Below, in pieces: positions 1-64,000 of a DNA stretch of 64,000 bases (the stretch's first letter is position 1; every line of letters begins with the position of its first letter). The notes below the pieces were generated by a model that searched no databases, was not told where the DNA came from, and saw only the letters and a program-made list of their open reading frames with translations. The DNA is from Ignavibacteria bacterium (GTDB taxonomy: Bacteria > Bacteroidota > Ignavibacteria > Tepidaquicellales > OLB5), in contig JAFLBX010000001.1 in the NCBI GenBank assembly GCA_017303675.1, positions 1,189,970 to 1,253,969 of the forward strand. Direction: 5' to 3'. The position numbers and the translations under genes were made by a program.

Positions 1-1196
<1,196 letters not shown>

Positions 1197-1237
1197 TTAG
1201 TTTAAAAATTATTCAGAATTTATTTGTTATTATAGGC

Positions 1238-1666
1238 TTATACTAATATTGCTTTAATCTTTTCAGCAATCGTATTTAAATCATTTCTTTCCGGAAGCTT
1301 TACTCTGTATCCTTCAGGAAAAATGAAACCAAATCCATCATTGTTGAAGCGCGGTATGAGATGTATATGTGTATGAAATACTTCCTGACCTGCTGCTTCG
1401 CCGTCAGCTAAAAAATAATTTATACCTTCAAGTCTTATTCCGGATTTTCTTAAAGCTATATTTATTCGGTTTGCAAGCCTCATCATTTTTGATGATGTTT
1501 CATCATCAAGATCAGAAATAAGCTCAACGTGTTTTTTAGGTATTATGAGTAAATGACCTGTGTTCACAGGCTGAATATCCATGAATGCAAGTATCGTTTC
1601 ATCTTCATAAATCTTGCTTGAAGTGTATTCACCCGAGACTATTTTGCAAAAAACACAATCTGCCAT
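1238..1666 (-). CDS. HIT family nucleotide hydrolase/transferase
   Basis: A 142-residue histidine-triad protein, the usual length for bacterial Hint/HinT-like enzymes that cleave nucleoside phosphoramidates or adenylated metabolites. The C-terminal triad HTHIH is at residues 98-102 and is preceded by the family hallmark GQEVFH. The N-terminal CVFC (Cys4, Cys7) resembles the zinc site of HIT proteins. The ATG directly follows the kdsB stop codon (TAA then ATG with no gap), so the two are very likely translationally coupled. The physiological substrate cannot be told from the sequence. Confidence 0.93.
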   Translation of the reverse strand: MADCVFCKIVSGEYTSSKIYEDETILAFMDIQPVNTGHLLIIPKKHVELISDLDDETSSKMMRLANRINIALRKSGIRLEGINYFLADGEAAGQEVFHTHIHLIPRFNNDGFGFIFPEGYRVKLPERNDLNTIAEKIKAILV

Positions 1667-2425
1667 TTACATACCATTGAACATTTTTCTGATTTTCTTT
1701 AAGTCTGCTGCTGTATCAACTGAATGTGAATCTATCTTTGTTTTAATTACTTTAATCTTTTCACCTGATTCCAATATTCGGAGTTGTTCAAGCTTTTCAG
1801 TAAGTTCAAGATTAGATGGCTTCATCTTTATGAAATTCATCAGGTAATCTTTTCTGTAAACATAAAGGCCAATATGCTTGAAATATTCTGTTTTGGAGTT
1901 ATCCCTGTTAAACGGAACTGCACTCCTTGAAAAGTATAATGCATTACTGTTTGAATCAAATACAACTTTTACAACATTAGGGTTATTGATAACTTTTATA
2001 TCAGATATTTTTATGCATAAAGTTGAAACATTAACACTTTTTTCATTTAATAACGGCTCAATGGCCTTATCTATATTACCGGGTGATATCATAGGTTCAT
2101 CGCCCTGTATATTTACAACGATATCACATTTAATATTCCTCACCGCTTCGCCAATTCTATCCGTGCCGCTTTTATGTGATCTGGAAGTCATTGTAACATT
2201 GCCGCCAAAATTAATAACGGCATCAAAAATTCGCTTATCATCGGTTGCTACCAGAACATCACTCAGAAGTTTAGTCTTAAGGCATCTTTCGTAAACATGC
2301 TGTATCATAGGCTTGCCGCTAATCATAGCAAGGGCTTTTGCATGCAAACGGGTTGAGCTGTATCGCGCAGGGATAACACCAATAACAACTAATCCCTTTT
2401 TGCCTTTTGCCTTCTGCCTTTTCAT
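1667..2425 (-). CDS. kdsB: 3-deoxy-manno-octulosonate cytidylyltransferase (CMP-Kdo synthetase)
   Basis: Activates Kdo with CTP to CMP-Kdo for the lipopolysaccharide inner core, so the organism makes a Gram-negative outer membrane. The 252 residues contain the nucleotide-binding start VIPARYSSTRL (residues 17-27) and NIQGDEP (105-111), both diagnostic of KdsB. The ATG abuts the gatC stop codon. The first 11 residues (KRQKAKGKKG) are an unusual lysine-rich extension, encoded by imperfect 7-bp repeats of AAAAGGC. No other start codon lies between this ATG and the conserved VIPARY region, so the extension is probably real. The neighbour pyrG supplies its CTP. Confidence 0.94.
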   Translation of the reverse strand: MKRQKAKGKKGLVVIGVIPARYSSTRLHAKALAMISGKPMIQHVYERCLKTKLLSDVLVATDDKRIFDAVINFGGNVTMTSRSHKSGTDRIGEAVRNIKCDIVVNIQGDEPMISPGNIDKAIEPLLNEKSVNVSTLCIKISDIKVINNPNVVKVVFDSNSNALYFSRSAVPFNRDNSKTEYFKHIGLYVYRKDYLMNFIKMKPSNLELTEKLEQLRILESGEKIKVIKTKIDSHSVDTAADLKKIRKMFNGM

Positions 2426-2719
2426 TTACTTATCCAGAACTTTTGGTACTTTAAAGAAATTCTCAGTCTTCTCAGGAGCATTCTTTAAAGCTTCTTCTTT
2501 GGTCAGGCAAACTTCCGAAACATCTTCCCTGAAAACATTTTCTGTATCGTTAATATTTTCAAGCGGTTTTACGTCATCAAGGCCGGGTATCTGGTTTATA
2601 GTATCAATATATCCCAATACCTCGTTCATTTCACCCTGAAGCTTTATTTTTTCCTCTTCGGTGAATTTCAGCTTCGCAAGCTTCGCGATCTTCTCTACAT
2701 CTTTTATTGTTACTGACAT
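2426..2719 (-). CDS. gatC: Asp/Glu-tRNA amidotransferase subunit C
   Basis: GatC is the small subunit of the GatCAB complex, which amidates mischarged Glu-tRNA(Gln) or Asp-tRNA(Asn). The 97-residue length is typical. The sequence fits the family: N-terminal VEKIAKLAKLKFTEEE, then LGYIDTINQIPGLDDVKPLENI, then FREDVSE and KAPEKTENFF-like C-terminal segments. It heads the run gatC-kdsB-HIT-pyrG. gatA and gatB are not in this window, which is common because gatC is often unlinked. Confidence 0.93.
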   Translation of the reverse strand: MSVTIKDVEKIAKLAKLKFTEEEKIKLQGEMNEVLGYIDTINQIPGLDDVKPLENINDTENVFREDVSEVCLTKEEALKNAPEKTENFFKVPKVLDK

Positions 2720-2738
2720 ATTTTTTGTTTTTTAGTAG

Positions 2739-2860
2739 TACAGACATTCCTGTCTGTATTTTAAATCATCAATATCAATTGGGGACTGAAGTCCCAATAA
2801 ATGGGGTTACCTAACCCCCGCTCTAAAGAGCGGGGTTAATCAAAACTCATTTATGAGTTA
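2739..2860. repeat. cluster of five palindromic hairpins (REP-like)
   Basis: Between gatC and plsC lie five back-to-back inverted repeats: TACAGACA-TTCC-TGTCTGTA (2739-2758); ATTGGGGACT/AGTCCCAAT with one bulge (2778-2798); GGGGTTA-CC-TAACCCC (2803-2818); AACCCCCGCTCT-AA-AGAGCGGGGTT (2813-2837), which overlaps and competes with the previous stem; and AACTCAT-TT-ATGAGTT (2844-2859). None is followed by a clear T-run, so a simple terminator does not explain the cluster. The layout resembles repetitive extragenic palindromes. A degenerate copy of the first hairpin occurs at 23057-23078. Confidence 0.8.
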
Positions 2861-2908
2861 TAAATCGATAAAAAAAACTGTTTTGTAATTCTCTAATTCT
2901 TGTAACTA

Positions 2909-3595
2909 TTATTGCGGTGGTTTCAAATTCTTAATTACTGTTTCACGTATCTCACCCAGCAGCTCTTTATCTTTCCTGTACTGGATTGGTTTACCAATTA
3001 CCATATTCACGATCCCTGGCTTTACCTTAACTGAGCCTATCGGCATTATTTCAAATGTACCCTGAAGTGAAACGGGAATTATATCAGCTTTAGCCTTATC
3101 AGCCAGAAAGAACATTCCCCGCTTAAATTCTCCCACCTGCCCATTCTGAGTCCTTGTGCCTTCAGGGTATATCACAACAGATAAACCTTTTCTGACTCTT
3201 TCAGCGGCTTTATCAAGTGACTTCATCGCTTCGCGGACTTTATCGCGGTTCAGCGCTACAAATCCCGCGCAATACATTGCCCAGCCTAAAATTGGAACGC
3301 GGTTAATTTCCTTCTTATATATCATCCGCACATTATCAGGAAGCTTTGCAAGCTGTACAAAAATATCCATATAGCTTGCATGGTTTGATATATATATCTT
3401 GCCTTTTGCCGGGTCTATATTTTCAGCACCGGTAACATTTACTTTTATTCCGTAAATAAAAAGAACAACATTTGTCCACACCTTCATTAAGGGATTTGAA
3501 AGCTTGTTACGGTAATCAAAAGGATAGATTAAAATAGATAGTATGGCTACAATAAGAGAATAAAAGATCACAATTAAATTTTTGATCAGCCACAT
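2909..3595 (-). CDS. plsC: 1-acyl-sn-glycerol-3-phosphate acyltransferase
   Basis: Transfers the second acyl chain to lysophosphatidate in phospholipid synthesis at the inner membrane. The 228 residues start with a membrane-anchoring helix (residues 5-25). They carry the acyltransferase HX4D motif as NHASYMD (His72, Asp77) and the glycerophosphate-binding YPEGTRT (143-149). A TAATTTTG -7-like element sits at 3609-3616 on the minus strand, only 13 bp before the ATG, so the leader would be very short. A matching -33 box is not obvious. Confidence 0.93.
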   Translation of the reverse strand: MWLIKNLIVIFYSLIVAILSILIYPFDYRNKLSNPLMKVWTNVVLFIYGIKVNVTGAENIDPAKGKIYISNHASYMDIFVQLAKLPDNVRMIYKKEINRVPILGWAMYCAGFVALNRDKVREAMKSLDKAAERVRKGLSVVIYPEGTRTQNGQVGEFKRGMFFLADKAKADIIPVSLQGTFEIMPIGSVKVKPGIVNMVIGKPIQYRKDKELLGEIRETVIKNLKPPQ

Positions 3596-3799
3596 AAATG
3601 CTAAAATACAAAATTATTTCCTCTGAAAATATAACTGCCTATAAATATATAATTAAGACAGCAATTATATATTTTGCAATTATACCTATTAATAATTTAG
3701 GGATAAATTTATAAACTTTTTCATATACTTTTTTTTGGTATATTCGTATCTAACCTAATAGCCACTAATAGTAACTCGCGGCTAATAAATCAGCAAAAA

Positions 3800-4894
3800 T
3801 TGAAACAAAAACAAAAAGTATATCTTCGTTTAGCTAACGGTAAAACCTTTACGGGATATAGTTTCGGAAAATACGGCAATTCCGATGGAGAAGTGGTATT
3901 TACCACGGGAATGACCGGTTACCCCGAATCGCTGACAGATCCTTCATATTCAGGGCAAATACTTGTTTTTACATATCCTTTAATAGGGAATTATGGAATA
4001 CCCCGGTTTCAACGAGATGATACAGCAAAAACAGTTCAGGATGGTTTTGAATCGGGTAAGATACAGGTCAGGGGAATCGTAATTTCAAACTACAGCTTTG
4101 AATACAGCCATTTTGATGCTGCCGGCTCACTCCACACATGGCTCCAGGAAAATAATATTCCCGGCATTTATGGAGTGGATACACGCGAGCTTACAAAAAC
4201 ACTAAGAACGACCGGCGTAATGCTGGGAAAGATCACTACCGAACCCGGTGAAGTCACACTTGATATAATTGATCCGAATGATACTGACCTTGCCGGATTG
4301 GTAGGAGTAAAAGAACCTGTTGTATACACACCAAAGAAAAAGAATCCGAAGAAAATACTGCTTATTGATTGCGGAGTAAAAAATAACATTATACGCAATT
4401 TTGTGAACCGCGGAGCAGAAGTTATCCGCGTTCCGCTTGGTTACGACCCCATGACCTCAGAATATGAGTTTGACGGTATATTTGTTTCCAACGGTCCGGG
4501 TGACCCCAAAATGTGCACTGCAACCATAGATAATTTAAAAAGATCATTCAGCCTTAATAAGCCGATATTCGGAATTTGCCTAGGCAGCCAGATATTGGGA
4601 CTCTCGGCAGGCGCGGATACATACAAGCTTAAGTTCGGCCACCGTTCACAAAACCAGCCATGTATTGAAGTTGGGGGACATTGTTACATCACATCCCAAA
4701 ATCACGGTTATGCCGTTGATACAAAAACACTGCCGGGTGACTGGCAGGAGTGGTTCATAAATAACAACGACGGCACTAATGAAGGCGTTAAGCATAATTC
4801 AAAACCGTTCTTTGCCGTGCAGTTCCACCCTGAATCATCACCGGGTCCGAATGATACAGGCTGGCTGTTTGATAAATTTATAGATATGCTGTAG
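3800..4894 (+). CDS. carA: carbamoyl-phosphate synthase, small (glutaminase) subunit
   Basis: Hydrolyses glutamine and channels ammonia to CarB for carbamoyl phosphate, the precursor of pyrimidines and arginine. The 364-residue length is usual. The C-terminal class-I amidotransferase domain shows the nucleophile in GICLGSQ (Cys260) and the catalytic pair in FHPES (His343, Glu345). The N-terminal domain has the conserved TGMTGYPE and DTRELT. The start is TTG; no ATG lies near the conserved N-terminus. carB follows 93 bp later on the same strand, with a REP-like hairpin in between, so the two are probably one operon. Confidence 0.96.
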   Translation: MKQKQKVYLRLANGKTFTGYSFGKYGNSDGEVVFTTGMTGYPESLTDPSYSGQILVFTYPLIGNYGIPRFQRDDTAKTVQDGFESGKIQVRGIVISNYSFEYSHFDAAGSLHTWLQENNIPGIYGVDTRELTKTLRTTGVMLGKITTEPGEVTLDIIDPNDTDLAGLVGVKEPVVYTPKKKNPKKILLIDCGVKNNIIRNFVNRGAEVIRVPLGYDPMTSEYEFDGIFVSNGPGDPKMCTATIDNLKRSFSLNKPIFGICLGSQILGLSAGADTYKLKFGHRSQNQPCIEVGGHCYITSQNHGYAVDTKTLPGDWQEWFINNNDGTNEGVKHNSKPFFAVQFHPESSPGPNDTGWLFDKFIDML

Positions 4895-4940
4895 GACCCC
4901 ACCTAAATCCTCCCCGAAGGGGAGGACTTTGAAGTGGAAG
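4895..4940. repeat. REP-like hairpin between carA and carB
   Basis: Starts directly after the carA stop codon. A perfect 8-bp stem, TCCTCCCC (4908-4915) with GGGGAGGA (4919-4926), closes a GAA loop. Flanking CCAC and GTGG extend the symmetry. There is no T-run after it. From memory, similar CCTCCCC-GAA-GGGGAGG elements are common intergenic repeats in Bacteroidota genomes. Its position inside a two-gene operon could affect the carA:carB ratio or mRNA stability. Confidence 0.7.
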
Positions 4941-4987
4941 AAAATGAAATTTAATAGATCCCGCATCCGAGGGAATAAAAGCAGAAT

Positions 4988-7900
4988 TTGACAGAGATAA
5001 ATAAAATACTATTACTTGGTTCAGGCGCGCTTAAAATTGGCGAAGCAGGTGAATTTGATTATTCAGGTTCACAAGCTATCAAAGCCCTTAAAGAAGAAGG
5101 CAAAAAAGTTATTCTTGTAAATCCGAACATTGCTACTGTGCAGACTGATATTGATCTGGCGGATAAAGTTTACCTTCTTCCCGTAAATCCTTACTTTGTT
5201 GAACAGATTATCAAGAAGGAAAAACCCGAAGGCATTTTACTGGGCTTTGGCGGGCAAACAGCGCTGAATTGCGGACTTGAGCTTAACAGGCTTGGAATAC
5301 TGAAAAAATATAATGTGCGCGTTCTTGGTACTCAGGTTGATTCAATTAACAAGACTGAAGACAGAGAGCTTTTTGTAAAAGAGCTTAATAAAATTAAAGT
5401 ACGCACACCAATCAGCAAAGCTGTACGCAGTGTAAAAGAAGGTATTAAAGCAGCAAAAGAAGTTGGTTACCCTGTAATACTGAGAGCAGGATTCACATTA
5501 GGCGGCTTAGGTTCAGGCTTCGCAAACAACGAAAAGGAAATTACCAAAGCGCTGCAGGAAGCTTTTTCATACTCTCCGCAGGTATTGATAGAAGAAGACC
5601 TGCGCGGCTGGAAAGAAATTGAATATGAAGTAGTGCGTGATTCTTCCGATAACTGTATTACAGTTTGTAATATGGAAAACTTTGACCCACTTGGAGTACA
5701 TACGGGGGAAAGTATTGTAATTGCGCCTTCACAGACCCTTTCAAACTCAGAGTATCACCAGCTTCGTGATATTTCTATCAAAACAATCAGGCATTTTAGA
5801 ATAATGGGTGAGTGCAACATCCAGTTTGCGCTAAACCCAAAGTCAGTAAGTGAAACCGGAGAGTTTGATTACCGCGTAATAGAAGTTAACGCAAGGCTTT
5901 CGCGTTCATCTGCGCTTGCATCAAAGGTGACAGGCTACCCGCTGGCATATATTGCAGCCAAGCTATCGCTTGGGTATAAGCTTACAGAGCTGGAAAACTC
6001 CATCACCAAAAAAACATATTCCTGTTTCGAGCCGGCTCTTGATTACGTTGCGCTCAAGATACCAAGATGGGACCTTGCCAAATTCCCAAGAGTTGAAGAA
6101 GAGATAGGCAGCAAAATGAAATCCGTTGGCGAGGTAATGGCAATTGGCCGCAGCTTCCCCGAAGTACTGCAAAAGGCCATCAGGATGCTGCAGGTTGGTA
6201 AATTCGGGCTGGTACTGAATAAATCAAAAACCCAAACTATTAAAGAAGATATTATTACTCCCACACCACGAAGGCTGTTTGCAATTTCAAGGGCATTAAG
6301 GGATGGTTATTCAGTTGAAGAAGTTCACAATATGTCCAAGATAGATAAATGGTTCCTTTACCAGATCAGAAATATTGATAACTTCAGGAAGTTCGCAACT
6401 ACCAAAGAAAACATTACCGCAGATTTTCTGCTTGAAGCTAAAAAGCTCGGCTATTCAGATAAACAAATTGGACTGCTTGTAGGCACTGATGAAGATGAAA
6501 TAAGAAAGATCAGGAAATCTCTCGGTGTTTATCCTGTATTCAAGCAAATAGATACACTCGCTGCTGAATATCCTGCTGAAACAAATTACCTGTATTCAAC
6601 TTATCACGGTGATACCAACGATATTGAAGAGACCAAAGAGACCGATAAGAAAAAGATAATGATACTCGGCTCGGGTCCGTATAAAATAGGCTCATCAGTT
6701 GAGTTTGACTGGTGCTGTGTTACCACAGCTAAGATCCTTCGTAAGCTTGGATACAAAGTAGTGATGGTAAATTATAACCCGGAAACCGTAAGCACAGATT
6801 ATGATATCTGCGATAAGTTATATTTTGAAGAATTAAGCCTTGAACGTGTGCTTGATATATACGAGTTTGAAAAACCGCTTGGAATAATAATTTCAATGGG
6901 CGGCCAGATCCCGAATAATCTTGCGCTTAAGCTTCATGAAAATAATGCTTGGATCCTCGGCACTTCACCGCACTCAATTGATAAATGCGAGGACAGGAAT
7001 AAATTCTCATCTATATTAGACAGGCTGGAAATTGACCAGCCGGTCTGGCAGGAGCTTACAGATCTTAAGCAGGCTAAGAAGTTCTCAAACCGGATAGGAT
7101 ACCCGGTTCTCATAAGGCCTTCTTATGTGCTCTCAGGCACAGCAATGAAGGTCTGCAACGATGACCGCTCACTTGAAGAGTACATCAAAGAACATGCGCA
7201 GATATCGAAAGATTTTCCAGTGGTTATATCAAAGTTTGAAGAAGGCGCCAAGGAAATTGAAATTGACGGAGTTTGTCAGAACGGCGAGCTGATTATTTAC
7301 GCAATAAGTGAACATGTTGAAAATGCCGGAGTTCATTCCGGTGATGCAACACTTGCGATCCCGCCCCAGAAGCTATATTTCGAAACAGTGCACCAGGTCA
7401 AAAGGATCACCAAGGCAATTGTTAAGGAACTGAAGATCACCGGGCCATTTAACATTCAGTACCTTGCAAAAGAAAATAAGGTTAAGGTAATAGAATGTAA
7501 TCTTAGAGCCAGCCGCTCATTCCCGTTTATTTCAAAGGCTACAAATTATAATTTCATCGATTTTGCGGTTAAATCAATCTTGGGGCATGATATCAAAGGC
7601 GACTATAAAACACTTGACCTTGACCACATTGTAGTAAAAGCACCGCAATTTTCCTTCAGCCGCTTAAGCGGCGCTGATCCGATCCTGGGGGTTGAAATGT
7701 CCTCTACCGGTGAAGTTGCCTGCTTTGGTGAATCAATGGAAGAAGCTTTCCTGAAATCACTGCTTTCAACAGGCTTCAGGCTGCCTAAGCAGAATATTTT
7801 ATTAACGCTGGGTGATCTTGAAGATAAGATAGAGTTCCTGGACAGCGCAAGAAAACTCAATGAAATGGGATTTACTATTTATGCAACTACAAATACCCAT

Positions 7901-8191
7901 AATCTGCTTAAAGAGCATAAGGTAAAATCAAAGCTTGTATACAAAATTAACGAGAAGAAGAATCCCAACATCCTTTCAATGCTCGAAAAAAAGAAATTTG
8001 ACCTTGTGATAAACACCCAGTCAATGAAACATGAGCATAAATCAATGCGTGATGGCTATATAATGCGGCGCAAAGCGATTGATTATAATATTCCGCTCAT
8101 AAATAATCTGAAAATTGCAGAATTATTTGTAAATTCCATTTACAAATATAAGCCGGAACAGCTTGAAATTAAGAGTATGGATGAGTATTAA
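4988..8191 (+). CDS. carB: carbamoyl-phosphate synthase, large subunit
   Basis: Makes carbamoyl phosphate from bicarbonate, ammonia and two ATP. The 1067 residues match the family length. Two homologous ATP-grasp halves are visible. The first begins KILLLGSGALKIGEAGEFDY near the N-terminus and the second begins MILGSGPYKIGSSVEFDW near residue 557. A C-terminal MGS-like allosteric domain starts near residue 940. The AGEFDYSGSQA form is the variant seen in Bacteroidota and eukaryotic enzymes rather than that of E. coli. The start is TTG at 4988, followed at once by the conserved N-terminus, so no better start exists. Confidence 0.96.
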   Translation: MTEINKILLLGSGALKIGEAGEFDYSGSQAIKALKEEGKKVILVNPNIATVQTDIDLADKVYLLPVNPYFVEQIIKKEKPEGILLGFGGQTALNCGLELNRLGILKKYNVRVLGTQVDSINKTEDRELFVKELNKIKVRTPISKAVRSVKEGIKAAKEVGYPVILRAGFTLGGLGSGFANNEKEITKALQEAFSYSPQVLIEEDLRGWKEIEYEVVRDSSDNCITVCNMENFDPLGVHTGESIVIAPSQTLSNSEYHQLRDISIKTIRHFRIMGECNIQFALNPKSVSETGEFDYRVIEVNARLSRSSALASKVTGYPLAYIAAKLSLGYKLTELENSITKKTYSCFEPALDYVALKIPRWDLAKFPRVEEEIGSKMKSVGEVMAIGRSFPEVLQKAIRMLQVGKFGLVLNKSKTQTIKEDIITPTPRRLFAISRALRDGYSVEEVHNMSKIDKWFLYQIRNIDNFRKFATTKENITADFLLEAKKLGYSDKQIGLLVGTDEDEIRKIRKSLGVYPVFKQIDTLAAEYPAETNYLYSTYHGDTNDIEETKETDKKKIMILGSGPYKIGSSVEFDWCCVTTAKILRKLGYKVVMVNYNPETVSTDYDICDKLYFEELSLERVLDIYEFEKPLGIIISMGGQIPNNLALKLHENNAWILGTSPHSIDKCEDRNKFSSILDRLEIDQPVWQELTDLKQAKKFSNRIGYPVLIRPSYVLSGTAMKVCNDDRSLEEYIKEHAQISKDFPVVISKFEEGAKEIEIDGVCQNGELIIYAISEHVENAGVHSGDATLAIPPQKLYFETVHQVKRITKAIVKELKITGPFNIQYLAKENKVKVIECNLRASRSFPFISKATNYNFIDFAVKSILGHDIKGDYKTLDLDHIVVKAPQFSFSRLSGADPILGVEMSSTGEVACFGESMEEAFLKSLLSTGFRLPKQNILLTLGDLEDKIEFLDSARKLNEMGFTIYATTNTHNLLKEHKVKSKLVYKINEKKNPNILSMLEKKKFDLVINTQSMKHEHKSMRDGYIMRRKAIDYNIPLINNLKIAELFVNSIYKYKPEQLEIKSMDEY

Positions 8192-8203
8192 CCTTTAATT
8201 CTC

Positions 8204-8234
8204 TTTCCTTATTTATAGTATTTGTTTATATTTG
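8204..8234 (+). promoter_or_regulatory. Bacteroidota-type promoter for the FG-GAP protein gene
   Basis: TTTC (8204-8207), 19 bp, then TATATTTG (8227-8234), matching TTTG-N17-23-TAnnTTTG with one mismatch in the -33 box. Transcription would start near 8241, about 65 bp before the ATG at 8306. Confidence 0.5.
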
Positions 8235-8305
8235 AATGTATCATACATTTCGCCCTCTCCGCTATTACATCAACAATGTAAATTTTAAATTATTACCGTT
8301 TGAAC

Positions 8306-10066
8306 ATGAAAATTATTTTATTGCTTACCGCATTAATTTCTTTTATTTATGAATTAAATGCACAGGTTACATTCACAAAAATAACAACAGGCGCCATTGT
8401 TAACGACGCTTCTTACACCGAAGGTGTGTACTGGTTTGACTACAATAATGACGGCTTGCCTGATATGTTTGCTGCAAATATCACTAACCAGAACAATATC
8501 CTTTTCAGAAATGACGGCAGCGGTAATTTTACCAAAATTACAGCAGGTGCCCTGGTGAACGATGGCGGATTTTCATACGGCGCTTCAATAGGTGATTTCA
8601 ATAATGACGGTTACCCGGATATTTTTGTTGTGAACGGCGGCTCATCAGCCAGCCAGAATAATTTCTTCTATACCAATAACGGAGACGGCACATTTACTAA
8701 GATCACAACCGGTATTTTTGTTAATGAAATCGGCAATTCATGGGGCAGCAGCTCTGTTGATTACGATAACGACGGCAAGCTTGATATTTATACCGCTAAT
8801 TTCAACCGGAATAATTTCCTTTATAAAGGAAACGGTGATGGTACTTTTACAAAGATCACAGCCGGTGCAATTGTTAATGATGGCGGGGGCTCGGTAACAT
8901 GCGCATGGGGAGATTATGATAATGACGGTTTCCAGGATGTTTTTGTTGCCAATTCGAATTTTTCTGCCGGTGAAAATAACTTCCTTTATAAAAATAACGG
9001 GGATGGAAGCTTTACTAAAATTACAGCAGGCAATATTGTTACTGATGGCGGAAATTCAACCGGTGCAAGCTGGGGTGATTACGATAATGACGGTGATATT
9101 GACCTTTTTGTAACAAATTATTTCAGCGAAAATAATTTTCTTTACAGAAACGATGGCTCCGGGACCTTCACAAAGATCACAACTGGAGATATAGTGAATG
9201 ATGGCGGTGCATCAGTCGGCTCCGCCTGGGGTGACTATGATAATGACGGTGATCTTGATCTTTTTGTATCCAATGATAATAACCAGAATGAATTTTTGTA
9301 TAACAATAACGGCAACGGAACGTTCACAAAAGTAATAACAGGTGATATTGTTAACAGCGCGGGCAGGTCAAACGGCTCTGCCTGGGGTGATTATGATCTT
9401 GACGGCGACCTTGATCTTTATGTAGCCAACGGAAACCAGCCTGTTCAGCAAAATAATTTTTTATTCAGAAATGACGGGACTGCGAATAACTGGATAAATA
9501 TTTACTGTAAAGGAGTAATTTCCAACCGCTCCGCGATCGGTACAAAGGTTACAGCATCAGCGCTTATAAACGGTGTGCGTGTAAAACAGACCCGTGAAAT
9601 ATCCGGGCAAACAGGCTACAATGCCCAAAACAGCCTTAATGTTGAGCTGGGTCTGGGTAATGCTTCAGTAATTGATACTATCATAATAAAATGGCCTTCA
9701 GGCATTACAGATGTTTATATGAATGTTGCGGTAAATATGTTTATTACTGCCATCGAAAACCAGGGTATAATTGGTATAAATAATGAAAGCGGTACAATTC
9801 CGTCAACATTTTATCTACATCAGAATTATCCTAATCCTTTTAATCCTGAAACCAATATCAGGTTTGGTATTTCAAAAAATTCAAATGTAAAAATTATTTT
9901 ATATGATATTCTTGGTAAATTTGCAGGTATTTTATTAAATGAATATAAAAATGCAGGAAATTACAGTTTAAATTTTAATGGTTCGAAGCTATCAACCGGA
10001 ATATACTTTTATACTTTATATGCTGATGGTTTTAGTGAAACCAAAAAATTGGTTTTGCTTAAATAA
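8306..10066 (+). CDS. secreted FG-GAP/VCBS repeat protein with ASPIC/UnbV domain and T9SS tail
   Basis: A signal peptide (MKIILLLTALISFIYELNAQ) is followed by about seven FG-GAP/VCBS repeats. They are seen as repeated GDYDNDGDxDLFV and NNGNGTFTKIT units that would fold as a calcium-binding beta-propeller. An ASPIC/UnbV-like segment follows (IGTKVTASALINGVRVK to IIIKWPSG). The end is a T9SS sorting tail with NYPNPFNPETNIRF, finishing in KKLVLLK, so the product is probably exported across the outer membrane and anchored or released. The ATG at 8306 is preferred over an in-frame TTG six bases upstream. A paralogue of the same architecture is at 42117-43940. The ligand is unknown. Confidence 0.9.
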   Translation: MKIILLLTALISFIYELNAQVTFTKITTGAIVNDASYTEGVYWFDYNNDGLPDMFAANITNQNNILFRNDGSGNFTKITAGALVNDGGFSYGASIGDFNNDGYPDIFVVNGGSSASQNNFFYTNNGDGTFTKITTGIFVNEIGNSWGSSSVDYDNDGKLDIYTANFNRNNFLYKGNGDGTFTKITAGAIVNDGGGSVTCAWGDYDNDGFQDVFVANSNFSAGENNFLYKNNGDGSFTKITAGNIVTDGGNSTGASWGDYDNDGDIDLFVTNYFSENNFLYRNDGSGTFTKITTGDIVNDGGASVGSAWGDYDNDGDLDLFVSNDNNQNEFLYNNNGNGTFTKVITGDIVNSAGRSNGSAWGDYDLDGDLDLYVANGNQPVQQNNFLFRNDGTANNWINIYCKGVISNRSAIGTKVTASALINGVRVKQTREISGQTGYNAQNSLNVELGLGNASVIDTIIIKWPSGITDVYMNVAVNMFITAIENQGIIGINNESGTIPSTFYLHQNYPNPFNPETNIRFGISKNSNVKIILYDILGKFAGILLNEYKNAGNYSLNFNGSKLSTGIYFYTLYADGFSETKKLVLLK

Positions 10067-10150
10067 GCAGAAGTGATTTAAGGATTTTATTTGAATTTAT
10101 AAATGTGAAACAGGCTTAATCAGGCAGGAAATTTTAAAAATTATACACTA

Positions 10151-11665
10151 TTATTTTTTAAGCTTCTCAATTACCCATTTTCTGAAATTAAAAGAGTTTA
10201 AAAATCTCTTTTCAGTTTCTTTATCTGCAAGTATTTCCAACTTTTCATTTAAATTTTTGAAGATCACATTAACATCCTCCTTAACGGCAGAATTTAACAT
10301 TCTTAAATTAGATATCAATATTTTTCCGGATTCATTCTTAAAGCCCTTTTTTTTGTAATATCTACTTGTTTTCTTAATCAATGATTCTGCAAGTTCAAAG
10401 TTTTCAAGCTCGTAATGCAGAATTACCGAAACTATGAGCATAGTAAGAAATAATTCCTCAAATTGCTGAGCACTTTTATGATTAATGAATTTTTGCTGCC
10501 ATACAAGTGCATTATTATATTCTTTGAACTCAAAAAATGAAATGATGCAGTAATAATATAAATTTAAAAGATACCTGGGACGAAGGTAATTTGTATGAAG
10601 CTCAATTTCTCTTTCGAAATTAAGGATGGCATTGTGAAATCCATCCCTGTTAAGAACAGTATATTGATATCCAATAAGCATTTGAAAATAATAATACCAA
10701 TTTAATGCTTTTATAGCCGGGCTCATTCTGCTGTTTAAAACCATGTCGAGGGATTTTTTCATTTTAACAAGGTAACTTTCTATTTTAAAATTCTTAGAAA
10801 TGCCGGTTTCTGTACCTAAGGCATAATTAATAAAATCATATAATCTGCTTATATATTTTTCCGGGTAGTTTTTTATTACTTCCGGGTATTGCTCCATTAG
10901 CTGTACTGCCTTTTCTCTGTAATAAAGACTTTTCTCATCATTCAGAAGAAACCTGTATGCTTTTATTTTTATCCTGAACAGTTCAAGCTTGCTTAAGTAA
11001 TCAGCAGCTTTTGATTCATTCTCTACTTCCGGGATTTCCAGAATTTTAAGTATCTTTTCCTGAAAGTCCGGATCATTGCTGTATGACCATTTAGAAGTAA
11101 TTATGTTAAGCTTATTGTTCAGTGTTTTATATAATGAAACATTTCTGAGATTTTCCAATGCTTCATGTTTCTCTTTATTTAATCTCTCAAGTAATTCCAT
11201 TGAGTTTTTTGAATACTCATGTGCAGTAATATATTCTTCTGTTTCAAGTAACTTGTATAAAAGTTCATAATGAAAATTTACCTTTGAAGTTTCTTTGGTT
11301 TTGTTTAACAGTTTCCTTGCAGCGTTGTTTAGATTTTTTTCACTAAGTAAGCGGATCTTTGATAAATTTTGGTTAATAATTGTTTCACTATCTTTATCTG
11401 CATGATATTCATATAAAGCTTGCAGTATTAAATCGAACAAATAGTTTTTTCCTACATGAATCTGGTTTATAAATTTATCGTTTCCAAAGCATTTTTTTAC
11501 ATAATTCTCGTCATACCCGTTTTTGGATTTATTTATTATTTCAAAAAGTTTTACGTATTTATTTCCTGAACCAAGTACGTGACGTTTTGAAAACTTTTTA
11601 AAATATATTTTTTCCCCTTTTGTAAGAGATTTAATCAATTTATATAATGTATCCGCAGGTTTCAT
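10151..11665 (-). CDS. conserved all-helical protein of unknown function (paralogue of the 24.7-26.1 kb gene)
   Basis: 504 residues with no signal peptide or membrane segment. It is rich in Leu, Lys, Glu and Tyr, and predicted by eye to be almost wholly alpha-helical, as in TPR-like arrays. The N-terminal segment (LIKSLTKGEKIYFKKF, then KLFEIINKSK) follows the same pattern as the 483-residue protein at 24696-26147 (LKKLNKAELKEFSEF, then ALFGELKKF). I take them as divergent members of one family found in Ignavibacteria-like genomes. The gene is visibly more AT-rich than its neighbours. I assign no function. Confidence 0.85.
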   Translation of the reverse strand: MKPADTLYKLIKSLTKGEKIYFKKFSKRHVLGSGNKYVKLFEIINKSKNGYDENYVKKCFGNDKFINQIHVGKNYLFDLILQALYEYHADKDSETIINQNLSKIRLLSEKNLNNAARKLLNKTKETSKVNFHYELLYKLLETEEYITAHEYSKNSMELLERLNKEKHEALENLRNVSLYKTLNNKLNIITSKWSYSNDPDFQEKILKILEIPEVENESKAADYLSKLELFRIKIKAYRFLLNDEKSLYYREKAVQLMEQYPEVIKNYPEKYISRLYDFINYALGTETGISKNFKIESYLVKMKKSLDMVLNSRMSPAIKALNWYYYFQMLIGYQYTVLNRDGFHNAILNFEREIELHTNYLRPRYLLNLYYYCIISFFEFKEYNNALVWQQKFINHKSAQQFEELFLTMLIVSVILHYELENFELAESLIKKTSRYYKKKGFKNESGKILISNLRMLNSAVKEDVNVIFKNLNEKLEILADKETEKRFLNSFNFRKWVIEKLKK

Positions 11666-11812
11666 AATTTTAACTTCGAAACATAATTGTTGATATTTCT
11701 GTAACGAATATACTACTACAGAAAAAAATAATAAATGGTAAAATATTAAAATTATCTACAAATATTACAATAATTGTAATAATATATCTCTACATTTAAT
11801 GATTTTTTAATT

Positions 11813-11842
11813 TTTTTTTACAGTACAGGTTTAATAATTTTG
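11813..11842 (+). promoter_or_regulatory. promoter of the SBBP propeller gene
   Basis: TTTT (11813-11816), 18 bp, then TAATTTTG (11835-11842). The predicted start of transcription, near 11849, lies just before a strong ribosome site (AAGGAG) that is 6-7 bp ahead of the ATG at 11863. Confidence 0.5.
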
Positions 11843-11862
11843 CTGTAAAAAAGGAGAGATTT

Positions 11863-13494
11863 ATGAAAAAATTGATTATTCTTTTTTTAGTATTATTCTT
11901 ATCAATTAACTTGAATTTATTTTCCCAGGTTTCTCAACAATGGGCAACAAGATACAATGGAAGTTCTAATGGCAGCGATTATGCCAATGATATTAAAATT
12001 GATCTTGCCGGGAACATTATAGTAACTGGTACAAGTCAAGGAAGTAATGATCTGAATTACATGACTATAAAATATAATTCCGCCGGTGTGCAGCAATGGA
12101 TAAGGACTTACGATGGCTTACAGGGAGAAGATGTAGCCGAAGCAGTTGCAGTAGATTTTTCAGGGAATGTTTTCGTTACCGGAAGATCAAGTGTTTCCGG
12201 GTCCGGTTTCAATTTTTATACTCAAAAAATGAACTCATCAGGAACTGTGCTATGGGGGACTTATTATAACGGACCCGGAAACGGTGATGATAAAGCACAT
12301 GCCATAGTTGTAGATGCACTTGGTAATGTGTATGTTGGCGGAGTAAGTACTGGCAGCGGAACAGGTCCGGATTTTTGCCTGGTTAAATATAATGCCGCCG
12401 GTGTTCAGCAATGGGCTTACAGGTATAACGCACCTGCAAACAGTTGGGATGAATTGGTAGATTTTAAAATTGATGCAGCCGGCAACAATCTGTATTTGAC
12501 GGGTTTTGGAAACTATGGCGCGCCTGATTATTCTGATTATGTGACAATAAAAGTTAATTCTGCCGGTACTCAGCAGTGGATAAAAAGATATAATGGAGGC
12601 GGCTCAGACCAGGCAACTTCTATTACGGTTGATGCATCCGGTAATTCATACGTAACAGGTTGGTTTTCTGATGCCAATTCTTGGGAATCATATTCAACTG
12701 TAAAATATAATTCTGCAGGTACACAGATCTGGTTTGCTCATTACGATGGACCAGGTCAAAGAATAGATATTCCTGCTGATATTGAAACAGATGCTTCGGG
12801 GAATGTGTTCGTTACAGGAAGAAGCCAGGGCGCTAATTTGCTTTATGATTTTGCAACAGTAAAGTATAATTCATCAGGGGCTCAGCAGTGGGCAAACAGG
12901 TGGATAGGTATAGGTTCAAACCAGTATTCTTATGCATCTGCACTGGAGCTTGATGCCGCTGGTAATGTGTATGTTGGCGGTTACAGCGGCGCTTCTGCTA
13001 TTCTGCTAGATTATGCCGTGGTTAGGTACAGCAATGCAGGCGCTCAGCAATGGTGGATAAAATATAACGGTCCCGCAGGAGGCAACGATATTATTTCATC
13101 TATTGTATTAGATGGCTCCGCTAATGTTTATGTTACGGGCAGCAGCGCCGGAAGCGGCACAGGAAATGACATGGCTACTATTAAATATTCTCAAACAGTA
13201 GGTATTCAGCCGGTTTCAAATGAATTACCGGAGAAATTTGAATTATCTCAAAATTATCCAAATCCGTTTAATCCTGCAACAACTATTAACTTTCAGTTAC
13301 CTGAAAGCGGGTTTGTAAAATTAACTGTTTTTGATGCTTTGGGAAATTTAGTTGATATAATAGCAAATGAATATTTTAATGCTGGTTATTACACAGCTGA
13401 GTTTAAAGCAGAAAAACTTTCTTCTGGAGTATATTTTTATAAAATTGAAACAGAAAATTTTCAGAATGTTAAAAAGATGATGCTTATTAAATGA
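11863..13494 (+). CDS. secreted SBBP-repeat beta-propeller protein with T9SS tail
   Basis: 543 residues. The signal peptide (MKKLIILFLVLFLSINLNLFSQ) is followed by about nine repeats of roughly 50 residues with the pattern DAAGNVYVTGxSxGxGxD...TVKYNSAGxQQW. This is the seven-bladed-propeller SBBP repeat. The protein ends with a T9SS sorting tail containing NYPNPFNPATTINFQLP and KKMMLIK. A clear AAGGAG ribosome site supports the ATG. A terminator follows at 13524-13548. It is probably a surface or secreted binding protein; the ligand is unknown. Confidence 0.92.
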   Translation: MKKLIILFLVLFLSINLNLFSQVSQQWATRYNGSSNGSDYANDIKIDLAGNIIVTGTSQGSNDLNYMTIKYNSAGVQQWIRTYDGLQGEDVAEAVAVDFSGNVFVTGRSSVSGSGFNFYTQKMNSSGTVLWGTYYNGPGNGDDKAHAIVVDALGNVYVGGVSTGSGTGPDFCLVKYNAAGVQQWAYRYNAPANSWDELVDFKIDAAGNNLYLTGFGNYGAPDYSDYVTIKVNSAGTQQWIKRYNGGGSDQATSITVDASGNSYVTGWFSDANSWESYSTVKYNSAGTQIWFAHYDGPGQRIDIPADIETDASGNVFVTGRSQGANLLYDFATVKYNSSGAQQWANRWIGIGSNQYSYASALELDAAGNVYVGGYSGASAILLDYAVVRYSNAGAQQWWIKYNGPAGGNDIISSIVLDGSANVYVTGSSAGSGTGNDMATIKYSQTVGIQPVSNELPEKFELSQNYPNPFNPATTINFQLPESGFVKLTVFDALGNLVDIIANEYFNAGYYTAEFKAEKLSSGVYFYKIETENFQNVKKMMLIK

Positions 13495-13523
13495 TAATAA
13501 TCTTTATTTAGGCATGTTCTCCA

Positions 13524-13548
13524 GCCCCGTATTTTACGGGGCTTTTTT
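13524..13548 (+). terminator. Rho-independent terminator after the SBBP gene
   Basis: GCCCCGT (13524-13530), a 5-base loop, ACGGGGC (13536-13542), then six T. It lies 30 bp after the SBBP stop codon and just before an in-frame ATG at 13552, which makes that ATG an unlikely start for the next gene. Confidence 0.85.
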
Positions 13549-13596
13549 ATTATGTTTTTATATTTAGCTAATACTCATAAATTTGGAGCGATGAAT

Positions 13597-14376
13597 ATGT
13601 TCAAGGCTAAATATTTACTTGTTATTTTATTAGGAATGCTTTTTGTGCAGTACGCTAATGCACAGAGATCTAAATCTGTAGCATCTCAGGATAAGATAAA
13701 GACCTATGTAACGGATAAAACCGGTACCCTGACCTCTACTCAGCTAAAATCTCTTGAATCCAAGCTTGCAGCATTTGAGAAAGAAACATCCAACCAGCTT
13801 GTTGTTTGGATGGAACCCTCACTTGACGGTAATTCAGTGGAAGACCGTTCATATGATCTGGCTGAACAAAATGGTATAGGGCAAAAAGATAAAAATAACG
13901 GTGTACTGCTTTATATAGCCAAAAATGACAGGAAGTTAAGGATTGAAGTAGGGTATGGACTCGAAGGTGCCTTAACAGATGCCCTTTCAAGCCAGATAAT
14001 TCGTAAGGAAATAACTCCGCAATTCAAAAAAGGTAACTTTTTTGAAGGCATAAATGCCGGTGTGGATGCGATAATACAGGCTACAAAAGGTGAATATACT
14101 GCTGAAGAAGAATCTTCTGATGAGCCTTTAGGCGGGATCTGCTGCATACCATTTCCGGTAATAGTTTTTTTAGTGATTTTTCTGTTTGTATTTATTATCC
14201 CAATATTCAACAGAATATTTCGCGGAAGCAAAGGTAAAAACAGATCAAGTAACTGGTGGTATACAGGCGGCAGCGGAAGCAGCTGGTCTTCAGGCAGTTC
14301 AAGCGGCTGGAGCGGCGGCGGATTTTCCGGCGGAGGCGGCTCATTCGGCGGCGGCGGTTCCAGCGGGTCATGGTAA
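13597..14376 (+). CDS. TPM-domain membrane protein (YgcG-like)
   Basis: About 259 residues: a signal sequence (MFKAKYLLVILLGMLFVQYANAQ), a TPM domain (DKTGTLTSTQLKSLESKLAAFE, ending near TKGEY), one membrane helix (about 14150-14210), and a Gly/Ser-rich tail ending in GGGGSFGGGGSSGSW. This is the usual architecture of TPM/DUF477 proteins, some of which show acid phosphatase activity. I chose the ATG at 13597 because GGAG (13585-13588) sits 8 bp before it. ATGs at 13591 and 13552 are in frame, but the latter is at the end of a terminator. A second, soluble TPM gene follows, as often seen for these pairs. Confidence 0.9.
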   Translation: MFKAKYLLVILLGMLFVQYANAQRSKSVASQDKIKTYVTDKTGTLTSTQLKSLESKLAAFEKETSNQLVVWMEPSLDGNSVEDRSYDLAEQNGIGQKDKNNGVLLYIAKNDRKLRIEVGYGLEGALTDALSSQIIRKEITPQFKKGNFFEGINAGVDAIIQATKGEYTAEEESSDEPLGGICCIPFPVIVFLVIFLFVFIIPIFNRIFRGSKGKNRSSNWWYTGGSGSSWSSGSSSGWSGGGFSGGGGSFGGGGSSGSW

Positions 14377-14424
14377 ATACAATTATCAATGAACAATTAT
14401 CAATGAGCAATTGAAACTAGAACA

Positions 14425-14456
14425 TTTGCGAGGAACGAAGTGACGAAGCAATCTCA
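14425..14456. repeat. REP-like repeat, copy 1
   Basis: A 32-base element that starts TTTGCGAGGA and ends GACGAAGCAATCTCA. It is matched at 30 of 32 positions by a copy at 63025-63056 in the same orientation. The element has TTGC and GCAA at its ends. It sits between the two TPM genes, next to short direct repeats of CAATTATCAATGA at 14381-14411. Confidence 0.85.
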
Positions 14457-14479
14457 TAAAATTAATACTTTTCAAAAGC

Positions 14480-14947
14480 ATGAGTAATAAGCAGTGGATA
14501 AATAACTATTTTTCTGAAGAAGAACTCAAGGATATCCAGTCAGCGGCTGATGCTGTTGAAAGGAATACCGTGGGCGAAATTGTACTGAGCTTCAGAAATA
14601 AAAAAACACTGATTGAAAAACTTTATTCAAACCATGAGCTTGCACTGAAGGATTTTGAAAGGCTGGAAGTTTACAAAACCCGGGAACGGACCGGTGTATT
14701 GATATTTTTGATATTTGAAGAACATTACTTTGATATTATTGCCGATGAAGGAATCTTTGCCAAGATACCTGATGATACATGGAATGAAATGGAAGAAAGG
14801 CTTAAAGAAGAGTTCCGGAACAAAAATTATTCAACCGGTGTACTGGCATTGATCAAAGAAATGGGAACAGTACTTTCCCGTGAATTCCCAACAAGAGCCG
14901 GAGCGGATAACGATGATGAGTTACATAATGAAATTGTAATAAATTGA
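14480..14947 (+). CDS. soluble TPM-domain protein
   Basis: 155 residues, no signal peptide, consisting of one TPM domain: FSEEELKDIQSAADAVERNT, GEIVLSFR, TGVLIFLIFEEHYFDIIADEG, and FRNKNYSTGVLALIKEM. The family often occurs as a second, shorter TPM protein beside a membrane TPM protein, as here (103 bp after it). Its molecular role is not established. Confidence 0.88.
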   Translation: MSNKQWINNYFSEEELKDIQSAADAVERNTVGEIVLSFRNKKTLIEKLYSNHELALKDFERLEVYKTRERTGVLIFLIFEEHYFDIIADEGIFAKIPDDTWNEMEERLKEEFRNKNYSTGVLALIKEMGTVLSREFPTRAGADNDDELHNEIVIN

Positions 14948-15001
14948 TCTAAGTATAAAGGAAAGCACATACAGGAATATCTGAGATGCAAAACAAAAAT
15001 T

Positions 15002-16402
15002 TTATTCTTCGCGCTCCTTGTTCTTAGCCTTAAATACAAGTGTCAGCGGAACGCCTGTAAATCCAAACTCATCCCTTATTTTATGCTCCAAAAATCTTTT
15101 GTAATTCACTTCAATTTCACCCGGCAGATTGCAGAAAAATCCAATAATAGGGGGTGAGTGTTTTAGCTGGGTAATGTAGTTTATCTTCAGCTCTTTATGT
15201 GATTTTGAACGGGGAGGTGTTTGTTTAATATACGGCAGAAGCTTATCATTCAGCACGCTGGTTTTGATCTCGCGGGCTCTTTCATTATATACTTCAAGCG
15301 CTGATTCAATAATCTTAGATACCCTTTGTTTTGTTAATGCTGAAGTGAATATAAATGGCAGGTAGTCAAAAGTTGTAAGGTGTTCCTTTACTTTTTCTTC
15401 AAAGATCTTTGCTGTTTGCGTATCTTTTTCGATAAGGTCCCATTTATTGATGACTATTAATATGCCCTTTTTCAGCTCGCCTGCCTTTATGATTATTTCC
15501 ACATCCTCTTTGCTGAGCTTAAAAATAGCCATTGAAGGATCTGCATACTTTGAAAGCTTGCTGATAATAGTTGTAGCGTCAATTACAATTATAGCAACAT
15601 CACACCGTTCTATGCTTCTGTGTGTTCTTAATGCGGAAAAATACTCAAGGCTTTCAGCGCGTTTTATTCTCGATTTTTTTCTGAGACCAGCTGTATCAAT
15701 AAGCGTGATATCCTGGCCGTGATACTTAATGATCGTATCAACGGAATCACGGGTAGTTCCCGGTATATCTGTAACAATATTGCGGTTTGATTGCGTCAAT
15801 GCGTTTGAAAGTGAAGATTTTCCTACGTTAGGCCTTCCTATAATAGAAAATTTAATAGTATTGCTTTCATCTTCATTGCTATCAGCGGAAATATCTTCGG
15901 TTATCAGGTCAAGCAGGTCTCCGGTTCTGCGTCCTACAATTGCTGATACTTCCATGGGTTCACCCAAACCCAGTCTGTAAAAATCGGTTTTACTGCTTTC
16001 ATCCTTTGCGCTATCAACCTTGTTGATAACCAGTATAACTTTTTTATGGCTGTTCTCTTCACTGTTAACTTCGCGCCTTAGCAGCTTTGCTATTTCAAGA
16101 TCAAGCGGGGATATTCCTGATTTTGCATCAACAACAAATAAAATTATATCGGCTTCATCAATTGATATCTTTACCTGCTCTCTTATTGCTGCTTCAAACT
16201 TATCTTTGCTGCCCGGTACATAGCCTCCTGTATCTATCAGGAAGAATTTTTTACCGTTCCATTCAACCTCGCCGTAATTCCTGTCCCTTGTCACGCCGGG
16301 CATATCATGCACAATAGCATTTTTTTTGCCGGTAAGCCTGTTGAATAATGATGACTTGCCTACATTCGGTCTTCCGATAATAGCTGTTATCTTTTGTGCC
16401 AT
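15002..16402 (-). CDS. der: ribosome-assembly GTPase Der (EngA)
   Basis: 466 residues with two tandem GTPase domains, the unique arrangement of Der, which helps 50S ribosome maturation. Two G1 motifs GRPNVGKSS occur near residues 8 and 188. G3 motifs are DTGGY and DTAGL; G4 motifs are NKVD and NKWD. The C-terminal KH-like domain begins near residue 385. It ends a long minus-strand run starting upstream with glyA or earlier; the gap to the polyprenyl synthase gene is 18 bp. Confidence 0.96.
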   Translation of the reverse strand: MAQKITAIIGRPNVGKSSLFNRLTGKKNAIVHDMPGVTRDRNYGEVEWNGKKFFLIDTGGYVPGSKDKFEAAIREQVKISIDEADIILFVVDAKSGISPLDLEIAKLLRREVNSEENSHKKVILVINKVDSAKDESSKTDFYRLGLGEPMEVSAIVGRRTGDLLDLITEDISADSNEDESNTIKFSIIGRPNVGKSSLSNALTQSNRNIVTDIPGTTRDSVDTIIKYHGQDITLIDTAGLRKKSRIKRAESLEYFSALRTHRSIERCDVAIIVIDATTIISKLSKYADPSMAIFKLSKEDVEIIIKAGELKKGILIVINKWDLIEKDTQTAKIFEEKVKEHLTTFDYLPFIFTSALTKQRVSKIIESALEVYNERAREIKTSVLNDKLLPYIKQTPPRSKSHKELKINYITQLKHSPPIIGFFCNLPGEIEVNYKRFLEHKIRDEFGFTGVPLTLVFKAKNKEREE

Positions 16403-16420
16403 TTTATTTTTTTAATACCC

Positions 16421-17398
16421 CTAATTAACTCTTTCGCTGATAAAATCAACGAATTTTATCATGGTGTCTTTTGTTTCTGAAGGTTTAAATGACTGCAGGT
16501 TATTTTTAGCTGTTGCGCAGTATTCAGTGGTTTTTTCGATGGTATATTCAATTCCGTTGTGTTCTTTGATAAAATCCATAACAATACTTCTGCTTTTGCT
16601 GTAAGAACCGTTCTTTACCAGGCTTACAATTTCTTTAGCTTCTTTTTTGGTACTGTTATTAAGCGAGTGAATAAGCGGAAGCGTGAATTTCTTTTCTTTC
16701 AGGTCGCTGCCGGAAGATTTACCCATAATTTTTTTCTTACCTATATAATCAAGCAGGTCATCACGCAGCTGGAATGCTATACCCAGGTTTTCGCCGAATT
16801 CACTCATAAGGCTGATCTCATTTTTATCCTTTGAAGTGCTGGCTGCTCCAAGTTCGCAGCATGCATTTATTAAAGAAGCTGTCTTATCTGATATTATCCT
16901 GAAATAGGTTTCTTCGTTAACATCAAATTTCCGGTTCTTTTGTATCTGCAGAAGCTCGCCTTCGCTCATACGCTTAACTGCGCGTGAAGTAATTTTAAGG
17001 AAACCGCATTCATCATTTTCCAGCGCAAGCAGCAGGCCGCGTGAAAGCATGAAATCTCCCATTAATACGGCTATTTTGTTCTTCCAAACGGCATTAATGG
17101 AAGCTAAACCGCGCCTGGTTTTGGCATCATCAACTACATCATCATGTATCAATGTTGCTGTATGCAGCATCTCTACAAGCGTTGCCGCTGTGAAAGTCCT
17201 TGGCGAAACATCACCGCAAAGCTTTGCCGAAAGCATTACAAGTATTGGCCGGATCTTTTTCCCTTTTTGCCTGAGGATATATTTGCTGATAAGATCAACC
17301 AGCGCTACCTTCGAGCGGATTGCTTCCCTGAAGTGAACCCTGAATTCATCAAGCTCACTTTCTACAGGCTGTGATATTTTTTTAAGATCAAGATCCAT
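16421..17398 (-). CDS. trans-polyprenyl diphosphate synthase (IspB-like)
   Basis: Elongates isopentenyl diphosphate units to a long trans-prenyl diphosphate, most likely for the quinone side chain. The 325 residues have the first aspartate-rich motif LIHDDVVDDAKTRRG (DDxxD at residues 86-90), the second motif QLRDDLLDY, and KGKKIRP for substrate binding. Small residues rather than Phe/Tyr before the first motif (MLHTATLIHDD) fit a long-chain product, but the exact length cannot be read safely. The gene is 15 bp after tatC on the same strand. Confidence 0.93.
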   Translation of the reverse strand: MDLDLKKISQPVESELDEFRVHFREAIRSKVALVDLISKYILRQKGKKIRPILVMLSAKLCGDVSPRTFTAATLVEMLHTATLIHDDVVDDAKTRRGLASINAVWKNKIAVLMGDFMLSRGLLLALENDECGFLKITSRAVKRMSEGELLQIQKNRKFDVNEETYFRIISDKTASLINACCELGAASTSKDKNEISLMSEFGENLGIAFQLRDDLLDYIGKKKIMGKSSGSDLKEKKFTLPLIHSLNNSTKKEAKEIVSLVKNGSYSKSRSIVMDFIKEHNGIEYTIEKTTEYCATAKNNLQSFKPSETKDTMIKFVDFISERVN

Positions 17399-17413
17399 TA
17401 TAAATTTTTATCG

Positions 17414-18187
17414 TTATTCAGATTGTTTTGGCTGTGAAAGCTTCGAAATAATAATACTTATTTCATAAAGTATAACAAGCGGAATGCCCAGCAGCAGCTG
17501 GCTGGTAATATCCGGGCTTGGAGTTAAGATACCCGCTAAGATCAGTATTATTATAATTGCATGTTTCCTGTAACGCCTCATGAATTTAGGCGTTAAAATT
17601 CCTATCTTAGAAAGAAAGAATGATACCATCGGAAGCTCAAATACAATTCCCGCCGCGAGCATGACCGATATCACGAAGCTGAAATATTCATCAACCGCAA
17701 TATTATTGGTAATTGCCTGCGTACCGAATTCAGCAAAGAATTTTAACGCTGTAGGCAGCATTACGAAGTATGCAAATGAAATACCGCCAAGGAAACAAAT
17801 TGATGAAAATATTACTATCGAAGAAATATATCTTCTTTCACCCGGAAGCAGACCGGGTTCTATGAATTTCCATAGCTGGTAAAAAAGGTTCGGGATACTA
17901 AGTATCACTCCGCATACAAGTATCACCTCAAAATAAAGAACAAGCTGCCCGTATGGCTTTAAATTTATTAGTTCAAGCGGGGGAGTAGTTTTTTTTGCAG
18001 GGGCCAGCAGAAAATCATTCATTATATAATCTATAAATACTGCAGCAAGTATTCCGCCTATTGCTACTCCTATTACTGCTTTTATCAGTCTCCATCTGAG
18101 CTCTTCCAGATGTTCCCAAAATCCCATTTCACCCGGCTGGTTTTCACCCTTTTGGTTCTCATCCGGTAATACATCACTTTCTGCCAT
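17414..18187 (-). CDS. tatC: twin-arginine translocase subunit TatC
   Basis: Core receptor of the Tat system, which exports folded proteins across the inner membrane. 257 residues with six predicted membrane helices. The family signature EHLEELR (residues 25-31) is just before the first helix, and the periplasmic loop WKFIEPGLLPGERRY is typical. No tatA/B lies next to it, so TatA must be elsewhere. It sits in the run glyA, small ORF, tatC, polyprenyl synthase, der, with gaps of 4-18 bp. Confidence 0.95.
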   Translation of the reverse strand: MAESDVLPDENQKGENQPGEMGFWEHLEELRWRLIKAVIGVAIGGILAAVFIDYIMNDFLLAPAKKTTPPLELINLKPYGQLVLYFEVILVCGVILSIPNLFYQLWKFIEPGLLPGERRYISSIVIFSSICFLGGISFAYFVMLPTALKFFAEFGTQAITNNIAVDEYFSFVISVMLAAGIVFELPMVSFFLSKIGILTPKFMRRYRKHAIIIILILAGILTPSPDITSQLLLGIPLVILYEISIIISKLSQPKQSE

Positions 18188-18191
18188 TGAG

Positions 18192-18455
18192 TTACCTGCT
18201 GCCTGCTATTAATTCCCTTTCAAATCTTTCTTTTTCTATCTGCATCAGTATCTGTTTATACTTTTCTTCATATGATGCATCCTGTTTTTCTGAAAATGAA
18301 ACTTCCTCAAGCGGTCTTGTTGAAGTAACTTTTTGAGTAATAAATTCAGTGTTTGTAACTATCCTGTCAGAATTATTAACCAAAGCCTCCTGAACTGTGT
18401 TCACAGTCCCGGTTTTTGGTTCCTTAACAGGTATATCAATATAAGAAAGTATCAT
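18192..18455 (-). CDS. small conserved-looking protein in the glyA-tatC operon, unknown
   Basis: 87 residues. No membrane helix, so not TatA. The N-terminal half is polar and Thr/Val-rich; the C-terminal third (about residues 58-85) is a charged helix with likely coiled-coil character (YEEKYKQILMQIEKERFEREL). It is 4 bp upstream of tatC and 17 bp downstream of glyA, so almost surely co-transcribed. I do not recognise a family. Confidence 0.65.
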   Translation of the reverse strand: MILSYIDIPVKEPKTGTVNTVQEALVNNSDRIVTNTEFITQKVTSTRPLEEVSFSEKQDASYEEKYKQILMQIEKERFERELIAGSR

Positions 18456-18472
18456 TTTTTACATTGTGAAGT

Positions 18473-19774
18473 TTACCAGGTGAAAAGTTCCGGGTACAGC
18501 GGGAACTCAGAAGTTATATCATCAATTTTTTTGGCAACGTTCTTTTTAATATCATCGCTCTCCGGATTGGTTATAACATCATTAATAATATCAGCAACTG
18601 TTTCCATTTCCTTTTCTTTCATTCCGCGTGTTGTTAATGCCGGTGTGCCTAGCCTTATACCGCTGGTGATCAAAGGACTCTTATCATCAAAAGGAACTGC
18701 ATTTTTATTACAGGTGATGCCTACTGAATCCAGAAGCTCCTGTGCCTGCTTGCCTGTTATATTCTTGTTGCGCAGATCTATAAGCATTAAATGATTATCA
18801 GTTCCGCCGGATATTATTTTGAACCCGTAGGAAGTAAGCTTGTTTGCAAGAGCCTGCGCATTTATAATTACCTGCTCAGCGTATTTTTTGAAATCACCCT
18901 GAAGCGCTTCTTTGAATGCCACAGCTTTTGCGGCAATAACGTGCATTAACGGTCCGCCCTGTATGCCCGGAATTACCATTGAATCCAGAAGCTCGCTCAT
19001 CATCTTGGTTCTGCCTGATTTTGGCGCGGTTAAGCCGAACGGATTTTCAAAATCAGTACCCATAAGTATCATACCGCCCCTGGGACCGCGAAGTGTTTTA
19101 TGTGTTGTGGTTGTAACAACATGACAGTGCGGTACAGGGTCATTCAATAAACCTTTTGCGATCAATCCTGCCGGGTGCGCTATATCAGCCAGTAAAAATG
19201 CGTTTACTTTATCAGCAATTTCACGGAATTTTTTATAGTCGATATTTCTTGAATATGCGCTTGCGCCTACAGTTATCATTTTGGGTTTCTGCTCTAAAAC
19301 CACTTTTTCTATCATGTCATAATCCAGCATTTCTGTATCGGGATTTATGCCGTACTGTGTGAAGTTGTAAAGCTTACCTGAAAAATTCACCGGTGAGCCG
19401 TGTGTTAAATGCCCGCCGTGAGAAAGATCCATACCCATTACCTTATCGCCGGGTTTAACAAGTACAAAGTAAACAGCCATATTTGCCTGTGAGCCAGAAT
19501 GCGGCTGAACATTGGCATATTCTGCGCCAAATAGCTCTTTAGCGCGGTCTCTTGCAACGTTTTCTGCGATATCAACATATTCACATCCGCCGTAATATCT
19601 TTTACCCGGGTAGCCTTCGGCGTATTTGTTTGTCATAACAGATCCCATAGCCTGCATAACCGGGATACTGGTAAAATTTTCTGAAGCTATTAATTCAAGT
19701 TTGTTATTTTGTCTTTCAAGCTCATGCCTTATTGCACTGTAGATTTGCGGATCGAAATCCTGTAAGTGAGTCAT
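18473..19774 (-). CDS. glyA: serine hydroxymethyltransferase
   Basis: PLP enzyme that interconverts serine and glycine and feeds one-carbon units to tetrahydrofolate. 433 residues. The lysine that binds PLP is in [16 protein letters not shown], preceded by the conserved [13 protein letters not shown]. The N-terminal LIASENFTS and [14 protein letters not shown] are diagnostic. The one-carbon pool links it to ftcD at 38.6 kb. It is preceded by only 58 bp of AT-rich spacer after the outer-membrane protein gene, in which I see no good promoter. Confidence 0.97.
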
Positions 19775-19832
19775 AATAATTTATTTTATTAATGATGCTG
19801 AAATTTTTTAAATTAGTTTATATAAATATTCA

Positions 19833-21128
19833 TTAAAAATCATCTGATGGCCTTAAGAACCAGAGCTCGCCGATCTTAACTGATGCGCCGAACCTGAAAA
19901 CCTCATCCTTTATCAGTCCGTTGGTTTCTTTTCCTTTTATGTTATACTTTGCATAAAGATCGAGTGCATTGTAATTCCCTATCGGAAGCGATAACCCTGC
20001 GCTAATGCTTATGATATTAATATTTTCACCTTTAAGCTTCAGGTAATCGGCTGTATAGCTGCCGCCTATCCTGTAAGAAACACGGCTTAAGAATGGGTCT
20101 TCCTGTTTTCTTGAAGCGGTGTATTCCAGCCCCAAGCCTATTTTCATGCTGTTCTTTATTTCTGAAGGATGTGTGCCGTAAACAGTGTAATCATCCCATT
20201 TCTGGTAATACATATCAGCGGCAACCGTAAGCTTATTGTTGAATGTGTTTGCAAGCCCTACTCCGATAGCCAAAGGTATTTTTAATTTGCCTTCATTAAT
20301 TGAAACGGAATCTGTTGTAGTTACCGAACGGTTATATTTACCTGTCTGGTTTGATTTAAATTCTGAAGGAGTGGAAACAAAAACACCCAATGTCATATTA
20401 TCAAGTTTTTTGTTTTTGAATATTTTCCCGAATCCGTGAAATATAAGGCCGGTATTAAAATATATTCCCCTGATATTATCTGAAGTAACATTTTTGGTAT
20501 CAAACAGCGCACCGTTAGAAAAATCGATATTCACACTTTTATTAATATTGCCGAAAGCATAATTAAACTGTGCGCCGAAGCTTAAATAACGGAAAATAAC
20601 ATAAGAAAAACCGATGTTGAATTTATTTAATCCGCCGTTACCGCTGTATGTTTGAGTAAAATCTTCACCATCAACAGTTCCTGTAAAATATGTATCATAA
20701 TTAACATTGCTGTAATTATTTATACCAAGATTCAATATCCAGCCATTGCCTTTGTTTAAAGGTATGGAAAGATCAAACCCTTCAAAATTGCCGTATGTTC
20801 TTTTTGATGTGCTAACACCATCGGTCGATTTGATGTTTTCGAGGTTGAACTTGGATGTAAAAATTGTAGTCGGTATGCGTGTCCACGCTGCGGGATTGTT
20901 TGAATTTGTATAGTCACCATATAAAGCTATACCCATTATTCCCATACCGTCTGTGCGGTTGCTTGATGAATAGCTTAAGTCTCCCAAGCCGAAAAGTGAA
21001 TAGATGGAACCGCCGTTTTTATCCACCTGCGAATAAACGCTGCCTGTGCTAATAAGCACTAAAGCCAGGATTATAGCTGCAAGCTTAGCTGCTGAAATAT
21101 TTTTCATTGATGAGATTTTCATTTTCAT
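19833..21128 (-). CDS. outer-membrane beta-barrel protein (PorV/FadL-like)
   Basis: 431 residues. The signal peptide ends ...LISTGSVYSQ, then GGSIYSLFGLGDLSYSSSNRTDGMGIMG and NNPAAWTRI, and a series of amphipathic strands up to a C-terminal FGASVKIGELWFLRPSDDF. This is the pattern of FadL/PorV-type barrels of the FCB group, though I cannot assign a substrate. Its ATG overlaps the stop of the upstream lipoprotein gene (ATGA), so the lipoprotein and barrel are translationally coupled and may form a surface pair. A later in-frame Met (MKNISAAKL) is an alternative start. Confidence 0.8.
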   Translation of the reverse strand: MKMKISSMKNISAAKLAAIILALVLISTGSVYSQVDKNGGSIYSLFGLGDLSYSSSNRTDGMGIMGIALYGDYTNSNNPAAWTRIPTTIFTSKFNLENIKSTDGVSTSKRTYGNFEGFDLSIPLNKGNGWILNLGINNYSNVNYDTYFTGTVDGEDFTQTYSGNGGLNKFNIGFSYVIFRYLSFGAQFNYAFGNINKSVNIDFSNGALFDTKNVTSDNIRGIYFNTGLIFHGFGKIFKNKKLDNMTLGVFVSTPSEFKSNQTGKYNRSVTTTDSVSINEGKLKIPLAIGVGLANTFNNKLTVAADMYYQKWDDYTVYGTHPSEIKNSMKIGLGLEYTASRKQEDPFLSRVSYRIGGSYTADYLKLKGENINIISISAGLSLPIGNYNALDLYAKYNIKGKETNGLIKDEVFRFGASVKIGELWFLRPSDDF

Positions 21129-22342
21129 TGTGTGACCCTCGGTGTATATTTAATAACTACCCTCGGTCTTTTTGAAGGGTCACTTGCCGATTCTTTATAA
21201 AACACATACCTGTCCAGGTTTACTGTCTGGTTGCCGGCAAATAACAACAGACCGTAGTTTGCTGTGCCTGAAAGCCACCGGGCAAATGGTGATGAAGCTC
21301 CCGCTGAAACCAGCCGCATCATATACATACCGTTGCCGGCAGGAGAGCCGTTGAAAGCGAAGAGGTCTGTTTTAAGCCCGGCTGAATCATTGATAAACTG
21401 CCCGAGTATTGTAAAGTTGCTTTGTGTTGAAAAATTAGAGCTGAGCGAATCCAGCGAGAGATAGAGCTGAACGTCATTTATAGTTGCTGTCTGCGGCAAG
21501 CGGCTGATATCAAAGCTCATCTGCTGAACAAAGCTTACACCTGCCTGAAGGCTGAATGTTTCTGTGGATGGAGCAAAGCTTGCATTTGTAAGTGTTATAG
21601 TTGCAGATGTTGTTGTTGTTAATGTATCGGTATCGTTGTTCTTTGTATAAATCACAACAAGCTTTGGCTCAACAGCGGCATCGTTGTTGGTTGAATAAAA
21701 CCCTTTGATGCTGGAAGATGACCCGTTGGGCGAAAGCACTATCCCGTTATTTTTAACTGAATAGTTCGGGTCGGCAGCATACTCAAGCCAGTCTTTTACC
21801 ATTGCGGGATTAAGTGTAATTTCAACTTCCTGGGTATCAGCAGTGGGTGTGCCGGTATATGACCCTTGCGAAACTGTACCGAAAGTATTTGTATTTACTG
21901 AATCGTAAGTTATGGTCTCAAAGTTCAGTGAGTCATTTATTTTGTAAACATCAAACCCTATCTGCCCAAGTGAATCAGATACAGTATTGGGGAAATAATA
22001 ATTTTTATATTTTAAATACATCTTTGCTGAAACAACCGTCGCGCTGTCGCGGGTATCGCCAAAGTCACCGAACTTTACGAGCCCTTTTGATTCAAAATTT
22101 CCGCTTTTGCCTACCATCAGGTTTTTTGAAGCTGATGTATTTACATAAAACCTGTGATTAATTGAAGTGATAGGCATTGTATCAATATAAGAATCAAATA
22201 TTCTTACCCCGGTTGTTTCTCCGGGAGGAATGAAGTTTAATCCTAAAGATGATGGGTCGTCTGCGCATCCAATAGTATATAAAGAAAGGGATACTATAGT
22301 TAAAAGGCTGTAGAGAGCTGCTGTTAGTTTTTTAATGGTCAT
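21125..22342 (-). CDS. DUF4270-like outer-membrane lipoprotein
   Basis: 405 residues with a lipoprotein signal (TIGC, lipidated Cys26), followed by a beta-rich body of two similar halves: GLVKFGDFGDTRDSATVVSAKMYLKY and later MSFDISRLPQTATINDVQLYLSL. This resembles DUF4270/DNRLRE-type domains. From memory, DUF4270 genes next to glycogen synthase are a recurrent arrangement in Bacteroidota, and glgA lies two genes upstream here. It is coupled to the barrel gene by ATGA overlap. A -7-like TAATTTTG is at 22373-22380 on the minus strand. Confidence 0.75.
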   Translation of the reverse strand: MTIKKLTAALYSLLTIVSLSLYTIGCADDPSSLGLNFIPPGETTGVRIFDSYIDTMPITSINHRFYVNTSASKNLMVGKSGNFESKGLVKFGDFGDTRDSATVVSAKMYLKYKNYYFPNTVSDSLGQIGFDVYKINDSLNFETITYDSVNTNTFGTVSQGSYTGTPTADTQEVEITLNPAMVKDWLEYAADPNYSVKNNGIVLSPNGSSSSIKGFYSTNNDAAVEPKLVVIYTKNNDTDTLTTTTSATITLTNASFAPSTETFSLQAGVSFVQQMSFDISRLPQTATINDVQLYLSLDSLSSNFSTQSNFTILGQFINDSAGLKTDLFAFNGSPAGNGMYMMRLVSAGASSPFARWLSGTANYGLLLFAGNQTVNLDRYVFYKESASDPSKRPRVVIKYTPRVTQ

Positions 22343-22398
22343 CTAAATTCTGAATTTTCCTATAATTTCAGACAAAATTATCTTCATAAACAATCTTA

Positions 22399-23007
22399 TT
22401 ATTGTCTATTTTCGCCTGTTTTTGCAATATATTTTACTGCATCATATAAATTTGATGCAATAAAGTCAATTTTTACTTTTTCATCAAGACATTTCTTCTG
22501 TGCTGATTTTCCGTATCCGGTTTCAACTAAAATGTTGAATAAACCTGCGTTTACGCCTGTTTGCATATCTGAAAAAGAATCACCTATCATATATGATCCT
22601 TTAAGTGTGATATCATGTTCTAAAACAGCACGTTCTATCATGCCTGTTCCCGGTTTCCTTGAATTGTGTTCTTTGGTGTATTCTTCAATAACACCTTCTG
22701 TATGGTATGGGGAGTAATATAAGGCATCTATGCGGGCATCGGGGTTTTCTTCCAGAAGCATTGAATACATTTTTTCATTAATTTTATGAAGCACTTCTAT
22801 AGTAAGCCAGCCTCTTGCCACTGCGGATTGATTTGTAATGACAATAATCTTAAATCCCATTTTCCCCGCCTCAGCAATTGCTTCGGCAGAGCCGGGGATA
22901 AGCTTTACATCCTCAACAGTAAGCAGGTAACCTAAAGTTTCAGGAGTTGTGCCTTCAACTTCCTGAACTATTGTGCCGTCCCTGTCTAAAAAAAGCGCTT
23001 TGTTCAA
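22399..23007 (-). CDS. gmhB: D-glycero-D-manno-heptose-1,7-bisphosphate 7-phosphatase-type HAD enzyme
   Basis: 202 residues of the HAD-IIIA class. Motif I FLDRDGT (Asp8 nucleophile, Asp10 acid) is at the N-terminus, motif II is IITNQS, and motif IV is MIGDSFSDMQTGVNAG. The family dephosphorylates heptose bisphosphate for lipopolysaccharide core, in keeping with kdsB; histidinol-phosphatase-type relatives look similar. It follows glgA with a hairpin in the 111-bp gap. Confidence 0.85.
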   Translation of the reverse strand: MNKALFLDRDGTIVQEVEGTTPETLGYLLTVEDVKLIPGSAEAIAEAGKMGFKIIVITNQSAVARGWLTIEVLHKINEKMYSMLLEENPDARIDALYYSPYHTEGVIEEYTKEHNSRKPGTGMIERAVLEHDITLKGSYMIGDSFSDMQTGVNAGLFNILVETGYGKSAQKKCLDEKVKIDFIASNLYDAVKYIAKTGENRQ

Positions 23008-23056
23008 ATGAAATGATCAGTTAAAATTTATTAAATGCTTCATTATAAAAAAAGCA

Positions 23057-23078
23057 GGACAGGCATTGCTGTCTGTCC
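23057..23078. repeat. hairpin related to the 2.74 kb REP, possible terminator of glgA
   Basis: GGACAGGCA (23057-23065), TTGC loop, TGTCTGTCC (23070-23078): nine pairs including one G-U. It shares the ACAGRCATTSCTGTCTGT core with 2740-2757. On the minus strand it is followed by TGC and seven T (23048-23054), so it may also act as the glgA terminator. Confidence 0.7.
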
Positions 23079-23118
23079 CGGAAAAAATAAAAATCATTTT
23101 ACATTGTAAGCTTTACAC

Positions 23119-24600
23119 TCAGCCTTTTTTCATTATTGAGCGGTAAAGATCAACATACTTTTTAGCTGAAATTTCCCATGAATAATCACATGCCATAGCA
23201 AGCCTTATCAGCTTTATCCATTCTTCACGGTTTGTATAAAGCTTCAGCGCGCGTTTGATCGCTTTCATAAGCTCTGCCGCGTCATACTTTTCAAACACAA
23301 AGCCGTTGCCTTTGCCGTTCTTATATTCTGTGATAGTATCAGCCAGTCCGCCTGTTGCCCTTACAATGGGTATTGTGCCGTATTTAAGGCTGTACATCTG
23401 GTTCAGCCCGCATGGCTCATATTTAGAAGGCATCAAAAACATATCGCTGCCGGCTTCTATCAGGTGAGCAAGCTCCTCTGAAAATCCGAAATGAACGCCT
23501 ACTTTTTTAGGGTATTTCTTCTTAACGCCTTCAAAGAATTTCTGGAATGTTTTATCACCGGAGCCGAGAAGAACAAAATAAACATCTTCCTTCATCAGCT
23601 CAGGAATCGCCTTTTGAATAATATCAAAACCTTTCTGGTCAGAAAGCCTTGAGATAATTCCTATCACCGGAGTCTCCGCGTTGTATTCAAGATCAAAGTG
23701 CTTGCAAAGCGCTTTTTTATCTTCGCGCTTAAGCGGAAGCTCTTTTGAGGTATAGCGGAAAGGTATAATACTGTCACGCTCGGGATTCCAAACGGTATAA
23801 TCAACGCCGTTCAATATTCCGTATAGATCTTTTTTGCGCTTCTTAAGCAGGCCTTCAAAGCCCATTCCGTATTCATGGGTAGTGGCAATTTCCTTGGCGT
23901 AGTTTTCGCTTACCGTTGTGATAGCGTCACTGTAAACCAAACCGGTTTTAAGCATGCTGAACTTATCATAATACTCAACGCCTTCTTCAGTGTAGATATT
24001 TTCAGGCAGCCCGCTTTTTAAAAATGATGAATGCGGGAAGAGCCCCTGGAAAGCTATATTATGAATTGTGAAAATACTTTTTACATTCTGAAGGAGCGGG
24101 TCTTTTGCGTAAATTGTTTTGATGTAAGCGGGTATTAATCCTGTCTGCCAGTCATTGCAATGGATAACATCAGGCTGCCAGCCAAGAAGGCCAAGTACCT
24201 GTACAACGGCGCGGTTGAAGAATATAAAACGCTCGTCGTTATCGGGGTAATCCTTACCGGTCTTTTCATCAACATAAGGACTTGTTTTGCCGAAATACTC
24301 TTCATTTTCAATTAAAAAAACCTGTACCTTGCCCTTAGGCGATACTATGAATGAAGATTTGATATTACAAATGGCGATCTTATCACCAATTGGCACTTCT
24401 ATGTTTGTAAGGCGCTTAATTTCATATATTCTCAGCCTTCTTTCATCAAGAGAGCCGTATTTCGGAGTAATTATCCTTACAGCATGTCCCGCTGCATTGA
24501 GCTCCTGCGGCAATGAATTTGATACATCTGCTAAGCCGCCGGTCTTGCTGTAGGGCATAACTTCACTGGTGCAATATAGAATGTTTAAGCCTTTAGCCAT
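23119..24600 (-). CDS. glgA: glycogen/starch synthase
   Basis: GT5 glycosyltransferase that extends alpha-1,4-glucan from ADP-glucose. 493 residues. The N-terminal sugar-nucleotide site SKTGGLADVSNSLP starts at Lys19 of KTGGL. The C-terminal nucleotide-binding half shows GIISRLSDQKG and MPSKYEPCGLNQMYSLKYG. It is upstream of gmhB and the DUF4270-like lipoprotein on the same strand. A promoter is at 24629-24660. Confidence 0.96.
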   Translation of the reverse strand: MAKGLNILYCTSEVMPYSKTGGLADVSNSLPQELNAAGHAVRIITPKYGSLDERRLRIYEIKRLTNIEVPIGDKIAICNIKSSFIVSPKGKVQVFLIENEEYFGKTSPYVDEKTGKDYPDNDERFIFFNRAVVQVLGLLGWQPDVIHCNDWQTGLIPAYIKTIYAKDPLLQNVKSIFTIHNIAFQGLFPHSSFLKSGLPENIYTEEGVEYYDKFSMLKTGLVYSDAITTVSENYAKEIATTHEYGMGFEGLLKKRKKDLYGILNGVDYTVWNPERDSIIPFRYTSKELPLKREDKKALCKHFDLEYNAETPVIGIISRLSDQKGFDIIQKAIPELMKEDVYFVLLGSGDKTFQKFFEGVKKKYPKKVGVHFGFSEELAHLIEAGSDMFLMPSKYEPCGLNQMYSLKYGTIPIVRATGGLADTITEYKNGKGNGFVFEKYDAAELMKAIKRALKLYTNREEWIKLIRLAMACDYSWEISAKKYVDLYRSIMKKG

Positions 24601-24628
24601 TCGGTTGGTTTTAATTTGTTGTAATTTA

Positions 24629-24660
24629 CAAAATTACTTAAATTCCGTTTTTATTGCAAT
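24629..24660 (-). promoter_or_regulatory. promoter of glgA
   Basis: On the minus strand: ATTG (24660-24657), 20 bp, then TAATTTTG (24636-24629). Transcription would start near 24622, about 22 bp ahead of the glgA ATG. Confidence 0.55.
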
Positions 24661-24695
24661 GAAATAAGGAGGGTATAGGAGGTAAATTTTGTAAT

Positions 24696-26147
24696 TTATG
24701 GATTAATTTCACTGATTTTTAAAAACATCCATTCCTGCAATTGACCCCTTAGCATATTTTCTGTTTCGTTGCGTATAATTTGTATATTTTCAGCCGATTC
24801 ACCCAGCTTTATCTTAAATAACCTGTGCAGCAGGTTAATGAATATTTCATCATTATCGCGCTCTCTCAGAGGCAGCTGCTTATCGGTTTTAAGTGAATGT
24901 TTTATGGCGTCATATAATGAAAAGAATGCCTCAATATGCCTGAGCTCATAATATATCCGCAGCTGCAGGATTTTTGAGCGTGAGCGTATCCAGTAATTAT
25001 CATTTGTCACACGGCTCAGGTGCTCAAGGGATGTTTCAAACTTCCCTTCAGAAAAATAATATCTCGAAACCGAATAATTGTACATGGAATCCCTGAACTC
25101 CGGAAGCAGCTTATCCGCGTATTCATCTATGAATGATTTTGTCCATTCATTTTTCCCCAGCGAAAGCGCCGTGGTTACAACATTGTTGTAAATTGTAATA
25201 TGCAGATGCTGTTCGTTCTCATTCATTAACAGGTTCTCTTCGAACATTTTTTTATACAGGTCAAATAAGGTTCTGTTATACTCCTTTTCTCCCTTCGAGA
25301 TCTTCACAGCACAGTAGCCTGTGAAAGTTAAATAAAGGTTTGTAGTTTCAGTTCTGTCTATCCTTTTTTTATGCCTGTAAAACAGCTCCAGCGCCTTATT
25401 GAAGCTTGCGCTGTCGTTTAAATCACTCATAAATCTAGTGGTGTAATAGTATGTAAGTATCACGTCAGCTTCGAACCCGCCTTTTGCTTCAAGATACTCA
25501 AGCAATTTTGCCAGATCGACCCTGCTTTCGAATTCCGTTATGAATTCCGATAATCTCTCTGATTCATTTTTATGCCTGTAGTTCACAGCCTTCATTTTAA
25601 ATGCCATATATTTCGCAAGGAATGCGAATACGAGGTATTCGCCTTCTTTCATATTCAGGCTGATAAGCCTGTTCCTGTATATCTGTATATAATCCTTTTC
25701 CATTTCTATCAGGTGATTAAAATAAAAAATATTCCCTCCGTCAAACAGCTCATTCTTAAGTATTTCCCCGGCTTCGGTAATATTGCTTTCTGCCTGCTTA
25801 AGCAGGGCTTTTTCTTCAAGCGCTGAAATCAGCAGGTATTTGCCCAGCAGCTTTCGCTTTTCAAGATTTTTTACAGTCAGATATTTTTCCAGCAGGCTGT
25901 TAAGATCGCTCAATAAATTGCGCATTGTTTTATCTGTAAATTCCTTTTGCTGAAAGATCTGTGCGTAGATAATTTCCTTTGTAAAATTCCTGCTTTCAAA
26001 TGCCGGCCAGAATTTTTTTAATTCACCAAACAGCGCGGTTACATTTTTATTTTTATTGTAATACGGTGATAAAACAAACTCGCTGAATTCCTTAAGCTCA
26101 GCTTTGTTCAGTTTCTTCAGTGAATCGATTATTTTGCTTTTTATCAT
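24696..26147 (-). CDS. conserved all-helical protein of unknown function (paralogue of the 10.2-11.7 kb gene)
   Basis: 483 residues, no signal peptide or membrane segment, rich in Leu/Glu/Lys, probably an alpha-solenoid. The N-terminus SLKKLNKAELKEFSEFVLSPYYNKNKNV and ALFGELKKF parallels the 504-residue protein at 10151-11665. The ATG lies 4 bp after a perfect promoter -7 box, so its mRNA may be leaderless. It is AT-rich and stands alone, divergent from the ribbon-helix-helix gene 194 bp away. No function assigned. Confidence 0.85.
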   Translation of the reverse strand: MIKSKIIDSLKKLNKAELKEFSEFVLSPYYNKNKNVTALFGELKKFWPAFESRNFTKEIIYAQIFQQKEFTDKTMRNLLSDLNSLLEKYLTVKNLEKRKLLGKYLLISALEEKALLKQAESNITEAGEILKNELFDGGNIFYFNHLIEMEKDYIQIYRNRLISLNMKEGEYLVFAFLAKYMAFKMKAVNYRHKNESERLSEFITEFESRVDLAKLLEYLEAKGGFEADVILTYYYTTRFMSDLNDSASFNKALELFYRHKKRIDRTETTNLYLTFTGYCAVKISKGEKEYNRTLFDLYKKMFEENLLMNENEQHLHITIYNNVVTTALSLGKNEWTKSFIDEYADKLLPEFRDSMYNYSVSRYYFSEGKFETSLEHLSRVTNDNYWIRSRSKILQLRIYYELRHIEAFFSLYDAIKHSLKTDKQLPLRERDNDEIFINLLHRLFKIKLGESAENIQIIRNETENMLRGQLQEWMFLKISEINP

Positions 26148-26151
26148 AGCC

Positions 26152-26181
26152 CAAAATTACCCGTAAAAATACAGGGACAAA
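26152..26181 (-). promoter_or_regulatory. perfect promoter giving a probably leaderless mRNA
   Basis: On the minus strand: TTTG (26181-26178), 18 bp, TAATTTTG (26159-26152). Both boxes match the Bacteroidota consensus exactly. The ATG of the downstream gene is at 26147-26145, just where transcription should begin. Confidence 0.7.
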
Positions 26182-26271
26182 GTAATTGTTATTTATTGCT
26201 AAAATAAGCAAAATATGCAACTAATCCTACATTTTGAGGTGTATAATTTTCTACAAAACGGTTTAATTTTC

Positions 26272-26303
26272 TTTGCTGCGGGGTGTTTGAAAAACTAACT
26301 TTG
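26272..26303 (+). promoter_or_regulatory. perfect promoter of the ribbon-helix-helix/lipoprotein operon
   Basis: TTTG (26272-26275), 20 bp, TAACTTTG (26296-26303): an exact match to TTTG-N17-23-TAnnTTTG. Predicted transcription start is near 26310, at the first base of the tandem operator-like repeats. Confidence 0.75.
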
Positions 26304-26309
26304 TATCGC

Positions 26310-26333
26310 TGTGCACATAAATGTGCACATAAA
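26310..26333 (+). promoter_or_regulatory. tandem palindromic repeats, candidate operator
   Basis: Two identical adjacent 12-mers TGTGCACATAAA, each holding the palindrome TGTGCACA. They cover the predicted transcription start and end 8 bp before the ATG of a small ribbon-helix-helix protein gene. Ribbon-helix-helix proteins typically bind tandem short palindromes spaced about one helical turn, so autoregulation is likely. Confidence 0.65.
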
Positions 26334-26341
26334 ACAGAAAA

Positions 26342-26500
26342 ATGAAAAATACTACAATTTCCCGCGGGTACAGGCTTAAGGCATCCACGCACAAGCTGAT
26401 AAAAAAAGTTCAGGAAGAGCTGAAGCTTAACCAGGATAAGGTAATTTTAAGAGCCGTTAAAATGTATTATAAAAGCATCAGAGCATCTGCAAAACAATAA
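26342..26500 (+). CDS. small ribbon-helix-helix-like DNA-binding protein
   Basis: 52 residues, ATG to TAA. It is basic. The pattern of a short strand (TTISRGYRLKA) followed by two helices (STHKLIKKVQEELKLNQ and DKVILRAVKMYYKSI) fits the Arc/MetJ/CopG ribbon-helix-helix fold. No toxin gene of a toxin-antitoxin pair follows. Instead a lipoprotein gene starts 53 bp downstream on the same strand without a promoter of its own, so the two are probably one transcription unit, with the protein acting as repressor at 26310-26333. The fold call rests on pattern only. Confidence 0.7.
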   Translation: MKNTTISRGYRLKASTHKLIKKVQEELKLNQDKVILRAVKMYYKSIRASAKQ

Positions 26501-26553
26501 AAGTGTTATACGATTTTTATAAAGATCAAAATTATAAACCAAACTCAATTAAA

Positions 26554-28302
26554 ATGAAACCAATAAAAAATTTTTTCATGAAAGCTTTAACCGGTATGAT
26601 GCTGTGTGCCGTTTTGTTTGCGCTTTCGGCAAATATAAACGGCTGCGGTGATTCAGCAGTTGATCCTGTTGTGAACGGCAACGGAACAACTAACACAACC
26701 GTTGCCGGTTTTGTTGTAAATGAAAATAAAGAGCCGGTTGCAGGTGCAACCGTTACCGTTCACGGTAACACTGCAGTAACTGGAGTAGGCGGTGAGTTTA
26801 TGTTTAACAATATTTCTGTTCCCGCAGGAAGGCTGTTTGTGAACGTTACAGCATCCGGATATTTTAACGCTACCAAAGCTGAGCAGCCAAAAAGCGGTGA
26901 TGTGACCCAGCTTAAGATCACAATGATAACCAAAACTATAACTCATACGATCAGCTCTACAACAGGCGGCAGCGCAGATCTGCCTAACGGCTCAAAAGTT
27001 GAAATAGCGCCGAATTCAGTTGTAACATCAGGCGGTTCAGTTTACAACGGTACTATCAATATGTCTGTGGTTTATATGGACCCCACTTCAGTATCATTTT
27101 CTGAAACTGTGCAGGGCGGTGATATGGCTGCCCTAAGAAGCGATTCATCATCAGCAACGCTTTATTCATTCGGGATACTTAAAGTAATAATGGAAGGTAC
27201 AGGCGGCGAAAGCCTTCAGCTTGCAGGTGGTTCAGCTTCAACCGTTACAACAAGCATTCCCCCAACTATGGTGGGCGATGCGCCTTCATCAATTCCGCTC
27301 TGGTTCTTTGATGAAGCAACAGGTCTGTGGCGCGAAGAAGGTACTGCCACTAAACAGGGTGATAAATATGTGGGCTCGGTTTCTCACTTTACTGACTGGA
27401 ACTGTGACCTTCCCGGAGCAACTGCAACAATTACAGGGAAAGTGCTTGATTGCAATGGGCAGCCGCTGCCGGGTATTACATTAAAAGTGGGGCAGGGTAC
27501 AACTGTGACCGATGGTGCGGGAAATTTCAGGCGTAACGTTCCGGCAGGTATAACCTTCCCCGTCAGCATCGAAGCTTCGCAGAATTTCGGGTTAAACGCG
27601 CCGCCGGTAAGTGTAGCGCCTATTTCAGCGGGTAATGTTTTCACCGTGCCTGATTTCGCTGTTGCATGTTTCCCGGTTATTACCGGCGCATTCCGTGATT
27701 GTGATAACAATCCTGTTTACGGTATAGTCAGCGCGAAGTGGGATAACCAGGTGCAGACATCAGTTCCAAATACAAGTAACGGTTTCAGTATGACAGTTGC
27801 GCCAAATAAAACAGCAGTGCTTCGGTTTGTATCATCAACGGGGATTGTAAAAGATACAACTATTCAAACTCCCTTAACTGCTGTTATACTCAACCTGGGT
27901 AATATAAGCCTTTGCGGTCAGGCTCCCACCGGCGAGAACAGCTTTACTATTAATGGCGCTGGATTCAACAACCAGTATGTAAATCTAAATGCCTCTGTTG
28001 CTATAGGCATTTATTACGTTGGCAAGAATGAAACAGCAATATCCGCAGTTAATGGAAACGGAGAGAACCTGGTTGTATTTTTCCCCGGCGGATCATCCGG
28101 GAATTTTACCGGCCAAAACAGTAACATTACTTACCAGGGGATAAACTTCTATTCATCCAAAGCAGCCAACGTTACGGTCACAACTTATGAAGGTGTTGGC
28201 GGCATCATTGAAGGTACATTCACCGGAACATATGAATCAACGCAGGGTACAGCCCAGATTAACGGAAGGTTCTTTGTGACGCGGCAGCCAAACCAGAATT
28301 AG
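26554..28302 (+). CDS. surface lipoprotein with carboxypeptidase-regulatory-like domains
   Basis: 582 residues from the ATG at 26554; a GTG at 26503 is in frame but lies 2 bp after the upstream stop and would bury the signal. Lipobox INGC (Cys31). A CarboxypepD_reg-like beta-sandwich follows (VAGFVVNENKEPVAGATVTVHG), then a middle region (SVVYMDPTSVSFSETVQGGDM and IPLWFFDEATGLWREEGTATKQ), and a second CarboxypepD-type domain (GKVLDCNGQPLPGITLKVGQ). A paralogue of the same layout is at 36653-38389. A terminator follows. Ligand unknown; probably sits on the outer membrane or cell surface. Confidence 0.88.
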   Translation: MKPIKNFFMKALTGMMLCAVLFALSANINGCGDSAVDPVVNGNGTTNTTVAGFVVNENKEPVAGATVTVHGNTAVTGVGGEFMFNNISVPAGRLFVNVTASGYFNATKAEQPKSGDVTQLKITMITKTITHTISSTTGGSADLPNGSKVEIAPNSVVTSGGSVYNGTINMSVVYMDPTSVSFSETVQGGDMAALRSDSSSATLYSFGILKVIMEGTGGESLQLAGGSASTVTTSIPPTMVGDAPSSIPLWFFDEATGLWREEGTATKQGDKYVGSVSHFTDWNCDLPGATATITGKVLDCNGQPLPGITLKVGQGTTVTDGAGNFRRNVPAGITFPVSIEASQNFGLNAPPVSVAPISAGNVFTVPDFAVACFPVITGAFRDCDNNPVYGIVSAKWDNQVQTSVPNTSNGFSMTVAPNKTAVLRFVSSTGIVKDTTIQTPLTAVILNLGNISLCGQAPTGENSFTINGAGFNNQYVNLNASVAIGIYYVGKNETAISAVNGNGENLVVFFPGGSSGNFTGQNSNITYQGINFYSSKAANVTVTTYEGVGGIIEGTFTGTYESTQGTAQINGRFFVTRQPNQN

Positions 28303-28328
28303 TTCAAATTTATCGAATTCATTGTAAA

Positions 28329-28353
28329 AACCCCGTTTTTTACGGGGTTTTTT
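28329..28353 (+). terminator. Rho-independent terminator after the lipoprotein gene
   Basis: AACCCCGT (28329-28336), five-T loop, ACGGGGTT (28342-28349), and six T in total from 28348. A run of A before the stem could make it bidirectional. Confidence 0.85.
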
Positions 28354-28486
28354 AATTATTGATCAATTTTCATAACGTATTTAACCTAACTATTACCATT
28401 AATTTTTGTAATAATTTACTCTTTTTTATTGTTGTATATTTATTATAACTTATTATGAATATTGAACTAAAACCTATAAAAATATC

Positions 28487-30628
28487 ATGAAGAGGTACTT
28501 CCTGTTTTTACTGCTGGTTTCATTTTTATCCCTTTCATTTTTTTCATTCAGGTCAACCGAAAATAAAATAGGCAATATGCTTTCAAAGGCATTTGATGAG
28601 CCTTCAAACAATACATTTATTGTTTGGGTATACCTGAAAGATAAGGGTCCCAATGCAATGGCTAAGCTTAACGACCCGCTTTCAATTGTTTCGCAGCGTT
28701 CACTCGATAGAAGATCAAAAGTTAAGCCTCAGGGCAGCCTGCTTGATTACACTGACGTTCCGCTGTACGGAAATTATGTGAGCACAGTTGCATCTAATGT
28801 TGTAAAAGTGCGTCACCAGGTAAAATGGCTCAACTGCATTAGCGTTGAAGCTACAAAAGAGCAGATAAATGCCTTGGCAAATATGGATTTTGTAAAAGGT
28901 ATCGAACTGGTTGAAAGATTTTCGGTAATCGGAAATAACCCGGAAATTGCTTCTGACCTTAGCCCGGTGTTCTTTAACACGACTGATGACCCGATGGCTG
29001 ATACTTTAACTTACGGTACAGGCAACGCAGTTACACAGATAACACAGATAAAAGTAAACCTTGTTCATAACCAGGGTATCAGGGGACAGGGTATTTTGAT
29101 AGCTAATTTTGACGCAGGGTATTCCAATCTTACCCACGAAGCGTTTACAACATACCCGATGAAGATCCAATCAACATATGATTTCCAGAACAATACGCCG
29201 ACTCTGCCCGGGCATTCACACGGTACAGCAACACTCTGCCTTATTGGCGGATACAAGCCCGGCAAGATGGTTGGACCAGCATACGGCTCAACATTTATTT
29301 TAGGCAGAACGGAAGTTGACCCTACAGAGCGCCCGGTGGAAATGGATAACTGGGTAAGGGCAGCAGACTGGGCAGACAGCCTTGGCGCTGATATAATTTC
29401 AAGCTCACTTGGCTACCTTGAGTTTGATGCAGGCTACACAAGCTACACCTGGCAGGATATGAACGGCAATACATTGCCAATTACCATTGCCGCTGATCTT
29501 GCGGTAAATAAAGGAATTGTTGTAAGCAACTCTGCAGGTAACAACGGCTCCGGTGCAAATAATACGCTTGGCGGACCCGCAGACGGTGACAGCGTTTTAA
29601 CTGTCGGCTCAGTTACATCAACCGGTGTAAGATCAAGCTTTAGCTCCGTGGGACCCACAACAAGCGTACCACCAAGGATAAAGCCCGATGTTATGGCAAT
29701 GGGAAGCAGCAATTATTACGCATCAACTACGGGTAACAATTATACATCCGGCAGCGGAACTTCATTTTCATGCCCGCTTACATCAGGTGTTTGCGCGCTC
29801 ATGCTTTCTGCTAATAAAGATCTGACCCCGCTGCAGGTAACCGGTATACTGAAAAAATTCGCAAGCAATACAAACTCACCCAATAACCAGATGGGCTGGG
29901 GAATTATTGACGCTTCGCTTTCAGTTGATTCTGCCCGTAAGCTTGATAACACGGCTCCTGTAATATTACATACACAGCCATTCACTTCAACAAACCTGAA
30001 TTCAGCTTTTACTATGAAAGCAAAAATTACCGATAACGGTATTATACGTAACTGGACAAATGAAGCACCGCTGCTTTATTACAGGAAAAGCACAAATAAC
30101 GGCGTTAACTGGACAGCGTATTCACCTGTAAATTATTCAGCTTCAAACCTGGATACATTTTCATTTGTAATTCCTGGCAGTGCAAACGGAACTATAGTGC
30201 AGTATTATTTTGCGGCTCAGGATATCGCGCTTCCGACCTCAAAAATTTCAACTCTGCCTTCAGGCGGCAGCGGAATAAATCCGCCGGGCACAACAGCTCC
30301 GCCGACTGCATTCCAGTACACTGTTGGTTTAGTTGGCATTGAGCCGGTATCTGCTGAAGTACCGAACGTATATAAATTATACTCAAACTATCCAAACCCG
30401 TTTAACCCGGTTACCAAAATTAAGTTCGATATTTCCAAAAACTCAAATACACAAATTGTTGTATATGATGTATTGGGAAGGATTGTTGAAACCCTGGTAA
30501 ACGAAGAACTAAAAGCCGGCAGGTATGAAGTTGAGTTTGACGGATACTCGCTTTCATCAGGCGTGTATTTTTATAAAATAGTTACCAATGATTTTGTAGA
30601 TACCAAAAGGATGTTGATGATAAAGTAA
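28487..30628 (+). CDS. secreted subtilisin-like serine protease (S8) with T9SS tail
   Basis: 713 residues. A signal peptide is followed by a propeptide region and the S8 catalytic domain, with triad Asp209 (IANFDAGY), His245 (HSHGTAT) and Ser426 (GSGTSFSCPL). The oxyanion Asn is in VSNSAGNNG. A beta-rich domain precedes the T9SS sorting tail NYPNPFNPVTKIKFDI, ending KRMLMIK. The product is probably exported as a zymogen and acts outside the cell on proteins. It precedes a divergently placed metalloprotease, so two exoproteases face each other. Confidence 0.95.
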   Translation: MKRYFLFLLLVSFLSLSFFSFRSTENKIGNMLSKAFDEPSNNTFIVWVYLKDKGPNAMAKLNDPLSIVSQRSLDRRSKVKPQGSLLDYTDVPLYGNYVSTVASNVVKVRHQVKWLNCISVEATKEQINALANMDFVKGIELVERFSVIGNNPEIASDLSPVFFNTTDDPMADTLTYGTGNAVTQITQIKVNLVHNQGIRGQGILIANFDAGYSNLTHEAFTTYPMKIQSTYDFQNNTPTLPGHSHGTATLCLIGGYKPGKMVGPAYGSTFILGRTEVDPTERPVEMDNWVRAADWADSLGADIISSSLGYLEFDAGYTSYTWQDMNGNTLPITIAADLAVNKGIVVSNSAGNNGSGANNTLGGPADGDSVLTVGSVTSTGVRSSFSSVGPTTSVPPRIKPDVMAMGSSNYYASTTGNNYTSGSGTSFSCPLTSGVCALMLSANKDLTPLQVTGILKKFASNTNSPNNQMGWGIIDASLSVDSARKLDNTAPVILHTQPFTSTNLNSAFTMKAKITDNGIIRNWTNEAPLLYYRKSTNNGVNWTAYSPVNYSASNLDTFSFVIPGSANGTIVQYYFAAQDIALPTSKISTLPSGGSGINPPGTTAPPTAFQYTVGLVGIEPVSAEVPNVYKLYSNYPNPFNPVTKIKFDISKNSNTQIVVYDVLGRIVETLVNEELKAGRYEVEFDGYSLSSGVYFYKIVTNDFVDTKRMLMIK

Positions 30629-30798
30629 CATTGTTACTTTATCAAAAATCCCGCACTGCGGGATAGATAAATCATAGCGGCAACAATTTGAACAGAAGTC
30701 CCTGTTTACCCCTTTGGGGCCTTGGCGGGATAGAAAAACACAAAGCAATAATAACAAGATGTCCGGCTTTGTCGGAGTTTCAAAAAGTACAAAATTCA

Positions 30799-30824
30799 AA
30801 CCCCGCTTTTAGCGGGGTTTTTGC
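30799..30824 (+). terminator. Rho-independent terminator downstream of the S8 protease
   Basis: AACCCCGCT (30799-30807), TTT loop, AGCGGGGTT (30811-30819), five T. It is 170 bp after the stop codon. The gap 30629-30908 also holds weaker palindromes: ATCCCGCA/CTGCGGGAT near 30645-30665, CCCCTTTGGGG near 30711, and ATCCGAT/ATCGGAT near 30837-30862. Confidence 0.75.
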
Positions 30825-30908
30825 TTTACTATATTAATCCGATAACTTCAGGTCATCGGATCAATAAATTTGTTTTGCTTTATTGAAACTGATCTCTGAT
30901 ATTTGATC

Positions 30909-33398
30909 TTACTTTATCAGCACCATCTTCTTGACATCTTTGTAAACACCGGCTTCAATTGAATAAAAATAAATACCGCTGGCAAGGTTTGTTCCGTCAA
31001 AGCTTACAGAGTATCTGCCTGCGTTTTTGTATTCATTGTTTACAAGCTCAGCTACAACCTGACCAACTGCGTTATATACTTTTAGTGTAACAAAAGTATT
31101 CTGCGGCAGCTCGAATTTAATTTCTGTAGAAGGATTGAACGGATTTGGATAGTTTTGCAATAGAGCAAAACTCATTGGATTTTCGTTGGTAGTAAAGTTA
31201 GGACTATCTGGTATTATGGAGCTACCATATATAGAAACGAAATCAGACTTAACTGACTCGTCTTCATATTTATCTATTGCTGTAATTTTGTACCTAAAGT
31301 ATGTATCGTTTACGTTTGCCCCACCAATTCCGCATGATACTTCTGTGCCGTTCAAAATACTATTATCTATGAAATTTGCCGTATCATTGGGCGTGTAATC
31401 ATCATAAGTTGCATGGTAAGTATAAGTTAACGGAGCTACGCTAGGATTAGAAGATGCAGCCCTGTATATTTTATATCTTTTATAAGTATCCCTGGAAACA
31501 ACCCTTTCCATATCAGGCTCTAAATTATTATCCCATATTATCCTTGGGTGACCCACAGTTCCGTTACAATTAGCAACTTCAACAGCCCTGTAAAGCATTG
31601 GCTTTGAAGGCGGTGTAGCTTCTAGGATTTCGTCTAAATCCCAGCCTCCTTCACCGACTTTATAAATTTCCAGATTAGCTGTGTTGCCTGACATTGAATT
31701 TAGGTAAATAAAAATTCCCGAATTTTCATTATCCCAGTTAACCGTTGAAGGACTTGAGTATGGCGAAAATACTTCATTGTAATCTACTCTCCATGCATCC
31801 CATCTATCACCCTTCCACTCTCTTGAAGTCCAGTCTTCTTCGGAATTTGTAAACAGTCTATCTGTTCCTGTCCCGTATTGCTGAGATTCTTTTTTACCTT
31901 TGCTGAACCATTTTACATGATTGAAGCCAGACATAGTTTTGCTTACATTTTTTCCGTCACGTGCTGTTAAACTGTATGTTAACGAACTTGGATCGTTAAC
32001 ATTAAACACCGGAGCTGACTTTTCAAATACAGGCAGCCAGTAATTGGTAGGATCCCAATCAGGGGCAGCATTGTAGGAGTGTGTCCAGTTCCATAAACCA
32101 TCTGCGCATTCCTGATCAATATGAATTCCAAACGGGTATCCGCCACCAGGAATTTCACCGGGATATGCGTGATATATGTATATGCCTTTGCCGTAATGTT
32201 CCTGATCGCCTAAATTGAAATAAGGATTATCATGACAGGTATCTCCCCACATTATTTTATCGTAGTAAGATTCCTTTTGTCTGTTTGCAATAATAAAAAA
32301 CTCATTTCTGGTTGAATTTCCAATTGGTACCTTCAGCATTTGTGAAGTACTTCCTCTTGAAGTCCAGTCACCGATACTGTGAGTAACATCATTAAAATCT
32401 GTAACCTGTGGCTGTTGGTAATCTAACAGCATTAGTTCATACGGGCTCAAGTATTCTTCCAAACCCCAGTAATTATTTACTTTTGAATACGGCTGATGAA
32501 ATTCAAAAAAATTGCCGTAACCAAAAAAATAATGGCCGTGTTCGTGTCCTGAAAAGCTCACAAGTGCCCATTTATCCAAAGGATCGTACAAAACACCATT
32601 TTCACATCCGCCGGGCGATATCTGGAAACCGGAACCGGTTTCATTAAATGCTCCTCTTATTTTTATAGTATCTCCGCCGCTGTTATATACTGTGTGATCA
32701 CTTCCATGTGTACAGTTATCCTTAACTCCATAAGGCCTGAAATACCCGTCTGTATAATGCGGACTGCACGGATTACTTTTAGCTACAATATAAATCATAT
32801 CAACAAATCCATCACCATCGCCATAAACAAAATTACCACCTACCTTTGACCACTTATCATAAGTTGGCCAGTTAATATCGAGATTATTTTCCAATGCTCT
32901 AAAAAGGTGTTCCATTACGCTGTCTTTCCCATTAGAAAATTGATTATAATAGCTCACTTCGTGCGGGAGGACTACATGAACTTCCTTTCCTACCAAATGT
33001 AATTTTCCGCGGGATACCTCCATCCAGTAATCGCTTAATGTTGCTGTATTTCCATTGTACGCATCCCACCAGTTAGAACCAAAGTTTGAAGATTTAGCAG
33101 TAGCAATAACATTTCCCATATACGTTGGCGGCTGATCATGTGAGCTTGGCCACCATTCAACATCACCGCCTGGATCATTTGTAAATTGAACATAAACTAT
33201 CAAAACCGGAAAATATGCGGATTGTTCAGAAGTGTAATCCGCAATACTTTCAGGTTTATACAATCCACCTTCCAGTGAAGGAGCAGATTCCGGTGGTGTA
33301 CCGGGAACAATGCAATTGAACCTGAATGCGTTGTTATTTTGTGTATAAACTATAGATGAAAATAGAAATAATATTGAAAGAACCTTTATTGTCTTCAT
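30909..33398 (-). CDS. secreted M6-like metalloprotease with T9SS tail
   Basis: 829 residues. Signal peptide MKTIKVLSILFLFSSIVYTQ; a zinc-binding HExxH as HEHGH at residues 285-289 in FSGHEHGHYFFGYGNF; and a following region (LSPYELMLLDY and IANRQKESYYD) like immune-inhibitor-A/M6 peptidases. A fibronectin-like segment and the T9SS tail NYPNPFNPSTEIKFELP, ending KKMVLIK, complete it. It is expected to be secreted and active extracellularly. Gene end meets the S8 protease gene end (convergent). Confidence 0.9.
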   Translation of the reverse strand: MKTIKVLSILFLFSSIVYTQNNNAFRFNCIVPGTPPESAPSLEGGLYKPESIADYTSEQSAYFPVLIVYVQFTNDPGGDVEWWPSSHDQPPTYMGNVIATAKSSNFGSNWWDAYNGNTATLSDYWMEVSRGKLHLVGKEVHVVLPHEVSYYNQFSNGKDSVMEHLFRALENNLDINWPTYDKWSKVGGNFVYGDGDGFVDMIYIVAKSNPCSPHYTDGYFRPYGVKDNCTHGSDHTVYNSGGDTIKIRGAFNETGSGFQISPGGCENGVLYDPLDKWALVSFSGHEHGHYFFGYGNFFEFHQPYSKVNNYWGLEEYLSPYELMLLDYQQPQVTDFNDVTHSIGDWTSRGSTSQMLKVPIGNSTRNEFFIIANRQKESYYDKIMWGDTCHDNPYFNLGDQEHYGKGIYIYHAYPGEIPGGGYPFGIHIDQECADGLWNWTHSYNAAPDWDPTNYWLPVFEKSAPVFNVNDPSSLTYSLTARDGKNVSKTMSGFNHVKWFSKGKKESQQYGTGTDRLFTNSEEDWTSREWKGDRWDAWRVDYNEVFSPYSSPSTVNWDNENSGIFIYLNSMSGNTANLEIYKVGEGGWDLDEILEATPPSKPMLYRAVEVANCNGTVGHPRIIWDNNLEPDMERVVSRDTYKRYKIYRAASSNPSVAPLTYTYHATYDDYTPNDTANFIDNSILNGTEVSCGIGGANVNDTYFRYKITAIDKYEDESVKSDFVSIYGSSIIPDSPNFTTNENPMSFALLQNYPNPFNPSTEIKFELPQNTFVTLKVYNAVGQVVAELVNNEYKNAGRYSVSFDGTNLASGIYFYSIEAGVYKDVKKMVLIK

Positions 33399-33454
33399 AC
33401 TGTTTAATTGTTTAGTTTTTATTAAAAAGTTGAATTATTTTTGTTGACAAAAAA

Positions 33455-33545
33455 TTATGGCAGGCAAAAGGGCGCAGTGCCGCTTTTTAGCGGTTCTGCT
33501 TTTATTCCAAAACTTGGCGGTCGCGGAATCCCTTAGCTTGCCTTT
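33455..33545. repeat. imperfect long inverted repeat upstream of the metalloprotease gene
   Basis: GGCAGGCAAAAGGG near 33459 and CCCTTAGCTTGCC near 33530 form imperfect outer arms. Inside, GCCGCT-TTTT-AGCGG (33479-33492) and a TTCC/GGAA pair give a branched structure. It lies in the 190-bp gap between the YCF48-type gene and the metalloprotease gene, both on the minus strand. It is not a terminator by sequence (no T-run). Confidence 0.5.
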
Positions 33546-33588
33546 AATCTAAAACCATGGCGGCATATTATTAAAACCTCCTTTCTCT

Positions 33589-34851
33589 TTATTTCAATAA
33601 AACAATAGTTTTTGATAGTATATTGTTCTTTGACTCAAGCCTGCAAATATAAATACCACTGCTTAACGAAATACCGTTGAATTTTACCTCATATCTGCCT
33701 GCTTGCATTTTTTTATTTATTAATTCGAATATTTCTTTTCCCAGCATATCATATACTTTTATCTTAATGTCATCTTCAAACGCCAGTTCAAAATGAATAT
33801 TTGTTTCAGGATTAAATGGGTTTGGATATATTTTGCCAATTGCATGCTTATTTGGCATTTGAGTTTGGTTACTTGATACATTCACATAGGTTCCGCCATT
33901 AGTAGTTTTAAGAATATAGCCACCTCCCCCAACTACCCAGCCGGTAGTGTCATTTGAAAACCAGAAGTCGTTTCTAAATCCATTTATCGGCACGTTTTGC
34001 TGATACCAGCTAATTCCACCGTTGGTTGATTTAAAAATATGTCCAAAAGTCCCGCCACAATAACCGGTATTGTTGTTAGCGAAAAAGACTGAATATATTA
34101 GCTCGTTATTCGGGTAAGGCACCCTTGCAATACTGTCCCAAGAGATTCCAAAATTTGTTGTTCTGAAAACCATTCTGCCTAACCCGGATTCACCGCCTTC
34201 ACCGATTGTCCATCCTGTGTTACCCACAAAACTAATTCTGTACAAATTAGGAGCGCTTGTTAACAATGGCAGTGATATTTGCACCCAGCTTACACCGCCA
34301 TCGGTTGATCGGATTATCCATGCACCGTCACCACAAATTACACCTGTGTTTGCGTCCTTAAAATAGATATCCCTGTTAAAACTATTATTTGTGAATACTG
34401 AATCAAAGGAAATCCCTCCGTTTGTTGTTTTTAAAACATATCCGCCTCCGCTTCTTAAAAGCCAACCAGTGTTAAGGTTTATGAAGAAGCATTTAAAAAA
34501 TGTTGAGCCAACACCCGTTGGTCCATCCCTGATAATCTGCCAGTTGCTTCCCCCATTGGTTGATTTAATGATAGTCTGAAACCAGCCGACACTGTAAACT
34601 GTATTGGCGTCAACGGCATCAATGCCCTCAAGCCTTTTAAAAAGTCCGGTATTTAGTTGTACCCAGTTAACTCCGCCGTTTGTGGTCTTTACAACAACCC
34701 CGCCATCACCGCATGCCCAGCCCGTGTTTTCATTTATAAAATCAATATCAAGCAGGCTTGTTGTCACACCGCTGTTTTGCTGCACCCACTGTGCCCAAGC
34801 AACATTGTGCAACAAAGAAATGGCAAATACCATGTATAATAATTTTTTCAT
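33589..34851 (-). CDS. secreted YCF48/BNR-type beta-propeller with T9SS tail
   Basis: 420 residues from the ATG at 34851 (signal peptide MKKLLYMVFAISLLHNVAWAQ). A TTG 42 bp upstream is in frame but would put 14 extra residues before the signal. Six or seven repeats of KTTNGGxxWxxxxxG / FxNxNTGWxxGxxGxIxKS are the YCF48/photosynthesis-stability-factor or sialidase Asp-box type propeller. It ends with the T9SS tail IYPNPFNPETNIHFEL and KTIVLLK. A structured leader lies upstream. Confidence 0.92.
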   Translation of the reverse strand: MKKLLYMVFAISLLHNVAWAQWVQQNSGVTTSLLDIDFINENTGWACGDGGVVVKTTNGGVNWVQLNTGLFKRLEGIDAVDANTVYSVGWFQTIIKSTNGGSNWQIIRDGPTGVGSTFFKCFFINLNTGWLLRSGGGYVLKTTNGGISFDSVFTNNSFNRDIYFKDANTGVICGDGAWIIRSTDGGVSWVQISLPLLTSAPNLYRISFVGNTGWTIGEGGESGLGRMVFRTTNFGISWDSIARVPYPNNELIYSVFFANNNTGYCGGTFGHIFKSTNGGISWYQQNVPINGFRNDFWFSNDTTGWVVGGGGYILKTTNGGTYVNVSSNQTQMPNKHAIGKIYPNPFNPETNIHFELAFEDDIKIKVYDMLGKEIFELINKKMQAGRYEVKFNGISLSSGIYICRLESKNNILSKTIVLLK

Positions 34852-35202
34852 AAAACTTATTGTTAAATTAAAATTAAATAATCTATCAAACAAAAAAGGA
34901 CTGCCCCCTGTATTCAGGAGAAATCCTTTAATATGCGCGGCATCAAAAACAAGAATACAGGTTGTCTCATCTTTTTTACTCCGTTAAATTATTAATAATC
35001 ACCAATGCAAAGGTAATTATGGGTAGTCGTAACATTTTTCTATAAGATCGTTTCTAAAAAAAAAAAAAAAAAATGATTGCAATTGCAAGGGCAATTTGTG
35101 AGTATAACAGTAAAACGGTAAAAATTTTCCTTTTTATGAATTAATTTTAAATATTTTTACAATTCTGCTTATACTATATTTGTATAACTATACTTTAACA
35201 TA
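34852..35202. other. 351-bp intergenic region: leader of the YCF48 gene, A18 tract, hutI promoter
   Basis: From left to right: an inverted repeat CCTGTATTC (34907-34915) with GAATACAGG (34953-34961). An 18-codon ORF on the minus strand (34914-34970, MRQPVFLFLMPRILKDFS) overlaps it. A -7-like TACCTTTG on the minus strand is at 35008-35015. A run of 18 A follows at 35056-35073, then the palindrome TTGCAATTGCAA near 35077-35088, and the hutI promoter at 35154-35182. No other gene seen. Confidence 0.6.
35154..35182 (+). promoter_or_regulatory. promoter of hutI
   Basis: TTTT (35154-35157), 17 bp, TATATTTG (35175-35182): perfect -7 box and three of four in the -33 box. It would start transcription near 35189, about 14 bp before the ATG. 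Confidence 0.55.
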
Positions 35203-36438
35203 ATGAGCCTACTCATAGAAAACGCATCGCAGGTTGTAACCTGCCATACACAGGGCAGAAAATTCAAAGCAGGTAAATTCCAGTCTGAAATAGGTTTGCT
35301 GAAAAATACCAGCATCTACACCGATGGCGGCAGAATAAAATGGATAGGCAATAAATTGCCGGCACGCTTTAGATCAGCCAAAATGAAAAAAATTGACGCG
35401 CGCGGTAAATGCGTGCTGCCGGGGTTTATTGATTCACACACACACCTCGTTTTTGCCGGCAGCCGCGCTGATGAATTTTCTATGCGCATTAAAGGCAGCA
35501 CCTATGAGCAAATTGCAAAAGCCGGCGGGGGAATCATAAGCACCGTTAAAGCTACGCGAAAAGCATCAAAAGCAGAGCTTATTGAGCTTGCCCTGAAAAG
35601 AATAATCTCATCTGTGAGCTTCGGTGTAACTACCATTGAAGCAAAATCAGGCTACGGACTCGATACGGCAAGCGAATTGAAAATGCTTGAGGTTATAAAT
35701 GAGCTCAATAGTGAGCTGCCTGTTGATATCTATTCTACTTTTCTCGGCGCGCATGCTTACCCCAAAGATAAAACCAAAACAGAATATCTTGAAGAAATAC
35801 TCTATGAAATGATACCGCAAATTGCAAAACGCGAACTTGCTACTTTTATTGATGCATTTTGCGAGAAAAATTATTTTTCTGTGGCTGATACAAAAAAAAT
35901 ATTTATGCAGGGTATCAAATTCGGTTTGGTACCCAAACTTCACACAAACCAGTTTTATTCCATCGGCGGCATCGAAGCCGCCATTGAGTGCGGCGCAATT
36001 TCAGTCGATCACCTCGAAGTCATGAAACCATCCGACATCAAAACGCTAATAAATTCCGGTACAATTGCTGTAGTGTTTCCTGCAGTATCATATTTTCTTG
36101 ATATCCCCTATGCGCCTGCGCGCAAAATGATAGAAAGTAAAATTCCCGTTGCCATCGCAACTGATTTTAATCCCGGCAGCGCTATGAGCGAAAATATTCA
36201 GCTTTCAATGAGTATGGCGGTTCACATGCTCAAAATGAACGTGGAGGAAGTGATCAATGCTGTAACTATTAATGCCGCTGCTGCGCTTGGGATATCACAT
36301 AACGTTGGCAGCATCGAAACAGGCAAGCAGGCAGATATGGTAATTTTTGATACTCCCAATTACAATGACCTCCTCTATCATTTTGGCATAAACCAGGCGG
36401 AAGCTGTTATAAAAAGAGGTGAAGTCATATACGGCTAA
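35203..36438 (+). CDS. hutI: imidazolonepropionase
   Basis: Third step of histidine degradation: opens 4-imidazolone-5-propionate to N-formimino-glutamate. 411 residues of the amidohydrolase superfamily. The metal-binding HTH is in PGFIDSHTHLVFAGSR (His79, His81), with further conserved FLGAHAYP, HTNQFYS and ATDFNPGS. The next enzyme of the pathway, FtcD, is encoded 2.2 kb downstream on the same strand, with an unrelated lipoprotein gene in between. hutH and hutU are not in the window. Confidence 0.96.
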   Translation: MSLLIENASQVVTCHTQGRKFKAGKFQSEIGLLKNTSIYTDGGRIKWIGNKLPARFRSAKMKKIDARGKCVLPGFIDSHTHLVFAGSRADEFSMRIKGSTYEQIAKAGGGIISTVKATRKASKAELIELALKRIISSVSFGVTTIEAKSGYGLDTASELKMLEVINELNSELPVDIYSTFLGAHAYPKDKTKTEYLEEILYEMIPQIAKRELATFIDAFCEKNYFSVADTKKIFMQGIKFGLVPKLHTNQFYSIGGIEAAIECGAISVDHLEVMKPSDIKTLINSGTIAVVFPAVSYFLDIPYAPARKMIESKIPVAIATDFNPGSAMSENIQLSMSMAVHMLKMNVEEVINAVTINAAAALGISHNVGSIETGKQADMVIFDTPNYNDLLYHFGINQAEAVIKRGEVIYG

Positions 36439-36567
36439 ATGCCATACACATTAAATCTTAACACCTTATTCTATAAGTTAAATCCTTAAAATCTTCCAAA
36501 AAACTGCATTATTCTGCACTTTTCCTTCACAATTAATGTTTAATACAGCCTTCGGGTTTTAATTTAT

Positions 36568-36611
36568 GGGCAAAATCGCTTTTGCCCTGTGGATATGTAA
36601 TTATATCTTTG
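36568..36611 (+). promoter_or_regulatory. perfect promoter with a palindrome over the -33 box (second lipoprotein)
   Basis: Promoter: TTTG (36581-36584), 19 bp, TATCTTTG (36604-36611). The -33 box is inside a perfect 8-bp inverted repeat with a 4-base loop, GGGCAAAA (36568-36575) and TTTTGCCC (36580-36587). As it has no T-run it is more likely an operator than a terminator of hutI. Transcription would begin near 36618, 35 bp before the ATG. Confidence 0.65.
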
Positions 36612-36652
36612 TTCATAAGTAATTAACTAACTAACTAACAACCACAAACAAA

Positions 36653-38389
36653 ATGAACAAAGTATTAAAGATAGTTTTAATAGCAAATCTTCTTATTATT
36701 CTGATAGCAGCCATAGGCTGCAGTGAAGATGGCAGTATAACACCTAACAATCCCAACAACAATGGCGGCAATACAACTACCACAATTTCAGGGATTGTAG
36801 TAAATGAAAACAACGAGCCGATCTCAGGGGTAACAGTTACAGCTCACGGTCAGATAAAAACTTCCGGTGCAAACGGTGAGTTTATGTTCACAGATATCAC
36901 TGTTCCCGCAAACAGGCTGTTTGTTAAAGCTGAAAAACACGGTTACTTTACGGCAACCCGCGGCGAACAGCCGAAACAGGGTGCAACTGTACTTAAGCTT
37001 ACAATGATGCCTAAATCTGTAACACATACAATTAACTCAACTTCAGGGGGAACGGCAAATCTAAACAACGGCTCAATGGTTGAAATTCAGCCCGGTTCTG
37101 TAGTCAAGAATGACGGTTCAACTTATGACGGGCCGGTTAATATGTCTGTGGTATATATGGACCCAACCGATGTTAAATTCACAGAAACAGTTGCAGGCGG
37201 CGATATGATGGCGAGAAGAAGTGATTCAAGTGACGCGGTACTGTATTCATACGGAATAATGAAGGTTGAAATGGAATCACCTTCAGGCGAAAAATTAAAC
37301 GTAACAGGCAGCAAGCCCTCAACTATTACAACAACTATCCCGGCATCACTGGTATCACAGGCGCCGGCAACAATTCCCCTCTGGTATTTTGATGAGAACA
37401 CAGGTCTCTGGCGTGAAGAAGGCGTTGCCACAAAACAGGGTAATAAATATGTAGGCACCGTTAATCACTTTACTGACTGGAACAATGATTACCCGGGCTA
37501 CTTAACAAGAGTAGAAGGAAAGGTTGTTGATTGCCAGGGTAATGCGATACCCGGTGTTGTTGTTAAAGTAGGACAGACAATTGCTGTAACTGATGAGTTC
37601 GGGAATTATGTCCGCACAGTTCCCACCGGCGTTGAATTCACAATATCAGTCGAAGCTTCACAGAATTTCGGCATGTCAAGCGCTCCTGTACAGATCCCTT
37701 CTTTAACTCAGAACCAGGTTTACCAGGTGCCGCTTTGCCAGCTTGCATGTTTCCCTGTAATTACCGGTACATTTAAAGATTGTAACAACAATAATATATT
37801 CGGTACACTTTCCGTTTTCTGGGATAACCGGAACCAGGGTATCATGCCTACACAGACTGGTGCATTCAGGATTTACGTTGCCCCGAATAAACAGGCGCGT
37901 TTGAAGTTCACTTCGTATAACGGGCAGGTGATAGATACAGTTGTTCAGACACCTTCCTCTGCAGTTACTTTGAATCTTGGCGATCTGCGTTCATGCAGCG
38001 GCAATCCGGGTGATTGCGAAAACAGCTTTGTTATCACAGGCGCCGGATATAATAATAAATATGTCAGGCTTCAGACTGCAGTTGCATTGGGTTACTACTC
38101 AGTTAAAGATAGCGTAACAGGATTATCTGCTGCGGGAATGGATACAGCTTCGTTTTCACTGGTATTTCCCGGCAAAACCACAGGTTCTTTTGCATGGCAG
38201 TCAGGCTCACTGGTTTATAAAAACCTTGTTTCAGCGGCAGCTAAAACATTGAACATCAATGTAACACATTACGGCGCTGTTGGAGAAGATATCAAAGGTA
38301 CATTCGAAGGAACATTCCAGTCAGGACAGGGTGAGATCACTATTACCAACGGTAAATTCTGTGTTGTGCGCCACCCCGATGTTGATTGA
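36653..38389 (+). CDS. surface lipoprotein with carboxypeptidase-regulatory-like domains (paralogue)
   Basis: 578 residues. Lipoprotein signal AIGC (Cys23), an Asn/Gly/Thr-rich linker, then the same domains as the 26.5 kb lipoprotein: ISGIVVNENNEPISGVTVTA, SVVYMDPTDVKFTETVAGGDM, IPLWYFDENTGLWREEG, GKVVDCQGNAIPGVVVKVGQ. Whole-length similarity is obvious, so the two genes arose by duplication. It has its own promoter and terminator and sits between hutI and ftcD. Unlike the first copy it has no ribbon-helix-helix gene before it. Function unknown. Confidence 0.88.
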   Translation: MNKVLKIVLIANLLIILIAAIGCSEDGSITPNNPNNNGGNTTTTISGIVVNENNEPISGVTVTAHGQIKTSGANGEFMFTDITVPANRLFVKAEKHGYFTATRGEQPKQGATVLKLTMMPKSVTHTINSTSGGTANLNNGSMVEIQPGSVVKNDGSTYDGPVNMSVVYMDPTDVKFTETVAGGDMMARRSDSSDAVLYSYGIMKVEMESPSGEKLNVTGSKPSTITTTIPASLVSQAPATIPLWYFDENTGLWREEGVATKQGNKYVGTVNHFTDWNNDYPGYLTRVEGKVVDCQGNAIPGVVVKVGQTIAVTDEFGNYVRTVPTGVEFTISVEASQNFGMSSAPVQIPSLTQNQVYQVPLCQLACFPVITGTFKDCNNNNIFGTLSVFWDNRNQGIMPTQTGAFRIYVAPNKQARLKFTSYNGQVIDTVVQTPSSAVTLNLGDLRSCSGNPGDCENSFVITGAGYNNKYVRLQTAVALGYYSVKDSVTGLSAAGMDTASFSLVFPGKTTGSFAWQSGSLVYKNLVSAAAKTLNINVTHYGAVGEDIKGTFEGTFQSGQGEITITNGKFCVVRHPDVD

Positions 38390-38466
38390 GAGGAAATAGA
38401 AATTAATAGTTAACATAAAATAAATATCAATTGAATACCACAGATTCTCAACAGTATTCGCAATTA

Positions 38467-38502
38467 TTCCCGCTGATCTTATTAGCGGGATTTTTGTTTT
38501 TT
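38467..38502 (+). terminator. Rho-independent terminator after the second lipoprotein
   Basis: TCCCGCT (38468-38474), 9-base loop, AGCGGGA (38484-38490), then TTTTTGTTTTTT. It closes the lipoprotein transcription unit and separates it from ftcD. Confidence 0.85.
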
Positions 38503-38561
38503 ATGGTGTTTATATGCCTTAAATAAACCATTTTTAATGATTATTGTGAAAATCCCTTACA

Positions 38562-38592
38562 TTTAAACATTCAATAATAAATGCTAACTTTG
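38562..38592 (+). promoter_or_regulatory. promoter of ftcD
   Basis: TTTA (38562-38565), 19 bp, TAACTTTG (38585-38592): perfect -7 box. The start of transcription would be near 38599, 25 bp before the ATG. Confidence 0.55.
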
Positions 38593-38623
38593 TAGTATAT
38601 TTACAAAATTTATCGCAATTTAT

Positions 38624-40243
38624 ATGAGAAAAATAGTTGAATGTGTTCCCAATATTTCCGAAGGAAGAGATGAAAAAGTTATCAACGCTTGCGCAGATGC
38701 AGTTCGCGCAGTAGAAGGTGTTACACTGCTTGATGTAGATCCGGGCAGGTCGACAAACCGCACGGTATTTACATTTGTGGGCGACCCTGACTCCGTAGTT
38801 GAAGCGGCATTTCAATTCACAAAAACAGCTTATGAATTAATTGATATGACAAAGCACTCCGGTGCGCACCCAAGAATGGGTGCTGTTGATGTTTGCCCCT
38901 TTGTGCCTGTGGCTGGAGTCACCACCGAAGACTGCGTGGAGTGCTCCAAAAAATTCGGAAAACGCGTTGGCGAAGAACTTGGCTTGCCGGTATATTTGTA
39001 TGAAGAAGCATCAACAAATCCAGCACGCAAAGCATTAAAGCAAATAAGGCAAGGCGAGTATGAAGGAATAAAAGACAGGATAATTAAACCTGAATGGAAA
39101 CCCGATTTCGGTCCGCAGGAATTCAATCCGCGCTTCGGGGCTATGGTCACAGGTGCGAGATTTTTCCTGATAGCGTATAATGTGAATATACTCGGCACCA
39201 AAGAACAGGCTCACCGCATTGCGCTAAATATCCGCGAGCAGGGCAGGGGACCTAATGAACCGGGCAGACTAAAAGCTATCAAAGCCATTGGCTGGTATGT
39301 TGATGAATACAACATGGCACAGGTATCTATCAATCTGGATAACTATACCATTACGCCTCCTCATATTGTATTTGAAGAGTGCGTTAAGGACGCAAAAGAA
39401 CTTAATCTCGCGGCAGCAGGCAGTGAGTTGGTTGGGTTGATACCGCTTGAAGCAATGCTAATGGCTGCTGAATATTATATACAGAAAGAAAAGCTGTTTA
39501 TTGTTGATGAAAAACAGAAAATAAGGCTTGTTGTTGAAAGGCTTGGACTTAATTCTGTATCTCCGTTTATACCCGAAAAAAGAATAATTGAATACATGAT
39601 AGCCGAAAGCGGGAATGAGCCGCTTGCATCTATGACAGTTCGCAGCTTTGTTGAGCTTGTTGGTGCCCGCACTTCAGCTCCCGGGGGCGGCAGTGTTTCA
39701 GCACTAATAGCTTCAATGGGCGCAGGACTTGGCGCAATGATGGGCTGGATGAGCTACGGCACAAAAAAATTCGAGCATCTTGATGCAGATATGAGAAGGC
39801 TGATAGCACCGCTGCATGAAAACATGAAAAAGCTTATTCCAATGATAGATGCCGATACTAATGCATTTAATGATTACATGACTGCAATGAAATTGCCCAA
39901 AGATACTGATGAGCAGAAAAAACACCGCTCACAGCTTATGCAGGAGGGTTTGAAAAAAGCTATTAATGTACCGCTTGGTGTAATGAGAACAGCTGATGAA
40001 TGCTGGCCGTATATGGTTGAGCTTGCAAAGCTTGGCAACGCAAGCTCGGCAAGTGATCTTGCCGTTGGCGCAAAATCTCTTGAAACCGGTATTTGGGGCG
40101 CATTAAAGAATGTTGAAATAAACATGGGACAGGTAACCGATGAAAAGTATAAAAAAGATGTTATGAAGGAAGCCGGTGATATCATGAAACGCGCTGAGAA
40201 GAACCTGGCTGAAGTTGAGAAAATATTGAACAGCAGAAATTAA
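38624..40243 (+). CDS. ftcD: glutamate formimidoyltransferase / formimidoyl-THF cyclodeaminase (bifunctional)
   Basis: Moves the formimino group of N-formimino-glutamate (the HutI product) to tetrahydrofolate, then releases ammonia to give methenyl-THF. The 539 residues hold both domains. The transferase (residues 1 to about 325) begins VECVPNISEGRD and contains KHSGAHPRMGAVDVCPFVP. The cyclodeaminase (about 345-535) begins MTVRSFVELVGARTSAPGGGS. This bifunctional length is like the animal enzyme; many bacteria have the domains separate. The gene is followed after 6 bp by a TrpF-like gene. Confidence 0.95.
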   Translation: MRKIVECVPNISEGRDEKVINACADAVRAVEGVTLLDVDPGRSTNRTVFTFVGDPDSVVEAAFQFTKTAYELIDMTKHSGAHPRMGAVDVCPFVPVAGVTTEDCVECSKKFGKRVGEELGLPVYLYEEASTNPARKALKQIRQGEYEGIKDRIIKPEWKPDFGPQEFNPRFGAMVTGARFFLIAYNVNILGTKEQAHRIALNIREQGRGPNEPGRLKAIKAIGWYVDEYNMAQVSINLDNYTITPPHIVFEECVKDAKELNLAAAGSELVGLIPLEAMLMAAEYYIQKEKLFIVDEKQKIRLVVERLGLNSVSPFIPEKRIIEYMIAESGNEPLASMTVRSFVELVGARTSAPGGGSVSALIASMGAGLGAMMGWMSYGTKKFEHLDADMRRLIAPLHENMKKLIPMIDADTNAFNDYMTAMKLPKDTDEQKKHRSQLMQEGLKKAINVPLGVMRTADECWPYMVELAKLGNASSASDLAVGAKSLETGIWGALKNVEINMGQVTDEKYKKDVMKEAGDIMKRAEKNLAEVEKILNSRN

Positions 40244-40249
40244 AAAGTA

Positions 40250-40924
40250 TTGAGCCCCGCCAATTATCCTGTTGTAAAAATATGCTGCATAAGCAGTATA
40301 GAAGAAGCAGCTCTTGCCATTAAGTACGGAGCAAACGCATTGGGGCTTGTTGGAAATATGCCCAGCGGTCCCGGTGTTATTAGTGATGAACTGATCGCTG
40401 AAATTTCCGCTTACGCACCTGAGAACATAGAAACTTTTCTGCTGACTAGTGAAACAACAGCGGATCAAATTATCAGCCATCATAATAAAGTAAATACTTC
40501 AACTATACAGATAGTTGACAGAATCGAAACCATGGTTTACAGATCCCTTAGGAAAGAGCTTCCCGGTATTAAGCTTGTACAGGTTATTCATGTTATAGAT
40601 GAAGATTCAGCGGCAGAAGCTGCGGAGTATGCACAATTTGCAGATGCACTGCTGCTTGATTCCGGGAACCCCTCGCTTGCGGTAAAGCAGCTTGGCGGAA
40701 CCGGCAGAACTCATAACTGGGAGCTTAGCCTGAAAATTCGTGAGCTGGCTGAAATTCCGGTTTACCTGGCCGGTGGAATAAATCCGGCAAATGTAAATGA
40801 TGCCTTTAATTTTGTAAAGCCATTCGGCATTGATCTTTGCAGCGGCGTTAGAACAGCAGGACGGCTGGATGAAGCAAAGCTTCGGGATTTTTTCAATGAA
40901 ATTAGAAAATTTAAATCAGCTTAA
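40250..40924 (+). CDS. phosphoribosylanthranilate isomerase-like protein
   Basis: 224 residues with the TrpF TIM-barrel pattern: VVKICCIS near the N-terminus (catalytic Cys is Cys12 or Cys13), ALAIKYGANALGLV, LLLDSG with candidate acid Asp137, LGGTGRTHNW, and phosphate-binding VYLAGGINPANV and DLCSGVRT. The start is TTG, 6 bp after ftcD. No other tryptophan gene is near. The location in a histidine catabolic unit suggests either an unlinked TrpF or a relative with another aminoaldose substrate. I leave the symbol blank for that reason. Confidence 0.82.
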   Translation: MSPANYPVVKICCISSIEEAALAIKYGANALGLVGNMPSGPGVISDELIAEISAYAPENIETFLLTSETTADQIISHHNKVNTSTIQIVDRIETMVYRSLRKELPGIKLVQVIHVIDEDSAAEAAEYAQFADALLLDSGNPSLAVKQLGGTGRTHNWELSLKIRELAEIPVYLAGGINPANVNDAFNFVKPFGIDLCSGVRTAGRLDEAKLRDFFNEIRKFKSA

Positions 40925-40935
40925 TATAATTTCTT

Positions 40936-41484
40936 ATTAAAAAGATTTTATTAATATTCTTAACTTCAGTAATTGTGCTGCTACTTGCAGGGGCAGTGTC
41001 TTACTTTTTATTTCTTCCCGGTGATACGGGGATTGTCAAAACACCTCTGCCGCAGGGATCAGTATCGGATTCTATTGTTGTATTCAAAGCTGATAGAAAA
41101 ATGCTGCTATATTTTAAGAGTAAAATCCTTAAAACTTACAGCATATCATTAGGTGATAACCCTGTGGGACATAAAGAAAAAGAGGGGGATGAAAAAACTC
41201 CGGAAGGCCTTTACAGCATAAGCGGAAGGAACCCAAACAGCAAGTATCATTTATCTCTCAGGATATCATATCCCAATGAACAGGATAAGCTTAATTCCCA
41301 AATGAACGGTTACTCTCCAGGCGGAGATATTATGATTCATGGTTTGCCTAACAATACAGGGTTTCTTGAGAATTATTATGTTAATAATGACTGGACTGAT
41401 GGCTGCATTGCTGTAACAAATGAAGAAATCAGGGAGATTTGGAGCGCCGTTAGTGACGGCACTCCGATTTTTATAAATAAGTAA
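40936..41484 (+). CDS. membrane-anchored L,D-transpeptidase (YkuD/YafK type)
   Basis: The YkuD catalytic region is clear: MIHGLPNN, then DWTDGCIAVTNEEI with the nucleophilic Cys, in the form usual for the YafK/ErfK subgroup. These enzymes crosslink peptidoglycan or attach proteins to it, or cut such links. The earliest standard codon in frame is GTG at 40975, which removes half the membrane anchor. Starting at ATT (40936) gives an ideal anchor IKKILLIFLTSVIVLLLAG. The stop codon before it is at 40927-40929. Hence the start is uncertain and may be a rare ATT. It is 11 bp after the TrpF-like gene. Confidence 0.82.
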   Translation: MKKILLIFLTSVIVLLLAGAVSYFLFLPGDTGIVKTPLPQGSVSDSIVVFKADRKMLLYFKSKILKTYSISLGDNPVGHKEKEGDEKTPEGLYSISGRNPNSKYHLSLRISYPNEQDKLNSQMNGYSPGGDIMIHGLPNNTGFLENYYVNNDWTDGCIAVTNEEIREIWSAVSDGTPIFINK

Positions 41485-41488
41485 ACAT

Positions 41489-42022
41489 TCAATTCCTTGT
41501 ATATTGAATCTTCCATATCTGCATCCATGTAGCCCCGTTATCAGCCGATGACTCCCACAGCCATGTAAATGAGCTTTCCTTAATATCGGTAAATGTCATT
41601 TTCTGGATTATTTCTTTTCCAGTTTTGTTCAAAACTTTTCTTTGCATGTACATGTTTTCACCGTCCTTACCGCCGGTAAAATCCATATAAGCCCCGTTAT
41701 TATCTACCCAGGTCTGCTGCCAGATTTTTTTAGCCGGGTTATATACAGAAACACTCCTGCCCAGAAAAGTCCCGTCACCTGAGGTGAAATTCTCTTCAAT
41801 TACGCAGCCTCCCAGTATTTTTGTAATTACATTTGTACCGGTTTTTACAGTGCCATCAGGGTCCTTCCAGTTAAGCTGCCAGTTACCGACCCAAAAATCA
41901 AACTGCGATGCTTCAGGAGCCATACATGGTTTATCCTCAGTCTGCGCATGGGTAACGGCTATTGAAAGTGTTACTGCTAAAATGAATATTACTGCTAATG
42001 CAGCTTTGTATGTTATTTCCAT
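41489..42022 (-). CDS. secreted DUF1579-like protein
   Basis: 177 residues. A signal peptide (ALAVIFILAVTLSIAVTHAQ) is followed by a lipocalin-like beta-rich body with FDFWVGNWQLNWKDPDG, GGCVIEENF, KKIWQQTWVDNNGAY and WLWESSADNGATW. This is the pattern of DUF1579 proteins of unknown role. It lies 4 bp from the convergent L,D-transpeptidase gene. Confidence 0.78.
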   Translation of the reverse strand: MEITYKAALAVIFILAVTLSIAVTHAQTEDKPCMAPEASQFDFWVGNWQLNWKDPDGTVKTGTNVITKILGGCVIEENFTSGDGTFLGRSVSVYNPAKKIWQQTWVDNNGAYMDFTGGKDGENMYMQRKVLNKTGKEIIQKMTFTDIKESSFTWLWESSADNGATWMQIWKIQYTRN

Positions 42023-42037
42023 AATTTATTATTTTAT

Positions 42038-42111
42038 AAGCGCCTGTTAATAAATCAAGCCTGGCTGTACAACAGCTTTGCTTGACCGCCCTCGTTGCTT
42101 AACAGGCGCTT
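42038..42111. repeat. long nested inverted repeat
   Basis: Perfect 13-bp arms AAGCGCCTGTTAA (42038-42050) and TTAACAGGCGCTT (42099-42111) enclose a second stem TCAAGC/GCTTGA and a third GCTGT/ACAGC with an ACA loop. An unpaired stretch CCGCCCTCGTTGC lies on the right side. It fills the gap between two minus-strand genes. No T-run follows, so it is a structured repeat rather than a standard terminator. Confidence 0.8.
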
Positions 42112-42116
42112 GAAAT

Positions 42117-43940
42117 TTATTTAATGATTACCAGTTTTTTCGTTTCCTTAAAATTGCCTGCCTGCATTGTATAAAAATATACACCGCTTGTAAATTCCTC
42201 AGCATTAAAATTTGTTTCATATTCACCCGCGTTTAGCTCACCATTAACCAATTCAGAAACCAGCCTGCCGGTAACATCATAAACAAAGAGTTTTACATTT
42301 GAAGATCCCGGAATTGCAAACCGTATTTTAGTAACAGGGTTAAATGGATTAGGATAGTTCTGCTCAAGTTTGTAGATGATAGGTATTACTGTTCCTGTTT
42401 GGCTAAGACCTATAATTACTTCGTTCAAACCCTGTCCTTCAACCAGCCGGTAGAACTTGTTTGGTGTAACATTGGTAAACACCTGCTGTAACCCGCCGCC
42501 CCATTTTACTATTATAGAATCAATAATCGTCGCATTGTGCAGCCCAAAATGAACATTCAGCATATTCATTGAATTGAAGCTGTTCTGAGCGTTAATTTCC
42601 CGTATCTGCCATTTTGGCACGCCGTTTATAACAGCTTTAATTTTTACAATTGTACCGAGTGCCGATTTATTTGTCATACCCGTGGTTGGACCCGAGCCTA
42701 TACAATTAATGTTCACCCATTTATTGTTATTATTCGTTTCATTCCTGAAAAGTCCTTTGGTTGCATTTGTACCGGCAATGAACATATCCAGGTCTCCATC
42801 GCTGTCATAATCAGCTAATGTTGTTCCATAAGTCTGGCCGTTAATGTTAACTGCAAGTGTATCAATCCTTATAAAGAAACCGCTGCCGTTATTGGAATAA
42901 TACCTGCTGAATCCGGCATCGTTTGTTATGAAACAATCAATATCTCCGTCATTATCAAAATCACCCCAGGTATTGCCAAGCCATGCACCTGCATCACTTA
43001 CAATACTTCCCACTTCTGCTGCAGTCATTTTTACATAATACCGCGGTCCCTCGCACTTGTAAAGCCTGTTCCTGATATTTGTTGAATAATTTGTTAAGAA
43101 TGCATCAAGATCACCGTCATTATCTATATCTATCCAGTTCCAGTTCTGACCGTCAACAATATCAGTTCCGATTATCCCTGTATCTATTCTGTTGAAATAA
43201 TATGGAACATTCTGTTCCTTAAGATAATTTCTGTAAAGGTAATCCTTTCCGCCGATACTGTTTGCCGGACCCGTGCCTATGAACAGGTCAATATCACCAT
43301 CCTGGTCATAATCACTGAACATTGGAACTGTAAATGCATCAATAGAATCTGTAATATCGGTGGTATCTACCCGCGTAAAAGTTCCGTTGCCGTTATTATA
43401 AAAGAAGCGGTTTTGATGAGAAACACCTCCGAAACCTGAAGCAACTGCAATAAACAGGTCAGGGTAGGTATCATTATTTACATCTCCCCACACACATCCC
43501 CAGCCAGTATTTGCGCTTGAATCTGCTATTGAACCGGTTAGTATTTTTGTAAATGTTCCGTTGCCGTTATTTTTATATAAGTGTGAGTATGGCGCGCCCT
43601 GATTTGTTGATACAGCAAAGAAATCTATAAACCCGTCGTTATCATAGTCAGCCCATGAATTACCAAGAACAGTTCCTATAAATGGGATCGAGTTTGTAAG
43701 CTTGATGAAATTTCCGTTTCCGAGATTTTTGAATATCTGGCTTCGTGAAATATACAGATCCAGCAGAGCGTCATTGTCAATATCAACCCAGCTCGTACCT
43801 ATGTAATTACCCGAGAGCGGTTCATTGACAATTGGATTTGAAGCATCAGTTACCTTCACAAAAAACTGCGCTGAAGCTGAACCCGGAAAATAAAGTAAAA
43901 ATAGAAGTGAAAGGCTGAAAGTTTTAATAAAATACCGCAA
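42117..43940 (-). CDS. secreted FG-GAP/VCBS repeat protein with ASPIC/UnbV domain and T9SS tail
   Basis: 607 residues. The signal peptide ends FPGSASAQ. FG-GAP/VCBS repeats follow (DYDNDGFIDFF, GDVNNDTYPDLFI, DYDQDGDIDLFIG, DIDNDGDLDAFLTN), then an ASPIC/UnbV segment (KSALGTIVKIKAVINGV to IIVKWGGG) and the T9SS tail NYPNPFNPVTKIRFAIP, ending KKLVIIK. The start is TTG, well supported by AGGAGG 6 bp upstream. A TATATTTG -7 box on the minus strand is at 43965-43972. Same family as 8306-10066. Confidence 0.92.
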   Translation of the reverse strand: MRYFIKTFSLSLLFLLYFPGSASAQFFVKVTDASNPIVNEPLSGNYIGTSWVDIDNDALLDLYISRSQIFKNLGNGNFIKLTNSIPFIGTVLGNSWADYDNDGFIDFFAVSTNQGAPYSHLYKNNGNGTFTKILTGSIADSSANTGWGCVWGDVNNDTYPDLFIAVASGFGGVSHQNRFFYNNGNGTFTRVDTTDITDSIDAFTVPMFSDYDQDGDIDLFIGTGPANSIGGKDYLYRNYLKEQNVPYYFNRIDTGIIGTDIVDGQNWNWIDIDNDGDLDAFLTNYSTNIRNRLYKCEGPRYYVKMTAAEVGSIVSDAGAWLGNTWGDFDNDGDIDCFITNDAGFSRYYSNNGSGFFIRIDTLAVNINGQTYGTTLADYDSDGDLDMFIAGTNATKGLFRNETNNNNKWVNINCIGSGPTTGMTNKSALGTIVKIKAVINGVPKWQIREINAQNSFNSMNMLNVHFGLHNATIIDSIIVKWGGGLQQVFTNVTPNKFYRLVEGQGLNEVIIGLSQTGTVIPIIYKLEQNYPNPFNPVTKIRFAIPGSSNVKLFVYDVTGRLVSELVNGELNAGEYETNFNAEEFTSGVYFYTMQAGNFKETKKLVIIK

Positions 43941-43992
43941 AAAGTACCTCCTTATAAGTTTTTACAAATATAGGAAGTGGGCTGTTACCGCA

Positions 43993-44928
43993 TTATTTGA
44001 AAATTGACTTTTTTGAGAGCCTGTAATTTTCAGGCGATAGATTATATGTGTTTTTGAACAAAAAACTGAAGGAACTTAGAGATTCATACCCGCAATCCTG
44101 GCAAATTTCGGTAATTGATAAGCTTGTGTTTTCAAGCAGTGATCTGGCTTTTGCAAGCCTGGTTTGTTTCAAGAATTGATAAGGGGATAAACCTGTATAT
44201 GATTTGAACTGCCTGAGGAAATGATGTGTGCAGAGTGAAGATACTTTCGAAAGAATATCAAGATCTATCGGTTCGTGGCAGTTTGATACGATATAATCCT
44301 TTGCTTTATTGAGCCTGTTAAAAAGCTCGATGCGTGTAGAGCGTTTTACTGATCTCAGCTCATCAGCCTTTTTTGATGCAGCAAGCTGAACCCGGAAAGT
44401 ATGCTCAAGTATGCCGTGCATTAATTCATTCAGCATAACGGTATCATGATATCCGCTTTTTAAAGCAAATCTGATACTGTTTACATAATTGCCAAGAGTG
44501 ATATCTGTATGATACAGCTTCTGAAAAAAGTTCACCGGATATTTATCCCTTACTTCGGGGAAATCCAGAAGGTATTCATCGTTATTGAACGTTGAGTAAA
44601 ACACATCTTCAACAAATTTTGCCGTGAAGTTCAGTGTAAATGATTCAACAGGACTATCGGAATCTATAAGACTCTGATATATTGAATCCCTGTTAAGTAT
44701 CAGATATGTATTATCCCGAACTCCATATTTCATGTTGCCCAATATGTACTGTTCGCTTCCGCCGAACGCGAATTTAAGAGAAAGAGTCGTCCAGTGTTCA
44801 GGATAATAAAGGTATGAAAACCTTCCGTTAAGTATAACGTTCTGCTCAACAAACTGCCTGTTCCACTGCCTGTTGTTGAACCTGAAATCTTCCAGATCCG
44901 GAAATTGTGTTATTACTTTAACACTCAT
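43993..44928 (-). CDS. AraC-family transcriptional regulator
   Basis: 311 residues. The C-terminal 100 residues form the two helix-turn-helix motifs of AraC/XylS: DILSKVSSLCTHHFLRQFKSYTG, SPYQFLKQTRLAKARSLLENT, and ITEICQDCGYESLSSFSFLFK. The N-terminal 190 residues look like a cupin-type effector domain. Neighbours do not reveal its target; the FG-GAP gene is 52 bp downstream on the same strand. Confidence 0.92.
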   Translation of the reverse strand: MSVKVITQFPDLEDFRFNNRQWNRQFVEQNVILNGRFSYLYYPEHWTTLSLKFAFGGSEQYILGNMKYGVRDNTYLILNRDSIYQSLIDSDSPVESFTLNFTAKFVEDVFYSTFNNDEYLLDFPEVRDKYPVNFFQKLYHTDITLGNYVNSIRFALKSGYHDTVMLNELMHGILEHTFRVQLAASKKADELRSVKRSTRIELFNRLNKAKDYIVSNCHEPIDLDILSKVSSLCTHHFLRQFKSYTGLSPYQFLKQTRLAKARSLLENTSLSITEICQDCGYESLSSFSFLFKNTYNLSPENYRLSKKSIFK

Positions 44929-45029
44929 TTTGTATGTGTAATACCTGTTTAATTAAGCTAAATTTAGAGAAAATTATGGATAAAAGAAACCACGAAAGGG
45001 GAAATTATTAATTTTGAATGTGAAGAATA

Positions 45030-45060
45030 TTCACCACTAAGTCACTCAGGACACTTAGAG
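45030..45060 (+). repeat. inverted repeat, left copy, flanking the DUF5063 gene
   Basis: Begins TTCACCACTAAGTCAC and ends in CACTTAGAG, right at the stop codon of the neighbouring gene. It matches the inverted copy at 46131-46158 at 22 of 27 positions. A fragment AAACCACGAAAGGG of a related type is at 44987-45000. Confidence 0.75.
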
Positions 45061-45061
45061 T

Positions 45062-46105
45062 TTAATCTTCATACCTTAATTCCTGCAGTTTCCAGTGTAT
45101 AGCTCTTACGGCAAATGTCCAGTGGTTTCCCGTATGTCCATGCCAATCAAATTTAAGATGCCAAATTGCATCTTGTTGATCAGGTATCGAGTTTGTATTA
45201 AATACTAACAAATTTGATTTAATATCATGATAGATTTCTGACAGGTCATTTGCAAGACTTTGAGGGGTTACTTCTTTTTCTTCAATCTCATCTGAATCTG
45301 GGTACGGATCAAAGTTACTGAAGTATGGTTCTACATTTTTAAGAAATATACTCAACTTTTCTAAATAATACCTAAATTTTGAAAGATCTCTAAATTCATT
45401 ACGATCAAATTTTACTATGTTGCCTCTACTGCAATTCGGTAAATCAAATCCCTTTGAATAATAATTCACTAAAGTTTTCTGAATATGATATAAAAAGTCT
45501 TTAACTGAATATTTATTGTAGTTTTCAAGAACTTTGCAGTAATCTTCGCACGCGCTAATAAAATCAGTAATTTCTTTGACTTTTAATTCTTCTTCATTTA
45601 AGCCAATTGGATTGTGGTAAATTTTGACTTTATGCTCATTATTTGAGACAAATTCTTTTGCTTCATACCAGCTTCCAGCATACAGAAATTCTAAAAATTC
45701 ATTATTAATTGTTTTGTTAACGCTATCATCAATTATTGCAACATCGCAATAACCATCTGCTGATGAAATCCTTTTAAGTTCATTTCTTACAGATTGCCAA
45801 TCAAGTTTTATTATGGCGGAATTGACAATAATAAAATCTATACTTTTCTCTTTTAGATTTGTATTAATTATGTCGCCTACAACTAAATTCAAACCTGAGT
45901 ATTTTGATTTAAGATGTTCGTAAGGTTGAATATTTTCAGCGACAAAAGTAACATTATCTGAAAGAGTAGCAAATATTTCTTCAATATTAACTTTACCTGT
46001 TAAAATTACAGCGACTTTATTTTCCGGTTCTAAATCTAATCCTATTCCTATATCACTATCTTTGAAATAATGAACAATTTCTTTTAAGTATTCCATAATG
46101 CTCAA
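45062..46105 (-). CDS. fusion of a methyltransferase-like domain and a DUF5063-like domain
   Basis: 347 residues. Residues about 20-150 look like a Rossmann-type methyltransferase remnant: VAVILTG, VTFVAENIQPYEHLK, LVVGDII, SIDFIIVNSAI. The glycine-rich SAM motif is missing, so it may be inactive. The C-terminal part (about 175-345), with TPQSLANDLSEIYHDIKSNL and FDWHGHTGNHWTFAVRAIHWKLQEL, fits DUF5063. The gene is more AT-rich than its neighbours by eye and is bounded by inverted repeats. Function unknown. Confidence 0.75.
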   Translation of the reverse strand: MSIMEYLKEIVHYFKDSDIGIGLDLEPENKVAVILTGKVNIEEIFATLSDNVTFVAENIQPYEHLKSKYSGLNLVVGDIINTNLKEKSIDFIIVNSAIIKLDWQSVRNELKRISSADGYCDVAIIDDSVNKTINNEFLEFLYAGSWYEAKEFVSNNEHKVKIYHNPIGLNEEELKVKEITDFISACEDYCKVLENYNKYSVKDFLYHIQKTLVNYYSKGFDLPNCSRGNIVKFDRNEFRDLSKFRYYLEKLSIFLKNVEPYFSNFDPYPDSDEIEEKEVTPQSLANDLSEIYHDIKSNLLVFNTNSIPDQQDAIWHLKFDWHGHTGNHWTFAVRAIHWKLQELRYED

Positions 46106-46130
46106 GATTTATGGTTTTAAATTAAAACTA

Positions 46131-46158
46131 TTAGTGCCCTTTGTGCCTTAGTGGTGAG
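46131..46158 (-). repeat. inverted repeat, right copy, flanking the DUF5063 gene
   Basis: On the minus strand begins CTCACCACTAAGGCAC and runs inward through GGGCACTAA. With the left copy it frames a unit of 1.13 kb whose outer ends are both TCACCACTAAG. No target-site duplication is evident. It begins 7 bp after the S9 peptidase stop codon. Confidence 0.75.
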
Positions 46159-46165
46159 TGCTTTT

Positions 46166-48394
46166 CTACTTCAAATACTTCTCAAACCAGCCGGTTATAC
46201 GTTTGTACTGATCCAGCCAGCTTGTTTGCCTGTAGAAACCGTGAGCTTCTTTGGGATAGATCATGACCTCAAAATCCTTTTTGTTATCAATAAGCTTTTG
46301 TGTAAGCTGCACCATATCCTGGAAAAACACATTATCATCCAGCATACCGTGTGTCATAAGTAAATGTCCCTGCAGGTTTTCTGCGAAAGTATATGGTGAA
46401 GATCGTTCATAATACTCCGCAACATCTTCTGTTTCAAGGTCACCAAACCTTGCAAGCGTGTACCAGTAATTGCTGTAGTAGTAATTTTTCCAGTTTGATA
46501 CTGCGCGCAGTGATACACCCGCCTTAAAAAGCTCAGGGTGTTTGAACATCGCCATCAGTGTTGTAAAGCCGCCATAGCTGCCGCCGTATATCCCGACCTT
46601 ATCTTTATTAATAAAACCTTTTGCATCCAGAAAGTTTATGCCGCTTATGTAATCTGATACTTCCCAATATCCAAGATTCCGGTAAGTTTTGTTGCGGAAT
46701 TCCTTACCATAACCCATGCTGCCCCTGAAATCGATATCAAGCACAACAAAATCATTTTGGGTGATGAAAGTATTTACCATAAAGTTATCGCGGTAAGGTG
46801 AAAACCCGAATGTAACATTTTGAAGGTAGCCTGCACCATGGACAAAACATATCAGCGGGTATTTTTTCTTCGGATTAAAATTTCTCGGCTTGTATAACAA
46901 TCCGTAAATCAGCTGCCCGTCTTCTTCATTATTGAATGTAATAAGCTCCGGCAGATTCCAGTCAATTGCTGTGAATTTAGGTGATATAGTATTGGTAAGC
47001 TGTTTTTCCTCACCTGTTTCCAGGCTGTATGAATAAAGCTCATTCGGTTTATTAATGTATGAATGTGAATAAAACAGGTATTTCCCGTCCCGTGATAATT
47101 TCAGGTCTTCAGCATCGCCTTCGGCTGTGGTTAATTTTGTAAAATTACCGCCTGTCAGATCCGCTGAATATATATTATAGATATAGGGGACTTCAGCGTT
47201 AGCAGTAAAATATACTTTACCGGCTGTCCGGTCAACTACAGAAGTAAGTACTGTAAAATTTCCCGGTGTTACCGGTGTAAAATTTGTGCCATCTATGTTA
47301 ACCTTGTAAAGATTGTTGAAACCGGATACTTCAGACTCGAACAAAACTGTTTGGCTATCAATAAATAAAGTGCTGTTTGAGTGCCTTTCATACCATGCAG
47401 GGTCAGATTCAGTATAGATCTCTTGAACCTTCTTAGTAACAACATCGTAAATGAAAAGCTTTCTGTGATGGCGGTCCATTGTCTCGATATCCAGCAGCAG
47501 TTTGCTGCCGTCAGTGGAGTATTCCGCGAAAGTAGTTGAATACCTCTGGCTGTCAGGATACACAAATTCATTTATAACCTTATATAATGAATCTTTCCCG
47601 GCCCTTTTTATAGCAATATCAAACAGTTTAACTTTTGATATACCGCGTTTTTTTGTTTCGGCTTTAACGAACTTTTCATTGTAATCAGGAAATACAAGCG
47701 GGCGTTTGGTAGTGTTATCATAACGGGCAGCAAAAATTCTAAGCACACAATCATTATCAGCCCTAAAACTATCTGTCATATCTATTACCTGGTATGAAAC
47801 AGAATCAGATTCATCGCCGGTTAATGCGAGCTCATTTGAGCTTGCCTTCGTACTGTCATACCTCACCAGGTAATAATTACCGCTGCGCCTGTAAACAACA
47901 TAGCTTCCTATAACCTGCGGTGAATATTCATATTTATCTGTTTCTGTCAGCCTTATATCTTTGGTATAGCTGCGGGAATTGACAAAATCTTTGGTTAAGT
48001 AAAGGTCACCGCTTATTATTGTAACAGCATTGCCGTTTGGCATAACCACAAATTCTGAAGCAGTTTCACCAGTATCGGAATATTTATAATTCTCCCCGGT
48101 TTCATAATTCATATCAAACAGGCTCAGCATGCCGTCATAGTCATCATCGGCATAATAGTATATTTTTTTTGAATCAGTTTGAATGAATTTTAATGAGGGG
48201 CGCGGATTTACTATGCCTGTATCCTGGAAAATATATTCCAGGGTTACTTCCTGTGAGAAGGATATTACAGGTAGTGTCATGAGAAAAAATAGTAATAAAA
48301 CTGCTTTCTCTGAAAATATTAGTAAAATCAGTCTATGAGAACCTTCACTTCGCTTCGCTTCGTTCAGGACTGGTTTAATAATGCAATTCTTCAA
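46166..48394 (-). CDS. S9-family (prolyl oligopeptidase/DPP-IV-like) peptidase
   Basis: 742 residues from a TTG start. A beta-propeller part (residues about 50-470) precedes an alpha/beta-hydrolase domain with Ser606 in GGSYGG, an Asp in THGMLDDNV, and His in KEAHGFY. Secreted or periplasmic by its hydrophobic N-terminus (ending LPVISFSQ), it should cut short peptides, often after proline. The first ~20 residues (KPVLNEAKRSEGSHR) are encoded by a palindromic repeat and overlap the lysA end by 20 bp. The true start may be downstream, but no ATG there preserves the whole signal peptide. Confidence 0.9.
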   Translation of the reverse strand: MKNCIIKPVLNEAKRSEGSHRLILLIFSEKAVLLLFFLMTLPVISFSQEVTLEYIFQDTGIVNPRPSLKFIQTDSKKIYYYADDDYDGMLSLFDMNYETGENYKYSDTGETASEFVVMPNGNAVTIISGDLYLTKDFVNSRSYTKDIRLTETDKYEYSPQVIGSYVVYRRSGNYYLVRYDSTKASSNELALTGDESDSVSYQVIDMTDSFRADNDCVLRIFAARYDNTTKRPLVFPDYNEKFVKAETKKRGISKVKLFDIAIKRAGKDSLYKVINEFVYPDSQRYSTTFAEYSTDGSKLLLDIETMDRHHRKLFIYDVVTKKVQEIYTESDPAWYERHSNSTLFIDSQTVLFESEVSGFNNLYKVNIDGTNFTPVTPGNFTVLTSVVDRTAGKVYFTANAEVPYIYNIYSADLTGGNFTKLTTAEGDAEDLKLSRDGKYLFYSHSYINKPNELYSYSLETGEEKQLTNTISPKFTAIDWNLPELITFNNEEDGQLIYGLLYKPRNFNPKKKYPLICFVHGAGYLQNVTFGFSPYRDNFMVNTFITQNDFVVLDIDFRGSMGYGKEFRNKTYRNLGYWEVSDYISGINFLDAKGFINKDKVGIYGGSYGGFTTLMAMFKHPELFKAGVSLRAVSNWKNYYYSNYWYTLARFGDLETEDVAEYYERSSPYTFAENLQGHLLMTHGMLDDNVFFQDMVQLTQKLIDNKKDFEVMIYPKEAHGFYRQTSWLDQYKRITGWFEKYLK
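48344..48372. repeat. REP-like repeat inside the 5' end of the S9 peptidase gene
   Basis: On the minus strand it reads CCTGAACGAAGCGAAGCG, followed by AAGTGAAGG. From memory this is the core of a very common intergenic repeat (TCCTGA..CGAAGCGAAGGATCT). Translated it yields LNEAKRSEGS, a peptide often seen as a mis-annotated N-terminus. Confidence 0.7.
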
Positions 48395-49652
48395 CTTTTT
48401 CTCTTTCCCTTATCAGGTACTGCTTATCACCGTCAACCAGAACTTCTGCAGGGCGCAGCCTTGCGTTGTAGTTTGACGATAGCGAATAGCCGTAAGCGCC
48501 TGTTGTTAATACTGCAAAACGGTCGCCGCGCTCCATAACCTGTATGCTGCGTTTAGTTGCAAGGAAGTCTGATGTTTCGCATACCGGGCCTACTATATCA
48601 ACAGTTTCAAAGCCGGTATCTTTTAAAGTTGTTGGTACAACCTGGTGATAAGCCTGGTACAGACAGGGACGCATGAGGTCATTCATTCCTGTATCGGTTA
48701 TAATAAATTTCTTTAACTCACCCTGTTTGGTATATAATACCTTGCCAACAAGAATACCTGCATTTGCAACCAGTGACCTGCCCGGCTCGATGACTAATTT
48801 TTTATTGTAAGCAGAAAGCATTTTCAATACTGATTCAACATGCTCGCCAAGCGGTGAGTATCTTGCTGTATCATCATCTTCTGTGGGTATATACCTGTGT
48901 GTAAGTATATTTTTATACTGCACTCCGAATCCGCCCCCAAAATTGATATAGCGGATATTTATTCCCATCTTTTCAACTTTTTCTATCAGGTCTCCAAGGT
49001 ATTTTACCGCTTCAATGTATGGATTAACTTCTGTTATCTGAGAACCGATATGTGAATGAATTCCAATAAGATCTATATTCGGAAGCTGGCTTGCAGTTTT
49101 AAAAACATCCATAATATCCTTGCTGTCAATTCCGAATTTATTTTCTTTCATTCCCGTAGTAATGTATGGGTGAGTTTTTGCATCAATATCCGGATTAACC
49201 CTTATCGAGATCCTTGCAATTACTCCAAGCTTATGGGCAATTCCTGATATCACTTTAATTTCCTGCAGTGATTCAACCGTAAAATTAAAAATATTTTCCC
49301 TGAGTGCGTATTCAATTTCCTCATCAGTTTTTCCAACGCCTGTGAAAGTGATTTTATTTCTAAGATAACCGAACTTCAGGGCTAGGTAAAGCTCACCGCC
49401 TGATGCTACTTCCGCTCCTGCGCCTTCTTCTGAGAGAAGCTTCAGGATTTCTGGGTTTGAATTTGCTTTAATTGCATAGCAATTAATGAAATCAAGCTTT
49501 GAATTTACCAATGGCTGGTTGATTTCCCTGTAATTTTTAAGTATCTGGTTCTTGCTGTAAATATACAAAGGTGTTCCGTATTCTTTTGCAAGATCTTCAA
49601 CTAAAAAATTTTCTGCATATAAATTGTTATCTTTAAAATAAAAGTGGTTCAT
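48375..49652 (-). CDS. lysA: diaminopimelate decarboxylase
   Basis: Last step of lysine synthesis: meso-diaminopimelate to lysine and CO2, PLP dependent. 425 residues. The PLP lysine is in CYAIKANSNPEIL. Conserved downstream segments are GIHSHIGSQI, GGGFGV, EPGRSLVANAG and GPVCETSDF, and the C-terminal YGYSLSSNYN. The stop overlaps the S9 peptidase start. Promoter at 49682-49712. Confidence 0.97.
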   Translation of the reverse strand: MNHFYFKDNNLYAENFLVEDLAKEYGTPLYIYSKNQILKNYREINQPLVNSKLDFINCYAIKANSNPEILKLLSEEGAGAEVASGGELYLALKFGYLRNKITFTGVGKTDEEIEYALRENIFNFTVESLQEIKVISGIAHKLGVIARISIRVNPDIDAKTHPYITTGMKENKFGIDSKDIMDVFKTASQLPNIDLIGIHSHIGSQITEVNPYIEAVKYLGDLIEKVEKMGINIRYINFGGGFGVQYKNILTHRYIPTEDDDTARYSPLGEHVESVLKMLSAYNKKLVIEPGRSLVANAGILVGKVLYTKQGELKKFIITDTGMNDLMRPCLYQAYHQVVPTTLKDTGFETVDIVGPVCETSDFLATKRSIQVMERGDRFAVLTTGAYGYSLSSNYNARLRPAEVLVDGDKQYLIREREKVEELHY

Positions 49653-49681
49653 ATATATTTATTAATTCATTTAATTGACAG

Positions 49682-49712
49682 CAAAAATAAACTTTTGTTA
49701 TGACTTTTGAAA
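49682..49712 (-). promoter_or_regulatory. promoter of lysA
   Basis: On the minus strand: TTTC (49712-49709), 19 bp, TATTTTTG (49689-49682). Transcription would start near 49675, 23 bp before the ATG. Confidence 0.55.
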
Positions 49713-49737
49713 TGGTATAATTGAAGTTCAATGAATT

Positions 49738-49774
49738 CAAAAAAAAAGCTGCATGAATTAACCGCAGCTTTTTT
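49738..49774 (-). terminator. terminator of the 139-codon gene
   Basis: AAGCTGC (49746-49752) and GCAGCTT (49764-49770), 11-base loop, extended by A-T pairs; the minus strand continues with a run of T (A at 49739-49747). Confidence 0.8.
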
Positions 49775-49796
49775 GCCGAACTGAATTTAATAAAAA

Positions 49797-50201
49797 TTAA
49801 CTTTTGCTCAATGTTACATATTCTTCCAGAAGTACTTCCTTGGCTTTATCAATTATGGTTGTAACCATTTTTTTGGATGCAAATTGATTTTTTGGATCAA
49901 TATGCTTCTTGATATTTTTCCAAAGAGCTTCTTCGAATATATTTAAAGCTATTTGAATCTCTTCTTCTTCAAATCCTGCAGCAAACCTTTCATCTGAGAT
50001 CAGATCCATGTAGCTTATCATATTATCACACTTTTGAGTCTCTACGCACTTTGTAAGTGCCAGCAGAAGGTTCGAATATTTTTTGTATATTTCTTCTCGG
50101 CGGAATTTACTGTAATGAGGAAGCTGTACCCTCATCAAGGCGGCAGTAGCTTCCTGAAGGATCAGTTCAGGCTTGTTGTAAATTAATTCCAGAAGTGTCA
50201 T
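49797..50201 (-). CDS. small helical protein, paralogue A (RsbRD N-terminal-like?)
   Basis: 134 residues from the ATG at 50201. An ATG five codons upstream also exists, but GAGG spacing and alignment with paralogue B favour 50201. Shared with B: MTLLELxYNxPExIL, ATxxLxRxxLPHY, DERFAxGFExxExQxALNIFEEALWKNI. The pattern of a four-helix bundle with RFAxGFxxxE resembles the N-terminal sensor domain of RsbRD, but I am not certain. It has its own terminator. Confidence 0.75.
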   Translation of the reverse strand: MTLLELIYNKPELILQEATAALMRVQLPHYSKFRREEIYKKYSNLLLALTKCVETQKCDNMISYMDLISDERFAAGFEEEEIQIALNIFEEALWKNIKKHIDPKNQFASKKMVTTIIDKAKEVLLEEYVTLSKS

Positions 50202-50343
50202 ATTATAACCCCTCATTTTGAAATTTAGTGTATGATTCCTTAAGAAGATAATTACAATTATGAACTTGAGAAATACACTAAAAACTTCTCAAAATAACCC
50301 TGCGAGAAATATCATAGTATTGTATGATAACTATATACAAGTT

Positions 50344-50381
50344 AAAAAAATTAAAAGCCGCTTCTGTAAAAAAGCGGCTTG
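50344..50381 (-). terminator. terminator of the 134-codon paralogue B gene
   Basis: AAGCCGCTT (50355-50363), 8-base loop, AAGCGGCTT (50372-50380). On the minus strand it is followed by TTAATTTTTTT. Confidence 0.8.
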
Positions 50382-50417
50382 TTCGTAAATACCTGCAGCT
50401 AGATCAGCTTTTAATTA

Positions 50418-50822
50418 TCAGCTGCGTTCCAGAATTGCATATTCGCCTATTAACTCCTGCTTAGCCCTGGCAATTATTTCTGTGATAAGCTTCATTGATG
50501 AATTTTGTTTATCACTATCTACCAGCTCATAAATATTTTTCCAGAGAGCTTCTTCGAAAATATTTATTGCGACCTGTACTTCTGCAGGCTCAAAACCCAT
50601 TGCGAACCTTTCATCTGAAAGCCTGTTCATATATGATGAAAGCTCTTTGCATGAATTTTTTTCAGCGCAAACTGTAACAGAATCAAGAAGCTTTTTGTAA
50701 CGTTCCTTCAGTTCTGTTTTGCTGAAATTGTTATAATGCGGAAGGTGAGCTCTTACAAGTGTGTTGGTTGCGTCTAGCAGGATCTTTTCAGGCTGGTTAT
50801 ACAGCAGCTCCAGAAGTGTCAT
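50418..50822 (-). CDS. small helical protein, paralogue B (RsbRD N-terminal-like?)
   Basis: 134 residues, all helical. Same length and motifs as paralogue A (see LPHYNNFSKTEL, DERFAMGFEPAEVQVAINIFEEALWKNI). AGGAGA 9 bp before the ATG is a good ribosome site. Possible role as a sensor domain in stress or partner-switch signalling is inference. A CAAATTTA, i.e. TAAATTTG on the minus strand, is at 50896-50903 as a -7 box without a clear -33 box. Confidence 0.75.
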   Translation of the reverse strand: MTLLELLYNQPEKILLDATNTLVRAHLPHYNNFSKTELKERYKKLLDSVTVCAEKNSCKELSSYMNRLSDERFAMGFEPAEVQVAINIFEEALWKNIYELVDSDKQNSSMKLITEIIARAKQELIGEYAILERS

Positions 50823-50957
50823 ATTTTATTTTCTCCTGTTAGTTGAAAAATAAAATCACAACAGAAAATAATAAATTATATCACTTGTTGAAATACAAAT
50901 TTAACATTTTTATAAGAATCATATTTAATTATGAGAATTATCCATCACTCAACAAAA

Positions 50958-50980
50958 AAGCCGGGTGTAATTCCCGGCTT
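50958..50980 (-). terminator. terminator of the first OMP_b-brl_3 receptor gene
   Basis: AAGCCGGG (50958-50965), 7-base loop, CCCGGCTT (50973-50980); the minus strand then runs TTTTTTG. Confidence 0.85.
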
Positions 50981-51003
50981 ATATTCTTTAAATTTTGCTA
51001 TTT

Positions 51004-53493
51004 TTAAAAATCCATTCCGTCATCACCGTTATTATTGTCATCATTGTTTCTCTTTTTACCTTTTTCAAATTTGTTTTTTTCCTGCTGGCCAAACCTGTAG
51101 CTTATGTTCAGGAAAAATGTTCTTGCATCTCTTTTTCTTTCGAAAGTTTCGTAATATCCGGTGCCGCTGATATTAGCTTTGAACTTAGCTTCATCAAGCA
51201 GGTCGCTTACGCGGAAGGTCAGGCTGAGCTTCTTATCGAAGAAATCTTTTTTTATGGCAGCATCAAGCATTGAAAACGGCTCAAAAGTACCCTGTGCATT
51301 GTAATTTTTGCCGGAGTAAAAATATGAAACCTGTAGACTCATATCCGCCGGAAGCATTAATGTTGACATTGCTCTTGCTGTCCATGAATAACCGCTGTTT
51401 GATAGACCGGAGCCAAGATTCGAAGCGTCAATTTCAGTTTTATAGTAGCTGAATGTACCGTTTAATGTCCAGATCTTTGCTGGTTGTGTGTTCAGTATCA
51501 GCTCACCCCCGTAAGACTTAGACTTATTGTAGTTTACAAATGTTGAAAGTGTGGTGATACTGTCAATTAAAGTTCTTGAGCGGGATATCTGGTCCTTTGT
51601 CTGCCTGTAAAATAATGTTGGTGTAATTGTGGCAAAAGGAAGGTATTGAATATAGCTTAGCTCCAAAGCGTCTGTAAATTCCGGATTCAAATTTGGATTA
51701 CCCTGTGAAAGTGTGTTGGATCCGCCCATCATGCTTATTGTTACAAACGGATTTAACTGCCTCATTCTTGGCCTGTTAACCCTTCTTGCATAGCTTAGCT
51801 GAATTTCACTGGATTTGCTTATCTTTTGTGATATGCTGGCACTCGGGAAAAAATCAATATAGCTTTTGTCAAAGGTCTGGCCATTGTTCATCAGCTCTCC
51901 CTTAATTATAGTTTGTTCAACCCTAGCCCCCAGGGAAAATCCGAAATCACCGATCTTGTTTGTATAAATACCGTATGCAGCATGTATCTGCTCTTTATAT
52001 ATGAAGTTATTTGATGAATTCAGGTCAGTTATATACTCTCCGGTGTTATAATCAAATACATCAACCCGGTAATCATTATCTCTTTTTTTATAGCTGCCGC
52101 GGTAACCGGTTTCAAATTTTGCATCTTTGCTGAACGGGTGAACATAATTCAGGTCTGCAATATATGCGTCGTCTTTTTCAGATGTGTATTCATTCCTGTT
52201 TACAGGCTCAGGAACCACGGGTGTGATGTAAGTATCGTAGGTATTTGTAACTTCATCATCTTTATCCCTTGAAAATGAAAGGTCGGTGGTAAATACCTGC
52301 TGAGGGTTTTTGAATCTTAAAGTATAGTTCGCTGCAATATCATAGTTTAATCCGTCATCTTCATGTGTGGTAGTATTAAAATACTGCGAGGTCAATACAT
52401 TAGAAGTATTATAAACGAAGTCATCAGTAACATCAAACCTCGAACGTTTTGAATCTCTTAAGTTAAAAGATAGACCTATTGTATTTTGTGGATTTAAATA
52501 AAGATCCACCCCAAACTTAGCATTATGTCCCTGCATATGTCCGCGGGCATTGCTTGATTCATCTGTAAAATATGAATCTGAATTAATATAATTAAAACGC
52601 TGGTTTAACCCGGTAAAAATCATCCTGTGAGAGTTATATCCATAATTCCCGTAAAAATGATACTTATTGTTCTTTAAGCTGAAGCTTAATTGCCCGCTGT
52701 ATTTATCACGTGTTCCGATATTAAGTCCTAAAGTACCATTATAACCCATTCCACGGTTTTCATTTTTTTTAAGAACAATATTAATAATACCTGAAGAGCC
52801 TTCAGCTTCATATTTTGCAGAAGGATTAGTGATAAGCTCTATACTTTCTACCTGCGTGGCAGAAATCTGTGCAAGCATATCGCCGCGGTTTGTTCCTTCA
52901 AGTCCTGATGGCCTGCCGTCTATCATTATCTTTACGCCTTCACTGCCTCTTAAGCTGATATTATTATCCTGGTCAACTGTTACCGAAGGTATTTCCTTCA
53001 GCAGGTCTATAACTGTACTTCCCTGGTTGGTTATGTTCTTGCCTACATTAAATACTTTTTTATCCGGGCGGAACTCAATCTGGCTTTTTTCGCTTTCAAC
53101 CACAATTTCATCGGTAGTGGTTGTACCTGTTGATAGCTTTACGGGTTCGAGTGTAAGTGAAAGGTTATTCGGATTGATGTTTATTCCGCTAACAACTGAA
53201 AAATTATAACCTACAAGGTTAACTTTAATATAATACCTGCCGAACGGGATATCAGATAAAATAAATTTCCCTGCTGCATCAGTCTGAATTCCTTTTACAA
53301 TGCTGGAATCTCTAACTTTGTTAATTGTAACATCTGCTCCTTCTATCGGATTTCCGGTTGTTTTATCTATTACAGATCCTGTTACAGTTCCGCTTTCCTG
53401 AGCTTTAAGCTCAATGGAAATAAACCCTGCTGCGAAAAAAACTATAACTGTAAATACAATTTTTAATATTATGCTCTTAAATATATTATTCAT
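51004..53493 (-). CDS. TonB-receptor-type outer-membrane beta-barrel protein (OMP_b-brl_3), paralogue 1
   Basis: 829 residues. Signal peptide ending SIELKAQ; a CarboxypepD_reg domain (GSVIDKTTGNPIEGADVTI); a plug domain (VIDLLKEIPSVTVDQDNNISLRG and IELITNPSAKYEAEGSSGIINIV); then a long barrel ending FFLNISYRFGQQEKNK. The tail is rich in Asn and Asp (NNDDNNNGDDGMDF). The family imports or binds unknown ligands. Paralogue 2 is at 54864-57308; together they flank a YcaQ-like gene. Confidence 0.92.
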   Translation of the reverse strand: MNNIFKSIILKIVFTVIVFFAAGFISIELKAQESGTVTGSVIDKTTGNPIEGADVTINKVRDSSIVKGIQTDAAGKFILSDIPFGRYYIKVNLVGYNFSVVSGININPNNLSLTLEPVKLSTGTTTTDEIVVESEKSQIEFRPDKKVFNVGKNITNQGSTVIDLLKEIPSVTVDQDNNISLRGSEGVKIMIDGRPSGLEGTNRGDMLAQISATQVESIELITNPSAKYEAEGSSGIINIVLKKNENRGMGYNGTLGLNIGTRDKYSGQLSFSLKNNKYHFYGNYGYNSHRMIFTGLNQRFNYINSDSYFTDESSNARGHMQGHNAKFGVDLYLNPQNTIGLSFNLRDSKRSRFDVTDDFVYNTSNVLTSQYFNTTTHEDDGLNYDIAANYTLRFKNPQQVFTTDLSFSRDKDDEVTNTYDTYITPVVPEPVNRNEYTSEKDDAYIADLNYVHPFSKDAKFETGYRGSYKKRDNDYRVDVFDYNTGEYITDLNSSNNFIYKEQIHAAYGIYTNKIGDFGFSLGARVEQTIIKGELMNNGQTFDKSYIDFFPSASISQKISKSSEIQLSYARRVNRPRMRQLNPFVTISMMGGSNTLSQGNPNLNPEFTDALELSYIQYLPFATITPTLFYRQTKDQISRSRTLIDSITTLSTFVNYNKSKSYGGELILNTQPAKIWTLNGTFSYYKTEIDASNLGSGLSNSGYSWTARAMSTLMLPADMSLQVSYFYSGKNYNAQGTFEPFSMLDAAIKKDFFDKKLSLTFRVSDLLDEAKFKANISGTGYYETFERKRDARTFFLNISYRFGQQEKNKFEKGKKRNNDDNNNGDDGMDF

Positions 53494-53604
53494 AATTCCT
53501 CTATTTTTGTGCTTATTTTCTGTTACTATAATAACACAAATATAACTTTTAATGATTCGTTTTACTGTAAAATTATGTAAATGCTTTGTATAAAATGGTA
53601 ATTA

Positions 53605-54765
53605 TCATTTAAAGGAAGTTTTTCCTGTAATTTCTATACAGCCGGCAAAATTTGCCAGATTATTCAGCTTATTTATGTAGTTTTGTTTGAATATTTCATC
53701 CGGTTTGAAATTTTTTTCCCAAAATTCATTTATAATAATGAACTTACCTGAATTCCGATCGGCTTTTGCATCTATTCTGCCGGCAAATGTATTGCCATAC
53801 AGCACAGGAAGGCAAAAATAACCGAATTTCCTTTTTGCAGCCGGCACATAACACTCTATTAAATAATCAAACCCGAAAATATCCTGCAGGCGTTTACGCT
53901 GTATCACTATATTATCAAAAGGAGAAAGGATATGAACATCATCCTTATGAAGCGGTTTGTTCAGTAAGCCAAGTATCTTTTTTGTGCTGTAATAAGTTTC
54001 TTTTTCATTTCCTGAAATATTCAGGCTAACGATCTTTTTTTCATCAAGCAGCCTCTTCAGTACTTTCTTTGTTGATGAACGGTCATGATGCCTCAAATAT
54101 GTGAGCTCCTTTTCAGCTGAAATACCGTTTGCTGTAATGGATCTCATAATAAGGTGTTCTGAATGTTCCTCATCTGAAGGGAAGCTCAGGTCAAGATCTG
54201 CAGGAAGCACCCTTTCGGGAAGGTCATATACTTTCTGAAAGCTTTTTCTTGCCCTTGCCATAAGCCTGCCCGTATGGAAAAGAAATTCAAGCCCCTCCTT
54301 GGCTGGTTTCCAGTCCCACCATAAGCCGCGTTTTTTGCTTTCTTCAAAATCACGTGACTGCTGCGGACCTTCATTCGAGATCCGATCTAAAATGAACTTC
54401 AGCAATTTTTTATTTTTGCTTTCCCATCCCTTGTATTTTGCAGCATACATTTTTTTGCGTGGCAAAGAAAACCTGAAATGCTTCATCGGCATATATGCCG
54501 CAGCATGGTCCCAGAATTCAAATACCTTCCTGTCATTATCTATAAGCTCATCCAGCATTGTATTTTTATACTCTGGAAGTCTTGTCCATAAAACATGCTT
54601 ATGAGCCCGCTCAACAATTGATATGGTATCGATTTGTACATAACCAAGTACATTGATAATATTGAGCAGTTTGTTCTTTGTATTACCTTTTAATTCGTAG
54701 CCGGTGTAAAGGTTATTTGCTGCAAGGAAACGCGCCTGTTCTTCGGAAATTTTTTCAATTTTCAT
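53605..54765 (-). CDS. YcaQ/AlkX-like winged-helix DNA glycosylase family protein
   Basis: 386 residues from the ATG at 54765; a TTG ten codons upstream is in frame but begins before conserved sequence. The family (HTH_42) includes YcaQ, which unhooks DNA interstrand crosslinks. It shows the Q-phi-D catalytic motif as VQIDTIS (Gln44, Asp46), then RAHKHVLWTRLPEY and EFWDHAAAYMPM. The C-terminal part has ILSPFDNIVIQRKRLQDIFGFDYLIECY and GRIDAKADR. It may repair alkylation or crosslink damage; the substrate is not proven by sequence. Confidence 0.9.
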   Translation of the reverse strand: MKIEKISEEQARFLAANNLYTGYELKGNTKNKLLNIINVLGYVQIDTISIVERAHKHVLWTRLPEYKNTMLDELIDNDRKVFEFWDHAAAYMPMKHFRFSLPRKKMYAAKYKGWESKNKKLLKFILDRISNEGPQQSRDFEESKKRGLWWDWKPAKEGLEFLFHTGRLMARARKSFQKVYDLPERVLPADLDLSFPSDEEHSEHLIMRSITANGISAEKELTYLRHHDRSSTKKVLKRLLDEKKIVSLNISGNEKETYYSTKKILGLLNKPLHKDDVHILSPFDNIVIQRKRLQDIFGFDYLIECYVPAAKRKFGYFCLPVLYGNTFAGRIDAKADRNSGKFIIINEFWEKNFKPDEIFKQNYINKLNNLANFAGCIEITGKTSFK

Positions 54766-54809
54766 ATCGGCAAAAATAATAATTCGATCATTCAATTTAA
54801 GTAAATAAA

Positions 54810-54834
54810 AAATGCCGCTTTTTTAGCGGCATTT
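54810..54834 (-). terminator. bidirectional-looking terminator after paralogue 2 receptor gene
   Basis: AAATGCCGCT (54810-54819), five-T loop, AGCGGCATTT (54825-54834). T-rich on both strands (A at 54807-54812 for the minus transcript). Confidence 0.85.
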
Positions 54835-54863
54835 TTATCAGAACTTGTCATTCCAGGTACTGT

Positions 54864-57308
54864 TTAAAAGCCAAATCCGTCATTTCCCGGATTTTCGCGG
54901 TTGCTGTCTTTTCTTCTGCGCTGCTGGTTTTTATCTGCTTCGCCGAATTTATAACTTAACCCGAATGTTATAACGCGTGTATCCCTTTTTCTTTCAAACT
55001 CTTCACGGTAGGTCCTGTCGTTATTAATATTTACTTTGAACTTAAGTGTATTGAATATATCACTTACCCTTAAAGTTGTTGTAAGCCTTCCGTTAAACAA
55101 TTCCTTCTTCAGCGAAGCATCAAAGGAGCTGAAGGGTTCAACAGTTGCCTGCGCGGCAAGTATATCACCTGAATAGAAATAATTCAGCTGCAGGCTGAAC
55201 TGGTACGGTAAAAACAGTGAAGAAGAGATCCTGCCGCTCCACGTGCTGCCTTCATTTACATATGCAGAAGAAATATTTGAAGCATCTATTTCGGTTTTGT
55301 AATAGCTAATGCTTCCGTTAATATTCCAGAACTGAACCGGCTGTGAGTTGAAGATAAGCTCTGCACCGTATGATTTGGATGTATTATAATTTGCAAATGT
55401 TGTGAGCGTTGTGTTGCTGTCTATATATTCTCTTGTTCTTGAAATGAGATCTTTTGTATGCCTGTAAAAAACTGTTGGTGTTAAGCTTGTACCGGGCAAA
55501 TACTGTACCATGCTCAGCTCGTATGAATCTGTATATTCCGGCTTTAGATCTGGGTTGCCTGAAAAATAATTATTTGGGTCTGTTGCGTTAACAAAAGGGT
55601 TAAGCTCCCACATACCAGGCCTTCTTATTCTCCTGCTGTAGCTTAGCTGCACTTCATTTGATTTCCCCAGCTTTGCGGTTATATTCGCACTCGGGAAAAT
55701 ATCAAAATAACTGTTCTTTACCTGGGTGTTATTTAATACCAGCAGGCTTTTTACATTTGTATGCTCTACCCTTGTGCCTGCTGTATAGCTGAATATTCCT
55801 TCAGTGCTTGAAAATTGTACGTAAGCTGCGCTTACTATATCCCTGTATTCAAAATTATTTGTCAAATTTGTATTAGTTACATACTGGTTCAAATTGTAGT
55901 CAAACTGGCTGTTGGAATAATCATTCTTTTTATCCCTCAGGCGGATTTTATAGCCGGTTTCTATTTTAGTATTTTCTGTGAACGGGTGAACGTAATCTGA
56001 CTGTATAGAGAAATCTTTATCGTTAATTTTACTTGTTTCTTGTATCAATCCCGGGTTTTGATTTACAGGTAATATATAATTTTCCTGTGTAAAACCGCTT
56101 TCATCATTATTGTTCTGTGAATAGATCGCATCAGTTGTAAGTGTCTGCTTCGGGTTTTTGAATTTGAATATATGATTTAATGCAATATCAAGCGTATTAT
56201 TTTTTGAACTGACATTATAGTCGTTCAATGAGCTTGATGTTATTATATCATTAATATCAAATGCTTTAGAGCTAATAAGCTCACCACGGTTGCGTGTTGA
56301 ATTCTGATAAGTAACAGAAAAGCCTAATGTATTCTGCGGATTGATGAAATAATCCATTCCGCCTTTTACAAAATGAGATTTGATCCTTGATCTGCCGTCA
56401 TAGCTTTGAGTAAAAATGTTTTCTGTTGTACTTAAGCTGTTTGTCCGATCTGTGCCTCCGGTAATAAAAAAGTTATTTATGTTGTAGCTGTAGTTCGCAA
56501 AAAATTGTGTATTGTTGCTTTTCAGGTTCAGATTTAACGATCCGTTGTATTTATCCCTTGAGCCCGCATTAAGTGAAAGATTACCGTTGTACCCGAAGAC
56601 TTTCGTTTTTTTGGTTACAATATTAATTATACCGGAAACTCCTTCAGCTTCGTATTTGGATGACGGGTTTGTTACAAGCTCAACGCTTTCTATCTGGTTT
56701 GCAGGAATCTGCTCAAGCAATTGGGTCCGGTTTTGCCCGTCTAGGCCGAACGGCCTGCCGTCAACAGTTATCTTTACATTAGTATTACCCCTCAGGCTTA
56801 CATTTCCGTCTGCATCAACAGAAACAGAGGGAATGTTCTTCAGCAGCTCAATTAAAGAGCCGCTCTGGTTCATCGGATTTTGTGAAACGTTAAATACTTT
56901 TTTATCACCATCAAACTGAACAAAGCTTTTCTGGGTTTCAACAAGTATCTCTTCTGTGGTTGCTGTTCCTGAGCTAAGCTTGATTGGGTCGAGATTTACC
57001 GCACTGTTTTCAGTGCTCAGGATTATACCTTTTGCATTCACAGTACTGTATCCCACAAAGCTTGATCTTACTGAATATTTTCCAAAAGGTATATCACTGA
57101 AGGAAAATTTTCCTTCCTTATCGGTTGTGGTACCTTTCATCACAGTTGAATCAGATGCTCTCAGCAGCGTAACATCTGCTGATTCTACCGGCTGGCCGCT
57201 GGATTTATCCAGAACAGTGCCGGTAATAGAGCCTGTAGAAGTTTGGGAGCTAACAGAAAATGTAAAAATTAAAAAAAAGAGGACTGCGGGAATTGAAATA
57301 TATTTCAT
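54864..57308 (-). CDS. TonB-receptor-type outer-membrane beta-barrel protein (OMP_b-brl_3), paralogue 2
   Basis: 814 residues, same layout as paralogue 1: signal peptide (FFLIFTFSVSSQ), CarboxypepD_reg domain (GTVLDKSSGQPVESADVTLL), plug (LIELLKNIPSVSVDADGNVSLRGN, VELVTNPSSKYEAEGVSGIINIV) and barrel to ITFGLSYKFGEADK. The C-terminal extension is basic and Asn-rich. The pair is highly similar through the plug, so they are a duplication. A TATTTTTG -7 box on the minus strand is at 57373-57380. Confidence 0.92.
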   Translation of the reverse strand: MKYISIPAVLFFLIFTFSVSSQTSTGSITGTVLDKSSGQPVESADVTLLRASDSTVMKGTTTDKEGKFSFSDIPFGKYSVRSSFVGYSTVNAKGIILSTENSAVNLDPIKLSSGTATTEEILVETQKSFVQFDGDKKVFNVSQNPMNQSGSLIELLKNIPSVSVDADGNVSLRGNTNVKITVDGRPFGLDGQNRTQLLEQIPANQIESVELVTNPSSKYEAEGVSGIINIVTKKTKVFGYNGNLSLNAGSRDKYNGSLNLNLKSNNTQFFANYSYNINNFFITGGTDRTNSLSTTENIFTQSYDGRSRIKSHFVKGGMDYFINPQNTLGFSVTYQNSTRNRGELISSKAFDINDIITSSSLNDYNVSSKNNTLDIALNHIFKFKNPKQTLTTDAIYSQNNNDESGFTQENYILPVNQNPGLIQETSKINDKDFSIQSDYVHPFTENTKIETGYKIRLRDKKNDYSNSQFDYNLNQYVTNTNLTNNFEYRDIVSAAYVQFSSTEGIFSYTAGTRVEHTNVKSLLVLNNTQVKNSYFDIFPSANITAKLGKSNEVQLSYSRRIRRPGMWELNPFVNATDPNNYFSGNPDLKPEYTDSYELSMVQYLPGTSLTPTVFYRHTKDLISRTREYIDSNTTLTTFANYNTSKSYGAELIFNSQPVQFWNINGSISYYKTEIDASNISSAYVNEGSTWSGRISSSLFLPYQFSLQLNYFYSGDILAAQATVEPFSSFDASLKKELFNGRLTTTLRVSDIFNTLKFKVNINNDRTYREEFERKRDTRVITFGLSYKFGEADKNQQRRRKDSNRENPGNDGFGF

Positions 57309-57458
57309 TACTCGGTAAATGTAATTTAAATTACAAAAATGGATGAATGTATGTACTTAAGTTATTTAGATACAAAAATAAGGGAAAAGGTTGCAAATAA
57401 GCTTCTTTTATACTGCTAAATATTAATATAAAGTGGTAAACTCAGGTAATTATAGTAT

Positions 57459-57764
57459 TTAAGTGAGTGTGATCTTAAGCTTGCTTAGAAGCTCATCGGA
57501 AATTTCATCACTATATATACCATAACCATTAACCAGGGTGCCTTTTAATCCGTCTTTTGAAGTTATGGCGTAAACAATTTCTGAATCATCCGGGTCTGAT
57601 TCACCTTCAAACCTGTAATATTCAGTGATCTCAAAATCGTTCGGGTAAAGTTTAAGATCGATCTGCCTGCATACAATGCAGTCACACTCAATATTAAAAT
57701 CATATGTGTAACCTCTGACAGCCAGATCGTTCAGCGCTTCGGAAAGTGTATCATATGATTTCAT
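57459..57764 (-). CDS. small conserved Bacteroidota-type protein of unknown function
   Basis: 101 residues: YDTLSEALNDLAVRGYTYDFN, ECDCIVCR, LYPNDFEITEYYRFEGESDPDDSEIVYAITS, GLKGTLVNGYGIYSD. From memory, homologues of this length occur widely in Bacteroidota and are often labelled phosphoribosylpyrophosphate synthetase, which the sequence does not support (no PRPP motif). Three Cys (in CDCIVC) hint at metal binding. It is 4 bp from the CDGSH gene, so likely co-transcribed. Confidence 0.8.
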   Translation of the reverse strand: MKSYDTLSEALNDLAVRGYTYDFNIECDCIVCRQIDLKLYPNDFEITEYYRFEGESDPDDSEIVYAITSKDGLKGTLVNGYGIYSDEISDELLSKLKITLT

Positions 57765-57768
57765 TTTA

Positions 57769-58212
57769 TCAGCCTTTAAATTCAGATTTTATATGTGAGC
57801 CGTCGCAAAAGGGTTTATTATTTGAATTTCCGCAGCGGCAAAATGCTGTGACCCTGCTCCTTTTTTCTGTTGAACCGTCAGATTTTTTAACTTCAATATT
57901 ACCGTAAACGAAAAGGGGACCGTTGGGTTTGGCTTCCACAACCGTTTCAATTGCAGCAGAAACATTTTCATTTATGTTTTCGCTTTCATTCATAAAATAA
58001 CTCAATGCTCCTGAAGGACACTCTTTAACCTGCCTGATAATACTTTCAGTATCTGCGCCTTTCGGGTCAATCCACGGGCGTTTAGCCGGGTCAAATACCT
58101 GCGGCTGGCCGCTGAAGCATTTTTGGGAATGGATGCACATTGATGGCTTCCATACAATAGTTACTTCATCGTTGGAATATTTTTTTGTAACTCTGCTGAG
58201 ATCTGCCGCCAT
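57769..58212 (-). CDS. iron-sulfur protein with a divergent ferredoxin domain and a CDGSH domain
   Basis: 147 residues. N-terminal Fer4_19-type domain with Cys26, Cys32 and Cys65 (MCIHSQKCF, VKECPSGALSYF). The C-terminal CDGSH domain, CRCGNSNNKPFCDGSH, has the 3Cys-1His 2Fe-2S ligands Cys125, Cys127, Cys136 and His140. Probable redox or Fe-S transfer function in the cytoplasm. It is 5 bp after the polysaccharide deacetylase gene. Confidence 0.92.
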   Translation of the reverse strand: MAADLSRVTKKYSNDEVTIVWKPSMCIHSQKCFSGQPQVFDPAKRPWIDPKGADTESIIRQVKECPSGALSYFMNESENINENVSAAIETVVEAKPNGPLFVYGNIEVKKSDGSTEKRSRVTAFCRCGNSNNKPFCDGSHIKSEFKG

Positions 58213-58217
58213 ATTGA

Positions 58218-59144
58218 TTACTTATAGTAAGTTTTTAAAAAATTGTTAAGTGGTATTTCTTCATAATCTGAATCCTCACCCGGATACCTTAACAAACTTT
58301 CATACTTCCCGGTTTCTTTTGCCATTGCCCACACCAGGCTTTCGCCTGCAGGCAGAATATAGGGAGAATTTTTATAAACTTCATCACTAAAGGCATCTGA
58401 AGCATTTATAAGCTCCCATCCGTTCTTTTTGAAATGTATAAGCAGCTCTCCCAAAAACTGCGCATTAATATAATTATGATGCAGCAGCAGAGTATGTTTA
58501 ATATGTCGGCCTGTTAGCTTAACTGCAAGGCTGTCATAGAACATTGCGCGTTCATATATGTGAGAGATATAATATTCCTTAAAAGGAGTTATATCAATTT
58601 CCGGAACGCTTTTGAGTGTATCAACCAGTCTTTTATCAATATACCAGTCTGATGCATCAATTGTAACATACCCGTTACGGTAGCCGGCAGAATTTAAAAA
58701 CTCCCTGAGCCCGTCACGTTTTTGCTGCGTATCTCCTTCCTTTAAATAAGGGAACCTGAATAATCTGCTATAGCCTGAATACTTGTTTATAAGTGAATCA
58801 CATTTAAGAATATCATTAATAAAAGATTCTGTTGTAACTTTTTTTGAGTGGTAATAACTGTGTGAATAAGAATGGTTGCATATCATATGTCCATTATCAT
58901 TCCACTTGCTTACCAATACCATACCTTCTGCATTATCAATTCTTTTTCCGCACACAAACAACGCGGCCTTTAAGCTGTTCTTATCAAGCGCTTCAAGCAA
59001 TGCGTCATCTTTCTGAATCCATGTCAAATTCCCTGAGCTTTCAATTGAAGGGTCATCAATTGTAACTGATAGCTGCGGTTTTGATTCCTGTGAATAAATT
59101 ATACCAATTGAAAGTAAAATAAATAAAACAAACCCTTTTTTCAT
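58218..59144 (-). CDS. secreted polysaccharide deacetylase (NodB domain)
   Basis: 308 residues. Signal peptide ending IGIIYSQ. The carbohydrate esterase 4 domain has motif 1 LSVTIDDPS (Asp30, Asp31) and motif 2 NHSYSH (His91, His95) for metal binding, followed by LFRFPYLKEGD and a C-terminal HTLLLHHNYIN. Motif 1 is TIDD rather than the usual TFDD. Substrates may be peptidoglycan or extracellular glycans. Confidence 0.9.
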   Translation of the reverse strand: MKKGFVLFILLSIGIIYSQESKPQLSVTIDDPSIESSGNLTWIQKDDALLEALDKNSLKAALFVCGKRIDNAEGMVLVSKWNDNGHMICNHSYSHSYYHSKKVTTESFINDILKCDSLINKYSGYSRLFRFPYLKEGDTQQKRDGLREFLNSAGYRNGYVTIDASDWYIDKRLVDTLKSVPEIDITPFKEYYISHIYERAMFYDSLAVKLTGRHIKHTLLLHHNYINAQFLGELLIHFKKNGWELINASDAFSDEVYKNSPYILPAGESLVWAMAKETGKYESLLRYPGEDSDYEEIPLNNFLKTYYK

Positions 59145-59170
59145 AAGTGAAATTTATTATTAATTTTGTG

Positions 59171-59677
59171 TCATGTTCCTTTTCTCTTGAAGCCCACACT
59201 TACCCCGGGTGTAAGACCTAATGTAATGCTGACCCCGTCAAGAGTGTATTCACCCATTTTTATTGAATGGTAAAAATCACCCGCTTTGAATAAACATTTT
59301 AATATCATTGTAACAAATCTTTTTTCATTTGCCTCTGCAAGCAGAGCTGTTTTTTCTGCTTCTGGTATATCTTTTTTATAGTGAAAAGCTGTTGCGACTG
59401 AAGGAGGCAGCCCAAGTGATACATTTATTCCTTTAAATTCATAACCAGATTTGGTGATAATGCCCAATGAATTGTTGATTTCTTCGAGTACTAGTTTTAC
59501 TTTGCCAATGCTGGTTTCTTTGAATTCATCCATTATGGCTTTTTGTTCATCGCCTATTACATCGTCTTTCATTTCTACAATTTTTTCTGATACATTGCTG
59601 ACGGCTTCCTTGGCTTTATCTAAGAAACTTCCTGTGCCGCTTTCAGGTTCTTCCGTTTTATTTTTTTCTTCTGACAT
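59171..59677 (-). CDS. unknown protein with an internal duplication
   Basis: 168 residues. A charged helical N-terminal half (FLDKAKEAVSNVSEKIVEMKDD) precedes two similar strand-rich units about 66 residues apart: YEFKGINVSLGLPPSVATAF and YTLDGVSITLGLTPGVSVGF. No signal peptide. I do not recognise a family. It is 26 bp upstream of the deacetylase gene on the same strand. Confidence 0.7.
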   Translation of the reverse strand: MSEEKNKTEEPESGTGSFLDKAKEAVSNVSEKIVEMKDDVIGDEQKAIMDEFKETSIGKVKLVLEEINNSLGIITKSGYEFKGINVSLGLPPSVATAFHYKKDIPEAEKTALLAEANEKRFVTMILKCLFKAGDFYHSIKMGEYTLDGVSITLGLTPGVSVGFKRKGT

Positions 59678-59779
59678 AATTTTAGGAATGATTATAGTAA
59701 TATATTAAAGATAAATTATACTCTTAAAATAAAAAACGCCTTTATTAAGTTTCCGGGTATTGTGCCCCTACTTACTCAA

Positions 59780-59810
59780 TTTCATTTATACAATATATAT
59801 GTTATGTTTG
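59780..59810 (+). promoter_or_regulatory. promoter of the fahA-associated unit
   Basis: TTTC (59780-59783), 19 bp, TATGTTTG (59803-59810). The start of transcription would be near 59817, 52 bp before the ATG at 59869. Confidence 0.55.
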
Positions 59811-59868
59811 CTGAATATACCCTGAAAAATGTTATAATTAACGTCTAAATTGATATTATATAATTTTA

Positions 59869-60843
59869 ATGACAACAAATCATACAAAACCTGTAATCAG
59901 CTTAAGGAATTTTCTGGATGGTATAATTGATTATGCCGGACTTTTTCCGCCGGCAAGTCTCAGCCTGGGCCAGGCATTTCATAATTATGTTTTTTACCTT
60001 CAGGGCGAGTATAAATGGATGCTCGGAAAATTTATTATTCCTGCCAACCGGCTAAAAGAGCTTGCCTCCCTGCTTGAAGATATGGAAGTGAATGAACATG
60101 TATCGCTTTCTGTCATCGGTTCATCATCGGCAGGCGTTGGGGAATTTGAAAAGCTGTTTAGTGATGATATTTTAGAGATCAGCAGCTTCCTTGGAAAGTA
60201 CGGAAGCAGTATTTCAGTGGGTGCCTTCGAAGTCAGGCTTCCGGCTGAGTTGTTTAAAAACGAAGATAATTCAGGGTTCACACAGCTGATGGAAAGTATC
60301 ACTTCGTCACTCGAAAAAACCACGGGAAATGCCGTGCCGGTATATTTTGAAGCCCCGTTAACATCAGAATATGAAACTGAAATTATACGTGCTGTAGAAA
60401 ATATTGGTGCAATTAATAAAGGCTGCGGATTTAAGCTTAGAACAGGCGGAACTGAACCTTCTGCATTCCCCGAGCCTGAAGTGATAGCCTTTGCAATTAT
60501 GACATGCTGCGAATTTGACGTGCCTATGAAATGTACAGCAGGGCTGCACCATCCCGTAAGGCATTATAATGAAGAAGTGAAATCGAATATGCACGGGTTC
60601 CTTAACGTTTTTTCTGCGGGAATAATGGCATACTCAAACAACCTTGATGAAGCCGAGCTTATCGAAGTACTCAGCGAAGAGGATCCTTATGAATTTATTT
60701 TTAATGAAAACGGTTTTGAATGGAACGAAATTCAGGTATCAAACGATGAGATAAAAGGTTCAAGAGAGCGGTTTATGCTTTCATACGGAAGCTGCAGCTT
60801 TGATGAACCGGTTGAAGACCTGAAAACAATGGAGCTTTTTTAA
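59869..60843 (+). CDS. conserved protein of unknown function upstream of fumarylacetoacetase
   Basis: 324 residues, soluble. Conserved-looking blocks: IDYAGLFPPASLSLGQAFHNY at the N-terminus (with the signature DYAGLFPPA), GKFIIPANRL, VYFEAPLT, KLRTGGTEPSAFP, and VPMKCTAGLHHPVRHYNE. The Lys-Thr-Gly and Lys-Cys-Thr-Ala-Gly-Leu-His-His segments on successive strands suggest a TIM-barrel-like enzyme. It is 47 bp before fahA and shares its promoter, so a role in aromatic amino-acid catabolism is plausible but unproven. Confidence 0.82.
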   Translation: MTTNHTKPVISLRNFLDGIIDYAGLFPPASLSLGQAFHNYVFYLQGEYKWMLGKFIIPANRLKELASLLEDMEVNEHVSLSVIGSSSAGVGEFEKLFSDDILEISSFLGKYGSSISVGAFEVRLPAELFKNEDNSGFTQLMESITSSLEKTTGNAVPVYFEAPLTSEYETEIIRAVENIGAINKGCGFKLRTGGTEPSAFPEPEVIAFAIMTCCEFDVPMKCTAGLHHPVRHYNEEVKSNMHGFLNVFSAGIMAYSNNLDEAELIEVLSEEDPYEFIFNENGFEWNEIQVSNDEIKGSRERFMLSYGSCSFDEPVEDLKTMELF

Positions 60844-60890
60844 TATAAAGATATTTTACTACTGAGATTTTTAACACGGAGCTAATTTAA

Positions 60891-62147
60891 ATGAGATCTT
60901 TTATAGATGTAAAACCGGGATCACACTTCCCGATACAGAACCTGCCCTACGGCGTTTATAAATTAAAAGTAGGCTCGCAGCCTGTGTGCGGTACTGCTAT
61001 TGGAGATTATGTCGTTGACCTTTCAATACTGGAAGAAAAAGGATACTTTAAAAAAACTGTACTGGGTGATAAGAAAATTTTTTCTCAGCCAGACCTGAAT
61101 GCATTCATGGCACTGGGCAGAGAAGCATGGAAACAGGTTCGAACTGTTCTGCAAACGGCGCTTAGTGATGATAACCCGCTCTTGCGCGATGATAAAGAGC
61201 TGCAGAAAATCGTTTTTACCCCTATGAAGGATGTTGTGATGTGCCTCCCTGCGAAAATAGGCGACTATACCGATTTTTATTCATCACGTGAACACGCAAC
61301 AAATGTCGGCATAATGTTCCGCGGAAAAGATAACGCGCTTATGCCTAACTGGCTGCATATTCCTATCGGCTATCACGGCAGGGCAAGCTCTATAATAATA
61401 AGCGGTACTGATGTTGTTCGCCCTAACGGGCAGACCAAGCCTGCAGGGGAAGAAAATCCAGTCTTCGGACCCACAAAACTGCTTGATTTTGAGCTTGAAA
61501 TGGGCTTTTTTATCGGACCCGGAAACTCACTGGGAGAAGCTATTCCCGTTGATAAAACTTATGACCATATTTTTGGAATGGTACTTGTTAACGACTGGAG
61601 CGCGCGTGACATTCAGACTTGGGAATACCAGCCGCTTGGCCCGTTTTTGGCAAAGAATTTTGCAACTTCCATATCACCGTGGATTGTTACTATGGAGGCA
61701 TTGGAACCGTTCAGGGTTAAAGGACCCGAACAGGATCCAAAACCAATGGAATATTTGGCTTCTAAAGGCGATTGGGCATATGATATTAACCTTGATGTCT
61801 ATTTGAAAAGTGAAAAAGAAAAGGAACCATTTAAGATATCCGGTTCCAATTTCAAATATATGTACTGGAACATTTGCCAGCAATTGGCACATCATACTGT
61901 TAACGGCTGCAATACCAAAACAGGCGATATGATGGCATCCGGAACGATAAGCGGACCAACGAAAGATTCATACGGCTCTATGCTTGAATTAACATGGCGG
62001 GGCGAGAATCCTGTTAAACTGCCAAACGGCGAAGAAAGAAAATTCATAAATGACGGTGACACTTTAATTATCAGCGGTTATTGCCAGGGGCAGGGTTACA
62101 AAGTAGGATTCGGAGAAGTTTCAGGAAAAATTCTTCCTGCAAAGTAA
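60891..62147 (+). CDS. fahA: fumarylacetoacetase
   Basis: Last step of tyrosine/phenylalanine degradation: cuts 4-fumarylacetoacetate to fumarate and acetoacetate. 418 residues, as in animal and bacterial FAH. The catalytic block DFYSSREHATNVGIMFRG and substrate-site GYHGRASSI are intact. Other conserved parts are DFELEMGFFIGPGN, LVNDWSARDIQ and SGTISGPTKDSYGSMLEL. It follows an unknown gene by 47 bp. No hmgA or hppD is in the window. Confidence 0.97.
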   Translation: MRSFIDVKPGSHFPIQNLPYGVYKLKVGSQPVCGTAIGDYVVDLSILEEKGYFKKTVLGDKKIFSQPDLNAFMALGREAWKQVRTVLQTALSDDNPLLRDDKELQKIVFTPMKDVVMCLPAKIGDYTDFYSSREHATNVGIMFRGKDNALMPNWLHIPIGYHGRASSIIISGTDVVRPNGQTKPAGEENPVFGPTKLLDFELEMGFFIGPGNSLGEAIPVDKTYDHIFGMVLVNDWSARDIQTWEYQPLGPFLAKNFATSISPWIVTMEALEPFRVKGPEQDPKPMEYLASKGDWAYDINLDVYLKSEKEKEPFKISGSNFKYMYWNICQQLAHHTVNGCNTKTGDMMASGTISGPTKDSYGSMLELTWRGENPVKLPNGEERKFINDGDTLIISGYCQGQGYKVGFGEVSGKILPAK

Positions 62148-62165
62148 CTCCGTTAAACAATAAAT

Positions 62166-62264
62166 ATGTTTGAATATATAATTTACGGTCTCGCAGCGTT
62201 ATTTTTATTGTTTATTTTATATGCAGTTCTAATGTTCACCATAGCATTTTTCAGAAAAGACTGA
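62166..62264 (+). CDS. 32-residue single-helix membrane peptide
   Basis: ATG to TGA. One hydrophobic helix (IIYGLAALFLLFILYAVLMFTIAFF) with an acidic residue near the N-terminus and RKD at the end. It starts 18 bp after fahA on the same strand, so would be co-transcribed. There is no Shine-Dalgarno sequence, which is common here. Size and layout resemble small membrane peptides such as KdpF, but no partner gene is near. It could be a chance ORF. Confidence 0.45.
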   Translation: MFEYIIYGLAALFLLFILYAVLMFTIAFFRKD

Positions 62265-62325
62265 AAATAAAAGTAAATTAAATAAAACTTTAGGTATGGT
62301 CACTTAAGACTATGCTCATCTTTGT

Positions 62326-62982
62326 ATGCTTACAGAACATCACATACCCGTAACAAGAACAGCTAGATATTTTACGCTTGGCGAATTTTCAGATAAAACT
62401 AAAGATATCTGGATAGTTTTGCATGGTCATAGACAGCTTGCGGGAAAATTCATAATGCAGTTTGAAGAACTTGCCGGAATAACCAGTTTTATATACGCCC
62501 CTGAAGGGTTGATGAGGTTGTATATCAAAGGCGATTTCGGAGATGTTGGCGCATCATGGATGACCAAAGAAGACCGCGAAAGTGATATCAAAGATTACGT
62601 GAACTATCTCGACAGGCTATTCTTCGATGAAATTGAACCCAAGGCAAAATTAAGTAAATTAAAAATTAATGCACTTGGATTCTCACAAGGTGCAGCTACG
62701 CTTGCGCGCTGGTTAACTTTTGGCAAAGCAAAAGTTAACAGGGCAGTTTTCTGGTGCGGAAGCCTGGCGCATGATATAAATTACAATGATTACCCCGCAT
62801 TAAGAGAAACAGAAATTTACCAGGTTTTTGCTTCAAAGGATCCCTACTATAATAGTGATTTTCCCGAATCGCAAATTCAATTATTAAAAAAAGCCGGAAT
62901 TGAGCCTAAAACATTTATTTTTGATGGCGGCCATGAAATAAGTGTTGAACTGATGAAAAAAGCAGGAGTAGTGTCATCCTGA
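62326..62982 (+). CDS. serine hydrolase of the carboxylesterase/phospholipase family
   Basis: 218 residues, cytosolic alpha/beta hydrolase. Oxyanion region VLHGHRQLAG, nucleophile Ser120 in LGFSQGAAT, acid in FASKDPYY, His in GGHEISVEL. It matches the short YpfH/phospholipase-carboxylesterase family. The last residues (GVVSS) and the stop codon overlap a GTGTCATCCTGAG repeat-like sequence. Confidence 0.85.
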   Translation: MLTEHHIPVTRTARYFTLGEFSDKTKDIWIVLHGHRQLAGKFIMQFEELAGITSFIYAPEGLMRLYIKGDFGDVGASWMTKEDRESDIKDYVNYLDRLFFDEIEPKAKLSKLKINALGFSQGAATLARWLTFGKAKVNRAVFWCGSLAHDINYNDYPALRETEIYQVFASKDPYYNSDFPESQIQLLKKAGIEPKTFIFDGGHEISVELMKKAGVVSS

Positions 62983-63024
62983 GTCCTTCTTTAGCTGGTA
63001 CATAATTATTTTAAATAGTTCAAG

Positions 63025-63056
63025 TTTGCGAGGAGCGAAGCGACGAAGCAATCTCA
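63025..63056. repeat. REP-like repeat, copy 2
   Basis: 32 bases, 30 identical to 14425-14456; the two differences are A/G and T/C. It lies in the 255-bp gap between the hydrolase and the lyase gene, downstream of the GTGTCATCCTGAG fragment. Confidence 0.85.
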
Positions 63057-63163
63057 ACAATAATTGTTTTATTATATTTATCTGAAGAAATAAATATCAA
63101 ATTTCCTCAAAATTAAACAATTCCTTTATGACATAAATCATAATTTAAATTGAAAATTTTGAA

Positions 63164-63213
63164 TAATTTTGTAATAGTGAATATCACTTTTATTTGCAGT
63201 GTCACCACTGCAA
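63164..63213 (+). promoter_or_regulatory. -7 box and palindromic leader of the lyase gene
   Basis: TAATTTTG (63164-63171) is a perfect -7 box, but no clear TTTG at -33. About 23 bp later, a perfect palindrome TTGCAGTG (63194-63201), TCAC loop, CACTGCAA (63206-63213) falls in the leader. A GGAG ribosome site precedes the ATG at 63238. Confidence 0.5.
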
Positions 63214-63237
63214 GAATTAACAAATTTTGGAGAAAAA

Positions 63238-64000
63238 ATGAGCTTTAGAACAATAATTGAACCCTTTAAGATAAAAGAAGTAGAACCGCTGAGCGTTACC
63301 ACTGAAGAAGATCGCGTTAAATATCTTAAAGAAGCGCATTACAATCCTTTTATGCTGAAATCAGAGCATGTGCTTATCGATTTTTTGACCGATAGCGGAA
63401 CATCAGCAATGAGCTCTAAACAATGGGCTGCTATGATGGATGGCGATGAAGCCTATGCAGGCTCGCGCAGCTGGCTGCGCATGGAAGCTGCGATAAAAGA
63501 TCTCACCGGGTATGATCACATTCTGCCTACACACCAGGGCAGGGCAGCAGAAAGGATTCTGTACAGCCACCTTGGCGGTAAAGGGAAAGTTTTTATTAGT
63601 AACACTCATTTTGATACAACCAGGGCTAACATTGAATTCAGCGGTGCAGAAGCAATCGATATTCCCGTAGAAGAGGCAAAACACCCTATGCTTGATAAAC
63701 CGTTTAAAGGGAATATGGATACCAAAGCCCTTGAAGAGCTTATCAAAAAATACGGCGCAGCCAATATTGGCGGGGTAATACTTACTGTAACCAATAACAG
63801 CGGCGGCGGACAGCCTGTCAGCATGGCAAATGCCGTAGAAGTTCAGAAGATATGCAGAAAATATAATGTGAACTATTTTATAGATTGCTGCCGCATAGCT
63901 GAAAACTCATATTACATAAAACACCGCGAAGCGGGTTTTGAGAACAAAACCTATAAACAGATCGCACAGGAAATGTTCGCGCTGGCAGATGGCGGTGTTA
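63238..64000 (+). CDS. beta-eliminating lyase: tyrosine phenol-lyase/tryptophanase family (5' part only)
   Basis: 254 codons to the window edge; the family is about 460 residues. PLP enzyme that splits tyrosine to phenol or tryptophan to indole, with pyruvate and ammonia. Conserved blocks: IDFLTDSGTSAMSSKQWAAM, DEAYAGSRSW, ILPTHQGRAAE, FISNTHFDTTRANIEF, and GGQPVSMANAVE. MSSKQW, GGQPVSMAN, and GFENKTYKQIAQEMFALADG are nearer to tyrosine phenol-lyase, but the residues that choose the substrate are partly beyond the edge. Together with fahA 1 kb upstream it suggests aromatic amino-acid use. Confidence 0.93.
   Translation, partial: MSFRTIIEPFKIKEVEPLSVTTEEDRVKYLKEAHYNPFMLKSEHVLIDFLTDSGTSAMSSKQWAAMMDGDEAYAGSRSWLRMEAAIKDLTGYDHILPTHQGRAAERILYSHLGGKGKVFISNTHFDTTRANIEFSGAEAIDIPVEEAKHPMLDKPFKGNMDTKALEELIKKYGAANIGGVILTVTNNSGGGQPVSMANAVEVQKICRKYNVNYFIDCCRIAENSYYIKHREAGFENKTYKQIAQEMFALADGGV

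Follow-up and report, generated by a model that had tools for sequence, protein, structure and literature searches.

A putative autorepressed operon with tandem GTGCAC operators, a secreted product and a divergent helical-repeat gene recurs in an Ignavibacteria lineage

Introduction

A 52-codon open reading frame (ORF) lies between a tandem 12-bp repeat and a lipoprotein-like gene in the 64-kb stretch of Ignavibacteria DNA analysed here (the window). The locus raises the question of whether so short a frame encodes a regulator of its own operon and, if it does, to what larger arrangement the operon belongs. The preliminary description regarded it as an autoregulated ribbon-helix-helix (RHH) unit controlling a surface lipoprotein. 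We examined the locus, its paralogues and its relatives in other genomes, and propose that the unit is one copy of a recurring module.

Results

The promoter-like site ahead of the short ORF consists of TTTG at 26272-26275, a 20-base spacer and TAACTTTG at 26296-26303, as had been claimed (Table 1). This exact arrangement is found once in the window. The looser pattern TTTG-N17-23-TAnnTTTG occurs 10 times, counting both strands, so the promoter alone is unremarkable and constitutes weak evidence. In the available text of PMC9723704 the -7 box is placed at -12 to -5; the predicted start site is therefore near 26308, with the GTGCAC cores just after it, at about +4 and +16. Two identical copies of TGTGCACATAAA, at 26310-26321 and 26322-26333, form the sole adjacent perfect 12-mer repeat of the window. 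Eight bases on, the 52-codon ORF begins with ATG at 26342, and its stop ends at 26500; repeat and ORF had both been described correctly. The lipoprotein gene (ATG at 26554) had been said to lack its own promoter, and none of this type was found in 26401-26560. The window lipoprotein has a paralogue at 36653-38389 (+), 53% identical across 533 aa; a separate promoter-like site precedes it at 36581, and no regulator was seen there.

Table 1. Features of the regulator locus and its divergent neighbour, in window coordinates.
Feature	Position	Strand	Basis or remark
Promoter-like site of the regulator operon, TTTG-N20-TAACTTTG	26272..26303	+	Sequence; relaxed pattern likewise in 56/77 family members
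Proposed operator, two TGTGCACATAAA	26310..26333	+	GTGCAC cores at 26311 and 26323, 12 bp apart
52-aa ribbon-helix-helix-like regulator	26342..26500	+	ORF, paralogues, profile comparison
582-aa secreted lipoprotein-like protein with carboxypeptidase-regulatory-like domains, presumed regulated product	26554..28302	+	
483-aa helical-repeat (TPR-like) divergent partner	24696..26147	-	One of 47 full-length own-genome paralogues
Promoter-like site of the 483-aa gene, TTTG-N18-TAATTTTG	26152..26181	-	About 130 bp from operator

Conservation of the short ORF in relatives had been posed as a check on the unit, and it was borne out. Six paralogues of the 52-aa protein are encoded in its own genome (3.65 Mb, two contigs), with G-Y-R-L and T-H among the positions invariant in the own-genome members; an eighth match there was taken as chance. 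When 98 related genomes and the own genome were searched at E 1e-3, every one of the 12 same-genus genomes gave matches (2 to 9 copies), as did both other genomes of the same family and 5 of 29 others of the same order. The sole matches among 55 other genomes of the class (G054, G083, G090 and G098) were weak (E 1e-4 to 1e-3) and lay inside long ORFs; these, like the L008 match, were dropped before all counts. The resulting set of 77 members comprises the 7 of the own genome and 70 from relatives in the order. A phylum sample of 296 genomes, searched at E 1e-5, returned the regulator from the own genome alone (1/296). The most conserved stretch of the family is GYR with a nearly invariant L.

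Operator pairs had likewise been expected upstream of homologues. Within 260 bp upstream, at least one GTGCAC was present in 71 of the 77 members and at least two in 56, six members having none and 15 more having one alone. GTGCAC was the top enriched 6-mer in these upstream regions (about 95-fold), which contained 138 sites; the other 453 kb of the loci had 33. The sites lie in the promoter or immediately behind it. Relative to the -7 box they cluster at -19, -12, +13 and +25, positions next to the -33 box or within the spacer for some and shortly downstream of the start for others. Together with the operators of the 71 members, these offsets form the sequence arrangement that autoregulation through repeated operators on the own promoter would produce. 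A chance tandem duplication beside a spurious short ORF might have been suspected, given that ORF and repeat are both short and that the ORF matches no Pfam or NCBIfam family; the 77 conserved members, 71 of them with operators, rule this out, and we give it virtually no credence.

Close pairs of the site were largely confined to regulator loci. The six occurrences of GTGCAC-N0-24-GTGCAC in the own genome were all 300 bp or less from a regulator. In 11 genomes taken together, a detected regulator stood at that distance from 38 of 49 close pairs but not from the other 11; the reversed pattern was counted 4 times. Close pairs with no detected regulator nearby were seen at G006:C427:11217, G002:C1:503029, G010:C99:5728 and G010:C108:12685, and such orphan pairs possibly mark missed regulators or other targets. 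At one locus (L107, G003:C343:17540-21617) no operator precedes the regulator, and its contig carries a GTGCAC pair at a distance of 3.9 kb; this module may have been split by an insertion. GTGCAC is mildly scarce in the window (4 observed against 8.5 expected; rank 20 of 64 palindromes). Restriction-site avoidance was rejected as the source of the GTGCAC pattern, since so mild a scarcity cannot account for enrichment at regulator promoters.

The distance between cores varied, with 12 bp (17 times), 11 bp (11 times) and 6 bp (6 times) the commonest values. The closest orthologue, in G005, retains the 20-base core TGTGCACATAAATGTGCACA with one change, while the remaining region has drifted. Where the 480-aa partners of two modules (described below) were at least 50% identical, site number and spacing were the same in 13 of 22 pairs. 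Spacing classes also tracked the regulator tree, requiring 12 changes against 31.3 in shuffles, none of 200 of which was as low; 54 of the 77 rows carried a label in this comparison, the 23 with one or no site being excluded. The sequence comparison indicates that regulator and operator spacing have diverged in step.

Because the GTGCAC core is common to all modules, cross-talk is possible: each RHH protein, as repressor or activator, might act on every module of its genome, making a single regulon of them. The concentration of conservation in GYR and the L would suit such sharing, as would those sites that lie inside the promoter spacer, where activation is conceivable. Core spacing that follows regulator subfamily favours private pairing instead, however, and a regulator bound shortly downstream of the predicted start, as at many of these sites, would usually repress. 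We consider a shared regulon rather unlikely.

The fold of the 52-aa protein was assessed from profiles and from a structure prediction. To the eye the sequence plausibly follows a strand-helix-helix order. Searched against Pfam, NCBIfam and PDB sequences, the protein gave no useful match, and matches to MIF, focal adhesion kinase and similar proteins were weak and were taken as chance. The profile phrog_3887, a 'transcriptional regulator', matched 13 of 62 members (best E 1.6e-5). An hhalign comparison of the 77-member alignment with 14 RHH_1 sequences from relatives aligned 43 columns end to end with a score of 20.5 and E 0.0011, at a reported probability of just 20%. Controls scored at most 13.8 in 50 column shuffles, 14.9 for the reversed alignment and 12.9 in 18 helical-family windows. 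Pfam RHH_1 did not match the window protein and was not among the families listed (25 of 34) for the 62 members; an RHH_1 search of the own genome and genus found no family member. An AlphaFold monomer, predicted from a two-row alignment, was one long helix (pLDDT 79, pTM 0.43). As monomers, CopG and Arc would be mostly disordered, according to the part of PMC4803016 available, so the single-helix model is weak evidence either way. The RHH fold of the preliminary description thus found some backing in the weak profile similarity (phrog_3887 and hhalign) and none in the single helix or in Pfam. We describe the protein as RHH-like, a putative fold taken from profiles against the structure prediction.

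A secreted or surface product behind the regulator proved to be the rule. A usable downstream ORF was present at 72 of the 77 loci, and by our own crude hydropathy score, which is not SignalP, 70 of these 72 were signal-like. A YPNPF-type linker, which we take to be associated with type IX secretion substrates of this group, was found in 33 downstream products. Many downstream genes start 80 bases or less from the regulator stop or overlap it, and at five loci (L063 and 4 of the 76 others) the regulator frame continues into the secreted gene. At L063, the own-genome case (G000:C1:1356064), no stop separates the regulator from the signal peptide that the secreted gene encodes (566 codons); AAGGAG precedes the internal start, and restart is therefore likelier than fusion. 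A small RHH-like protein encoded first in an operon with tandem palindromes could also be the antitoxin of a type II toxin-antitoxin pair. The preliminary description had argued against such a pair, and no toxin-like partner was seen at the 72 loci: the downstream genes are mostly large and, by the same score, almost always signal-like, not small toxins, which makes an antitoxin highly improbable.

Seventy of the 77 regulators, including all seven of the own genome, face a divergently transcribed member of a second family, of about 480 aa. At least two of the seven without such a neighbour sit at contig ends (G005_C177 and G001_C76). The preliminary description had read the locus as an autoregulated unit before a lipoprotein gene; it had missed this divergent gene and the multi-copy nature of the module. 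In the own genome the ~480-aa family has 47 full-length copies (median identity 21%), about 2% of the genome, and their distribution is strongly skewed, with 42 on one contig (C1, 2.06 Mb) and 5 on the other (C2, 1.60 Mb). All but two of the 47 are 461-498 aa long, the others being 501 and 505 aa; the 483 aa of the window member fall within the RRNPP receptor range of 250-500 aa. The family occurs in nearly all genomes of the order, with scores capped at 16, and in only 2 of 55 genomes from other orders of the class; Saprospiraceae and Chitinophagales have it too. Neither Pfam nor NCBIfam has a name for it. TPR-type Pfam models matched a minority of the 47 (best ANAPC3, 4.1e-6, in three; TPR_2 in three), and by HMM no TPR model matched the window member.

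An AlphaFold model of the 483-aa protein was a confident all-helical solenoid (pLDDT 94, pTM 0.88). Foldseek returned weak TPR matches, with E no better than 1.4e-3. In VIA-align the top 15 rows were all RRNPP proteins (Rap, NprR and relatives; Z 14.5-16.7), followed by LGN at 13.5; the matched part spans residues ~125-483, and the best match had Z 16.7 (rmsd 5.3, 292 residues). This likeness is no more than suggestive, since unrelated helical models reach Z 14 by arrangement alone. Conservation in the solenoid family peaks at residues 1-80, outside the RRNPP-matched part.

Forty of the 47 own-genome solenoid genes lack a 52-aa-type regulator, so the solenoid was not built for the regulator alone; these 40 also had no GTGCAC within 600 bp upstream. 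A divergent neighbour was present at 41 of the 47, and 32 of these 41 neighbours were signal-like against 15 of 45 window ORFs. A similar layout was seen for a 504-aa protein at 10151-11665 (-), opposite a secreted gene at 11863; it belongs to a second paralogous family, with seven own-genome copies, which gave no HMMER match to the 480-aa profile though the layout is alike.

Regulator and solenoid distances were correlated (Mantel r 0.43, 0 of 999 permutations as high). Of 70 regulators compared across genomes, 34 had their closest counterpart in another genome beside the closest 480-aa protein (1.2 expected), and 36 did not. For the window, the regulators next in similarity after the G005 orthologue (63% and 56% identical) have partners that are not among the next-nearest 480-aa proteins. 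RHH-bearing copies are scattered on the 480-aa tree, with 5 changes against a shuffled mean of 6.7. Because the distances correlate yet 36 of 70 are unmatched and the RHH-bearing copies are scattered, the pairing is real, and partners seem to have been swapped now and then.

These data also bear on whether the solenoid is unrelated to the regulator, serving the secreted protein in another way, for example as a chaperone or secretion adaptor, with the RHH gene a later addition to some pairs. The many solenoid genes that face signal-like neighbours with no regulator present would fit this reading, as would the scatter of RHH-bearing copies, and the distance of about 130 bp between the promoter-like site of the window solenoid and the operator was also counted against a link. 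On the other side, regulator and solenoid distances correlate beyond shuffles and nearly all regulators have a divergent solenoid. We hold an unrelated solenoid to be quite possible, if short of probable.

Discussion

Gene order, operator conservation, spacing that matches the regulator subfamily and signal-like products were read directly from the sequence. To these we add a fold, DNA binding, repression and a role for the solenoid, all of which we infer. A small RHH-type repressor would bind, as dimers, to GTGCAC palindromes about one helical turn apart. Bound at its own promoter or start site, it would keep both its own gene and the following secreted-protein or lipoprotein gene weakly transcribed. 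Each genome of the lineage carries several modules of this kind, every one with a secreted product of its own. As a best guess, the divergent ~480-aa solenoid would bind the repressor or a ligand and relieve repression. We consider this reading probable: an autorepressed RHH operon with a secreted payload, several modules per genome, and the divergent solenoid as the likely input device. The preliminary description is thus partly supported; it appears correct at its core, with repression itself still putative, and its frame was too small.

CopG reads TGCA cores one turn apart. In its resemblance to CopG, Arc and MetJ, the regulator shares small size (CopG 45 aa, Arc 53 aa) and a plausible strand-helix-helix pattern, as well as its place as first gene of the presumably controlled operon and the repeated operators, as these systems are described in the available parts of PMC6607859 and PMC4803016. 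It differs from them in belonging to a chromosomal, multi-copy 52-aa family that Pfam RHH_1 does not recognise, in its GTGCAC operator with spacings of 6 to 45 bp that track subfamily, and in lying ahead of genes for secreted surface proteins, with a divergent solenoid gene on its other side. The omega repressor of omega-epsilon-zeta also places RHH dimers on runs of short repeated operator units; its units are NATCACN heptads in a toxin-antitoxin operon, according to the same portion of PMC4803016, whereas here they are palindromic GTGCAC before genes for secreted products.

The second comparison is with RRNPP proteins (Rap, NprR, AimR). On plasmid pLS20, RappLS20 binds to the repressor RcopLS20, lifting repression when peptide is absent, as reported in the available text of PMC7430634. 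A ~480-aa helical-repeat protein encoded beside a small repressor gene recalls this pair, and by that analogy a sensor or anti-repressor would be the natural guess for the solenoid, whose residues ~125-483 match RapI, RapF, RapH and NprR best. Unlike RRNPP proteins, the solenoid gives no sequence match to them, and its Z is not far above that of unrelated helical models. The published RRNPP survey, in the portion available (PMC10075063), covered Firmicutes and viruses. A wider reading would make the ~480-aa solenoids a large family of Rap/NprR-like peptide- or protein-sensing receptors in Bacteroidota, about 50 per genome here, each controlling one secreted surface protein and, in the RHH modules, acting as anti-repressor of a dedicated small repressor. 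We think this distinctly unlikely; if true, it would mean dozens of independently gated surface proteins per cell.

Among the papers listed on Ignavibacteria and on RRNPP proteins in Bacteroidetes and Gram-negatives, none was found to describe such a module. With these comparisons a single short ORF becomes a regulatory module that is recognisable and repeatable and has a defined candidate operator, recurring several times per genome in an Ignavibacteria lineage with little described regulation. It comes with a nameless ~480-aa family encoded mostly opposite secreted-protein genes. The series of spacings (6, 7, 10, 11 and 12 bp, and longer) and the matching regulators may serve as a natural set for following the divergence of repressor and site after duplication.
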